Shown piece by piece: positions 1-64,000 of a stretch of 64,000 bases of DNA; the first letter of the stretch is position 1, and each line of letters begins with the position of its first letter. The notes under the pieces are model-generated. The model did not search any database, was not told where the DNA came from, and saw nothing but the letters and a program-made list of their open reading frames with translations. Position numbers and translations under genes: made by a program. Origin of the DNA: Liolophura sinensis (lineage: Eukaryota; Mollusca; Polyplacophora; Chitonida; Chitonidae). The DNA lies in contig NC_088296.1 in the NCBI RefSeq assembly GCF_032854445.1, forward strand, positions 8,776,706-8,840,705. Direction: 5' to 3'.

Positions 1-99
1 CAATTAAAATAAGATCAACCTATAATGGAGACGCTATTAGTTACAGTTTCGGTGTTTTGGGCAAATGTGGATACCGTTTGAAAAACCGAAATGCTTTCA

Positions 100-144
100 G
101 CCTACAGTTTGTTTCCTTTCGCTACTGTGGAAGCAGAAACCAAG
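100..144 (+). other. Probable 5' UTR segment and acceptor of copy A
   Basis: CAG acceptor-like sites end at 100 and 107 (cctacag), in the position where copies B and C carry gtttacag just before their start codons. The stretch up to 144 is then 5' UTR, with context AAG-ATG-G at the start codon. Inferred from comparison of the three copies; upstream exon and promoter lie outside or at the very edge of the window. Confidence 0.4.
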
Positions 145-3100
145 ATGGCGGACTCAGACTACGTCCCAAGAGGCTTCCACTGGGCCGATTATGTCATCTT
201 CGGTGCAACAATCGTAATGTCGTCTGCTATCGGCGTGTTCTTCGCTTGCTCGGGCGGGAAACAGAAAACGACCGCTGAATACCTCCTCGGGAATCGGAAA
301 CAGAAAGTAGGCCCGGTTGCCATGTCACTGATTGTATCTTTCGAATCGTCCATTATGATGTTAGGCTTTCCAGCAGAAATGTACGCATACGGCACACACT
401 ACTGGATGGGTCTCATTGGGTATTTCTTCTGTTGTCTCATCATCTCCCAGACGTTTGTTCCCCTTCTTCATCCATTGAAACTAACCAGTTCATATGAGGT
501 GAGTTCTTCACAATCGGTTGGCCTGATGTATACAAACGATATGTTTGAAATGAATTTGGCTTCGACCGTATATCTGACAGATGGGCTGTCTGTTCCTAGG
601 AGTGTTAATAATGACCTTTCTGTCTTGCTCTTGCAATAGAGGAATCGCTAGCTCAGAACTTTGAACCTTTAGTTGACATCATCTATCAGGCCATTGTTGT
701 CACCCAGCTCTAGTAGACCCGCCATAGCAAAAAAGAAATATTCTTGAGTACCGCATAAAACACCAATCAAATAAATAAATAAATAACGTAATTTTACACA
801 ATCTAGATATCGCTGATCAAAGCAAGCAAATCACGATCACTGAGAAAATCAAAAGAGCCGCCATGTTATCAATTTTATCCAATCAAGGGCGTCCTCTTTC
901 TGCAACTCGGGCACCTGTTTCCGCTGACGTCATCTGGAAACTGTTTTGTCTTTCAGCAATATCAGCGTGGGATACGAGTCTCGCAAAATCGTGTTTTGCT
1001 AACGTAGCGTATTACATAGCCTAATAAGAAATTTAGACTCTTTGTTTTACATGTCGGCTGACTTTTATTCTCTGTTCTAGGATTATCCTCAATTTAATTG
1101 ACTTTCTGGGTTTGTTATTTGTAAACAGGTGCTCAATAAATTAATGTTAAAAAAGTTGTATAACATTTTTGACAAGTCACAAGATACAGATGTAATACTA
1201 TTTTCTTTAACGAGAAACAATACAGAACTCTAAACCTTCCTTATGCTTCTGTCTTTTTATATTTCAGTATCTTGATATGAGGTTCAACTCCCGTCCTGTC
1301 AGACTTGTAGCCTCCGTTCTAGGTGTTATAAATTATGTGAGTATTTTAATAATTATGTTCAGATTATGAAACACTCACTGTTTACTTTACATTGTTTTAC
1401 ATATACTAACATTAAAGAACACACAAGATGGTAAAGCCAGAAAAAAGTTGTGCGAAGGACGAGGGGTTGCATAGCGATAATACGTTATGATGCAAAGCCT
1501 CGTAAAAATTCCACAATAAAATTTGACAGACAAGAGTTGTCATGTTAAGCCGCTTACTGTCTATTTCCACACCTCATCTGAAATAACAAAAGTTCTTTTG
1601 TTCATTTTTTTCTTTACTGGATTCTTGTTTTACGCCAAACTCAAGAAGTCTTCACACATACGATAGGGAGTGTCGTAGACATCTGCAGATTATGTTGATG
1701 GAAGTCAAGCAGTCTTCAGCGAACGTTACATCGCACAAACGGGCCGCACAAGCTGTCGTAGACCTCTTATTGCCGCCAAGGCCTGGAGAATGCACAAATT
1801 GCTGTCCAAAGTCAGGTTCTACCACGCATCTCGCAAAGTGGGATATCTTTCACTCGTGTATCATATTTCGTTGCCAGGCGCATGCGCTATTACAGACAAC
1901 TAGTTCCTGATAACCTGGTTTTATTGAAATTCAAAAGTACAGGGAGAGAAAAAAGTGCAATGTATTCCTGACGATGATTTAATAATGTTGATAGCAAGCG
2001 CTATAAAAAGGCACTAGCCCAACGCATGGCATAAAAAAAACTGCAAAACCGCCTGCCGAGAAGTAACAAACTATCTTTACACATATGTAGGCCTACACTC
2101 AAAAAATGAATCTCTTAATAATAATAGAACGTCTGTTGTCTGAGTGATGCTAGAATGTATTCTACCATTACAACACAATGATATGTTAAATGTAACACAC
2201 ATAATTTTTTTTTCATTTAACATAAAGATTCCATTGGACTAACGAGGTATTGTTGAATATGACAGAATATTAGGTTAGAACAACAGAGTACATTCCAGCA
2301 TCACTGAAACAACAGACTTTCTGTAGAACTTAAAAGATTACTTTTTTTAGTGTAACGCCTGTTCTAATGGCGACATTTGGCTCTTATGGACAGTCCGGTT
2401 TGACAAGAGTTATTTATGCAAAATCAGGCTGTCGTGTATGAAGACGAATATGTCAGCTGATTTAACGATGACTTATGTAAACTTCACACCGGGACTCGAA
2501 GTCTCAGTATTTTCACTGTCCCCTATTAAATATTATTGGACTTTAATTGTGAGACCGTTTGCGCCACCGTCTTACGTCACATTCAAATGATACTCGATGA
2601 TTGATTTGGATGCTGGATTTAACCAAGTAGACATACTATATCAAAACATATGACCCCAACGCTGCCATATTGGTTTCCGTGACAACTAACTGTATATTGT
2701 ATACAAAACTATAACCTGATATAAGAGTTGCTAGCATGCATAAATGTGGACAAGGACTATTTATTGAATAGAACAATATGACATCTTATTCTCAAAAGAT
2801 TACTCTGTGAACTTTTACATAAAGTGTGTTGTTTTAGTGATGCTAGAAGGTATTGTCTTATTATCGCACAATACTGTGTCATATTCAAAATAGCATCCTG
2901 TTAGTCAAATAGAATGGTTATGCTGAATTAACAGAATATGTGCGTTATATTATACAGAATAGTCTGCTGCAATAACAGAATAAATTCTAGTTTTACCCAG
3001 ACAACAAACTTTCTGTTACACTTTACAGAATATTTTTTTTGAGAGTACGTCCGTTGAATATTACTTATCTTTAGCCAATATAGCCAACGAGACTGTAAGT

Positions 3101-6100
3101 GTCGAAACAAGTGGAAATGTTCGTCCGTGTCTGGTCAGATATCCGAGCTTTTCTTTTTGCCACAGTTGTCCTTCTTTTATAGAATTGGTTATCATCATAA
3201 AAATGAGAAATTATTGAGCATACAGCAGTAAAGAAATCAGTGAAATAAAATATATTTATATAAGACACAGTATGAGGTACAAGATTTTCGTAACTGTCGA
3301 CATGCAGTAAAGCTAAAAAATATTAACAGCACTACAACTAAATTCAGTCAACCCAAAAGGCGTTTATTTATTTATTTTACTACATGAGATGTCACGTCCT
3401 CAACGCAAGAGTTGACGGTGGTTCAGATTTCGTTAGTGAAAGAATTGTGAATGCGGCCTGCCGAAACCCCAACACAGTACACATCCTAAAATTATCACCA
3501 TAAAACAAGTTTCCCTCGTCTCACCTGTCACACTGTCGTCGCTGCTGTCATTTTTTTAATTTATTTATTTGATTGGTGGTTTACGCCCTTCTCAAGAATA
3601 TTTCTCTTATTCAACGGTGGCCACCATTATGGTGGGAAGAGACCGGGGTAAACCTACGACCATCCGCGGGTTCTTGGCAGACCTTTCCACGTACGGCCGG
3701 AGAAAAAGACAGCTGGACTTGAACTCACAGCGACTGCATTGGTGAGAGGCGCTGGCATGCTAACAACTTCGGCCACGGAATCCCCTATCTAATTTTATAT
3801 GTACATGTATTACATCAGGTTCTGCTGATAGACGAAGCACCGTCCAGGCTAGTTCTTTTGCATTGTTTTAATCTCAGTGTTTATCAAATGTGATGACAAC
3901 ATCATATTGGTGTACTTTATACATACATAGATTTTTTTACATCGTAACTCCATTACGTGAAATGATTTGCACCAAGATGTGTTTCAGATATTCAGGTATT
4001 TCTAATCCACAAGGATGAATTCATAGAGAACTATTGGCATAATGCTTCGGCTTAAAATATGTGGACCCTACATGAATAATTCCTCACAGGTTGAAAAAAT
4101 AAACAACCCAAGAATCTGCATGATCAGGAAAAAACGTTAGTCTCGGAGCGGTGTACTGCGGACACATGAGTAAAACATGATGGAAGGTCTCCTCGGCCTA
4201 ACACACATTACACAGATCTGAATCGCTCGAAGTTCAATCTTGTTAGGTAGTTCGATCTTGTTAAGTAGTTCGATCTTGTTAAGTAGCTATTTACTGGACA
4301 ATATTCTGACCTAAGTCGGAAACACAAGATAACTGTTCTTCTGCTAGAATAGGAGAAACGAAGGCAGTTATGAAGCTTTACAACAGGGTTAAAGAAGTTA
4401 TGAAAACGACTTTTTATGAAGTGTCTCACTAATTTTACCATACTTTAAGTAATAGTGACCTAAATTCATTCAGAGTTGCGGATATGGACAGTTTGGGATC
4501 AGACATGGAAGAACTGCTATACTAAAAGACGTCTAATGAGTTACAATTAATATCACTGTTCTAGTTTTTGTACGTAATTCCGCTTAAGCCATGATTCTAT
4601 CGGCCCGGTACATAAATTATTCTTATTTAACCACGGGGGCCTCCGTGGTTCAGTTGGTTAGCACGCTAGCAAAGCGTAATGACCCAGGAGCCCTTAAAAA
4701 AACACCTTAAAAAAGAAGGTTGTAACTGGCAGCCGCCGTATATGTGAAATATTCTTTAGTTATGGTGATAGTGCAACGACTGGTTGACCAGTATGAGTAT
4801 AATGGCTCGGGCGGGGTGGCTTACTTACGGTTGGGGTCCTCCGTGGTTCAGTTGATTAGCGCGCTAGCAAAGCGTAATGACCCAGGAGCCTCTCACCAAT
4901 GCGGTCACTGTGAGTTCAAATCCAGCTCATGCTGTCTTAATCTCCGGCCGTACGTAGGCAGGACTGATCAGCAACCTGCGGATGGTCGTGGGTTTCCCCC
5001 GGGCTGTGCCCGGTTTCCACCCACCATAATGCTGGCCGCCGTCGTATAAGTGAAATATTCTTAAGTACGGCGTAAAACACCAATCAAAAAAAAAAAAAAA
5101 ATGCTGGCCGCTGTCGTGTAAGTGAAATACGCATGAGTATGGCGTAAAACACCAATCAAGTAAATAAATAAATTCAACCACGAATAGTTGGAATAAAACC
5201 GTAACGGAAGGAAATAGACGAGAGATCGGAATATTTACTCTCTATACTATAGTCTGTTATATTATGTTACAGTCATGGTATATGGGGATTGTTTTGTTTG
5301 GTCCGGCTACAGCATTGGAAGCAGGTATGGATGGCTCTTCTCTTTTACACCTTCTTTGTTTTGTTTTAGTATTGATTTTGATAACAGAACGTTGTCTGAA
5401 GGGCTAGGAAAGGGACATAATTTTATAATTCTTATTTTTGCGCCGTCGAAAAACGAGAGGGAAAAAACAGTTCTGCTAACACAAGGAAAGTACTTTCCTC
5501 GGACTTAACCAACATATCAAAATGTTGATATTCGAAATAATATCTTCTCATTGAAAATTACTTTCTCCCGAGTTAACTCATTTAATTTCTTTATTCTCTT
5601 TTTTCCGACGGCCAATAAAAAAACAGAATCTATTTACTAATTTTTTTTCACGGGGAAAATACTTTGTCCCGAGTTAGCTGATTTAATTTCTTTATTCTCT
5701 TTTTTTCTGACAGCCAGAAAAAAGAGGATTTATTTTCTTAATATTTTTCAAGGGTGGGAGGGGGGGGGGTGCTAGTGATCCAGTCAAACGTGCCGTTATT
5801 TAGAATGCAGCATGCCGGTTGATTCACTGTCGGGGTAAAGTACTTTCCCCAGAGTTAGCTAGCCAATGGCTTGCAATCACCGCTTGTTTTAGGACCGAGA
5901 ATAGCTTTCATTGTCCTTACGTTATTTTTGTAAGATGGGTATTAACACAGATGAGCTAATTCATATGTATGTTGACTTTGGGCAAGCGAACAAAAACACT
6001 GTGGCCATACTGGTCGAAAACCGCGGAATTATAATGAGTGAGAGACACCTTCAGAGCGGCCTGTTGTAACAATTGTTGTTTAAAACACCTGTGATTGGCA

Positions 6101-9100
6101 GGCTAACTCGAGGATAAGTCTGCTAATTGGGTGGATAATACCGCGACTTAGTGAACCAATTAGCACGCTGCATTCTAAATAACGGCACTTCCGATTGGAT
6201 CATTAAACACCGCAGAAAGTCCTCCCCCCTGTGATAAAAAAATGAAGTAAATAAATTATCTTTTATTTATTTTTTTTTTGGTCATCGAAAAATAAAGAAA
6301 CTAAATCAGCTAACTCCGTTCAAAGTACTTTCCTCCAACTTAGTGGCCAATGGGAAACTATTATTTCATATATTAGCATTTTGATTGGTTGGTTAGGTCT
6401 TTCTTCTCTTTTTTTTTCGACGGGAAAATGTCGGTTCCGTAGAAAAACAGATTAAAGCAGACGTTCTTATAACTATTTACAACAGAAACTGGGGGTAGGC
6501 CCATACATAGGCTTGGATACGTTAAAGTTCAAATTGCATGCAAAAAGAAGCGAGACTTAATAAGTAATGGAGGTCAACACTGGCTGGGACCACAATAGCG
6601 GTGAATTGCTTTCGAATGCCAGGGTGTTAGCGATATACAAAAACACTTGTGTTGTATGAACACAAACTTGTGTTCTTTCCAACGAAAGACTTGTGTCATA
6701 TTTGAACAACTTTATCTTACGCTGAATTAAGAAAAGGTCTTGTGTAGAAAGAATTGAAGACAAGATGTGTTGGATGGTACAAACATTACTTGCATGTTTT
6801 TGTTTCATTTCATAACTTACCTCGTTTTGGTTCAACACAAGTTTGTGTTATATCATTTTGTAACCCAAACATGTGTTCTCCACATTTATTTAACACATGT
6901 TTGTGTTAGGATAACACATTTCTGTGTTGATTGAATGAAAATAACATTTGTTGTGTTAGATTAAACAAAAAGGTATTTTTTTGTATGCAGCCGATTCGAA
7001 TGCAGCTCCCTCTGCTTCGATTGCGGTTTTCGGCCAGTTTGTGACAGTTCATGTATGTAGCGAAAATAGAAGGCAAGAAAGAAAATTCTTGGCCCAAACA
7101 CTGTTTATCATTTAGTCATGCGATCGGTTTTGTTTTCAGTGACGGGTTTTCCGATCGTCTACTCTGTGATACTCGTCACCATTGCAGCTGTATTTTACAC
7201 CACCATCGTAAGCACAACATAATACTTAAAAGAGAGGTTAAGATACTTCTCCACGGGATACGAGTACGATTTGTGTGCGTGAGTTTAGGCGAACTCGTGT
7301 CGCTACAGCGGGGAAATGTTAAGCTACTCGAATTTCACGATTTGTGTTCTGCAAATAAATTATTTATTTATTTGATTGGTCTTTTACGCCGTACTCAAGA
7401 GTATTTCACTTATACGACGTCGGCCAGCATTATGATGGGTGGAAATCGGGCCCGGGGGAAACCCACAACCATCCGCAGGTTGCTGACAGACCTTCCCAGG
7501 GGCAAATAAATTAGACAAACTCTCCATTTTCATGAAGTCACTGGTGATATATATTAAGAATGGCGCACAGCTGAATAATGTTTACATGTTTACAGCATGG
7601 AAAAAGCTTGAAAACTGCGGGACGTACGCTATATGATATATCGCTATCGCACAAGGCTACATGCATAAAATACATACAGTGGAAAAATTACATTTTCTTA
7701 GCTTAACTTCCACATGTTGGAAGTAAAATTCAATACTTTCGACAGCCTATTGCTTCATGAGTATGTTGTTTTCACTTTTATTTCACGCTCAATCAGATAA
7801 AACCCCCCAATATTGACTCGGAAATGCAGTACGAGTAAGTATCGTTCAGCTCGTAAAAAAAAGAGCAGATCGTGTGACCTAGATTTGCCAAACCTGACGT
7901 CGTACACAGATAACTACGAGGTCACTCGTTACTCGTAGGTCGTTTAGGTGTATCTTAACCTCTTTAATATCTACTAAATATCAGCGAATTCATATTATGT
8001 AAGGTTTTTCCACCTTGCACCACTGGGAAGACATTTATAAAACCTCTTAAATAATATCGCTTCGGTGGCTTAATGGTTTAAGCGTTCGCCTCGAAGTAGG
8101 AAGACCTCTTGATCAAACCCGTCTCGCCCTGCCAAAGGAAGGTACAGTATATGTACACGCACGTAATGGCTCCTCGTCGTCATATGGCTGAAAAACTGTA
8201 CACTTAAGTCATATTTATCGCAAACGATGTTTACTAGGTTAGAGTGGTGTAATTTTTGAGAAAAGTTAAGAAAAATCGATTGATCCTTCCGTCCCTACTC
8301 CCCTCCACCCCCCACCCATCGAAAGGTCGGCAGATTTGACGCCACAATGGGGATTTGCTATATTTGTGTTCTTTGGTCAGTGATCGAAATGCATGCATAT
8401 AATAGTTCATAAGTGCATTTTGAGTGAATGTTTTCTTTTTATCAGGGAGGGATAAAAGCTGTGATATGGTCAGATGCTCTACAATTCATCATTATGCTGA
8501 TGGGCATAATGGCCGTCGTCATAGCGGTGAGTAGCACATTTCAAGGTCGACATCAGCATCTATCTGTACCCCTCATATTGTGCAAGGAGGCATCAGAATA
8601 TATCAGCACTGCTCCTGTAGCATAAGCAGACATCAAAATCTATCTGTGCCACTTCTGTAGCAGAAACATATGTCAGAATCTCTCTGTTTCACTCCTGTAG
8701 CATAAGCAGACATCCGAATCTATCAGTATCGCCCCTGTGGCATAAGCAAACATCAGAATCTTTCTGTTTCACTCCTGTGGCGTAAGCAGACATTTGACTC
8801 TAACTGTATCACGTCTGTAGCAGAAACTTACGTTGGAATCTCTCTATATCTATCCTCTACTAGGGTAAGCAGACATCCAAATCTATATGTATCACCACTG
8901 TAACATAAGCAAACATCAGAATCTCTCTGTATCACTCCTGTAGCGCAAACAGACATCAGAATCTACCTGTACTACATCTGTAGCGTAGTCAGACGTCAGA
9001 ATCTCTCCGTATCACTCCAGCCGTGTACTCGGGCATCTCTCTGTTCCACATCACTAGTGTAAGCAGAGACCAGACATCAGGATCTACGTCTACCACTCCT

Positions 9101-12100
9101 GTAGCGTAATCAGACATCAGAATCGCCCCGTATCACTCCTTTAGTTTAAGCAGTCATAAAAAGTCATTAAAAACACCATCAAAAACGTCCACCGTAAGCA
9201 GACTTCACAATCCACGTATCTCTTTGCGGTATATAACATGTTGTCACTCTGCATGTCAAGATGTGTGACATTTGAAAACTGACATCTGCGTAAGATCTTT
9301 GATATAACTATCTTAAGAAAACATAAAGCGATGATCAATTTTTACATCTTGATTTTCATTCAGAGGAATTATTATACGTTGCTTTAAGGCACAGTATCAA
9401 AAAGCATGAGATAAATTGTTACATAAGCAAAGGATAGTTACGGACAGATACGATTTTGAACACAGTGTTATTCCAGCATCTGAAGGAAGGTGGCTAGAAT
9501 ATTGTAAGACATTGGAGGTTTTGCTACAATCGCTTCCATTCTGAACACTCACTTTTTTGCGTAGGGTATAATTGCTGTTGGTGGAGTGGGATCTTTTCTT
9601 CATTATCTGGAGAAAGGTGGCCGGATAAAATTATACGAGTAAGTAGATGCCTACATCATTTTGCGTTTATTTTGCCCTGGTCAGTAACTAAGCGAGTTAA
9701 TCTGTAAATTGGCTCACAAAGTCATAAATTCCTAAATCACAGTTTCCGCCTGCATATGTGTACACAAACATAGCTAAAAACTCTTCCCTTTTTTCAGCTG
9801 CTTTACAACATGTGTTAAGCTGCCGTAATTAATTACCTTCATCACTCAATTTTTTGTTACAGTTTCAATCCTGATCCGCGCACGAGGCACACCTTCTGGA
9901 ACCTCATTGTAGGAGGCTCCATACGGGCGCTTGGGCTGGGAATAAACCAATCGTCTGTTCAGCGTATCTCATCTATGAAGACATTGACCGGAGCTAAAGT
10001 GTAAGTCAGGATGGCCGATATACACTTTAAGTTTTATTCTAGTGCTGTCTCACTGAATGGCCGTACAGAATACACCAGATATGACACCTTTCTAAGAAAC
10101 AGTAACCTGAAACTGGCATTTGAAAAAAGGCAAAAAATACTGGCTACCGTCATATACAATTTATGCCACGTGAAATATATCGGTGTCAAATAAGAATTTT
10201 TACATGTAGACCCTAAATGGAGTGGATAAATCAATCACTCAATCAATTAATCTTGTTCATGTACCCACAGGGTGATGTTGTTGACGTTTCCTGGGTTCTT
10301 CTTGTTCTCTTCTTTGGCGTACTTAGAGGGACTCATCGCCTACTCGTATTTCGCCCACACCCACTGCGATCCCCTCGGGGCCAAACTAGTGACTAACCCA
10401 AATCAGGTTAGCTGTACATGTATATATTGCATGATTAAATCTGTCATTTTGCAAAAACGTTTTAAGCGTTAAACGTTTACTTTACACATCCATTATTTAT
10501 TGGATGTTTGACATCCGGGTCCATGCTAGTAATAAATATTATGAATATTTAGACACATGCAGTTACATGTTACACAGTTACAATATGACAAAATGACAGC
10601 AGGCCTTGTTCCACAGGCTGCCTGTGGTCATTTGCCAATTATCACACTGTCGTCAGTGTTCTTGTTTAACCCTTCGTAGTAGTCTTTCATATTGCAAACG
10701 TTTATGCTAATCTGACATCGGATATTCTCAACTATGCACGGTCTTTCAGCACCCTGCAGGTGGTCATGGGTTTCCCCCACGCTCGGTTCCTTACTTGCCA
10801 TCGGTAAATCGTCTCAGTGAGGTAGCACTAGATAAAAGAGCGGTGGAAATATGTCCTGCAACAAGGAGGTACACGTTCATGCTCTCTAGGGGCTCTTTCG
10901 TCGTCATATTACTGAAAAATTGCTAAGTACGACGTTAAACGTCAAGCACTCACTCACTCACTCATGAAAGGCAAAAGCTTTGAAACGAAAGGGACTGTTT
11001 AGCTGAATGCATTTAGCTGACTGATTTATGAAAGAGCGGTGGAAATCCGTCCTGCAACAAGGAGGTACACGTTCATGCTCTCTAAGGGCTCTTTCGTCGT
11101 CATATTACTGAAAAATTGTTAAGTACGACGTTAAACGTCAAACACTTACTCAATCACTCATAAAAGGCAAAAGCTTTGAAACGAGAGTGACTGTTTAGCT
11201 GAATGCATTTAGCCGACTGATTTAATAAAGTCTCATCAATAAAGCCCCATTATGTAGAATGAAACACTGTTTTAAGATCATATATGTCTTGATGTCATAT
11301 AACATGTTACTGACTCCAAATTTGAGTTACCTTCCCTTTCTGATTTTAGAAATAATTAATTTGACATTTTTTTTGTTTTCTTTCCAGATTCTGCCTTACT
11401 TTGTGATGGAATTGTTTAGAAAACAGCCGGGTTTGCCGGGACTTTTCTTAGCGTCATTGTTCAGCGCGTCTCTAAGGTAAGAATGTGTACGATTAATGAG
11501 TCATGCGCCCTCAAACATTACTCAAACATGGCGGAGTGTGAATGCTGTGCGCAGACTTTGAATAAGATTCTACACAATTCATTCTATTTCTCAATCGATA
11601 GTGTCTATGGTAAAATGGTTAGAACGCCGGGAAACCTGACATCAAACCTGTGTTGGATCCTTCCAGGGGTGTTTGGTGCTCAACACTGAGAGGTCAGAGC
11701 AGGGAAGTAGGACTTGTTGGCCCAGTGTTAGTGCAATATAACTGAGGCGTGCTGTCATGTGGTGTTTTCGGCATGATATTCCAGTAGCGGCAACATGGAC
11801 TCGCCTTGTCACAAGAACACAAAGTATATATCCACACACCTAATGACTTGTCGTCAAATGACTGAAAAATTGTTAAATATAAGCGTCATGTCCGACATTC
11901 GTATACCATTTGTAGTCCGTAAAGGGCGTTCCAAGTCGATAATCGCAAGATCCATATCCAAAACAACGTTTAACACTAACTCCGAAAGACAAAGGTATGT
12001 AAGAAATTATACCAATAAGAAATACGCAGCAAATGTTCTCAGCCAGTGAATGGAATCAGTATGCAAATCGCGTAGTGTATAGGTTGTCCGTAATCAATAT

Positions 12101-15100
12101 ACGTCTCTCAGCTGCGCTCTGATTACAACTGTACATATATCCCACGTGGCTATCAAATTCAACGCGATGAATATACAGTCGCTGCTCCGTGTTAAGCGGA
12201 ATTCGACACAGTTGTAAGGCAAAAGTGCCAGATTACTTACAAGAAAACTTACAGATGTAACATTAAAGAAACTAAGAGCGAATGTTTTAGAGTGTTGGAG
12301 TATTCTTAACACAGAAGGCCGGCTGCCATGTATTGCATATAAAACGATAATAGATTACGTACATATCCGATGAAGGAAATGGCATTCTCTTGTACAATAA
12401 TTGACCTAAACACAGCTTTCGCTGTTTTCAGCACACTTTCTTCCGGATTCAGCGCCATGTCTGCCATTCTCTGGAGCGACTTTCTAAAACCTTGCTTTCC
12501 TAAGGTCTCCGAGCTGACAGCGACGCTGATAACAAAAAGCACAGGTATATCCGTATCTGAAATGAAAGCGTAATTGGCAAAACTTAATATTGGAATGTAA
12601 TATTTGTTTGTCCTGCCCTTACCGTTATCCCAGCGCCAATAACTCATTTATTCACTGATTTTTCACAGCTGAAATCATGGTGCTCGGATGCGAGTAATAA
12701 ACTACTATTTAAGGATTTACACGAACAATTAGAAGCAAAATAAGCTAACTAAGGTAATGTGACAAAGGGCCGTATTTTACCGGTTATGCGGAACTATTTG
12801 CCAGCTATCACACTCTCGTCGCTGTTCTGGTTTTACTGCCCTGTGCTGTAAGTGTTTTGTTACATGTATATTAAACAATAAAAAGACAAGCTGTAATACT
12901 TCGGCGATAGTAGTTTTTACATTACTGTAAGCTACATTACAGCCATATGGTTAAAAGTGTTCGCCGTCATATAAGTCAAAACGTCTTAAGCACGGTGTCA
13001 ATCACCAATTGGCTAATGAATGAATTAGTATGCAAGATCACTTTTAACATTAAGGAAATAACTGAGAGGCAGTGGGCACTGTCGTTTTGTCAGTCACAAG
13101 GATAACTTCTTCTCAGAGGATCAGCCATTTTCAAAAATAACGTTTTTTTTCTAACAATATACCTGTACTGGATGAAGGCTTCCGACTTCCATAAAGCTGA
13201 CCATCGTATAAGTTAAAAATTCTTGAGTATTTTCAGAAGTCCATGACCTAGAAGAATGCAAACATTTATTTAGCTTGTCTTCACGGTATTTTACACTTTT
13301 CTTGGATCTTTAGCACATTATGTGATCTATCTGTGCAGCCATGTATTTTTCTTTCTCTCTGATGCACGGGAAACGTTTGAGAAACGGCTGATTCTGGACC
13401 AAACACGGATGTGTTGAAATAGACTTAAGAAAAATTACAACGGAATGTTTGTAAAAGGACAACAGTGATAGCAATTGTTTTATAGTTGCGTGGAAATATA
13501 AAAATAGTCACTGGGTTCTTAACTGCATAGCAACAATGATCAACGAAATCGCAGTTTTTTCATAAGGAGTATCGGTTTCAAAGTGTGGCCAATTCTTGTA
13601 TCAGGCGTTTATATTAAGATTTCCCATGATGCAGTTCACAATTTCCACCCAAGAGGTTGGCATATTTCTCCACCAGTTAGCGTGCTATGGTGACGAGCTA
13701 TAGGGATGTTGCATACTTTTAGGAAATGGACTTCTGCCATTGTGTTAATCGGCTATCGAGTAAATCAAATGGACATAGCTTAGGTTTAGATTTTTCTTGA
13801 ATATGTTTGTCGTTTGCAGTGCTATTTCTGGGCTGTCTGGCTATTGGAATAGCATTCCTTGTCATGCAGATTGGAGGGCCTTTAAATCAGGTAAAACTGA
13901 CACGTTACCTTTTCAGGCCTGGTTTCTTCCCTATATGTATACATACTATATAGCGTGTCGACTATCATAAAAGAAAGGGGCCAGCGTGCACAGCGTGCTG
14001 ACGCACCACGATCACCCAGGAACCTCTGACCAATGTGGTCGCTCTGAGTTCAAGTCCAGCTCACGTTTTGTCCAGTTCTATCCGGAAAAGTCTGGTAACA
14101 ACTGGTCGTGAATTTCTCACGAACCCTATCCGGTTTCCTGCACCACCCCACCCCACCCCCACCCACCATTCCTATAACGTCCGGCGTTGCAAAGTGAATT
14201 ATTACTGATTACAGTGGAGACCAGCAAATCAAAAAAGTAAATAAATTCATAAACCATATCAGCAAAATGTTCTTGAGTTCCTTGAACATGAATTAAATGT
14301 AGAACCCTTTTCCCCGGTGGTTAAATTCCCGTTAGAGAGAAGCCTTATATTCATCCATAAGGTGAAACAACAAGGCTATAGGGCTCTGGACTAGAGAGAG
14401 CACAATGGGACCAACTAAGGTTACGTACTTGTATAATGTATGTATGGTTTTATTTTTCTGTGTTAAACAGATTTCTGGGACAATTCTTGGATCGATGGGT
14501 GGACCACTAACTGGCCTCTTTGTCCTCGGAGCACTTTTCCCATCAGCAACAGCTAAGGTCGTTCTTTTGTCGTTGTTGTTGTTGTTACAACCAGATAATT
14601 TGGAAGAATATTTTAGTTGTACGGTGGCGGTCAGTATAATATTGGTGGAAGGAAGAGGACTACGTAACGACAAGAAGTCATTAGTTGTGTACATATACTG
14701 TCTTCTTGTGGCAAGGTGAGCCCATGCCGCCAAAGCGATGCCACCACTGCCGTGTCATGCAGAAGACGACAGCCGTGAAAACCTCACCCAGTTATAATAC
14801 ACACTTGCACTTTGCCAAGCAGTTCTGTTTCAGTGCTCTATCCGCTCGGTGTTTAGCCCAAAACGAGGCTTGGTTAAAAACAGGGGCGTTGTCTAACACG
14901 CTTTGAGCGATGATAAAGAATTGAATATAAAGCATACAACGATCAGTATACATTTGTCTTGTTTGCCCCCACCTTTGTAGGTACCCATAAAGAATCACGT
15001 TTTTTACTTATGCGCGTATCAATTAGTCTATTTTATAGCTCTAAAATCCGGGTGTCTTGACTTCTACAGCCTTGATTGTGGCGCGCGTGCCTGTTTCTTT

Positions 15101-18100
15101 CAGCTGGGCTAACATGAATGGGTTGGCAGCTGGTAATTGGGGTTCTGTCGAATCTCGCGCATTTGTAATGTTTTTTCAGTTCAACACCAAACAGTGCTGC
15201 AGTTCCGCAGTACAACTTTCGAGAACAGGTTATTGTTTCTGGTTGTGAAGAAGGTAGATATATAAAGGGTCGTTGTTCTAATATAATTTGAAACTATTTT
15301 GACCTGATATGTGATGGAATTGTGTATTGGGGGAGACCATAGTAGAGACTTATAACCGTTGTTTACCTCTTTGTTGGAGTCAATTCTGACACTTCCTCTG
15401 TTGAAAAAAAAAACATGCGCTGGTATACGATATTAATCCAAGACGACTACAAACAAAACAAAAAAAATACCCTATGCAAAAGTGTGTTATTGGTATATAA
15501 TGCATCAATTTCAATGTAATCCAAACTACACTGTCACTTAAAGGGTATCCAACTTGTATTAAATGATTATTCCAGGGAGCCATCTCCGGGTCCATTGGTG
15601 CTTTCGCTTTGGTTTTCTGGATTGCTATGGGTTCCAGTTTTTCACCGCTGACTGTCAAGACCCCATACCTTCCTGCTGCGCCGATTGACCAATGTCCCGG
15701 TTATAACAACTCTGCAGGCAATCTAACAATGGCTGCCTGGAATGCCAGCGACTATATGTCCACGGGAGTGCCCGTAGCGGAGAATGACATATCCGTGGAA
15801 CTGCCTGAAAAGATATACAGGGAATACTCAGGCATTGAGTAAGTATGATATGGCATGTGTGCTGGACGGGAATATGAGGTCCTTAGTATTTCTCTTAAGC
15901 ATAGAGAATGTATCTAACTCAAAGAAAGGTATAGAGAATGCATTAAAAATTTACAAGACCGGGTGTTGGTTTCCGGTTGAAATTGCCCTGTCGAAATATG
16001 ATGTTATATGCAGGCTTTTAGGAGGCTATATACCAGTCGTCAGCATCGTGATTTGCACACCAGGACAACTATTGACTCCCATGAAAAGTGTTTAAATTTT
16101 TTATCCAAGGTGTTAACTGAGATTACCATAAACGTATGTTGACATGAATCCAATTTACGTCATTCTAATGTAGCTTTCTATTTCTGATTCCAGCTCCTTC
16201 CTGTCCTACCTTTACTCACTCTCCTACATGTGGTACTCTCTAATAGGGATGATTTTGACAGTGGCGTTTGGTCTGATTGTTAGCCATGCAACAGGTGAGG
16301 GAGAATCGTTTCCAAGAAGTTCTTTACATGTCAAATGTCCGATCGACCATAACTAATGTGTAGATTTACTTGTAGGAAACATAAAGTGATGAGGCTAAAA
16401 TCGCTCTACTGTATCCATTTTTGCGTAACTTCCTGTACGTAAAGTTGATTTATCAGATGTATTTGGCAAATGGCAGAGTAGATGAAAAATTATTACAGTG
16501 CGGCGCAAGTTCTGTATAATATTTAGTTTACTGTATTTTGTCCCACAAAATTTGTCCATCTTTGATTCGCTAAAGCGTAGTTCTCATGTGATATCACACC
16601 CTTCGGTCCAGAATTGGATGGTTCAATTTAAAAAGCAGATAATATATTTTGAGTTAGGAAGAGCGGTGGAATCACACTTAAACTTTAGTTTTTGACGTGG
16701 TTGGTAACTTAATGACTTAAAAGATAGACCTTTAATGAAAAAATCTTCCTGTACCATGAATTGGGTGATGTTAAAGCAGCAGAAAGCCCAATATCGCGGT
16801 AATCGTACCACTCATATATGCACATCAGCTTAAAAGGCAAAACGGTGTTCGGGTGGCAAGCGGAAACAGTTAATACTTGGGGTTATAGAAATAACTCACA
16901 CCTGACCGGATAACACTAATAACATGGCGGCGCATTCGATTGTCTCAATATGCGCGATTTAGTTTACTTTGAACAGCGATATCTCGGTTGTGCAACATTA
17001 CACACACAATAAAAAAATTATTTTAAGGTATCCACGTTGATACGTCCCTTATGGTACTGGTGGTTTTCTTCATAGGACTCTGGTTCGTATCAGTAAAAAT
17101 CATAGAATATGGCGTAACACAACAATCCAATACATAAATATATGTATAATGAGGGTGAGTTTTTTTTTTAAACAAGACGTTGTAAGGGAAGAAGATCGCG
17201 GTTAAAATTTAAAAAAAAGGCGATTAATGGAGATCAAAGAAAAAAGAGGCACATGAAGGTGAAACAACCTCACGAAGAAATGTATATCGATAAGCATATT
17301 TATGGAAACAAGTAAATATTGTACATGTTATAGTTGTTATATTATTATAGCCAGCCTCCCTCAGGGCAATCCCGTATGTCCTTTGACACATTTTCATTCC
17401 TACAGGTGCCAACCCGCCAGGAACAATTGATCCGAAGTATATCATACCAATATTCGACCAGCTTTTCTGCTATTTACCAAGTTCTGTCCGGGATAAACTT
17501 CGATACGGCAAAGACTTTATACCAAAAGATGAGGTAAAATACAGAAGGCTTAAGCTCCCCCCACGATCCTTGGATTCTTGCCGTAATGGTAGATTTCAGT
17601 ATTATTTCACGCCTATCAAAGCAGCTGAATATCCCGTATTTGTTAATTTATTTATTTATTTGATTGGTGTTTTACGCCGTGCTCAAGAATATTTCATTTA
17701 TATGACGGCGGCCAGCATTACGGTTAGATGAAAGTCGGTAGAGCCCGGAGGAAACCCCGTAATTGTTTTTGGGCTTTAGAAAAATGGGAGAAGATCAAAA
17801 TTTTGCTGCCACTGTTTTAATCAACAAGAGCTGATAAATTTTCCTGTGTTTGTTGGAGGAGGTAGAGGAATTTGATCTAATTTTTTAAAAATGTGTTTGC
17901 GTTTGCTACATGACGTAAAAGAAGAACCGATTAAAACTCTTGTCCCCTTTGTTGTAGGACGTGAAGGAAGAGGAGTTGATTAAAGTCACTGATGACGGAG
18001 ATATGTATCTTATAGTGGAGCCCGAGCCGGTCGTGGAAACAGACTTACCTAACGACACCAAATCCTTAGTGGATGAACAGAGATCTGCACTCCTGGAGCA

Positions 18101-18128
18101 AAGGATTATTAATGGCAAAATAGAATAA
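145..18128 (+). CDS. SLC5-family Na+/solute symporter, SMVT/SMCT-like (copy A, 16 exons)
   Basis: Exons: 145-498, 1268-1336, 5273-5324, 7140-7207, 8446-8526, 9565-9638, 9863-10000, 10271-10406, 11388-11476, 12432-12544, 13820-13890, 14471-14557, 15576-15838, 16194-16294, 17406-17533, 17958-18128. Every junction is GT-AG and the frame stays open for 664 residues (human SMVT is about 635). Seen: first helix near residues 13-36, TAEYLLGNRKQK at 42-53, GGIKAVIWSDALQ from 182, NPDPRTRHTFW in exon 7, PGLPGLF at 338-344, hydroxyls S352, S354, T355, S357, S358 matching the Na2-site stretch of NIS, three N-glycosylation sequons in the exon-13 loop, acidic cytoplasmic tail. Family knowledge: plasma-membrane Na+-driven import of vitamins, monocarboxylates or iodide. 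The C-terminal DPKYI..YLPSSV..KLRYG favours the SLC5A6 branch, but substrate is unproven. The start at 145 is chosen over an in-frame ATG at 91 because copies B and C begin at the same MAD..Y.PRGFHW, and acceptor-like CAGs lie between the two ATGs. Confidence 0.9.
700..787 (+). repeat. SINE-1 tail fragment
   Basis: Ends with taaaacaccaatcaaataaa and an (ATAA)n tail, the 3' end of the tRNA-derived SINE seen complete at 33495-33762. The head is missing. Lies in intron 1 of copy A. Confidence 0.7.
815..1010. repeat. Block shared with 25705-25890
   Basis: Both contain GTTATCAATTTTA.CCAATCA, a CTGACGTCA or TTACGTCA site, and end in GTGGGATACGAGT. Here in intron 1 of A; the mate is in intron 2 of B, so a dispersed element is more likely than plain exon-flank homology. 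Confidence 0.5.
2095..2353. mobile_element. MITE-like element, family M1
   Basis: Terminal inverted repeats: ACACTCAAAAAATGAATC at the left and the complement of ACACTAAAAAAAGTAATC at the right. About 259 bp, AT-rich, no coding capacity, rich in internal AACAGA/TCTGTT words. Intron 2 of A. Confidence 0.6.
2786..3048. mobile_element. MITE-like element, family M1, second copy
   Basis: Ends TTCTCAAAAGATTACTCTGT at the left and, on the other strand, TACTCTCAAAAAAAATATTC at the right. Shares GTGATGCTAGAA and the TTCTGTTA words with 2095-2353. Confidence 0.6.
3558..3784 (-). mobile_element. SINE-1, near full length, diverged
   Basis: Tail ttatttatttgattggtg at the low end and a degraded tRNA-like head at the high end. 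The proposed internal promoter is weakened by substitutions. Confidence 0.75.
4231..4284. repeat. 18-bp repeat, three units
   Basis: Three tandem copies of AGTTCGATCTTGTTAAGT, the first with two differences. In intron 2 of A. Confidence 0.8.
4635..4770 (+). mobile_element. SINE-1, internally deleted
   Basis: tRNA-like head CCTCCGTGGTTCAGTTGGTT is followed after a few dozen bases by the tail piece gccgccgtatatgtgaaat; the middle is missing. Confidence 0.7.
4833..5173 (+). mobile_element. SINE-1 with duplicated 3' end
   Basis: A full element from CCTCCGTGGTTCAGTTGATT to ccaatcaaaa, then poly-A, then a second copy of the last 65 bp (atgctggccgctgtcgtg to the AAATA tail). This looks like a SINE inserted into, or recombined with, another SINE tail. 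Confidence 0.75.
5441..6424. mobile_element. Foldback-type element with long inverted arms
   Basis: Left arm about 5441-5830, right arm about 6149-6424, each the diverged complement of the other. Matched words include CCGTCGAAAAA, TTAACCAAC..ATCAAAATG, GAGTTAGCTGATTTAATTTC, and GCCGTTATTTAGAATGCAGC at the inner ends. The left arm carries an internal direct repeat of about 100 bp (5558-5630 and 5655-5735), which explains its extra length. No reading frame of note inside. Intron 3 of A. Confidence 0.65.
6623..6962. repeat. Cluster of AACACAAnnTTGTGTT palindromes
   Basis: At least six short palindromic words built from AACACA and TGTGTT within 340 bp, such as AACACAAACTTGTGTT and AACACAAGTTTGTGTT. 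It resembles the inside of a MITE, but clear terminal repeats were not found. Confidence 0.4.
7351..7505 (-). mobile_element. SINE-1, 3' part
   Basis: Tail and central body only; it stops at CTTCCCAGG, before the tRNA-like head. Intron 4 of A. Confidence 0.75.
8056..8215 (+). mobile_element. SINE-3 (tRNA-derived) copy
   Basis: The tRNA-like head has GGTGGCTTAATGGTTTAAGC as an A-box region and GATCAAACCC as a B-box region. The body carries GTACACGCACGTAATGGCTC and CTCGTCGTCATATG, shared with 53875-54178. Confidence 0.6.
8545..9160. repeat. 40-bp minisatellite in intron 5 of copy A
   Basis: About 14 diverged units built around GCAGACATCAGAATCTATCT and GTATCACTCCTGTAGCGTAA. It begins just after the exon-5 donor. 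The same unit forms the array at 28725-29480 in copy B. Confidence 0.85.
10833..11230. repeat. 198-bp direct tandem duplication
   Basis: 10833-11030 and 11032-11230 match closely from AGAGCGGTGGAAAT to GCATTTAGC.GACTGATTTA. Inside each unit is GTACGACGTTAAACGTCAA, a SINE-3-like tail. Intron 8 of A. Confidence 0.85.
11690..11880 (+). mobile_element. SINE-3-related fragment
   Basis: Shares GTCATGTGGTGTTTTCGGCA, CATGATATTCCAGTA and the GACTGAAAAATTGTTAA tail with 53875-54178. The head is not clear. Intron 9 of A. Confidence 0.5.
13976..14252 (+). mobile_element. SINE-1, old and diverged copy
   Basis: Keeps GAGTTCAAGTCCAGCTCACG and an AGTAAATAAATTCATAAA tail, with a C-rich insertion (CACCCCACCCCACCCCC) in its body. 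Intron 11 of A. Confidence 0.6.
14405..14420 (+). pseudogene. Possible exon-12 relic in copy A
   Basis: ATGGGACCAACTAAGG, followed by a tract that aligns with the sequence after the copy B exon-12 relic (gtacttgtataatgtatgt against gtatgtctatataatatatgt), sits 50 nt before exon 12 of A. It reads as the same duplicate with most of its middle deleted. Short, so uncertain. Confidence 0.4.
17645..17760 (-). mobile_element. SINE-1, 3' fragment
   Basis: ttatttatttgattggtgtt followed by the acgccgtgctcaagaat body; truncated after GGAAACCCC. Intron 15 of A. Confidence 0.75.
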
Positions 18129-18461
18129 AGGTTTTCCCATGCCTCATGCTTATATACAAACATGTTGTCCAGCTGTCTTAAAGGGATAAGGAATTGACGC
18201 TAATTGGCTGGCAGTAGAGATAGGGTTTCCTGGGTAAAATTTTGCAGCCACGGTCTGACTTAAATCAATGTACCATACATAGAATTCAGTTCAGGCAAGT
18301 CATACCCTGGACCTGTCTGTTTCTCAAATAAGCCAGTCAGAATCGATCCTGTATCCCTTTAAACGCAATTTATATATACCTTACATTTCGTTCAGAAAGT
18401 AATTGTCACATTTTAAACCGCCATCTTGTCGAGATGTTTTCTAAAATGCCACCCGTAGTCA

Positions 18462-18485
18462 TCTATCTATCTATCTATCTATCTA

Positions 18486-18550
<65 letters not shown>
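18462..18550. repeat. (ATCT)n then (AT)n microsatellite
   Basis: About seven ATCT units followed by about 30 AT units, in the 3' flank of copy A. Confidence 0.97.
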
Positions 18551-18552
<2 letters not shown>

Positions 18553-18879
18553 TCAAAGTTGCACAGAGCATGGGCCTGTATGGTTATATTCAACGAAAAC
18601 ATAATCTTCACAGTACATGTATGGTATCTTGTACATACACTGCTTTAAACACTCGCTTCACATCACGCTCACTAATACAGAATTTTGATCTTAGACATAC
18701 TTTAATAAAATAGAGTGGATAAGTACGACGTATCAGTAGAAGGTTTTAAATATTGTTTTCTTACCGTGAAGCCGTATGGCTTAGCACTGTTGAAGAGTTT
18801 CATACAAATTTGCCAATGCATGGTGTGAGTGATGTAAAGTAAAGGTAGAGGTAGCCTCAGGAGTATGTACTCGAAAATT

Positions 18880-19240
18880 GCATTCGTTCAAGCCTGCATT
18901 ACGAGAAGTGTCCAAAACAGTTGTCTCCTGGAGACTGGATGAAACCTGCACTACGAGGAGTATGGAACTGTGGCCCAAACTTACAGTTGTCTCTGGACCG
19001 TGTATCTGTACTACGAGATGTATGAAACTGTGTCAAAAACTCGCAGTTGTCTCATGGACAGTGGAGGAAACCGGCACTAGGAGGAATCTGGAACTGTGTC
19101 CAAAGGTGCAGATGTCTGTTAGACATTGCATGGAACCTGCACCACGAGGAGTATGGAACTGTTTCCAAGACTCGAAGTTGTCTCGTGAATAGTGGGTGAA
19201 ACCTGTAATGAATCTGAAACTCTGTCTAAAACTCTAGAAT
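18880..19240. repeat. 60-66 bp minisatellite
   Basis: About five diverged units built on GAAACCTGCACTACGAGGAG, TATGGAACTGTG and CAGTTGTCTC. An apparent 104-residue frame across it is a product of the repeat. Confidence 0.8.
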
Positions 19241-19721
19241 CCACACATTCCCTGTCCAAGACCTGGTTTGATCCCGCACCAGATGTGTCACCAATGCATG
19301 GTAATAATAAAAACTTTAACAACGAATATTAGCAATAGATCTTCGAGAATAACACGATTGTCTGTGAAAACCATTTTGGTAACAGACGCCATCTCACCGT
19401 TTGCAACCTGTTAAAAGCAGCTTTGAAACTTGGAAATATTGTCAGAGGAAAGAAATGCAATCTCCCATATCTTTAATCTAAATGATATACCTTGGGTACA
19501 GTATATAATATCGTACAATAACATAATGTACAAAATTTCTGACATTTAAAATGAAATTTATTGATTGCGTGATAACTGATTGTATGTTTGTACTTTGAGA
19601 GTTGTATATATTTTACATATAGCTGTATATACGTAAGCCGTCGACTTCTCGGTTGAGAGCTGATAAAGTTGAAAACAGAAATTCAAGAATTTGAACAATT
19701 CCTGTACATAAAACTGTATGA

Positions 19722-19870
19722 TTTACTTTTTTATCTGATTTCTGTTTTGCGCCGTACGCCACATTTGTTCTCTTACACGATGATGGTCTGATTTATGGCG
19801 AGAGGAAGCAGACTGTCCGGGGCAAAACCACCTACCTCTGAGAAATTTCTGACAAACTGTTTCACGTGTG
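19722..19870 (-). mobile_element. SINE-1, very diverged fragment
   Basis: Only the TCTGTTTTGCGCCGTAC tail region and a GGCAAAACCACCTACC body match are recognisable. Confidence 0.4.
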
Positions 19871-19926
19871 ACGTACTGATATGCTCTTCGTAATAGTGGA
19901 AGATAAATGGTGTACAACAAAAGCTA

Positions 19927-20265
19927 CTACAGTCTATTTCTTTTAGCCAGTCGCCTATATTCAGTTGTCTGTAAAATCAGTCATACATCTAGGCTCACAA
20001 AATTGCCTTTAGTCAGTTCTTTAAATAATTATGACGTCACAGCGAGTTCTTCCCGTCGTAATCGAGCTTATGGAGTATAGCATCATCAGTTGGAAAAAAA
20101 AAGTGTCCTAACTTCATCTTCTTTGCGAGAATATAGAATTCCAACATGCCCACGTGTAGAACATGTGTTCTTACGCGTCGCTGACTAAAGACAATTTTGG
20201 TAGAGAGTACCACTGATTTTACAGACAGTTGAATATAGACGATATAGAAACAGACTATAACTGTT
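19927..20265. mobile_element. Inverted-repeat (MITE-like) element
   Basis: The ends are inverted copies over about 55 bp: the left arm contains CTGTCTGTAAAATCAGT-type sequence after GCCTATATTCAGTTG, and the right arm reads ACTGATTTTACAGACAGTTG then AATATAGACGATATAG. The core of about 230 bp has no frame of note. Confidence 0.65.
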
Positions 20266-20589
20266 ACTCAAATTTTCCTCCGTGTCCTCCGCCGGGTATT
20301 GTCAGCCAGGTCCGAAAACAGAGACTAGGGAAATCTGTAAGTTTCCTGTGTAATTAGAGACGGGACACTCATGTTACGATCTATGCTAGGTATCTTGCTT
20401 AAAATCACAATGGAAGCAGTGACACCTCGGTTCAAACACGCGTCCTCATTCTTCAAGAGCGTGACAGAAACAGCGCGCCAGCGCTTTAATCTTGTGTGCC
20501 GGCAGAGCTGAATGAGTAGAAATTCTTCGAAAGAAAAGTCGGCGTGACGTTTGTGGTGGGCAGGAATAGGATTATTCATAGACCTTCAT

Positions 20590-20665
20590 TGATTTGAATG
20601 TTGTTTTATACGCCGTAGAATATTTCACTTATACCACGGCGGCCTGCATTATGATGGGGATACTC
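20590..20665 (-). mobile_element. SINE-1 tail fragment
   Basis: TGTTTTATACGCCGTAGAAT and ACCACGGCGGCCTGCATTAT match the SINE-1 3' end. Confidence 0.6.
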
Positions 20666-21036
20666 CTTACAACGCATGCGTCGCTCACTTTCACTTTACA
20701 CCTCTGCCACCACTAGGAAATTTTCTACAGCAATCTTGAACAACGCCGAGGTCACTGCTGTCATGGTGACGAGACAGAAAGTAATGTCAGAAAACACAAA
20801 CAATCCGCCTCAACCTTTGTCTCTAACAATACTTTATACACATGCATTCTCTTTATCTAGAGTATGTACAACATGATTCTAACCAAAACCTAAAATAATT
20901 TTATTGATAAATGCTGATGAGGCTAAGTCTAAACAAGGCCACGTGCGTTACACAGGCTCCAAAGGTAAAGCTTGTCTAGTAGTGGCAGTGATGTAAAGTG
21001 CAAGGTAGATAGCATGCGCTGTATGGAGTATGTAAG

Positions 21037-21152
21037 GTGGGAGGAAACCGGGCAGGACTCGGTAAAAACGCACGACTATCCGCAAGTTGGACTTGAACTC
21101 ACAACGGATGCATTGATGACAGGTTCCGACTATCTGGGCCATGGAGGCTCCT
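21037..21152 (-). mobile_element. SINE-1 body and head fragment
   Basis: GGTGGGAGGAAACCGGGCAG, then a jump to TGGACTTGAACTCACA and GGCCATGGAGGCTCC, so the body is internally deleted. Confidence 0.6.
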
Positions 21153-22276
21153 ATATTAAAATGGATATACGGCACATATTTTAATAGGAATTACACCAAA
21201 TTAGGTAAAGAAAATACAGCGGCAGGTTTTTAAAATTCTTGATTATTATTCCCCTCACGTTGAATCATGATTATACATTTCGACCTGGATTTTAACTTGA
21301 AAGAGATTTTTCGCAAACCCCTCGGATAAACACAAAACGAGCTTGCTTTCGAACATTATCTTATTACGGGACACATTACTTATTACACCTCATTGCTGTT
21401 TACCCTGTGATAGAAGTATCAACATATGTAGAGTCATTTCTAGGTATCCTGCAGTGGGTAACATTTTATTTGTGTCATTGTAGAGGGCGCTGTTTGAAAC
21501 ACAACACTATTCACAGACTGATTTTTCAGTTTGAGTGAATTTGTTTAAACCCCGAAACAATTTAACATCATAACTAAAACGACTTAAATTGAACACTGAA
21601 AACACAAGTATTAAGTGTGTATTTTGTCAAAGACACCGCCTCAAAACAAAAGAAAAAAAAACAAATAAAAAACAACAACAACGATGCTTTCTTGTACCAG
21701 GTGTTTAAAATGTTCCATGACCAGACCGGGAGTCAGGTTGACTATTTTAATGATAAATTCCTGTTTAGGTTTTAATGCTAAGTGTGATTCACAAAGAAAA
21801 TTAGGGAAGCTTGTGTTCACAAACTTTGTTAAACTGAAACAAAAATATAGTAACTACATTCTTTTTACGTTGAAGTCCTTGTGAACTTTCTATTTTCTGT
21901 ACTCTAGTCCGTACAGAAACAGTGACATAATACAGTAAAATGTGCAAAAGAATTTATGGACTATTGGCTCGGCCTACACTTATGTTCCCCATTTTGTGCG
22001 CATCTGCTATATTCAATGATTTAATTCTAACACTTTATTGTCTAGATATTTTGTACGTTTTAAGACTTTCGCAGATTTCAGGAATTTTAAACATATTATT
22101 GAGGTTTTCAAATAAAACCCTTGAAGCTTAATGTGTGACTAAACACAGTTTGTGACAGTTTCGTTTTTTGATTGCTGCATTTATTTATCAGCACAAACCA
22201 TCATAAACATTTCGAAAGCTAAAAATGTTTTTAGTATCGATTTTGTTTTCAATCGTTTACAGACATAGCATCCAAG

Positions 22277-22589
22277 ATGGCGGACACAGATTACGTTCCG
22301 AGAGGTTTCCACTGGGCCGATTACGTCATCTTCGGTGCAACAATCGTATTGTCGTCTGCTATCGGCGTTTTCTTTGCTTGCTCGGGCGGGAAACAGAAAA
22401 CGATCGCCGAATACCTCCTCGGAAATTGAAAACAGAAAATAGGTCCTGTTGCCATGTCACTGATTGTGTCTTTCGAATCGTCCATTATGATGTTAGGCTT
22501 TCCAACAGAAATGTACGTGTACGGCACTCACTACTGGACTCAGACGTTTGTCCCCCTTCTCCACTCCCTGAGACTAACCAGTTCATGAG
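22277..22589 (+). pseudogene. Copy B exon 1 with stop, 39-nt deletion and frameshift
   Basis: Matches the 354-nt exon 1 of A and C but is 313 nt. Codon 51 (arginine in A and C) is TGA at 22427-22429. A 39-nt in-frame gap after HYW removes most of helix 3, and a 2-nt loss just before the donor at 22590 shifts the frame. The acceptor (gtttacag ending 22262) and donor are still good. Confidence 0.92.
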
Positions 22590-22769
22590 GTGAGTCCCTT
22601 TCACAATCGGTTGGCTTGATGCATATACAACATATATCTGAAATGAGGTTTCATTTTGACATGAGCTGAAATGTGGCCTCTCTACGGAGTTTTAAAATTT
22701 AAAAACTACATGTTTAGATGAAAAAGTACGAAAGTTAATTGCTAATGTGGTGTTCTGTTTTTTTGTTCT

Positions 22770-23090
22770 TCGATATTTTTTTGAAGATAAAAAAACACAA
22801 AAATAATTTTTGTATGGTAGGTATTTGGGATCATTTATTGGTATACAAAGTCTTTGTGTAATCATGTTATAAATGAGGATGTAGCACATCTTTAAAAAAT
22901 ATATTTGTACCAGAATTTGTGCTTTTCAGCTAACAAATGTGTTCAACTTGGATTTTTATATCATATTTGTATTTTTATTGTATTCATAAATGTTATCATA
23001 AATCAGATTAAATGCATACCGGTATGTTTGAATATGAACAACAAATTTACATCCAAACAAACGTTTTACCTTTCTTACTTAGGATATTAT
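22770..23090. repeat. Dispersed AT-rich element D1, copy 1
   Basis: Shares GTATTTGGGA, ATGAGGATGTA and TTTTCAGCTAACAAA with copies at 39150-39460 and 62195-62720. It runs straight into the tandem array at 23090-23670. Intron 1 of B. Confidence 0.65.
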
Positions 23091-23670
23091 TATGCAAAGG
23101 CAATATATGCTAAATTGTAGTCCCAAATACCCACCATACAATTTTTTTTGGATACCATTCACCTCTGAAAGAAAATGTCCAAAAAAAATATTAGGCCACT
23201 TTTGCAAATAAAACTCCTTTTCATCCTTTACATTATTATGCAAAGGCGATATATACCAAATTGTAGTCCCAAATACCCACCATACAATTTTTTTTTTGGA
23301 TACCATTCACCTCTGAAAGAAAATGTCCAAAAAAATATTAGACCATTTTTGCAAATAAAACGCCTTTTCGTCCTTTACATTATTATGCAAAGGCGATATA
23401 TACCAAATTGTATTCCCAAATACCCACCATACATTTTTTTTGGGATACCATTCACCTCTGAAAGAAAATGTCCAAAAAAATATTAGACCATTTTTGCAAA
23501 CAAAACACTTTTCATCCTTTACATTATTATGCAAAGGCGATATACACCAAATTGTAGTCCCAAATACCCACCATACAATTTTTTTTGGATACCATTCACC
23601 TCTGAAAGAAAATGTCCAAAAAAAAATATTAGGCCACTTTTGCAAATAAAACGCCTTTTCATCCTTTATG
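23090..23670. repeat. 145-bp tandem repeat, four units
   Basis: Units start at about 23090, 23236, 23380 and 23525 with ATTATTATGCAAAGGCGATA. Each contains CCCAAATACCCACCATACA, a poly-T run, CACCTCTGAAAGAAAATGTC and TTTTGCAAATAAAACGCCTT. The units differ by a few percent at most, so the array is young. Frames read across it are artefacts. Confidence 0.95.
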
Positions 23671-25026
23671 TTTGTTTTCTTCTCCTTTAATAAACGATAT
23701 TTTGTCCTCTGAATGCAACTGGGGCATCGCGAGCTCAGATTTTTTAAATTTTGGCTGACGGCAACTAGCGGGCCCTTGTTATAATCCAGCTTTGGCTGTT
23801 TTAGAATCGGCTTTATGTCAGCAGGTTTGCCAGCATCCTGACGAAGGTTGGTGGTTTATTCCGGGAATTCTGGTTTCCAGCACCCATATACCTGGCCGCC
23901 CTCATACAGGTGAAAAATTATATAGCTTAATATAGTAGTATACGGAGTTAGAGAGGGATAGTTTCAAATTTGACATTGTAAATTATCCTTACTTGGACAC
24001 CAAGGGCCCTAGATCCTTTATGTTTCTCTGACGATTACAGCCAACGTCACATGACAGTACTACAATAACTAGTGTGTCAAGGTTATTCCATAAAACGCCT
24101 ACACTGGATTTCTGAACTTTTACAATGATATAATTGTCTTGTACATGTAGGTAAATAGGTACAGAGTGCCCAGAACCTCTGAATGTAACTATTTTATTAG
24201 AGATAACTTTTGTACCAGCACACGGCTTGAATGCTGATTTAATACTTTGCGCCTTTCCAACACAAATGACTATTGTTGACTGCTTCTCTTTGCATGATTC
24301 CATCTTATTTTCGTACTTTATATACTTTATTAGTTATGTGGTAGTTTGTGTTAGACATCGTTTTGGAAATTAGCCTTGCGATTATTGACCTGGAACGTCC
24401 ATCTTGGTCCACCGGCGATATACGAACGTATTTTTTGACGCACAGAATAAATACCAGATAAATATATAACCATAGCTTTATCCGGAAATATGTGCGCATA
24501 CAGGTGATCTGTAAATTAATATTAACAAACGTTGCCTAACATCTTGGACAAATTATGTGATACAGAAGTACTCTTTATTTCATTTAACGAGACACAATTC
24601 AGAACTCAAGTCCTCCTACTATGATTCTTTATGTTTTAGTATCTTGATATGAGGTTCAACTCCCGTCCTGTCAGACTTGTCGCCTTCGTTCTAGGTGTTA
24701 TAAGTTATGTAAGTATTTTGATTATTATGTTAAACCGTGACATATTCCCACTCATTCTGTGCCAGATCTTCAGTTATTTAGCTGGAAAACATTCCCGTTC
24801 CATTTTACAATATAGATGTATCGTGGGGTTAAAAGTTTGTAGCTTAATCTTAAATAAGCTCTTAAATAGATTTGTATGAATCGGCCAAGTGAAAGTAAAT
24901 ATATAATCAACCCAAAGCATGTGGCATCGCGATGTATCCAGATGATGAGGACAGATTTTCAGCACGTCACTTAGCCGAATGCCTATGTTTTAGCCAGCTG
25001 CATACTGACTGATCTATAAAGTACAA

Positions 25027-25234
25027 GAGGGCCTCCGTGGTTCAGTTGGTTAGCGCGCTAGCGCAGCGTAATGACCCAGGAGCCTCTCACTAATGCGGTC
25101 GCTTTGAGTTCAAGTCCAGCTCATGCTGGCTTCCTTTCCTGCCGTAAGTGGGAAGTTCTGCCAACAACCTGCGGATGAAATATTCTTGAGTACGGCGTAA
25201 AACACCAATCAAATAAATAAATAAATAAATAAAA
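25027..25234 (+). mobile_element. SINE-1, intact ends, internal deletion
   Basis: Good tRNA-like head (TGGTTCAGTTGGTTAGCGCG, GAGTTCAAGTCCAGCTC) and an (AAAT)n tail. About 70 bp are missing between CAACCTGCGGATG and AAATATTCTTGAG. Confidence 0.85.
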
Positions 25235-25704
25235 ATTACATGCACAGTGACCCAACATGTCAGACTCGGTCTCTTTCATGACTACAGAATTATTGATTTG
25301 CTTGTCGAAGTCTGCAAATTAGCAACAGGAATTTTTTTAATTTTGTTATTTTCAAGGTAAACTTTTCTTCCCAACAAAAAATCTGTGTGCCTTCCATAAA
25401 TATGTATGACAGTAATACCCTTTGTGCGTACATGTGATCACTTACTACCGGGTTGGCGTTGTTATATACATGCGCATGCGCTAGCAATATTATATAGTAT
25501 GTAGAACACGCAAGTATGTACACACAAAAACGGAAAGGCGTGAAAGATTGGGGTTTACATAGCGCTGATGCGTTTGGTCCAAAATTCCCTACCTATTGGT
25601 TGTTGGTTTATCTACAAAAAGTAAAAACCAAAACTAGATGAAATGTTTATATGCGTCGATAAAGTACACCACATTAAAGTTTAAAAAGCATATTTTTAAA
25701 AATT

Positions 25705-25890
25705 TTTGTGGTATTACATAGGGAAAATCGAAGGCGCCATCCTGTTATCAATTTTAACCAATCAGACGCAAGCTATTATTATAGCCCAATAGCGACGATG
25801 TTTCTGCTTACGTCACCTGAATTTTGTTTTGCGTTTTGGCCGTGAAAGTGGGATACGAGTGACGCAACGTCGTTTGGATACGAGTGACGC
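25705..25890. repeat. Block shared with 815-1010, plus 26-bp duplication
   Basis: Besides the shared block, GGATACGAGTGACGCAACGT followed by CGTTT is present twice in tandem at 25850-25902. Confidence 0.55.
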
Positions 25891-27472
25891 AACGTCGTTT
25901 TTCTGATATCTCTAACATGGCATACCCCATGGCCTTGTAAGGATTACACAGTAAATGTTGATTGTTAGAGTGATCATGGACGCCAAAACAAAAAGACTGC
26001 GGTCCTTTGGTTTTTTTTTCCGAAATACCAACTGTTATATTATACGTCGTCTTTTCATTTACACAGGCTATACCTATATTTTCGGCAAAATTCCATATTC
26101 AAATTTAATGTATTTATCAAGAATAGTTCTAATTAGTGCCTTCCTGTAAACATTGCCGACAGAAATCGGCTCAGCCCGATTGCCAACCTGCTCTCAGTGA
26201 CAGATTCTCTGCCAAAAGACGCATTTATGATAATATGATTGCGTGAACGAATATAATAGTTCGTTATAGCTTACAAGTCCCGTGTTAGAGATAAAATATG
26301 TAGAAATCACGCAATCGTATTTTTATTATGAAGGGAATTCCCCCGGGAAAACACGATAAAATAGCAAAATCTGTTTTTGACACTACTTTTGTCTTCTGAT
26401 AAATATAATTATAAATAGCATTACTCCAATGTTTTTCTACATGAGAAATATACCCCTCTCTTCTTCACCGGAGTAGGACGATTCCCTATCTAGTTTTTAA
26501 GAACCTTATTTACCGAATTTAAACGGTCAAATTTTCACAGACAAGGATGTTATATTGTGATAGTTTACTATTTAGGCAATTCTAAAATAATAACAAAAAC
26601 TCAATTTCATTTGCAGTCATGGGTTGTTGTTTTTTGTTTTGTTTTCTCTTCCAAAAAAAAAAATTTTTTTTTTAGTACATAGCCTCTTGAAGTCAGAAAT
26701 CTTTGTTTATTGCCCGTATTTATCAAGCCGCTTAAGACTAAGTCATAGATAAGAGGTTCTCAGAACAGGAAAGGACTCAAATTGAAGTTAGTACATTGTT
26801 CTGCAGTAAAGAATTAGCTTGCACATTTTAAACATCTAGATTCAAACACTTAGGCTAACTGTAGCTGTGTTTGAATTTTTGCCTTATTTTTTAAGATGGC
26901 CTAGGACTGATTCTACAGAAACTATTTTGGATTGACGTCAAAACATAAAACCTCGCCAAAATGATTAGTTTTTAGTACCGAAAGTTCAAATTTTCATACA
27001 TTTGTCTTAGGGTCAAATTCATGACGTGGTCTAACTCTCAATTTCAAGGGTCCTAAAATAATCTCTAAAATCGAATTTAAAATTTTGAAGTCAGAAATGG
27101 CTTTGTAGAATCGGACAGTCATCATTAATGTAAATATTTCTTAACTTCATCGTTAAAAGGCATTGATATAAAGATACAAATTCAAAATATCAATCCTTAA
27201 AATCTATCATACTTCAACTAATGTCTTACAGCTTTGCATTAAATTAAGCATTCCACCTCACGTTGTTGACCTGGCGATTTTGACCCATTCTTTAATATGG
27301 GGCGTGTAGGTTTGCTGCTACTGGAGCGTTCAGAGGAAAAGTTATATTATAACTTTATAACCGCATCAGGAGACGGTATTTCACCAGTTTTTGTCTGACC
27401 ATTTGTCAAATATCACACCATCGTGCTCTAGATTTACTCTCTATGCTTTAGGTCTTATATATTGTTTTGCAG

Positions 27473-27525
27473 ACCTGGGATATGGGGATTGTTTTGTTTG
27501 GTCCCGGCTACAGCGTTGGAAGCCG
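27473..27525 (+). pseudogene. Copy B exon 3 with 1-nt insertion
   Basis: 53 nt instead of 52. The extra C in GGTCCCGG shifts the frame, so FGPATALEA of A and C is lost after FGP. Acceptor and donor remain. Confidence 0.88.
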
Positions 27526-28317
27526 GTATGGATTGATCTACGTTTACACATACTAGTACATTTTCTTTTGGTATTTTATTGATTTCTAATAATAACTCAT
27601 AGTCTTGGGGGCCCACTTTTAACAGAAAAATGAAGGCACATATATGTATGCCTTTGTTAAACGTCGAACTGATGCAAAAAGAGGCCAGACTGAATACGTA
27701 ATGGCGCGCACACTGGCTTGGGGAACTAAAATGGTGGCTCGCTACGAATGCTAAGCCTTAGCCAGCAGATTTGCGCGTGTTCCAATCCAGCCCTCTCTTA
27801 TTTGGCAGTTTGCCAAGTACCTTGCAAAAGTTGAAGACTAGAAACAAATTTATTTACTTCAGTCACCAACCAAGGAATCGTTGAAGTAAATATATCAGCT
27901 AGTCCAGCAATCGGTTTTGTTTTCAGTGACCGGTTTTCTTATCGTCTACTCAGTGATACTCGTCACCATTGCAGCAGTTTTCTACACAGCCATTGTAAGT
28001 TGTAAATAACACCGAATGTCTACTTAATATCAGACCACGCGGAAAACGGGATCGATAATAATGACTTTTGATAGTGGTAGCAACAAAAGCACCAACCTCC
28101 CCCCCCCCCCTCACCCCCACCGCCCCACACACACTTCACCGCTGATCTCAGGGATAACATCTACGAATCAATATTATTTTTCCACTCTACAACACCTACA
28201 GGTAAGTTAAAAAAACTATGTAAATCATAATGCATTACTCTGAAATGACGCTGTTTGGGTCATACTGGCATAATGTGTAATCAAATTTGCGAAAAATTGA
28301 ATATTTTTTCATGTTTT

Positions 28318-28533
28318 TTTTATTTACACCGTACTCACGAATATTTCACTAATACAATGGCGGCCAGCATTATGGTGAACTAGGCCAGTCAGAACCAACA
28401 GGTTGGAGGCAGACCTTCTCACGTACGAGTGGAGAGGAAGCCAGAATGAGCTGGACTTGAACTCACAGCGACCGTATCAATTTTATGAGAGGCTCCAATA
28501 CCCTTAATGTGCTCAAGCAAGCTACCTCCGGAA
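28318..28533 (-). mobile_element. SINE-1, diverged copy
   Basis: Body from ACACCGTACTCACGAATATT to GAGCTGGACTTGAACTCACA; the head is eroded at the high-coordinate end. Intron 4 region of B. Confidence 0.7.
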
Positions 28534-28724
28534 TGATTAACAAAGTTTTGAGAAAGGGAGGCCTAAAATCCTCCAAAAACCTGCCAGTTTTATGTCACAA
28601 TGGGGCTTTTTAAGATGTCAGAAATTTTGTATTCAGGGTATTATACCAATGGTCAAAGTACAAGAATGTAACTACGAAGGCTCCGTTGAAAATGATTGAC
28701 AGAAGTCAAATCCTTTCGGTACCA

Positions 28725-29480
28725 TATATCTAGCGTAGACCTATCTATACCCTATGTATAGCGTAAGCAGACATCAGAACCTATCTGCACCATACTTATG
28801 ACGGAAGCAGACATCAAACCCTTTTGTACCATATATCTAGCGTAAACAGACATAAAAAAACTTTCTGTACCATATATCTAGCGTAAGCAGACATCAGAAC
28901 CTAATCTGTACCAGATATCTAGCGTAAGCAGACATAAGAACGTTTCTGTACCATATATCTAGCTTAAGTAGACTTTAGAACCTATCTGTACCATATATCT
29001 AGCGTAAGCAGACATCAGAACCTATATGTACCATGTATCTGGCATAAGCAGACATCAAAACCTTTTGTATCATATCTAGCGTAAGCAAACATCAGAAAAT
29101 TTCTGTATCATGTATCTAGCGTGACCAGACATCAGAGCTTTTGTGTACTACATATCTAGCGTAAGCAGACATAAGAACGTTTCTGTACCATATATCTAGC
29201 GTAAGCAGACATTAGAACCTATCTGTACCATATATCTAGCGTAAGCAGACATCAGAAACTATCTGTACCATATATCTAGCGTAAGCCGACATCAGAAACT
29301 TTCTGTACCATATATCTATCGTAAGCAGACATCAGAATCTATCTGTACCATACATCTAGCGTAAGCAGACATCAGAAACTTTCTGTACCATATATCTAGC
29401 GTAAGCAGACATCAGAACCTATCTGTACCATATATATAGTGTAAGCAGATATAGAACCTTTCTGTACCATAAAGGCCTGT
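28725..29480. repeat. 40-bp minisatellite in copy B
   Basis: About 18 units of AGCGTAAGCAGACATCAGAA plus CCTATCTGTACCATATATCT, more uniform than the homologous array in A. Exon 5 should lie just before it but cannot be recognised. Confidence 0.95.
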
Positions 29481-29607
29481 ACATGTAGCGTGACATCGAC
29501 ATCTCTCTGCCCCACACATATGACATCGGATAAGGAGATCCGAGAATTTCTCTGTATCACAAATAAAGCGCAACTAGCTTTCAGAATCTCTGAGTCACAA
29601 ACAGAAA

Positions 29608-29832
29608 TATTTGATTTATTTGTTTGGTTTTTTTCGCCTCACTATAGAATATTTCACTTTTACGACGGCGCCAAGCATAATGGAGGGATAAAAACGTGCA
29701 GACCCCGGGGAAAACCAACGTCCACTTGCAGGTTGCTGTCAGACATTCCCACGCACATCTGGAGAGGAAGCCAGAATGATCTGGACTTGAGCTCACAGCG
29801 ATCGCCTTGGTGAGAGCCTCATGAGAACGCTT
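29608..29832 (-). mobile_element. SINE-1 copy
   Basis: From TTTATTTGTTTGG at the tail to GGTGAGAGCCTCATGAGAAC near the head; the terminal head sequence is lost. Confidence 0.7.
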
Positions 29833-31345
29833 ACCATATCTACGTAATAGGTGTACCTACCATACTAAGTGTGTTTTATGAGACCATCGAGTAAACAGTA
29901 TGGTATAGTCCAATATCTAGATTCTTGTTACCTCCCTTGATATGACAACCGAGGGTTTATTGCTGGCTACCTCCATTGCGTAACTTACCATTGTTTCATT
30001 GGCTGAGATATTCTCAGGGTAGTGGCCCTGAATTCAAAAGTAAATACTGCCAGGGAGAGCGGGATCGCTGGAGAATTCTCCTGACAGAAGCTTTACTGCG
30101 CTGTAATACCACCTCTGCAAGGAGCGTTCTTCTCGATTCTACAGTGAAGAAATCCCCTTTTGGTTTGACATATGTTACGGATATGTAGGTCTACGTGAAC
30201 ATGACGGGCAACACAACCATGGCAACCCCACGCAATGGGACTGAGCCAGTTCTTCCTTCTTCAAGTAGGAATAATTTGGAAAATGAGAGTTTTTCCGTAT
30301 CCCGGCCGTACGGCGCCCTGTTATCCACACCATGGAGAATTCTACCTCCGCGTCCAAACACACCTTCAGACAATCCTCCCGTGTGGGTTTCTTACTTTGT
30401 TAATGCACGACCGATTTATTTTAGTGTTTAAGGCAGATGTTAGGCCACGGGTGGGTGAACCCTAATAAGGATGCTACCAATACGTAGCCGTACGCCATAC
30501 GGCCATGTTAGTGAGGGATTTCCCTAAGCCTTGATTCATAAATAGCTGACCTGTTTGCAAAAACGAGGCTGTCATTATTAAACAGAGATTTGGAAAGAGC
30601 AATCAGAATGCCACCTCGAAGTAATGGCGGTGGTGTGTACTTGACCTAGATGTCAGTAGGGTCAAGTGTCTGTACTACAGTATTGCATTCCAGCGTGTGA
30701 AGGGAGGTAACTAGGATATCATAAGGCACTGGAGTGGATACTCTCACCATATGCAGAAGCGTGGGTACTTACCATAAGTTATACATAATATACTAAAATG
30801 AAACAGAGTATAGAAGCACATTGTACATGGACCTGTTTTAAGGACATTTGAAGTTTTACATCTTTAGCTTTACAACTGCTAGACTGGCCCTACGAGTCTC
30901 AATTGGAATTGTTTCATTTTCCTGAATGTATGTACTGTTAATCTCGAATAGTATCCCTGTACATAACTCCAAAAACTGTAACATTGAAACATTGCATTAA
31001 GATGCTGCAATCTGTATTTGCGTTTATCGCGAATGTTATTTTTGTGCGTAGGGTACAATGGCTGTTGGAGGGATGGAAACTCGTTTTGATTATCTCCAGA
31101 AAGGTGGCCGCATAAAATTATACGAGTAAGTAGATTGCCCACATTTTGTTGCGTTTACTTTCTGTTGGTTATTACATGTAGCCTGAGTTTGTTCATCTCT
31201 GAATCGGCTCTCTAAGTTGTCACATTTTCCTTCTGCATATTGATACCCAGACATGTAGTTAGACATAAGTTGTTCAGCTTTATTCTGTTGCTTTGTAACA
31301 TTGAGTTATTGAAGTCATCGCTTCATCGCACATCTTTCGATACAG

Positions 31346-31472
31346 ATCCACGTACGAGGCACACCTTCTGGAACCTCATTCTTGGAGGCACCCTACGGGC
31401 CCTTGGGTGTGGAATCAACCAATCCTCTGTCCAGCGTATCTCATCTATGAAGACTTTGTCCGGGGCTAAAGT
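31346..31472 (+). pseudogene. Copy B exon 7 missing its first 11 nt
   Basis: The acceptor now abuts the DPRTRHTFW codons, so 11 nt encoding FNP are gone and the exon joins exon 6 out of frame (127 nt against 138). The rest, through ISSMKT.SGAKV and the donor, is well kept. Confidence 0.85.
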
Positions 31473-31800
31473 GTAAGTCAAGGATAACGTCTGTCCAGTT
31501 TATATTCTATACCAGTGCTATCTCACAGTACACTATCTAGTACATCTATGCTGAGAACTGTTTGGACACGCCCTATCCTGAGGGCTTGTCATTTCCCAAA
31601 GTGGTGGAGAACTCATTCCTGCGAATAAGCATTCCACATACCTCCAGCTCGTCAAATAGACTTTATACCACCCTCCCTGTTCATAGCTGCACACAATTTT
31701 GTAATGTTAGGGTGTCGAGTATGAATTCTGAGGAAAAGCATCCAGGCTTTACCGAACCATCGTGCTTTCAAGACGGCCGCCAGAATTAAACACCGTGTGA

Positions 31801-31876
31801 GTTCATCGCCTACTCGTATTTCGCCCACACCCACTGCTATCCCCTCCAAGCCAAACTAATGACAAACCCTAATCAG
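31801..31876 (+). pseudogene. Copy B exon 8, 3' half only
   Basis: Only the part encoding IAYSYFAHTHC..L.AKL.TNPNQ survives, followed by a normal donor. The 5' half with the acceptor and the membrane helix VMLLTFPGFFLF is absent; the sequence in front (31480-31800) shows no match to it. Confidence 0.85.
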
Positions 31877-32305
31877 GTTTGTTAAAAGATCATTTTTCGG
31901 GCGGGCCATAAAAATAATAACACTGTTAAACACGTAATTATGTAATTTAAGATATTCATGTTGTTTACACTTTATTTAACGGATGCTTAACATTCACCTG
32001 CGTGCGTGTGTGACAGGGCGAGATATATTACTATCGCACGATCAGTAAGTATAAATCGCTAACCAAGGTTATATTGACAAAAAACCCCGACTGTCCTTGG
32101 TTACGTGTGACCAACTATCACACTTTCGCCACTACTCTAGTTTTCTCTTTATGTTACAGTCTTACCATATCCCAAACGCTTGGTGTGAGTTGGTCTGACA
32201 TTGTGTATTTCAGACATGCACTTAAAAGAGTTATTTTACTGCTCTAATACTATTACATCTATGATGCTGGAAAACGCATCAGTGCTAAAACTATTATGGA
32301 TGTTT

Positions 32306-32402
32306 ATATTTTTATTTATTTGATTGGTGATTTACGCCGTGCTCGAACTGATGAGAGGTTCCTGCTTATTGCGATGCACGACAACCACTAGGCCACGAAG
32401 CA
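32306..32402 (-). mobile_element. SINE-1 with most of the body deleted
   Basis: The tail gattggtgatttacgccg is joined directly to head sequence ACTAGGCCACGAAGCAC. Intron 8 of B. Confidence 0.65.
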
Positions 32403-32663
32403 CTCGAGTGACTATTTAAAAAAATGAACGGTCTACTATTATAAACTCGGTGCTATAACTGTTTCCCAGAAGTACCTAACTCACCAGGGATAGCCTCAGT
32501 AGCAAAGTCCCAATAGGTCAAATGAATTATTATCTATAAAAAGTGCGCCTGTAGCATATGAGCCAAAACATAATACTGATTCCAAGTTTGAGTTACTCAG
32601 CCTATCTGAGTTTTGAATAGAAAATATTTTGCCTTTTCTTCTTCTGTTTTCTTTTACTTCCAG

Positions 32664-32751
32664 ATTCTACCTTACTTTGTGATGGAATTGTTTCAAAAAC
32701 AGCCGGGATTGCCTGGAATTTTCTGGCGTCACTGTTCTGCGCATATCTCAG
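32664..32751 (+). pseudogene. Copy B exon 9 with 1-nt deletion
   Basis: 88 nt against 89. Sequence up to PGLPGIF is kept. One T is then missing, which shifts the frame through the sodium-site stretch. Acceptor intact, donor GTCTT weaker than in A and C. Confidence 0.82.
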
Positions 32752-33147
32752 GTCTTCACATATATACATGGTTGATGTCCAATATGGCATCGAGCATTAG
32801 TGTGACTGATTGTGCATGCTCTGCCCAGAATTTGGGAAAGAGTGTGACTGATACACAGTTCATTCTTTTCGTCAACGATTTCACATCATCACTGGTCATT
32901 CTGTAATTGTCTATCTTCATCTCATGCCATGCAGCCATCTACTAGCATATACTGAGATTTGTATATCATATTCTTATACATTTGAAAACTTTAATTTAAT
33001 TTTCAAATTTTGATTGTCAGGTTTACATTGTTACAAGCGTTTTGCTGTTAGATGGTATCATTTTCATGTCATAAGCCATAACTGTTTTCTGGTTTCCTCA
33101 CATGTCTCAGAACGACATGAATGAAATATACTGTCAATGCCCATTGA

Positions 33148-33378
33148 TTTATTTGATATATTTGATTGGTGTTTTACGCCGTACTCAAGAATATCTCACT
33201 TATACGACGGCGGCCAGCATTATGGTGAGAGGAAACCGGGCACAGCCTGGGGGAAACCCACGACCATCCGCAGGTTGCTGACAGACCTTCCCACTTACGA
33301 TCGGAGAGGAAGCCAGCCTGAGCTGGACTTGAACTCACACTGATGAGAGATCATTGCCCATTGAGCTAAACGATGTGT
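33148..33378 (-). mobile_element. SINE-1 copy, head truncated
   Basis: Well-kept tail and body (TTATACGACGGCGGCCAGCA, GAAACCCACGACCATCCGCA). It ends in TTGAGCTAAACGATG, a decayed head. Intron 9 of B. Confidence 0.8.
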
Positions 33379-33494
33379 TATACCAGGAAAGAGTGATCCA
33401 CATACTATAGCGAAAATTCAGGTCATATGGACATGTACCAATTCCCAGGCGGCGTTGATCACAAACCACCAAAGAATCAAGAAAGAGCGTGAAG

Positions 33495-33762
33495 TATTTA
33501 TTTATTTATTTGATTGGTGTTTTACGCCGTCCTCAAGAATATTTCACTTATACGACGGCGGCCAGCATTATGGTGGGTGGAAACCGGGCACAGACCGGCG
33601 GAAACCCACGACCACCCTCAGGTTGCCGGCAGACCTTACCACGTACGGCCTGAGAGAAAGCCAGCATGAGCTGGACTTGAACTCACAGCGACCGCATTGG
33701 TGAAAGACTCCTGGGATACTACGTTGCGCTAGCGCGCTAACCAACTGAGCCACGGAGGCCCC
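33495..33762 (-). mobile_element. SINE-1, best full-length copy
   Basis: Read on the minus strand: head GGGGCCTCCGTGGCTCAGTT with GGTTAGCGCGCTAGCGCAAC, B-box-like GAGTTCAAGTCCAGCTCATG, a body with CAACCTGAGGGTGGTCGTGG, and a tail CACCAATCAAATAAATAAAT. About 268 bp. The head resembles a tRNA with A and B boxes for RNA polymerase III, so this is a tRNA-derived SINE needing LINE enzymes in trans. Confidence 0.9.
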
Positions 33763-34572
33763 GAGGGTGAAGTAAGAAAGTTGGACGAACTTATGCAAAG
33801 AAAAACAGTTGTTACTCACCTAATTGATTTATTTGCCATGCGTTGCCCTTAAATGGCTCTTCATATGATGTAGGCAACAAAATAGACATTCGTGTAACAG
33901 CCATCAGCCAAAATGGACCTTCTGGGTCAGAAAACGTAGCATCAATTGCTAAACAGCGCATACCACCAAGAGCTATAAAAGTAGTCTATATATAGTCTGT
34001 ATACTATATACAGAGAAAGAAACTGGGATGGACCTATGCAAAGAGAAGCGGTAAACAGTGTTCAGTGGTGATTGAAATACACAATTACTGTTTTAGGCGA
34101 ATGGATCAAATTAGTATCGCCACGATATGGCTGAAAGATTGCCGATGTGGCTTAAAGCCATAATCATTCATTAAATCAGTATCTGACCAGTGTATTATAC
34201 TTGTGCACGTATATATTATGACAATGAAATCGTGTGTCTCACTTCAGCTTTTATTGCAATTATTCGTCGATCTCCACGTGGCGATCTAATTCAACATGAC
34301 GAAGCTCCTTTTCACGGATTATGCGGAATTAGACACAGTTAGGAAGGAGAGTGCCAGAAATCCTGGACACTCCGTCGATATTTACATGTACTTTGAAGAA
34401 AACTGTACTGAGTGTAAAATTTAAGAAGCTTAGAGGGAAGACGTTTGCTGGAATTAGCGGTAATATATCACACACAAAATTAGGTGAAGAGAATGATTAT
34501 TTCTTAAACTTGATTGTTACAATGAATGATTTGCAAACATTAAGCACTGCACACGCATCGTTCTGTTTTCAG

Positions 34573-34635
34573 CACACTTTCTTCCGGATTCAGGGCAACA
34601 GAGCTGACAGCAACGCTCGTATCAAAAAAGCACAG
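34573..34635 (+). pseudogene. Copy B exon 10, 50-nt internal deletion and dead donor
   Basis: Begins with the same TLSSGF codons as A, then jumps to the ELTATL part; 63 nt remain of 113. The donor GGTATA of A is AGATATA here, so the GT is lost. Confidence 0.85.
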
Positions 34636-34744
34636 ATATATATGCAAATTTTAAGACGTATTTGAAAACGTATTTGGCAGATCTTACAGTTTTCGCAACA
34701 TGTATGTCTTTTATTGTACCTTGTAATATTTATTTGCTCTGCCC

Positions 34745-34843
34745 GGTTTGCCACTCACCATACTGCTGGGCGCCGTCGTATAAGTGAAATATTCTTGAGT
34801 ACGGCGTAAAACACCAATCAAATAAATAAATAAATAAATAATA
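34745..34843 (+). mobile_element. SINE-1, 3' third
   Basis: GGGCGCCGTCGTATAAGTGA to (AAAT)n tail; 5' truncated, as expected for incomplete reverse transcription. Intron 10 of B. Confidence 0.85.
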
Positions 34844-35514
34844 TTTATTTGTTCTACATTCACTGTTATTCGAATACCAGTCTCAATGTAAGCTACCACA
34901 TTTATGCGCCAGGAGAAGTTAAGATACTATAAACCACCTAGCGGTTAAGATTGGCTCTCTACAAAGGGAAGTAACTCTGTCTACTTGGATTATTTACAAG
35001 CAGCTCTCGTCGATTCGGTATCGGATTTGAGCCAATCAATCTGTCAGCCCAGTCTCCTCCATCCGCAAACCTGTTCACCTTCACAGAGGGGAAAATGTCT
35101 GGAGCACTATGTTTAACACCAATCAGTCAGTCAATCATCAGTGTAATTAGCATTCATGATTACTCGTTATGTTAAGTAAGTGGTAGACAGGGGTCACTAA
35201 TGTTTCGTCAATTGCAAAACTGACTTCCCCTTTCAAAGGGTTTTGCGTCTAATTTTGTGCTTGTCTGGATCAGGTAGAGACTTCCACCTTCTGTAAGGCG
35301 CTGACCACCATCGTATATGTTAAAACCGTTTCGTTTGGTGTTGAACAACAAACAGTCAAATCAAGCCTGAACAAGATGAACGTATGTTTGATTTGTGCTT
35401 ACATATGGTTTTCGTTTACAGTGCTATTGTTGGGCTGTCTGTCTGTTGTAATAGCATTCCTCGTCATGCAAATTCCAGGGCCATTGAATCAGGTAAAAAC
35501 CAGGACATCATTAA

Positions 35515-35900
35515 CTGATATACTTTACTTCGGGTACTCAACTTAATTCTGCCTGATCACACCTGGCGCTGGTCGCCACTTCACTTCTGATACCCTAGTT
35601 ACTAAGACAAATTAATTCTTGCTGATCACACCCTTCGCTGGTTGCCACTTGATTTCAGATACTCTATTTTGCTGAACCAATCTAATTCTCGCCGATTATG
35701 GCGCTTGTAGCCACTTTACTTCGGATATTCCTCTTAGTGAAACAACTTAGTTCTCTCTCGCCATTTCAGTTCGGGCACCCTGTTTACTAAGACAACTTAG
35801 ATTAAACCTGAAGCAGGTTGCGTCTTAACTTCGGCTTCTCGGGTTACAAAAACAGCTTAATTCTTCCTTAATATTAATTACTAAATTACTTCGGGATACT
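35515..35900. repeat. Degenerate 75-85 bp tandem repeat
   Basis: About five loose units with ACTTAATTCT.GCTGATCACA, CGCTGGT.GCCACTT and CTTCGG.TACTC. Starts just after exon 11 of B. Confidence 0.6.
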
Positions 35901-36094
35901 GCGGTTTGTCTGACCAATAAACCTAACCTCCTTTGTGCAAGCCATAAATGTCGAGAACGCCAATTTCCACCACAGCTAAATGCATAGAGGCCTTCACTAC
36001 AAACAAAGGGAGAATACTCTGCTTTTGTATTCGGTGCTGGAATGGTAACCACTCAAACATTCATAAAATCAGATCCACTTATCAGTATCATCAC

Positions 36095-36540
36095 CAAAAA
36101 TGTCATGGGTTGGTGCTTGACTCATTGCCAAACTTCACACAAAATGTCATGGGTTGGTACTTGACTCAGCGCCAAACTTCACACAAAATGTCATGGGTTG
36201 GTGCTTGACTCAGTGCCAAACTTCACACAAAATATCATGGGTTGGTGCTTGACTCAGCGCCAAACTTCACACCAAATGTCATGGGTTGGTTCTTGACTCA
36301 GTGCCAAACTTCACACAAAATGTCATTGGTTGCTGCTTGACTCAGAGTCAAACTTCACACCAAATGTCATGGGTTGGTGCTTGACTCAGCGCCAAACCTC
36401 ACACCAAATGTCATGGGTTGCTGCTTGACTCAGTGCCAAAGTTCACACAAAATGTCACTGGTTGCTGTTTGACTCAGCGTCAAACTTCACACCAAATGTC
36501 ATGGGTTGGTGCTTGATTCAGCGCCAAACTTCACACAAAC
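36095..36540. repeat. 44-bp minisatellite, about ten units
   Basis: Unit AAAATGTCATGGGTTGGTGC plus TTGACTCAGCGCCAAACTTC and ACAC. Intron 11 of B; no counterpart seen in A or C. Confidence 0.95.
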
Positions 36541-36694
36541 CAAACTAATTTTGAACTTTTCCTGTAAAGTTGCTGAAAGATAGACAAATAAATGCCGGTT
36601 AAAACATGACCTCCTTATCAGAGGTAATAAACAATTTGCGTATGAATGCTTAATATTCTACGGTGTAGGCTGCTTTATTATGTATTTTCGAAAA

Positions 36695-36766
36695 CTCGGG
36701 TCAGTCTTTGTTTGAATGGGTGGACTCCTCACAGGACGGACACTTCCCCTGACGACAGCAGCCAAG
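36695..36766 (+). pseudogene. Relic second copy of exon 12 in copy B
   Basis: About 50 nt before the real exon 12 (36816-36902) lies a shorter, diverged copy: ATGGGTGGACTCCTCACAGG, a gap, then codons for LTTAAK followed by a gtagta donor like that after exon 12 of C. It contains a TGA in the exon-12 frame and lacks about 15 nt, so it is not usable. Confidence 0.65.
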
Positions 36767-37668
36767 GTAGTATGTCTATATAATATATGTCTGGTTTCGG
36801 GTTTTGTGCATGCAGATTGCTGGTACAATTCTTGGATCAATGGGTGGACCCCTGACAGGCCTCTTCCTCTTCGGAGCAGTTTTTCCCTCAGCAACAGCTA
36901 AGGTAGTTTTTGTTGTTGTTGTTTAGTCAATGCTGAAAGATTCACCAACACCTTCCGGAATGTTTCGTTTGTAGAATGCCGGCTTGTATATTATGAGGGA
37001 ATTAAACTGGTTTGCTGGGAGTAATCCACTGACCGCACCAAAAAAAATAAATAAATAAATACTCCATCGCTTTGAACCGGCTGCTAAAAAATCTTTCTTT
37101 GAATCACGAGAGCCTGGTTTTCGCAGACGCATGTTCTATTTTTAAACGAAGACTATAGGGAAGCCCTTGCTACCTTAACAGCTGAATATCTATCAGTGTT
37201 ATGATTATGAAACATGCGTCCTTTGTCTTGGGCCGAAATTTGTCCTTAAAACAGAAACGTAGGTCGTGCAGGGCGTGTGTGGTGGAGTTTCTAAACTAGA
37301 TTGAGGGCATATTCTTCCTGTGCACACACAGATCACTCTCCTGGCATGTTTATTGAGCAATGCATCGACGCGGAGATTCGCTCTGTCTACAAGTTCCTAA
37401 ATTATTTTATCAAGAAGCTGGATCAGCCAATAAAACATGAAGGTGAACAGCGCAGTTCGAACCATTAGGCTATGATAAATTGCCATTAACATAATAGCAG
37501 TTTTCTGTGACCACATTCTTCTTAAGTCATTTTGCTAGGGTGCTTTTCATTTGTTACTATCTGAGTATTTATATTAGCATTTAGAACATGTATCATTTTG
37601 TCGTCGCTCTTCTTGTGTTACTCGTTATTTTGTAATCTTTTATACTATACTTGTAAATTCCATACTAG

Positions 37669-37731
37669 TACCAACTAAAGTGTCAACTAAAGTGTTAACT
37701 AAAGTGTAAACTAAATCGTCAACTAAAGATT
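37669..37731. repeat. 12-bp repeat, five units
   Basis: TGTCAACTAAAG and variants in tandem just upstream of exon 13 of B. Confidence 0.85.
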
Positions 37732-37760
37732 TACCAATCTGCATTAAATGATCATTCCAG

Positions 37761-38023
37761 GGAGCCATCTCCGGGTCCATTGGTGCTTTCGCTTTGGTGT
37801 TCTGGATTGCTATGGGTTCCAATTTTTCACCGCTGATTGTCAAGACTCCATACCTTCCTGCTCCGCCGATTGACCAGTGTCCCGGTTATAACACTTCTAC
37901 CAGCAATCTCACAATGGCATCCTGGAATGCCAGCGACTATATGTCAACCGGAGTGCCATTTGTGGAGACTGACATTCCATTTGAACTGCCCGAAAAGATA
38001 TACAGGGAATACTCAGGCGTTGA
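37761..38023 (+). pseudogene. Copy B exon 13, frame open but donor lost
   Basis: 263 nt, same length as A and C, with no stop, and the NTS, NLT and NAS sequons are retained. The donor GAGTAAGT is changed to GAGCTGGG. Reading runs on into the intron and stops shortly after. Confidence 0.85.
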
Positions 38024-39149
38024 GCTGGGCAAGAATACATGTATTTAATAAAAATAAGAATAAGGAATATGTCTAACTCATATAAGTGCAGACACCATGT
38101 ATTAAAGACTACAAGACGCAATATCGGCTCCTGCTTAACATTGTAATTGTTGAAATGCTCTAAATATATGATTTCTACAAGTTATGAGGAGCATAGTACC
38201 GAATATTGTAAATTTTTCTGGTGTTGAGAAGGGTGAACGCAAGAGAGAAAACGTCAGAGGAGTGCGAAGTTTTCAAATGACAACAAACCCATCTCCATGT
38301 TGTGATATATGGTCCCTATTTTATCCCTCTCTGTGTGCCTACAAGAATCCATTTTAGTAAGATGAATTAACGAAATCGAAATGGGTACACGTGTACGTCC
38401 TAAAAATCAAGGGAGATAAGTCACTAAATCACACCCATGCAGAATTCGTGAGAGCTGAGTCATCAGTATCTCTCCACCCTCCACCCTCCGAGCAGGAATT
38501 AAAACTTTTTACAATCCTGGTCTGGTTTTGTACATTAGCATACATGTATATATCGATATTTAAATCCTTCTGCATGTAACTGGCCGTCTGATACAGGCAC
38601 AAATCCCATTTATGTAAACCTTTTCTGTCGTTTTATTTCTGCTTTCAGTTCTTTCTTCTCATACCTTTACTCAATCTCCTTCATGTGGTACTCCCCAATG
38701 GGGATGATTTTGACAGTGGTATTTGGTCTGATTGCTAGCCATGCAACAGGTGAGGGAGAATCACTTCCACAATGTTCTTTAGACGTTGATGGCCCGAAAG
38801 GCCATTCCTAGGGCCCAACTGCAGTACTGGGAAATTTAAAATGATGAAACTAAAATCTTTCTACTATATCCATTCAATATAACCTGCTGTAGATAAAGTT
38901 GCTTTATTAAGATTTTAGCAAAGGGCAATGGTTGATATTTACATCGTCACAATATGGCTACAACATTGCCGGTGTGGCCTTTAGTCGTAATCATTTATTT
39001 ATAATTATATAAAAACTATTGAGGACGTTGTAAAATACCTATCAAACAAAAAAAAATAAAGTTTGTGCATAGTCATTATTTTCCGTATTTCTTCACAAAG
39101 GTTAAATATATAGCTGGTTTTTAATATTTTTTAAAATTCTTTTAATGAG

Positions 39150-39460
39150 TAAAAGACATTTCTATGGCGGATATTTGGGACACCTGTTTGTATATATTTT
39201 CTCTGCATGACAATGTTCTAACTGAGGATGTAACTCATATTTAATAAATATTTTTGCATTAGAATTTGGTCTTTTCAGCTAACAAATATGTTCAACCTAA
39301 GTTTTAATCATATCTATGTTTTAAATAAATTCATAAATAGTATCATAATATAAACTGTGGACACAAACAAAAAATTATACTGAAATAAATTTATTAAACA
39401 AGCATCACATTGTTGTTTAGAACATTATTATTCTAAGACTACATATACCAGGAGGTGATC
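39150..39460. repeat. Dispersed AT-rich element D1, copy 2
   Basis: Same order of words as 22770-23090: GATATTTGGGACACCTGTTT, GAGGATGTAACTCAT, TTTTCAGCTAACAAATATG, then AAATAAATTTATTAAACA, which is shared with 62600. Confidence 0.65.
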
Positions 39461-39906
39461 CAAAAAGATGTTCAAATCCAAATGTTTTCTTATGCCTTTG
39501 CGCCTAAAATTGCCATATTTGCAAAAATAAATGTTCACTATCTTTCATGTATTATACTTATATTTTCCTCTCTGTTAAAGAAGTCATATTCACAACTATA
39601 TATATATATATGTGAGCTCAAGGGCGAATTTTCTTGAAAACTATGCGCCATCAGGGAGGTAAAGTGGGAGGTTTAGCGTCGTACTCAACAATTTTTCAGT
39701 CATATGACGAGGTAAAATTAAGACAGACATAAGGCAGTTTAAAGAAAAAACAGATGTATGGGAAACAATTTGGTTGATATGAATGTAGATTGGTAAACAT
39801 ATTTATTTGAAAGAAATTCTCACTCTGACCATTACAAATGCCAGCTAAATCCAAGCCAACCTTATACATGTACATGTATGCGCTTTACATATTTTCGATC
39901 TGACAG

Positions 39907-40034
39907 GCGCCGACCCTCCAGGCACTGTTGACCCGAAGTATATCGTACCGATATTTGACCGGCTTTTCTGCTATTTACCAAGTTCTGTCCTGGACAAACT
40001 TTGCTACGGCAAAGACTTCATACCCTGAGAGGAG
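39907..40034 (+). pseudogene. Copy B exon 15 with in-frame stop
   Basis: Length and splice sites are normal. TGA at 40026-40028 replaces the lysine codon of FIPKDE, removing the cytoplasmic tail encoded by exon 16. The sequence is closer to copy C than to copy A. Confidence 0.88.
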
Positions 40035-40164
40035 GTAATATATAGAACTGCAAGAATTGGGCCCCTTGTTTTACTTAGATTCCTGCTTTAATGGCTTAAA
40101 TTCACTGTTATTTAATCTGTAATTTGGATTTCAAGGCGTGGTGTTAGAAGCTAGGGATGACAGC

Positions 40165-41100
40165 AGTAACAAGTGAAAATCTTATGTTTACTGAAAGATG
40201 TAATCAGGATATTGATAAAAAAAATCTTGCTGTATTTCTTTCAGGACGTCATAAAATTGTGGATGAAAATCCTGTGTGTGTGTGTCCTGTGTTTGTTTCA
40301 GATGTTAAGAAACAGAGCATATAAAATCTTGGTGTGTTTGTTTCACATGTTAAGAAACAAGGCATATAAAATCTTGCTGTGTTTGTTTCACATGTTAAGA
40401 AACAGAGCATATAAAATCTTGCTGTGTTTGTTTCAAATGTTAAGAAACAGGGCATATAAAAATCTTGCTGTGTTTGTTTCACATGTTAAGAAACGGCATA
40501 TAAAATCTTGTCGTGTTTGCTTCAGATGTTAAGAAACAGAGCATATAAAATCTTGCAGTGTTTGTTTCAGATGTTAAGAAACAGGGCATATAAAATATTG
40601 TAATGTTTGTTGCAGATGTTAAGAAACAGAGCATATAAAATCCTGTTGTGTTTGTTGCAGATGTTAAGAAACAGAGCACATAAAATATTGTTGTGTTTGT
40701 TTCAGATGTTAAGAAACAGGGCATACAAAATATTGTAATGTTTGTTGCAGATGTTAAGAAACAGAGCATATAAAATCCTGTTGTGTTTGTTGCAGATGTT
40801 AAGAAACAGAGCACATACAATATTGTTGTGTTTGTTTCAGATGTTAAGAAACAGAGCATATAAAATCTCGCTGTGTTTGTTAAGAAGCAGGGTAAATAAA
40901 ATCTTGCTGTGTTAGTTGCAGATGTCAAGAAAAGGTGCTAAAAAATCTTTCTGTGTTGCTGTTGTAAAGAAACAGGGTATATAAATTCTTGCTTTGTTTG
41001 TAGCAGTCAAGAAAAGGTGCTAGGAAAGTCTTGTGTTTGTTGCAGTTGTTAAGAAACAGGACTCATAAAATCGTTTGTTATACCCGTAACAGTAGGGAAA
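40165..41100. repeat. 45-bp minisatellite derived from the exon-16 splice acceptor
   Basis: About 15 clear and several decayed units of GATGTTAAGAAACAGAGCAT, ATAAAATCTTG and TTGTGTTTGTTGCAG. The unit equals intron-15 end plus the first bases of exon 16 (compare GACGTGAAGGAAGAGGAGTT, ATTAAA in copy A). Being 45 bp it stays open in several frames, which gives spurious long frames on both strands. Confidence 0.85.
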
Positions 41101-41277
41101 CCGATTAAATATCTTGCTGTGCTTGTTACAAGACGTGAAAGAAGAATAAATGATTATGGCTTAAGACCACATCGGCAATATTTCAGTCAAGAAGATCTGA
41201 TTATGAATACTATTGTGTTTGTTGAAGACCGCAAAAGAAAAATAGCCGGTTCAAATTCTTGTTTTGTTTGTTGGCAG

Positions 41278-41553
41278 GGCGTAAAGGAAGAGGAGCTGAT
41301 TAACGTCACCGATGACGGAGATATGTATCTAGTAGTGGAGCCTGAACTAGTCGTGGACAGCGGCTTGCCCAGCAATGCCAAATCCCTACTGGTTGAACAG
41401 AATTCTCCGCTCCTAGAGAAAAAACTGTCGATGGCAAGACAGAAGATTTTCCAGGGCCTCATATACATGTATAATAACACTTGGTGTCCGGCGACGAAAA
41501 ACTTGATTTGTTGTTCAAAGGGTGGTCCTGGATATTTTTGGCCCTCTGTCTAA
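41278..41553 (+). pseudogene. Copy B exon 16, terminal frameshift
   Basis: Follows copy A closely (VKEEELI.VTDDGDMYL.VEPE) after a ttggcag acceptor. It shifts frame near the natural end at about 41430 and runs to a later TAA at 41551-41553. Confidence 0.8.
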
Positions 41554-41613
41554 TCGAACAGTTTCCGGAAATGACCCGCAGTCATCTACATGTATAGCTG
41601 TAAAAAAAAAAAG

Positions 41614-41720
41614 AGTGAATGATTGGGTTTAATGTCCTTAGAGTGTAATGTGCTTCCTTGATGTAAGATGGACTTACCGAAGGCAAGTAATCGGCCCTGC
41701 TCGAGCCATTATACTGATCA
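41614..41720 (-). mobile_element. SINE-2 fragment
   Basis: GGTTTAATGTCCTTAGAGTG and GTAATGTGCTTCCTTG match the 3' body of the SINE at 52474-52800. Interrupted by the neighbouring (TA)n palindrome. Confidence 0.5.
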
Positions 41721-41735
41721 ACAATTATACTGATA

Positions 41736-41745
41736 CGGCTTCACA

Positions 41746-41824
<79 letters not shown>

Positions 41825-41839
41825 ATGCGTGTGAAGCCG
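41736..41839. repeat. (TA)n palindrome with unique inverted arms
   Basis: CGGCTTCACACGCATATATA at the left and its complement ending GCGTGTGAAGCCG at the right enclose about 35 TA units. The whole 104 bp can fold into one hairpin. Confidence 0.92.
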
Positions 41840-42085
41840 CACTGACCTATATGCCGATATACGCTTTCAACACTCGCTTTACATATCTGCCACTAAAACA
41901 GATAATTCCCCTCACCCCTACTCTCCATGCTTGTTTGTCCATTGTAACAATATATTTATTTATTTATTTGATTGGTGTTTTACACTGTATGATCACGACG
42001 TATTGCCTTGCGTAATTCTAGACCTTACAATTGGGCTTAATGCATTGGAATTAACTTGTCATTTTTCGCTGTAATTCAAATTAAA

Positions 42086-42262
42086 TTTTATTTATTTATT
42101 TTTTGGTGTTTTACGCCGTACTCAAGAATATTTCACTTATATGACGGCAGTCAGCGATAGGGCGGGAGGAAACCGGGCGGAGCCGGGCACAAACCCACGA
42201 CCATCCGCAGGTCGTTGACAGATCCTCTCACGCACGGTTGGAGAGGAAGACAGCATGAGCTG
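42086..42262 (-). mobile_element. SINE-1 copy, head missing
   Basis: TGGTGTTTTACGCCGTACTC through GAGGAAGACAGCATGAGCTG; it ends where the tRNA-like head should begin. A separate tail stub lies at 41950-41990. Confidence 0.8.
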
Positions 42263-43021
42263 TGTAACAATATAGAGTCGACGGTATCCGTAAACTCGTA
42301 TGCACAGTCTTTGCATGAGTTGAATTCCAACGGTCTTATTTCGACAAAAAATATTTTACGTATATGTGTATGACTTATAGTCAGAGAGGAAGGAGGTAGA
42401 AGAAGATGCATTGCTGTTAAAAAACCACCATCCTTTGAGAAGATAATGACCAGCTTTCTAACGTATGAAGTATATATTTGCACGCAACATTCGTCCTCAA
42501 GGAACATGAGACTTCGCAAACTGCCAAAACAACAGCGTCGTTCTTGTGTTGTTAACAAAGCCCAATAAAAATGGGAGAATGGGCACACAAATCCCCTGTC
42601 CAAGACCGGGTTTGAACCCTCAACTTGTGTGTCGGAGACGGAAAATTGTTCAGTTTAGTTCTTATCGAAGTCTTTGTCCTGTATTGAAAGACTAGCCTCA
42701 CATTTTTTATCGCGTAATTGTGTAACATTATTAGCAACATTATCAACAGCTCTTAGCAATCCAGAATAACACGACTGTCTGTAAAGAATGATTTTGGTCA
42801 TAGACGCTTTATCACCATACATGTACACAACTCGCTGAACGTATCTTGAGATACAGATGCGCAAATCTATGGCAAATGTACTCAACATTAAAATTAGAAC
42901 TATCTCTTGTCCGAGGAAAGTAATAACTCTTTTAATGTATATCTTTCATTTAATTTATGTGTTGTAATTGTCATATACACTATTAAATCAGTGAGGTTAC
43001 ATGGTAGAGGGGGGAGGGGGG

Positions 43022-43256
43022 GTCCTTGGCCGAAGTGATCAGCGTGCCACCGTGGGGCAATGACCCAGGTACATCTCGCCTATACGATCAGTGTTTAGGC
43101 TGGCGTCGTATCCGTACGTGGGAAGGTCTGTCAGTAACCTGCGGATGGTTGTGGGTTTCCCCGGGCTCTATCAGGCGTCCTCCTATCATAATGCTGGCCT
43201 TTATAGTGTACGTGAAATATTCTTGAATACGGCGTAAAACACTATTCAGATTAATA
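43022..43256 (+). mobile_element. SINE-1, diverged, nearly complete
   Basis: Head TCCTTGGCCGAAGTGATCAG is strongly changed; the body CAGTAACCTGCGGATGGTTG and the tail ACGGCGTAAAACACTATTCA are clear. Confidence 0.65.
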
Positions 43257-45699
43257 AAATATTACAAAAGTATAATTTACAAAATGTAATTTTTTCATTG
43301 CGGGATAGCTGATCGTATGTGTATAGTTTCTGAGTTGTTTAGGCCTGTAGCCGCAGGTTTACTCAACCTCTGCTGAAAGGCCTGCACATAAGGCATGTGC
43401 CGTAAACATAGCTATATAAAATATTCCTGCCCGACCAATCGAAACGATCGTACTATCTCTTGGCCCGAAGTGGTAAACAGTAATTGACATATTACATGTG
43501 CAGCGTCCATAGCTTTCGACAATGATGTGATTCGATGTCCACGACAAAAAAAAAACAACAAATGGAAACATTCTTTCGATTTCAAGGCATACTGTAAAAT
43601 CTGTTTAGCGCAAATAGTATCAAAAGTGAACAATCATGTGGTAGCTCAGAGGTGTGATTTGACGACGGAAAGCAATATATCTACTGGAGCTCTTGGAGGC
43701 TTTCCATTTGGTCTTCCGCTGGCGTTCTTGTTGCCAAAGGAGAGAGTATAACCGCATGCCATGTTCTGTGCAAATGACTAAACTGTGAAAGGCTATGTGG
43801 AAAGAGGAAACTTGGATACGGGAGAGGAAGAATATTTTCAAGGACATCAAAAAGCCATGGGAAAAAAGGAAGCAGAGAGAGGCCGTCGATCGGAAGTCTT
43901 TCTCCCCGGATGTTTGTTTCTTGATGTAATTACACATACTACATACAGTAGATGACAGAATGGCATCAGAATAGTTTAAAATGCCATGTACGTATCTTAT
44001 ATCAGCGACAGGTTGATCTTGATCTGTTTTAAAATGTTCAGTCCTGGAATATGGCTTGTTTAACATATACACATTTGTTCTGAACAAAAAACACAACAGG
44101 AGAGTTCCTTAACGTGAAAGCAATGCATTGATGCATCTAGTGGTATATACAGATTTGACCTCTTTTCTTATGTGGTAAACCAAATGTTACCAAAGTAAAT
44201 CCATTTCATCAAATATATAAAAGATCAAATATATGTGTCTGTGTTTATTGTTCATCTAACATTTCCATTTTGTTAAATCAGATATTTGATTTAAGATCAT
44301 GTGTGTAAACATATATTTTCTCACATTACCTTATGGACAGTCGTTATGAAGAGATTTTTGTTTTTAGCTTGAATCAGAGCCTTTACTCCCTGCACATATG
44401 GGTGAACATAAAACGTGGTGTACATTTCCCTTCTCTCACGGTATGTGCTTATATGATCGGTTGCGCAGTCAAATGAAGTCCATTCTTTTCTTAATATATA
44501 ATCTAAACGGTGTGCATGTCATAGTGTCAAACGTGGGAAAGTTCATCTGCAACTAAATTAATGATGAATATTAATGAAGGCATAACCCCCACTTCAACTA
44601 ATGAAAATTTGTAATCTTTTGTGAAGGTTTTTTTTTTCTCGTACGGGAGCGTTCATTGGCTAACACGGATTACACCATTGCCTACTTGTATCAGAGTATG
44701 GAGGGGTATTTCAACAGATCGAACAACCGCCGGCAGTTTAGAACGGTCTGGCGTAAGATATTAGTAAACGGCCTACTCACAGCAAGTTATCGATAATTTT
44801 TTTCACAGGTGATGTAAAGATATGCAATACATATTAGTGGAAAAAATCTTCAAAAACTTCACATGGAGCAAATGGTCACACGGGTGTTTCATCTTTCGTT
44901 CACCAATCCTCCTGTAGCAGATGACAGACTCTCTGTACAAGGTGTGGGAACTGGCATGCATGAATTTATATGATGACACTTTTGCCAGCTACTTTTACAA
45001 TCCACTTGGGGTAATATCGCATTCCAGTTGGTGAGATCTAAGATCAAAACCGGATCGGGTCATACCAAAGAAAAAGTCGTACTTCTTGTTGCCTGGTTTG
45101 CAGCTCAGCACCGAAAAATTAGAGGAAGGAATCACGACTGGTTGGTTCGGTGTCATCATATAGAATGTGAATGGGTAGGGGTATCATGCCTACTGTCTTC
45201 GACACGATAACTCAGTGGCGGAAGCACTTGATCGGCATTGACTTCCGAAAGAAGACACAGTATTTACGTGGATCTAATGACTCCTTTTTAAAATACGAGG
45301 TAAATACAAAGAATGCATGCCTTAAAATGCCGTCAAAATAGTAAAAGATGGATATGAACACGGGTGTCAACATGACTGAATGAAAAACAGTCCACCACGA
45401 GAAAAGTCACTGTATAATTTGTTATGGACAGACACGGGGTTAAGATAAGGCCTGTGGTGCAATTAATGTACTACACGTATTAATATGCAAATAAAGGTCA
45501 AGAAAAGGTGGCGGCAGATGTTTCAAAGCTCGCCGCAAGCTGAATCATGATCGCCCTTTAACTACACAAGACGACCATAACGATTCCGTCCTGGGCAAGA
45601 TTTCAACAAGCCCTTGGGTTAAACACAACATGAGCTTGCTATCGAATATATTCGAATATATTACGCACGCAATATTCATGTTCACGCCTTGATAGAACT

Positions 45700-45790
45700 A
45701 TGAATATGCGGAATGATTTCGACTTATCATGCAGTGTATCATTTTTCGCCTGTGTCATTAAAGACGGTGCTGTTTGGAACACAAGCAAAG
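45700..45790 (+). other. Candidate 5' non-coding exon of copy C
   Basis: The sequence around 45757-45790 is related to 21475-21510 upstream of copy B and ends in a good donor (GCAAAG then gtaagc at 45791). Splicing to the acceptor at 46642 would give a leader joined 14 nt before the copy C start codon. The copy B counterpart lacks the donor. Start of this exon is unknown; this is inference from conservation and splice signals only. Confidence 0.3.
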
Positions 45791-45990
45791 GTAAGCTATT
45801 GTCTGCTATCTGCTACTCACGGATTGATTTTCTAGCTCAGGTAAAAACAAGGTGTTACATGTTTACTATAGCAAACATCTTTTAATGATTATGAGCTTTT
45901 ACGCTTAATGAAACAAAGTCAAGATTGATGGACTCTTTGTTTTTTATTAATAAACGCAGTCTTTTTGAATAAACACGAATACGCGTTGAA

Positions 45991-46380
45991 TTACACTGAA
46001 CAAAAATATAAACCCACGAAGCATCTTTGTATTGTTTTCTGTCAATATTAAACAACGTGTTAACTCAACAATTAGGGTACATATTCATTATCAATTGTGG
46101 CTTAAATTTCCACCAGATTTTTACATTTTAGGGCAATAATCTTGTAACTATGGCAGCGTAAAAACATTGTGGTCGGCCATCACAGTGCACAGGGTCCGGT
46201 TTCAATAAGCTAACTTAGTGTTAAGTAGCCCTTAGCTAAGTGCACTTTATATCTGCACAACATACGTTGTCATGGTAGTTAAGGGCTTACTTAGCTAAGT
46301 GAGCTTTATTAAACCGGCCCCAACTCTCAATACCGTGACCAGTAACTGTGATCACTGTGATACCGACCACTCAGTTTATA
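45991..46380. mobile_element. Inverted-repeat element, family M2, with nested insertion
   Basis: Starts ACACTGAACAAAAATATAAA and continues with TTATCAATT..GGCTT.AATTTCCA and TTTTAGGGCAATAA, matching 51471-51750. It is interrupted at 46192-46321 by another element. The right end is eroded, so 46380 is approximate. Confidence 0.5.
46192..46321. mobile_element. 130-bp MITE with GGGCCGGTTT ends
   Basis: Left end GGGTCCGGTTTCAATAAGCT and right end, on the other strand, GGGGCCGGTTTAATAAAGCT, followed on both sides by CTTAG and AAGGGCTTA words. A near-perfect small hairpin element with no coding sequence. Confidence 0.8.
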
Positions 46381-46656
46381 CGCTAGCATAGCACATGATT
46401 TGAACGTTGACTTCACTCAGTAGTCTAAAACCACCTTGTTTCTTTCCAACATCATTGAAAGCTGTTGATTTCTTCTATTGGGATGATTCCGTCCTAGTTT
46501 CGTAGTTTATGTACTTACTTTGTTCTTTGGTCATTTGTGTTAAACGTCGTTTCAAGCAGATTCAAGTAAAATGCTGAACCCTTAATGCAAAGACTGCTTG
46601 TGACATTTTCTAAACATTCATTTTGTTTTTAAACGTTTACAGATAAAAAATCCAAG

Positions 46657-49600
46657 ATGGCGGACACAGATTACATTCCGAGAGGTTTCCACTGGGCCGA
46701 TTACGTCATCTTCGGAGCAACAATCGTAATGTCGTCTGCTATTGGCGTTTTCTTTGCTTGCTCCGGTGGAAAACAGAAAACGACCGCTGAATACCTCCTC
46801 GGGAATCGGAAACAGAAAGTAGGCCCGGTTGCCATGTCACTAATTGTGTCTTTCGAATCGTCCATTATGATGTTAGGCTTTCCAGCAGAAATGTACGCAT
46901 ACGGTACTCACTACTGGATGAGCTTAGTGGGATACTTCTTCTGCATAATCATCATCTCCCAGACTTTTGTTCCCCTGCTCCATCCTCTGAAACTTACCAG
47001 CTCGTATGAGGTGCGTTCTTTAATAATTTGTCGTATTTCGAGTATGTGGTGAATGGGATTGAAGTTTTACGCCGTACTATTTGAATTTTTCACAGGTACT
47101 ACCGAGCGCAGCATTATGACGACAAACCCACTACCATCCGCAGGTTGCATGACACCACGGGAATAATGGAAAATTTATCCGAAAGGATGCGTACGCAATT
47201 AATCAAAATAGTTTACGTGATTTTATTAGAAAAAATTTCAAGACGTTGACTTACAAATCTCAGGTTATTCAGTTAGCCACATAAAGAAGAAAATAAACCA
47301 CCCAGGACAAGTTCTCGTTTACATGACTCTCGCCACTAGAAAATTTAGTACAGAAATGTTGGAAGACGCCGAAGTCACTGGGCACACGGTTATGACCACA
47401 CCACAGTCACACTAGGGAACCCGAGGTTTTCTAAAGGCGACAAGTCTTCCACCAGGTGGCGACAAAATCTGTATACGTCACATGGGGAAAACTTTGTCAG
47501 TAATTTACCTTAGGTCGATGATTTATCACGAGCACGCCGGTTGTCTCCTGCTCCCTCCAAACTGACCACTCTTGTGTAACTGAAAAAATTCTTGAATGTG
47601 GTGTTAAGTACCAATCAAGGAAATAAATACAATGGTTACCAACAAGTTTCAAATTTTAAAAGAACACTGTTCTTAAAGAAAGTTCGAGGCATATTTAGGC
47701 GCAGTTAATCATATTGGCAGGGTAATTCATTTAAAATTCATTTAAACCTTGTTCAGAATTAAACACTATACTAAATGTATAGTCACGCCACCTAAACGTT
47801 TTGTTCACAGTATTTGTCCGCGTGTGGATTTCCGTAAAAAAAAACCGCTTTGGTTACATCATTTAATGTCATTTTCTATTATAGGCACAATGGCACTTTA
47901 AAAGTGGCGTACAAAATACCGTAAGACAAAGGTGAAATGACAAATATGTTGTACACCGTTTTTTTTTAAACTGGGCTCTGAAGCAGATCAGTCACTATAT
48001 ATTTAAAGTTTTGGACTTGGTTACACGTACCTAATATTGAGCAATGCATTGACAGTCTCTATTGTTGTGTATATGCGAATTTTTATTTATCAGAAGATAA
48101 TAATCTTACTGTTTTGATACTGCAGTACCTGAATATGAGGTTTAATTCCCGGGGCGTCAGACTGCTGGCCTCAGTTCTGGGTATTATTAATTATGTAAGT
48201 ATATGTAATCCTTGTATTCATTTGTGAACCCAGTACACTGTGATATATGACAGAATGATAAATATACTCAAAAAATAATCTGTTGATTTTAAATATAACA
48301 CACATATTCTATTAAGTCAACATAAACGTTCTGTTAGACTAACAGGATGTTGTGTTGAATATGACAAAGAATTATGTTATATTAACAGAATACATTATAG
48401 CGTCACTCAGATAACAGGCTTTCTGTTAAAACTAACAGACATTAATTTTTTTAATGTATTAGATTTTTTATCTACTCTTACTCTAAAATTTTACGACATT
48501 TCTGTTGAAATTCTACTTCAATGGTTATCTGTTTGAAAAATAAATCAACCATGTACTTATGCATTTATTTATTGGACACTAAATATAAAAACAGTTGGTC
48601 TTCTTCTACTTGCAATGACCTGATTAGAGAAGAACAGAAAGAGGTAAAAAAAATAGCTAGAAATGAAACGTAAATTGTAGACCATATCATACCGATTTAC
48701 GCCCCAACTAGAGCTGTGATTAACAGTTTTATCTCTAATAGCGTTTTAGGTGGTACCACCAACTATATCAAAGATATATTTATTCATTTGCTTCCAGCTC
48801 ATGTAGTCTTCCGTATTCAGATTACTGAAATTAAGTTAACAAAATTATTCTATATTCTGTCTCATGATGACAGCTTTCTGCTTGTCTTCCAACCTCTTCT
48901 TTATCACGCTTCTCATAGATACTGACTGTAGAACACGTGCCACTCAATATTTTGTGTTGCGTTCGAGAGACCAAGACAAATCCACATTCGCTGTGAGTTA
49001 GCCCCGTTCATTCTGGCTTCCTCTCCGATAAAAGCTCTGCAGTAACATGCGTCGTTGGTTTCCCTCGGGCTCTGCCCGGTTTCATTCTACCACAATACTG
49101 GTGTAAGTAAAATATTTTCAAGTGCGTCATAAAACACCAAATGAATTAAAAAAGTATTTAATTATTTATTTATTTATTTATTTATTTGATTGGTGTTTTA
49201 CGCCGTACTCAAAAATATTTCACTTATACGACGGCGGCCAATCTAACGCTGGTTTAGAATCTCACGATACCGGTACCTATAAAACAGACCGCCGTTACAC
49301 AAGTGAAAAACTATCGAATATGGCGTTAAACTAAGAAAAGTGTCAGCCCATTATTCAATCAACCGTTATCGATTTTCCTTCTCCTTTTCAGTCCTGGTAT
49401 ATGGGTATAGTCTTGTTTGGACCAGCAACAGCATTGGAAGCAGGTAAGGGTATTCGGCTAGAATAATGCTTATTTGTTTTATTATTTCAACACTGATCTG
49501 TTCTTATTTGTGCCAATAAAAGTTTCAGGAGTCTAATAACCAATAAATTGATTGAAAAAAAAGTTCTCAGGCCTCCGCTCATATTGGTAAAAGTAGTTTT

Positions 49601-52600
49601 AAACACTCCTTGATCGGGATCCGAAATTAGATCTGCAGCCTTGACTATTTGCTTAGTGTTTACCCCCGTGTTCAAGAATTTCCGCCTTGTATGACCAGGT
49701 GTTTATGGTATGTTCAGGTTTATGGGTGGAGGAAACCAGAGTACCCGAAATAAACCACCGACCTCTGGCCATGCACGTGACAAACCTCTTGACGCAAAGC
49801 TTCGCTCTGCCTCTGTTCGATTTCCTCTCACCAAACCATATAATGCTGGAAAATATTCTTCAATACTGCTTCAAACACCAATGAAATAAATGAAACAATT
49901 CTCAGCTGTACCTTTAGCCACAGCTGAAATTTCCAAGACTGGATTCGAACGCGAGGCATCAATGATCAAAATGGTCAAAGCGTCAGGCCAGCGCTAAGAT
50001 CACAATCAAAGCTTCATTGATCATGTAAGATTTATCTATAATATTTTATCTAACAGAGGCAAATAACTCAGTACGAAACAAAAACTCCATTGGGCAGTTA
50101 CTGGTTGATATTGATCGGTAAATGAACCAAGAATATAAAATCATAGAATATGCTCCACTGAATGCATAAATCAACCAAGGAATGGTTGAGGGCAATATAC
50201 CAGCCAACTGACACGAACCAACTAGCTGAACAGATCAACCACTAAGCAACCAATAACCTTTGTTTTCAGTGCTTGGTTTCCCGATCGTCTACTCAGTGAT
50301 ACTCGTTACTGTTGCCGCAGTTTTCTACACAACAATTGTAAGTACATTTAATATCAGATCTTCAAATCAAATAAATAAATAAAATAAATAAAAATTTCAG
50401 GTCAGTAGTTGGCAGGATTTTTGAAAGAGTATCCGTCGTTAAGTAAGGTATTAAACACTTGAAGTGCAGCCGCTAAATGGGTTTTTGCTTTGTTTTCTTT
50501 CTTCGACAGGGTGGTATCAAAGCTGTGATATGGTCAGATGCTCTGCAGTTCATTATAATGCTTATGGGTATATTGGCCGTCGTGATAGGGGTGAGTTTGT
50601 TGACGATGAAGCCAATGTTTAAAAAGAGACACCCGCAACAACAAAAGCGATATCCATAAACTGTGTGAAATATCACATTGATGACTGGGGAAATTTACAA
50701 TATTTCGCCGGTGTATAGATCATAAAAGCAAATCTAACAAGTAAACAAACTCAAATCCTATTATTTGCGAAAATAAACAGCATGAAAGGATATCATTTTG
50801 AAGAGTCGGGGCGTGGGTGGGCGGTGAGAGGATGTGGGAGGAAATACGCGCCCCAACGTAAAGTTGCTTGAAAAGGTCTTTGCAATTTAATATGTTTATT
50901 TATATGAATACGACCCGCAACGAACAGTGGGGTAGAATAGAATATTTACACAACATGGGTCGGAGACCAACTTTTTTAAGTGTTGTAATAAATCTAGGAT
51001 TTTAAGTTCTATAGGCTAGGTGACCGAGATGGTTAGCACGCCAGCGCGGCCCAGTGAGTTTCGTTAGTCCATTTCATACTCCCTCTCCGGCCGTGTTGTG
51101 GGAAGGTATCATAGCGACCTGCGGATCGTCGTGTGTTTTGGCGAGCTTACCCGAGTTCCTCCCACCATAGTGCTGGCCGCCGTCGTGTCAGTGAAATATT
51201 CCTGAATACGGCGTAAAACACCAATGGAATAAATATATAAGCTGTGCTTGCTTTTGTTTTGTATGTTTGTTTTGATGTAGGGAACAATTGCTGTAGGAGG
51301 AGTGGGGCCTGCTTTCCATTATCTTGAAAAAGGTGGCCGGATAAAATTATACGAGTAAGTAGATTTACATATCCCCTTTACGTTCTTTGTGTCTGCCAAC
51401 CCGTTATCAACTGAACTGCTTACCAGTGTAAATTTTTCACAAACTTCAAAATACTTCAAAAACTTCGAAATACTCAACGAAAATATAAACGCAGGAAGCA
51501 ATTTTACTTTGTTTTGTTTTTTTCTCAGTATTAAATAAAGTAATATTTTAACATTTATGGTTGGCATAAGTATTCCTTATCAATTTTGACTTCAATTTCC
51601 ATAAGATTTTCACATTCTAGGGCAATAAGCCAGGAGTGAGATCGCTAACCACAGTTCACGCTCTTCGTGACGCTAACTGTGGACATACTCGACACTGAGT
51701 GCCGTGAATGGTGTTTTCTGCTTCGTTCGATTATATTTTTGTTGAGTGTATGTATTTTACTTGACAAGAGGAAACTAACCAGGTACCTGACCGATCAAAC
51801 CTAAAGCCACAGATCGGCGAGAAATGTATATCAGTCTGTGACCTATGAGGTAAATCAATGCTTTGGATGAGACCTTTTCTTCTTTATGGCCACCGTCTGT
51901 AGTTACATGTAAACCATGTTACAGGTGTATTTTGGATTCGTGTTTCTTGATAAATAATGCTCAGTCATAAGTACCAGTGCTTCAAAACTTTACTCTGCGC
52001 CCTTTGGACGCCGTTGCAGGCTTTATCATTTTCATTAAATTATGTCGTGCATGACATACACGTGTACATATTAATATTTTTATCTGTGTAAAAGTGTACA
52101 TTTTAGAAGATTAATGGTGTTTATGTAGGGTTCTATTGCACTTTTGGCTGCGTTTTGGGGTAACATTTCACTCTTGATACCTCTGAGTATCTTTCGCCTT
52201 GGCTTTTGTTACAGCTTTTTGGGGTAACATTTCACTCTTGGTTCCTCTGATCTCGCCGTGGCTTTTGTTACAGTTTCAACCCTGATCCGCGAACGAGGCA
52301 CACCTTCTGGAACCTCATTCTCGGGGGCACCATACGGGCGCTGGGTCTTGGAATCAACCAATCCTCTGTCCAGCGTATCTCATCGATGAAGACATTGTCC
52401 GGGGCTAAAGTGTAAGTGAGGATGACATTCGCAATCTATTAATGAAAACATCTGTTTTAAGCATTGAGTGCGAGTGAGTGCTTGGGGTTTAACGTCGTAC
52501 TCAACAATTTTTCAGTCATATGACGCTGAAGGAATCCTTAGGGCGCATGTACGTGTAATGTGCTTCCTTGTTGCAGGGCGGATTTCCACCTCTCTTTTAT

Positions 52601-55600
52601 TTAGTGCTGCTTCGCCCCGCCCGAGGCATTATACTGATACGGGTCAACCACCTCCTTGCACTATCCTCTTCATGCTGAACGCCAAGCGAGAAAGTTAAAA
52701 CTTCCTGTTTTAAAGTCTTAGGTATGACTCGATCAAGGATTGATCCTGGATCTACCGGTCCCGAAGCGGACGCTCTACCAACTGTGCTATCCGGGCCGGT
52801 TTTTAAGCACTGAATGTTGTCGCATTACTGCTGCATGTGTTGGCCGTCAGACCGCCGTAGGCAAATTTGGATGATACACTGGCTCAAATTATAACTCTTG
52901 GGTAATAACCGGACAAATAAACCCATATAATGTTGATATAAATTTATCTATAGCTACCATCCGCAGGTTGTTGCAAGACCTTCAAATGTACGGCCGGAGA
53001 GGTGTCGGTATTAAAGCTGATGATATCTACATTCAAAATTTTTCATTTAAAACATTTACAAACAACCGTGGCAAGTTGATCAAAAGACGCCAACGTTTCA
53101 TTCAGTAAATCAAGCATTCAATAAACCAATTAAATACCAATCGATGAATTATTTAAGAAATAAATGTGTCGAAATTGTGTAAGAGTTGAGATAACTAGTT
53201 CTACTGGACATCTCCCAGCAGAGCTTGAGGGAGCTGATAATACTTACATGTATCACATCAAATGATTAACTTCAAAGAAGACACCAAAATCAGGTATAAA
53301 ACAGAGGAAAGACCATTTAACACTGTCCACGAAAATAGTTTGATTTTTCTGTTAAAATTTTTTTAGAATTTTTCTACACTGGTTTTAGAACCTCAGAATC
53401 TACCTTGGGCTATAGTGACTCAGAAGGTCACCTGACGTCACATACATATTTTTGGCCTGACGTCACATACATATTTTTGGCCTGACGTCACATATATATT
53501 TTTGGGCGGAAGCAGTTCGTTTCAAGCACCATTCGGCCAATGCAATCACAAATATCAATATTGAATGATGAGATTTAGCAGTCTACGCATGCTTGTTTAT
53601 TGCATGGACAGTGTTTAATGGTATTTCATCTTACATATAGTTTAGTTGTTCCTTTGCCTTTAAACAGTTTGTCAACAAACTCTTCCCTTAATCAAATGAT
53701 CAGTTATTTTTCATTCACAGAGTGATGTTGCTGACGTTTCCCGGATTCTTCCTCTTTTCGTCTCTGGCCTTCGTACAAGGCCTCCTCGCCTACTCGTATT
53801 TCGCTCACACTCACTGCGATCCACTTGGAGCCAGTCTGGTGACTAACCCAAATCAGGTTTGTTAATTATAGACAGCTTCGTTGGCTTAATAGTTAGAGAG
53901 TCCGCCTCGAGCCGAGAGACATGGTGTCAAACCTGGGTCGGTTCATAGCAAATACTTAATAATGGTATTTGTTGCTGCTTCGCTTGGCGCTCAGCAGTAA
54001 CAAGGAAACTGGAGTGGAGGTTCCGGTGTCAGTGTAATGTGATTGGGAGGGGTGTCATGTCTGGTGTCTTGGGCATGATACTTCAGTACCTACAGTATAG
54101 ATATAAACACACGCAATGACTCCTCGACGTCGTATGACTGAAATATTGCTAAGTACGACGTTAAACCCAAGCATACGTATGTGCTAATTGCCAGTGTTGT
54201 TTTCATTGATTAATTCGTCCATTGCTTCCAAAAGCGTTACCAAATAAACAATAAACGGGTCCAATCTACGTTTCAGTCATAAAGCATAAAGGATGCTTTG
54301 CAATGTTTAATGGATCTTGAACAGGTATGGGTATCAGTGAATGTATATTTATTTGAACTGTCTGGTTTTTCGGGCCGTATCCCAGAATATTTCACCTATA
54401 CCTCAGTGACCAGCATTATGGTGGGAGGAAACCATGTAGAGCCCGGCGGAAACTCACGGGCATCCACAGGTTTTTGGAAAACCTTTCCACGTACCTTAGG
54501 AGAAATATAATTAAATAAATCAATCATTGTGTTGCACATGTATTTTTGTCATCTCCCATGTTTATAATGGCACCACAGCAAAAAGTGCTTAATGGCATCA
54601 ATACACCAAGACGTCCTTAATGGCATCAATGCAACAAGAAGTGCTTAATGGCATCATTACAGCAAGAAGTGAGTAGTGGCATCAATACAGCAAGAAGTGT
54701 TTAATGGCGTAAATACAGCAAGAAGTCTTAAATGGCATCAATACAGGAATAAGTGCTTACTGACATCAACACAGCGTCATTTGTGATTTACGTCGGCCAT
54801 AAGTGACGTCATGACCTCCTGCGCCATGTAGTACATGTACACAATTGGAGGGTCACAAAAGTTTGCTTACATATCACTATTTAAAGGCAATTTTATTCTG
54901 CAAATGTATCATAATTTAGAAAACCCATCCAGATTACATGGACTCCTCTTATACAACTGTTTACCTCCAACGGTATTATTTAGCTAATGACAACTCAATC
55001 GGCTCTTCTCAAGAAGCCCACATGGCCGCGTGGTAATCTAAAAAATTCCCTGTCCAAGAATGATATTAATTCAATCTACTTTTTTTCTTTTTCTTTCCAG
55101 ATTCTGCCTTACTTTGTGATGCAATTGTTTAAAAAACAACCGGGTTTGCCGGGACTTTTCTTGGCATCATTGTTTAGCGCATCTCTTAGGTAAGTCTGTG
55201 TGATATTATGAGGATTAGCCCTAATATTTTAAAACATTTATCTCCTAAATGAACACAATTACTGCCTGTACATCAGTCATCATGGCAAAGACGCCACGTC
55301 ATAAAGAAATGTAGAGGCGTATTTATAACTACAGCATGTTATATTCGCCTAAGTTTATGACCTTCTGTACGTAATCTACATTTGATAAATTCCCCATTTA
55401 TTAATCTAGTGATATAAAATATTTTTAACACGTATTGTAGCAACACCTATTGAATGATCTACATCTTTTTTAAAAGTAGTGTTATTTGGAAATACAATAA
55501 CAAATTCTACTGAAGTAAAATTAATTTTTTTTATACTTCAATCTCTGTTTTCAGCACACTTTCTTCTGGATTCAGCGCCATGTCGGCCATTCTCTGGAGT

Positions 55601-58600
55601 GATTTTCTAAAACCTTGTTTTCCTAAGGTTTCAGAGCTAACAGCGACGTTTATAACAAAAAGCACAGGTATGTGTTCTTTTTTTATTTATTTCATTTGTT
55701 TGGTGTTATACGAAAATTTCACTTATATGATTTCGGCCGTCATCATGGTGGGCGGAAAATTGGTAAAGCCCTGAGGAACCCACGACCATGAACAAGTTTT
55801 TGACAGACCTTCCCACGTACAACCGGAGATGAAGCCAGCATGAGCTGGATTTGAACTCACAGGGACCTCATGGATGAGTGGCTCCTGGGTAACTGTGCTC
55901 CACCCACACGCTAACCACTTGGCGACGGAGCTCCCTGTTTTACAAGTAAACTCGTAAATATTAACGGCCATACACAATCTATGATTTTATAAATGATCAC
56001 AAGAAGAATGAGAGCTGGTGGTCAATATTGTTTAACGCACGTTTGATTACATTGTGTTTAAATGTGTTTGTCATTCACAGTTTTATTCCTTGGTGGTCTT
56101 GCTATTGGAATAGCATTCCTTGTCATGCAGATTGGAGGGCCTTTGAATCAGGTGAAAAATTATTTGTTTTATCCTCTGTCTGGTGTCTTGCTTTATTATT
56201 TCACGACTGGAAATATAAGCGGGTGTTCAAATTCATTTTGATATTTCTTGAAAATGTATAAATATAATTTAATACGTTAAGGAATATTGTATAGAATTTT
56301 GCTGTTCACAACTTTGCGCAATAATATTTGAAACACCCCAACAATACACGAAGTATCCAATTCATGCCATCAACCCTTGAAACAAAATCCATAGTCAAAT
56401 TTCCACAAAGACATTTCTCACTTATATCAAAATTTAAAACGTTGTCACAATGCTTAGATTTTGGTTTTAAAAGTTGAAATTTTAAGAAAAGTTAAGATAA
56501 CACTGATGAGGTGGTCAAGATTTTAATTTACCTGGCTTGAAATTAAGATCTAAAATTATTTTTCAAATTTTGATTTTGTTACGACCCAAACTGTCTGTAT
56601 TATAACGACATGGCTTGTTCGAAATACACGACAGTTTTAGCCGCACAAAAAAGTAACCAAAACCAGCAGATTTTATTTTACAACAATTTATTAGCTTTAA
56701 CAAGACCAGATAATAAGACTTATACAAATACTAAAGTACTTAAGTTTAACAAGAAAGGATAGCAGTATCTATACAAATACTAAAGTACTTACGGTGCCAA
56801 GTCCAAACGGACGCATATATTCCACAATATATACCATACAGGCATAAATGCTCAGAGGCAAATTCACAAGAGGGAAAATCCACAGTATAACTGAGTGTAT
56901 GACGAAATATACACAAAATTCCACAGACAGGGTCCGTGTACTAATAAGCACTGTGTACACAAGAGCACGAATCAAATATACAAGTTCGGACTGAACAAGT
57001 GCTCGGTGGAGATATAACAAAGGCAGAGGCTATAAAGACACCAAAATTCAGCACAAAAGGCCTACTAAAGTAATACACAGCGAAAGCATCCAAAACTCTC
57101 AATAATTCTCCGTTCTCCTTTTTTGACCTGCTTTCATAGGTCTTATATAGCCTGGTGGAATTGTCTAGAATAAGAAAATTCCTGAACACTTGATGTGAAC
57201 AAACAGGCACCGAACTGTGCGCATTCTGGAATATTCTAAGGTAGAGGCAGACAACAGGCGCAGTGGTAAGCTAAATTTAGAAGCTGACGGCAGTCGTGCA
57301 CATAACAATTTAAGTCAAAACTGGCTTGTTGGGCTTGTACATATACTGTGTCTTCTTGTAGCAGAGCGACTCCATGCCGCCGTTACTGAAGTATCATACC
57401 AAAGACACCAGACATGACACCCAGTCAATCACATTAGAATGACACCAGGCCAACCAGTCATGTTTCCATGCTCTAACCTTTTAGCGTTGGGCGCTAAGCG
57501 AGTCAGTATTATATACTGTATTATATTTAAAATCTCTGTTATGTCCTGATCTGTGTTTGACCCCGGGGTCTCCAGACTTCCCAAGCTAAAATGGAGTCAT
57601 ATTTGTTTACAAGATTGTGGGTAGGTATGATATTAAACTGTCCACGCACTCAGCAAAAAGATGTGCTATGTATGAAAGGCATGCAAACAAATCTAAGAAA
57701 TGCCAGCACAAATCTAAAAACAAACAGCAATGCTGAGGGCTAGATTTACCATCTGGTCCCCATTTTATGATTAAAGGCTAGTAACTGTCGATATAATTCA
57801 ACTATTCAGGTTTTTTAGCAATCCAAATAGCACATGTCCATGTTTACATACTACACATGTCTATGCCATGAATTTTCATTAAAATGTAGTCATATCTGTA
57901 GGAGGAAATGCGTTGACAAGGACTATCGTTGGGTTGATAGAATATAAAACATAAGACTGACCGGCATTTGGCTTTTATTTTATTTTATTTATGTTATTTT
58001 GTTGTTGTTTTTTTTGTTTTGTTTTTTTGTTTGTTTGTTTTTTTTTGTTTTTTTTTTTTGGTTTTGCTTTGTTTTGTCTTTTGCACATATTTAATGTTCC
58101 GCACGTGTTTGTCTTGTTTCGTACGATCAGATAGCCGGGACGATCCTGGGTGCGATGGGCGGACCACTTACTGGGCTTTTTCTTCTAGGAGCGCTCTTCC
58201 CAACGGCTACGGCTAAGGTAGTACATCTGGATAGACTTCGGTTTAGCTATCGGGTCGTTTGGGGATTAAATATATCATAGTGACTTCATCAGTGCCTGAC
58301 TAATAGGATCAAGGCTCGGAATCAGATGCGGACGTCTGCTGGGTACATCAAAACAAATGGGGGTAGTTTGTTTCTTGTTCTCTGGTGTCCTTCTTCCATA
58401 GACCTACACGCTGTCGTCTAAGCGAAAATTCCTCATAATTGGCTGCCTTAACACAGCGTTGTTTGGAGACTGGTCATACCTTAATACATGCTCACTTCCG
58501 CCCAAATCACAGGGACTTAGATCAGATGCGCCATTTACATGGGTACAGAGATAATAGATCATATACATGACAAGAAGGTCAAGGGGGTAAGCAAGGATTG

Positions 58601-61600
58601 CCAACATACGTCTTTCCCGGTCTCCTATTTGAGTAAAACTTTACCCATTTCACTAAACTTACAGTTTACAGCAACCTGCGGATGGTTGTGGGTTTCCCCC
58701 GGGCTCTGTCCGGTTTCCTCTCATCATAATGCTGGGCGCTGTCATATAAGTGAAATATTCTTGAGTACGGCATAAAACACCAATCAAATAAATAAATAAA
58801 TAAATAAAAACTTACATCATCTTCATTATTAAGAATTAGGCTTTCTAATGAATGAATGATTATGGCTTAACGCCACATCGGCAATTTTGCGGCCATATCG
58901 TGGCGAAACTTTCCAGTGCATAGTACATTTAACAGCATTTCCAGCCCGAATTAGTTTTGTTATATACACAACAACGGCCGTGTGTGTGGGTGTGATTGGT
59001 GCCTCGCCAGTAGAACTTTCGGCTGGGCAATCCGCTGGCGCCCCTTAATGTGCGCAATTGTTAGTGAATAACGGTTATTTTTTTATTTATTTATTATTGT
59101 TTTTTTGTTGTTGTTGTTTTTTTGAAAGATCGGAAAAGTCAGGTGTTATGGGCGCAGTGGCATTCCTCGTTTTTTCACTTAATCGTTCTTGCCATGTACA
59201 TCACGCATCGAAATTACAGAAAAAAACGGTGCCAAGTTACTATCCATGCTTGTCTCTATCGTGATCTCATCATTGTTTCTTTTTGACAATCATTGCAGGG
59301 AGCCATCTCGGGATCCATTGCTGCTTTCGCTTTCGTTTTCTGGATTGCCATGGGTTCCAGTTTTTCACCTCTGACGATCCGGACACCCTTTCTCCCCTCT
59401 GCACCTGTTGACCGATGTCCCGTCTATAACACCACTGCCGGCAATCTAACAATGGCCGCCTGGAATGCCAGCGACTATATGTCCACCGGAGTGCCCGTTG
59501 CGGAGATTGACATTCCCTTGGAACTGCCCGAAAAGATATACAGGGAATACTCAGGCGTTGAGTAAATATAGCATTTATCTCTCCTGAGTTCTTATACTTT
59601 GTATGACGAATACTTTGGATTCATACACGTATAAGGGCACCGGTACTATATTCAATTATACGAAATTTAGGAATTGTTTCCATTTGTAGGAATTCTAAAC
59701 ATTACCTTCGCAAGTTAGATTATGTTTTTGCCGGCCTTTATTGGTCAATCTGTGAATGAAAATTGGATATCCATTCGGATCTTTTGGTTTTGTCAACTAT
59801 TATTTGTCATTGTCAAATGTCTGCTAGAAACTTTAAAAATAAACATAAAATGCACGGATTTTGAAGAAGCTTTGTGCACATGTAGCAATGGGTTATATTT
59901 TGGTACTAATCCAGATATGAACCGGCTCCAGGAATGTTTTAAGTGATTCTTTACCATCGTGAGGAACAACGTAACTTGCAGAGTATTGCCCCTGTGTCTG
60001 TAGTGTGGTAATTTGTAAATTTTGCTGCGGAGTCGAAGCGTTTTTAGTTTGTGCAAGTTTCGGTTTCATAGTATTGTATATATGTGTGTGCCTAAATGCA
60101 CAGTAATCTAAAGTTTTATGTCTGTTTGCAGCTCTTTCCTATCATACCTTTACTCACTCTCCTACATGTGGTACTCTCCAATGGGGATGATTTTGACAGT
60201 GGTATTTGGTCTGATTGTTAGCCATGCAACAGGTGAGGGAGAATTGCCTCCCAGAAGGCTGATGGACTTTAAATTGTCGAATGATTATTCTTAATCAGTT
60301 AGTTTTACATGCATAAAAATGAAAATAATGAAACAACAACGTTTTCAGTGAATCCTATTGTCGTTCTCTGCTTTAAAAATTGTATTAACTAACTAAGTAT
60401 TAGCCTCTCAAGGTTCTTTCATTTTTTATTCGACCTTGTAAAGTGTAGATCGAGTTGATCTATGATGGTTTAGCACTCGTTGTATTGTCTCTGGCCTTAT
60501 GTTAGGAGGTTCTTCTGGTACATGGAGAGGTGCGATGGTTACCCAGTTACTCAGGTTACTCAAGTCGCCCCGGTTTTCTCCGTCTATAACTCTGACCAAC
60601 ATGGTGTACATGAAGAATTCTTGAGAACGTTATTAAACATTGATCAGGTTTTAAACAAAAAGCGCTCTGTTCTCTCGAGAGTTTTTCGTTTAAAAAGACG
60701 ATATCATCATGGTGAGGAATGTTCTAGGGAAATTTTGAAATCAGAATAGAAGGAAAAAAGCGATAAAAACAAACAGCATATTAAATAACTTCACTGTAAT
60801 TTAATAGTGAAAACTGCCACCAATTCTGTGACCAGTTCTTTTCACTGTAGATGTTCTGTATAACATTAACACCCAAAATAGTAGTATATTTCCATATATA
60901 CCATTGTAAATAATCAGGTAACTCCATTGCAAATTAAGAAACTCTACATATTTACCCAGAAAACCAGTGTACATTTACAGCAAAGTGCACTGTAAATGGT
61001 CAAACCGCTACAGTTTTACAGACAATGGTGTAAATACACATCGACTATTACAGCAGAATTACACCACATATGTGCAGAATTGCGCTGGAAAATGGTGTAA
61101 AATATTTACAGCATTGTTTACTGTAACAATATACCTTGCTTCAGACTGTAAACTTGCTTTCAATTCTTACAGTGTAGTTTGATGAGAATATTCATTATTA
61201 AGCATTGGAATGACATTCCCACTCCATTGTGTCCGTATTGTCTCTTCACACATTTTCACTCCTACAGGCCCCAACCCTCCAGGCACAGTCGACCCGAAGT
61301 ATATCGTACCTATATTTGACCGGCTTTTCTGCTATTTACCAAGCTCTGTCCTTGACAAACTTCGCTACGGCAAAGACTTCGTCCCAAAAGACGAGGTAAG
61401 ATACAGAATTGCAATTTAGGCTTCGAAACAGACATTCGTACACCAGCAATCAACGTGTTTAAGGTCAATAATCGTAAGGCCAATTCCCAAAACAACGTAT
61501 AACACAAATCCCCAGGTATATAAGTTACGAAAATAGAACGGAATCACGCATTTCTGAGGAACAGCCTTCCAAACACAATAAAAGTCTAGAAATGTCAGTT

Positions 61601-62058
61601 AGGGAGAGGTGACATGTGCTTTTTACCACGTTCACAAGCGTTTGCTTCCGTACAAGATTCAACTAACACTCGTTAAAAAAAAACTGACAGGAGCGAACTG
61701 TAAATTCGGCCTTTAGAAAATGACACCCAACAAACAGAACATAAATGAACAGAAAGCCAGCCCACAAATGGCCAAAATTAACGCTAAAATGGCTGGAACT
61801 ACTTGGGTGGGAATATGGAGAGAGTAAAACCAATACAGTGACAGTGATTGGAGGAAAACGTGCTGTGAAATGTTATACAATGTACCAGTCCGGAGTTCTG
61901 TAAAGGCACTAGTGAATAAAGGTTATAGTTGAATGAGCAATTACGACTTGACCATGTAATATTCACAATACGCAACCGAAATCCTGTCGATTTACACCAG
62001 TTAAATTTCTCCAACTGTTCGTTTTTCGAATTTTCTTCAAAGCGGAAAAAATGCATTC

Positions 62059-62154
<96 letters not shown>

Positions 62155-63250
62155 GAATATTTGGAATGCAAAAAAAAACTATTTGGAATAGTTTTGTAAT
62201 TGTGGGTATTTGAGACAACCTCTTGGTATATTTTCTCTTTGCGTAAAAATGTTATAAACGAGGATGTACTTATGTTTTATAGGTATATTTGTACTAGAAA
62301 TACGTCTTTTCAGCTAATAAATTGCGTTCTACCTGGAATTTGATCATATTTTGTGTTTAACATATTCATTAATATTATCATCATTCAGATTATGTTTATG
62401 TGTTTGATTTATTTTGGTTAATTGATTGGTGTTTTACGCCGTACACAAGAATATTTCACTTATACGACGACGGCCAGCATTTTGGTGGGAGAAAACCGGG
62501 AGAAATCCACGACCATCAGCAGGTTGCTGACAGACCTTACCACTCACGGTCGGAGAGGAAGCCAGTTTATGTGTTTGGATATAAATAATAAAATGACATT
62601 TAAATAAATTTATTAGACATGTATCATATTCTTATTTAAAACGTTATTGTGCAGTGACGATATGTACCAAGAGATGATTCCAAACACATTTTCAAATATT
62701 CTTTTCTGCTGAAAGGATAAAAACAAAGGATAACGTAAAGGCAAAAGGGTGATAAAAAATCTTGTATATTGTATATGAAAATCTTGCTTAGTTTGTTTCA
62801 GGGCGTAAAGGGGAAGGACTGTTGCAAATCTTGTTGCGTTTGCTTCATGACATAAATGGAAAGCAGCCGTTGGATATCATGTTACGTTTGTTTCAGGGCC
62901 TAAAGTGAAAAGAGCGATTGGAACCTATTTTTTTCTTTTTTTTTCTCTTTTTTTTTTGCAGGAGGGAAAATAGGAAGAGCTGTTTAAAGCGTAGTGTAGA
63001 GTTATAGAAAAGAGCTATAAAATCTTGTGTTTTTGCAGGACGTACTACAAAAAACATGGTAAAAATCGTATTGTATTCGTTTCAGGACGTTTGTGAGGAG
63101 CTTGTTAAAGTAACCGACGACGGAGATATGTACCTGGTGGTTGATTCCGATCCAGCCATGATAACGGTCATACCTAACTGCACCAAAAACTCACAGGCAA
63201 AACAGAACTCCGAGGTTGTTGAACGACAGACTCCTAATGGCCAAATATAA
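46657..63250 (+). CDS. SLC5-family Na+/solute symporter, SMVT/SMCT-like (copy C, 16 exons)
   Basis: Exons: 46657-47010, 48126-48194, 49392-49443, 50270-50337, 50510-50590, 51281-51354, 52274-52411, 53721-53856, 55101-55189, 55555-55667, 56081-56151, 58131-58217, 59299-59561, 60132-60232, 61268-61395, 63086-63250. All introns are GT-AG; the first 15 exons have exactly the lengths and phases of copy A. The joined frame gives 662 residues. The same family marks are present: GGIKAVIWSDALQ in exon 5, NPDPRTRHTFW in exon 7, PGLPGLF and the LST..SS sodium-site stretch across exons 9-10, and sequons NTT, NLT and NAS in the exon-13 loop. Differences from A include MSLVGYFFCIII in helix 3, KTPYLP changed to RTPFLP in exon 13, and a C-terminal tail that diverges strongly after VTDDGDMYL. 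A YAG acceptor ending at 46642, 14 nt before the ATG, implies a 5' non-coding exon upstream. Probably a functional plasma-membrane importer with a related but not necessarily identical substrate. Confidence 0.9.
47056..47155 (-). mobile_element. SINE-1 remnant
   Basis: AGTTTTACGCCGTACT and CTACCATCCGCAGGTTGC are recognisable; the rest has drifted. Intron 1 of C. Confidence 0.5.
48263..48458. mobile_element. MITE-like element, family M1, third copy
   Basis: Ends TATACTCAAAAAATAATCTG and, on the other strand, TACATTAAAAAAATTAATGT. Internal TGTTGTGTTGAATATGACA resembles TATTGTTGAATATGACAGAA in 2095-2353. Intron 2 of C, the same intron that holds two copies in A. Confidence 0.55.
49156..49247 (-). 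mobile_element. SINE-1, 3' end
   Basis: Seven TTTA units, then GATTGGTGTTTTACGCCGTA and CTTATACGACGGCGGCC; cut off there. Intron 2 of C. Confidence 0.8.
51012..51235 (+). mobile_element. SINE-1 copy, diverged head
   Basis: Head AGGCTAGGTGACCGAGATGG then TTAGCACGCCAGCGC, body with CGACCTGCGGATCGTCGTG, tail CGGCGTAAAACACCAATGGA. Ends about 45 bp before exon 6 of C. Confidence 0.75.
51471..51750. mobile_element. Inverted-repeat element, family M2
   Basis: Ends TACTCAACGAAAATATAAAC at the left and, on the other strand, TACACTCAACAAAAATATAA at the right. About 280 bp. It has an inner hairpin, CCACAGTT at 51651 against AACTGTGG at 51684. Intron 6 of C. Confidence 0.7.
52152..52273. repeat. Tandem duplication of the exon-7 acceptor region, copy C
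   Basis: Two units of about 60 bp, each with TTTTGGGGTAACATTTCACT at the start and GGCTTTTGTTACAG at the end. The second acceptor (ending 52273) is the one that keeps the frame; the first ends at 52214. Confidence 0.9.
52474..52800 (-). mobile_element. SINE-2, tRNA-derived
   Basis: The minus strand starts with a tRNA-like head: TAGCACAGTTGGTAGAGCG as the A-box region and GATCCAGGATCAATCC with a B-box-like core. The body runs to GACGTTAAACCCCAAGCACT at the low-coordinate end. About 327 bp. Different head and body from SINE-1. Intron 7 of C. Confidence 0.75.
53431..53507. repeat. 25-bp triplicate carrying three TGACGTCA palindromes
   Basis: Unit CCTGACGTCACATACATATT plus TTTGG, three times. 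Each has a perfect TGACGTCA (53433, 53458, 53483), the consensus site of CREB/ATF factors. Intron 7 of C. Regulatory use is only a possibility. Confidence 0.8.
53875..54178 (+). mobile_element. SINE-3 copy
   Basis: Head AGCTTCGTTGGCTTAATAGT with TCCGCCTCGAG and GTCAAACCTGGG; tail GCTAAGTACGACGTTAAACC. Starts about 20 bp after exon 8 of C. Confidence 0.6.
54343..54512 (-). mobile_element. SINE-1 remnant
   Basis: CCAGAATATTTCACCTATAC, CAGCATTATGGTGGGAGGAA and ACCTTTCCACGTACC match the SINE-1 body; head lost. Intron 8 of C. Confidence 0.65.
54566..54778. repeat. 28-bp minisatellite, about seven units
   Basis: Unit TAATGGCATCAATACAGCAA plus GAAGTGCT. Intron 8 of C. Confidence 0.9.
55678..55937 (-). 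mobile_element. SINE-1, nearly full length
   Basis: From tttatttatttcatttgttt to a head reading CTAACCACTTGGCGACGGAG, with most of the body present. Starts 10 bp after the exon-10 donor of C. Confidence 0.75.
56640..57240. other. Unclassified insertion-like segment in intron 11 of C
   Basis: No counterpart in introns 11 of A or B. Carries ATACAAATACTAAAGTACTT twice, 50 bp apart (from about 56725 and 56772). Two short overlapping minus-strand frames (83 and 89 codons) have no recognisable domain. Could be part of an older transposon. Confidence 0.35.
57300..57500 (-). mobile_element. SINE-3-related fragment
   Basis: The minus strand matches the body of 53875-54178 (GTGTCATGTCTGGTGTCTTT, GGTATGATACTTCAGTA, GCGCCCAACGCTAAAAGG region). 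A shorter relative lies at 14690-14780 in the same intron number of A. Confidence 0.5.
58672..58808 (+). mobile_element. SINE-1, 3' half
   Basis: CAGCAACCTGCGGATGGTTG through AAACACCAATCAAATAAATA and an (AAAT)n tail; 5' truncated. Intron 12 of C. Confidence 0.85.
60790..61175. mobile_element. MITE-like element with CACTGTAA ends
   Basis: TTCACTGTAATTTAAT at the left and, on the other strand, TACACTGTAAGAATTG at the right. The inside is full of TTTACAG/CTGTAAA words. About 386 bp in intron 14 of C, no coding sequence. Confidence 0.55.
62052..62172. repeat. (TA)n palindrome flanked by inverted arms
   Basis: GCATTCCAAATATATA at the left and TATATATTTGGAATATTTGG then AATGC at the right, around about 45 TA units. 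The right arm has TATTTGGAA duplicated. Intron 15 of C. Confidence 0.9.
62195..62720. repeat. Dispersed AT-rich element D1, copy 3, split by a SINE
   Basis: GGGTATTTGAGACAACCTCT, AACGAGGATGTAC and TTTTCAGCTAATAAATTG match the copies at 22770 and 39150. The SINE-1 at 62406-62570 lies inside it, and AAATAAATTTATTAGACA resumes after. Confidence 0.65.
62406..62570 (-). mobile_element. SINE-1 nested in element D1
   Basis: TTGATTGGTGTTTTACGCCG through GGTCGGAGAGGAAGCCAG; head absent. Insertion inside D1 shows D1 is the older of the two. Confidence 0.8.
62770..63085. repeat. Decayed repeats of the exon-16 acceptor in copy C
   Basis: At least four spaced pieces resemble the true boundary: TTTGTTTCAGGGCGTAAAGG near 62800, TTTGCTTCATGACATAAATG near 62845, TTTGTTTCAGGGCCTAAAGT near 62893, TTTTTGCAGGACGTACTAC near 63036, before the real acceptor ending 63085. 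Confidence 0.7.
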
Positions 63251-64000
63251 TGAAATTATATAGCAACTAGTATGTATCAATTGCCTCTAGCACTTTAACA
63301 TAGGATAAACCCTAAACGTCACTGAGGCGACGATCCTGACATTTAATACGGCCACTTTTTTTTTTCCTAGCTAGAAGTAGTACTTTCCCGTGGAGGGCGA
63401 CGATGTGCGCTTCACATTTGTGCTTAAAAATTTGAAGTACGCCATCATGCATTTGACTGGTCTACCCAGACACTTGACCTAGTTCCTTCAGATGGGGATT
63501 CCTTACTGGATAGTTGCAATCACGATAGTCCTGTGTTTGCAAACAGATCACGTTTATGTAGGTCAAGGCTGAGGAAAATTCCTCACTAACATGACGGCCA
63601 TACAAATATGTGTGTATCATTGCCAAAGATTCATTCATTCGTAATCTAACATTAAATTGTCCTCAAAATGAGAAGCGGCCATGAGTGAGTAGGCCTGGCA
63701 ACAACCTGCGGATAGTCGTGGGTTTCCTCCAGGCTGCGCCCAGTTTCCTCCCACCATAATGCCCACTGCCGTCGTATAAGTGAAATAAAATCAAACAAAT
63801 CAAAATGAAAACGTAGAATTTACTTTCTTTAAACTAGTACAGCTGGATAGCAATGTCTTTGTTGTATTGCAAACGAAATATGGAAAATTCAAACATTTAT
63901 TGAATTTTGTCGAAATTTTGTCCTCTACCTGAACAAGGAAGTTAAATCTTCCCTGATGTTCATGACTGAGTTGCTCGCAATGTGTTTATGAGAGTCAACA
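63251..64000. other. 3' flank of copy C
   Basis: No gene seen. It holds a poly-T run near 63357 and a SINE-1 copy; the terminal 200 bases are AT-rich without recognised features. Confidence 0.6.
63685..63795 (+). mobile_element. SINE-1, 3' half
   Basis: GGCAACAACCTGCGGATAGT to CCGTCGTATAAGTGAAATAA; lacks the head and the segment with TTCTTGAGTACGGCGT. Confidence 0.7.

Follow-up and report, generated by a model that had tools for sequence, protein, structure and literature searches.

A minisatellite array apparently derived from a 3' splice site and the start of its exon in a transporter gene family of the chiton Liolophura sinensis

Introduction

Minisatellite-like tandem duplications that span an intron-exon boundary, known as mirages, are described in the available excerpts on amphioxus for the globin genes BflGb6 and BflGb9, with Adh3 also cited (PMC3087553), and for PGBD5 and TnC (PMC3902484). 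In BflGb6 each unit joins the 3' end of an intron to the 5' part of the exon that follows (PMC3087553). RT-PCR suggested that mirages leave regular splicing undisturbed (PMC3087553). According to the same excerpts splice signals are kept in many, though not all, of the units, and inner units are homogenised while those at the edges are not (PMC3087553, PMC3902484). Two further systems bear some resemblance. In human segmental duplications, variable internal tandem repeats are described at exon-intron boundaries (PMC2812944), and the Rogers model, as discussed in PMC3087553, proposes that introns are gained by tandem duplication across proto-splice sites.

Here we describe an array in the last intron of one of three tandem copies (A, B and C) of a transporter gene in the chiton Liolophura sinensis. 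The window, i.e. the whole stretch that was analysed, comprises 64,000 nucleotides (NC_088296.1, positions 8,776,706 to 8,840,705, forward strand). Eight matches to the haemocyanin beta-sandwich family, a molluscan family, lie side by side on contig C8 of the assembly, against 0 of 14 control genomes with a match. As far as the excerpts permit the comparison, the chiton array resembles the amphioxus mirages in that the tandem unit has an intronic and an exonic part across the boundary, in that the AG is kept in part of the units (9 of 14 inner or core units and 9 of 17 worn ones), and in that inner units are homogenised to the exclusion of the edges (mean difference 0.131 against 0.474). It differs from them in its molluscan host, in a unit of 45-48 bp, in the worn remains left in several paralogues of one family, and in the location of the long array in a pseudogene. 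The human repeats likewise consist of minisatellite units at exon-intron boundaries of recently duplicated paralogues, but they are reported to lengthen exons or form novel introns whereas the chiton repeat stays inside an existing intron, and derivation of the unit from a 3' splice site is absent from the description compared (PMC2812944). As in the Rogers model duplication puts extra splice signals into a gene (PMC3087553); unlike in that model no new intron has arisen, and the extra boundaries lie within the existing last intron.

The initial annotation regarded this as an unusual origin for a minisatellite. Unusual it is, but in the excerpts seen the type had already been described as the amphioxus mirages (PMC3087553), and the chiton array is thus a new example and not a new kind. 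No molluscan mirage was present among the literature matches listed, and neither "minisatellite" nor "tandem" occurs in the main text of the chiton genome paper (PMC11068029). Cases in a prawn lectin and an earthworm metallothionein were considered as parallels and rejected since, in the portions available, they describe other things.

Results

The host gene is monocarboxylate-transporter-like. With six joined exons of copy A as the query the best solved relative was SMCT1 (7sl9_A, E 2.6e-53), the Pfam family SSF matched exon 1 below its cut-off (17.9 vs 22.8 bits), and no Pfam family was found in three other exons. The similarity to SMCT1 together with the sub-threshold SSF match places the genes with the SLC5 sodium-coupled monocarboxylate transporters. 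Copy B is broken: it has in-frame stops in exons 1 and 15 and a shortened exon 1, the acceptor AG of exon 7 and the donor GT of exon 13 have been lost, and exon 5 was absent among the matches listed for it. It is this broken copy that holds the long array. The ends of exon 15 in A, B and C (17533, 40034 and 61395) are each directly followed by GT, as the initial annotation had it.

Tandem Repeats Finder (TRF) reported 13.2 copies of a 45-bp unit at 40288-40881 in the last intron of copy B. When at most 3 mismatches are allowed, the unit core GTGTTTGTTKCAGATGTTAAGAAACAG is present at 14 places in the window and in none of 100 shuffles, so that the repeat claimed to precede exon 16 in B is indeed there. 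The limits first given for it, 40165..41100, were right as to location but not as to extent, the array being a little longer when worn units from about 40179 to 41254 are counted. Cut by eye, this stretch yields 14 core and 9 worn units (23 in all), and the full unit set of 34 rows comprised these, 2 worn units from A, 6 from C and the three real exon-16 boundaries (Table 1). Ten of the 14 core units are exactly 45 bp long, and most consist of an acceptor-like end followed by an exon-16-like start. The core is homogenised, the mean difference quoted above coming from 78 core pairs against 136 worn pairs; among the ten units of exactly 45 bp it is 0.108. The counts of retained AG likewise depend on splits placed by eye. 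The exon-16 boundary of copy B itself reads as the final unit of the array.

Table 1. Positions in the window of the array, its worn remains and the neighbouring exons.
Feature	Position	Strand	Remarks
Copy A, 2 worn units and intron end, adjoining exon 16	17838..17957	+	exon-only model
Copy A, exon 16	17958..18128	+	starts DVKEEELIKVTDDGDM...; open to its stop
Copy B, exon 15	39907..40034	+	in-frame TGA is the third-last codon
Copy B, worn units B_u1 and B_u2, 5' of core	40179..40268	+	B_u2 reads TTTCAG-GACGTC
Copy B, core array, B_u3-B_u16 (14 units)	40269..40900	+	TRF and unit list made by eye
Copy B, most recent duplication of a three-unit, 135-bp block	40595..40864	+	132/135 identical
Copy B, worn units B_u17-B_u23 (n=7), 3' of core	40901..41254	+	49 bases (41160-41208) outside any unit
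Copy B, exon 16	41278..41553	+	open frame, stop at 41553
Copy C, about 6 worn units (C_u1-C_u6) and intron end before exon 16	62711..63085	+	
Copy C, exon 16	63086..63250	+	

Two lines of evidence support that the unit joins the end of intron 15 to the start of exon 16, as had been proposed. First, a hidden Markov model built from the three real exon-16 boundaries alone, and hence independent of how the units were cut, was run over the 64 kb. It returned the three exons and then, before the first off-target match at rank 18 (E 1.6), 14 plus-strand matches, each of which lies in the last intron of A, B or C. Six of these 14 have E below 0.03 and the other eight (E 0.05-1.4) are individually weak, so the strength of the result lies in where the matches fall; up to E 10, 5 of 32 matches were off-target. 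Secondly, the same recipe applied to 11 other acceptors of these genes gave a single own-intron match in total (E 8.2), and none of the 11 had an own-intron match better than its best off-target match. Exon 16, rerun in the control script, gave 25 matches in its own introns and 7 elsewhere, and 14 of the 25 beat the best off-target match. The three-row recipe is insensitive to one-copy, mostly intronic duplications and missed the doubled exon-7 acceptor of copy C described below. The acceptors B_E15 and C_E15 were placed one base off; they were kept in the 11-acceptor control and in the boundary scan, and excluded from the acceptor matrix used further on. Units made of intron-15 ends and exon-16 starts thus stand head to tail before exon 16 in the three tandem copies, and we consider the array very probably to be a mirage-type minisatellite.

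Models built from the units of one copy find those of the others. With B units alone the best cross-matches were exon 16 of B (E 0.0015) and C_u2 (E 0.003), and with C units alone they were A_u3 (E 0.0017) and exon 16 of B (E 0.0028). The exon-like halves of the 17 worn units beat all 2000 shuffles against each exon, a comparison that is partly circular given that the units were cut by eye. No single exon-only match in the introns exceeded the best of 200 shuffles, which is why boundary models were used instead. In a plain window scan the boundaries of A and B ranked the last introns high, and that of C ranked an off-target site equal first. Taken alone, the core consensus is moderately exon-like: its score with exon A was reached by 6 of 5000 shuffles, and by 45 of 5000 when the leading G was removed. 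The exon part of a core unit in B starts CAG-ATGTTAAG against TAG-GACGTGAAG at exon 16 of A, and the exon identity of the core is therefore clear mainly by way of the worn units, whose consensus is ATCTTGCTGTGTTTGTTGCAG-GACGTAAAAGAAAAAGAGCTG against an exon-boundary consensus ending GTTGCAG-GACGTGAAGGAAGAGGAGTTGATTAAAG.

Fewer and older units had been noted before exon 16 of A and C. Worn units do stand there, but A has at least two (17838-17890 and 17891-17935) instead of one, and C about five to six (62711-63064). The exon-only model matched A_u3 (E 0.025) and A_u2 (E 1.4) in A, C_u2-C_u5 (E 0.0008-0.026) and C_u6 (E 1.4) in C, and B_u2 (E 0.089) in B; it missed C_u1 and B_u1, the latter being matched at E 1.6 by a B-unit model that includes B_u1. 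A possible extra unit of A near 17800 was drafted and left out of the unit set.

Searched at the protein level, exons 15 and 16 gave 16 matches, comprising A, B and C, a fourth copy D (C2:2947231-2947935, minus strand) and weaker ones elsewhere. D duplicates the 3' half of copy A in inverted orientation, 5.8 Mb away on the same scaffold (C2 ~2946932-2957999), with 95% identity to A over 11.1 kb and 681 of 706 aligned bases identical from exon 15 to exon 16, and it has the same worn units as A. The D-A match extends to the edge of the stretch compared (L042, L043) and may be longer.

At the level of the whole 609-Mb assembly the unit core, with at most 3 mismatches, had at least 14 matches, all of them in the B array, and the reversed control had none; such match counts are lower bounds. 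The DNA search of the genome recovered this array alone, and a dispersed satellite or a transposon-derived repeat, with the unit at many unrelated sites, was looked for genome-wide and not seen. The array was also absent from seven further regions with weaker protein matches (L045-L047, L038-L041), in which the best model matches, at E 0.48 and 0.85, both fell in L045. The former is the last-exon boundary of an L045 gene itself. The latter is a short unit-like match, TTGCAGGACGTC (L045 7114-7103), in the last intron of the other L045 gene, and may be due to chance or be a very old relic. Both L045 genes are distant paralogues with a phase-0 last intron, and their last exons, read by eye, start D-EEL and G-DEL without any array, which hints at an exon that predates the array.

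This bears on whether a minisatellite in the intron, its unit rich in pyrimidines and ending in AG, might have come first, with the acceptor of the terminal exon captured from its last unit. Exon 16 does form the final array unit in A, B and C, three codons at the exon start (VKE) lack a counterpart in the distant paralogues (by eye), and the weak match in the last intron of L045 would fit. However, the repeated exon part contains GAGCTG/GAGTTG (E-L) codons, and the D-EEL and G-DEL exons follow array-less introns. We regard this order of events as quite improbable.

Given that worn units stand in A, C and D, the array is probably older than the gene copies. The units of A, B and C also have a common frame, an AAA-like end followed by an ATCTTG-like start with exon 16 as the last unit, which favors one old origin. 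In unrooted trees the B core formed one group with B_u18 and B_u20 (support 56 in IQ-TREE, 0.74 in FastTree), and the three exons were scattered among the worn units and did not form one group; the units are short and support was poor, and the trees weigh little either way on descent of the units from exon 16 or on a shared origin. The tendency of units to cluster by gene copy in both trees (C_u2-C_u4; the B core) is what would be expected had B, C and A each acquired its own duplication of the 3' splice site once the gene copies existed. Local homogenisation predicts the same clustering, however, and the common frame, the finding of A_u3 by the C-unit model and the ACCGATTAAA common to A_u3 and B_u21, the counterpart of which, read by eye, is TTGATT in the exon of A and CTGATT in that of B, argue against separate births, which we judge unlikely.

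A single old origin would thus be preferred. Probably some 48 bp spanning the 3' splice site (about 21 intron and 27 exon bases) were duplicated in tandem, through slippage during replication or through unequal exchange, at a time when A, B and C had yet to diverge. The array would afterwards have decayed in A, in its duplicate D and in C, and in B a new round of amplification and homogenisation would have followed, in 45-bp and 135-bp steps.

The initial annotation had the array of B expand greatly after the reading frame was lost, and our estimates do not favor this. Synonymous distances over 443 codons, one stop-bearing codon having been dropped, are 0.33 (A-B), 0.53 (A-C) and 0.49 (B-C), and omega is 0.28 on the B branch (bootstrap 0.15-0.47) as compared with 0.11 on A and C. 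If the latter value represents the constrained rate, we estimate that roughly one fifth of the B branch was neutral, corresponding to ~0.03 substitutions per site. The mean divergence of 0.108 among core units amounts to ~0.058 per lineage, and amplification in B therefore probably began before or around frame loss, although the upper bootstrap limit allows the two to be equal. Only the last 135-bp doubling looks younger, about as young as the neutral phase of B.

Other repeats occur in the same genes. Directly before exon 7 of copy C (52150-52273) an acceptor region of ~64 bp is doubled, both copies ending TTTTGTTACAG, and this acceptor (z 8.0) came top of the 63 boundaries scanned. This may be another case, within one gene family, of a duplicated splice acceptor, and hints that such duplication recurs. 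Related 40-bp arrays lie at 8549-9157 in A, in the intron after exon 5 and ~22 bases past the donor, and at 28700-29471 in B; D also matches them. A donor-side mirage was considered for the 40-bp array by exon 5 of A and rejected for now, the A_E5 donor lying outside the best 14 of 63 boundaries. The A_E5 acceptor reached z 4.5, and the follow-up alignment met just the query's own upstream bases. Further arrays are found in B (44 bp x 10.1 at 36097-36539) and in C (28 bp x 7.2 at 54575-54775). A dispersed short element, GTTTTACGCCGTRCTCAAGAATATTTCA..., which we take to be SINE-like, has many copies (17638-17757, 33142-33713, 62400-62565 and others), also inside intron 15 of A and C.

Discussion

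Repeated 3' splice sites upstream of a terminal exon could act as putative decoy acceptors for the true one. Scored with an approximate matrix built on 29 acceptors from the same genes, many AG-bearing units reach the level of true acceptors, and C_u4, C_u5 and C_u6 (10.5, 16.7 and 12.7) stand above the true site of copy C (9.1), so that competition among acceptors is plausible in silico. Read on in phase 0, the AG-bearing units of C (C_u2, C_u4, C_u5 and C_u6) run for 3 to 17 codons to a stop and that of A (A_u2) for 9; use of these units would consequently replace the C-terminal tail.

Could the array then be a working device, its alternative acceptors tuning or diversifying the C-terminal tail of the transporter? 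Beyond the scores, the inferred 48-bp ancestral unit would be open in phase 0 by hand translation. However, 5 of the 14 core units and 8 of the 17 worn ones have lost the AG, the units of C and A that keep it lead to early stops, and the long array lies in the broken copy. The amphioxus RT-PCR result, as excerpted, points the same way (PMC3087553). Such a device is highly unlikely in our view, and most likely the array has no selected function.

With the array and its remains, the choice that the spliceosome makes between acceptors resembling one another can be tested in a natural setting. The remains that sister copies share make the birth, decay and re-amplification of an array traceable within one genome. 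We offer as a tentative and rather doubtful generalization that arrays of 3' splice sites recur in chitons as they do in amphioxus, are long inherited by gene duplicates and feed decoy or alternative terminal acceptors.

In conclusion, in the excerpts seen mirages were reported from cephalochordates, and a clear case in a mollusc suggests that the process that forms them is not confined to that group.
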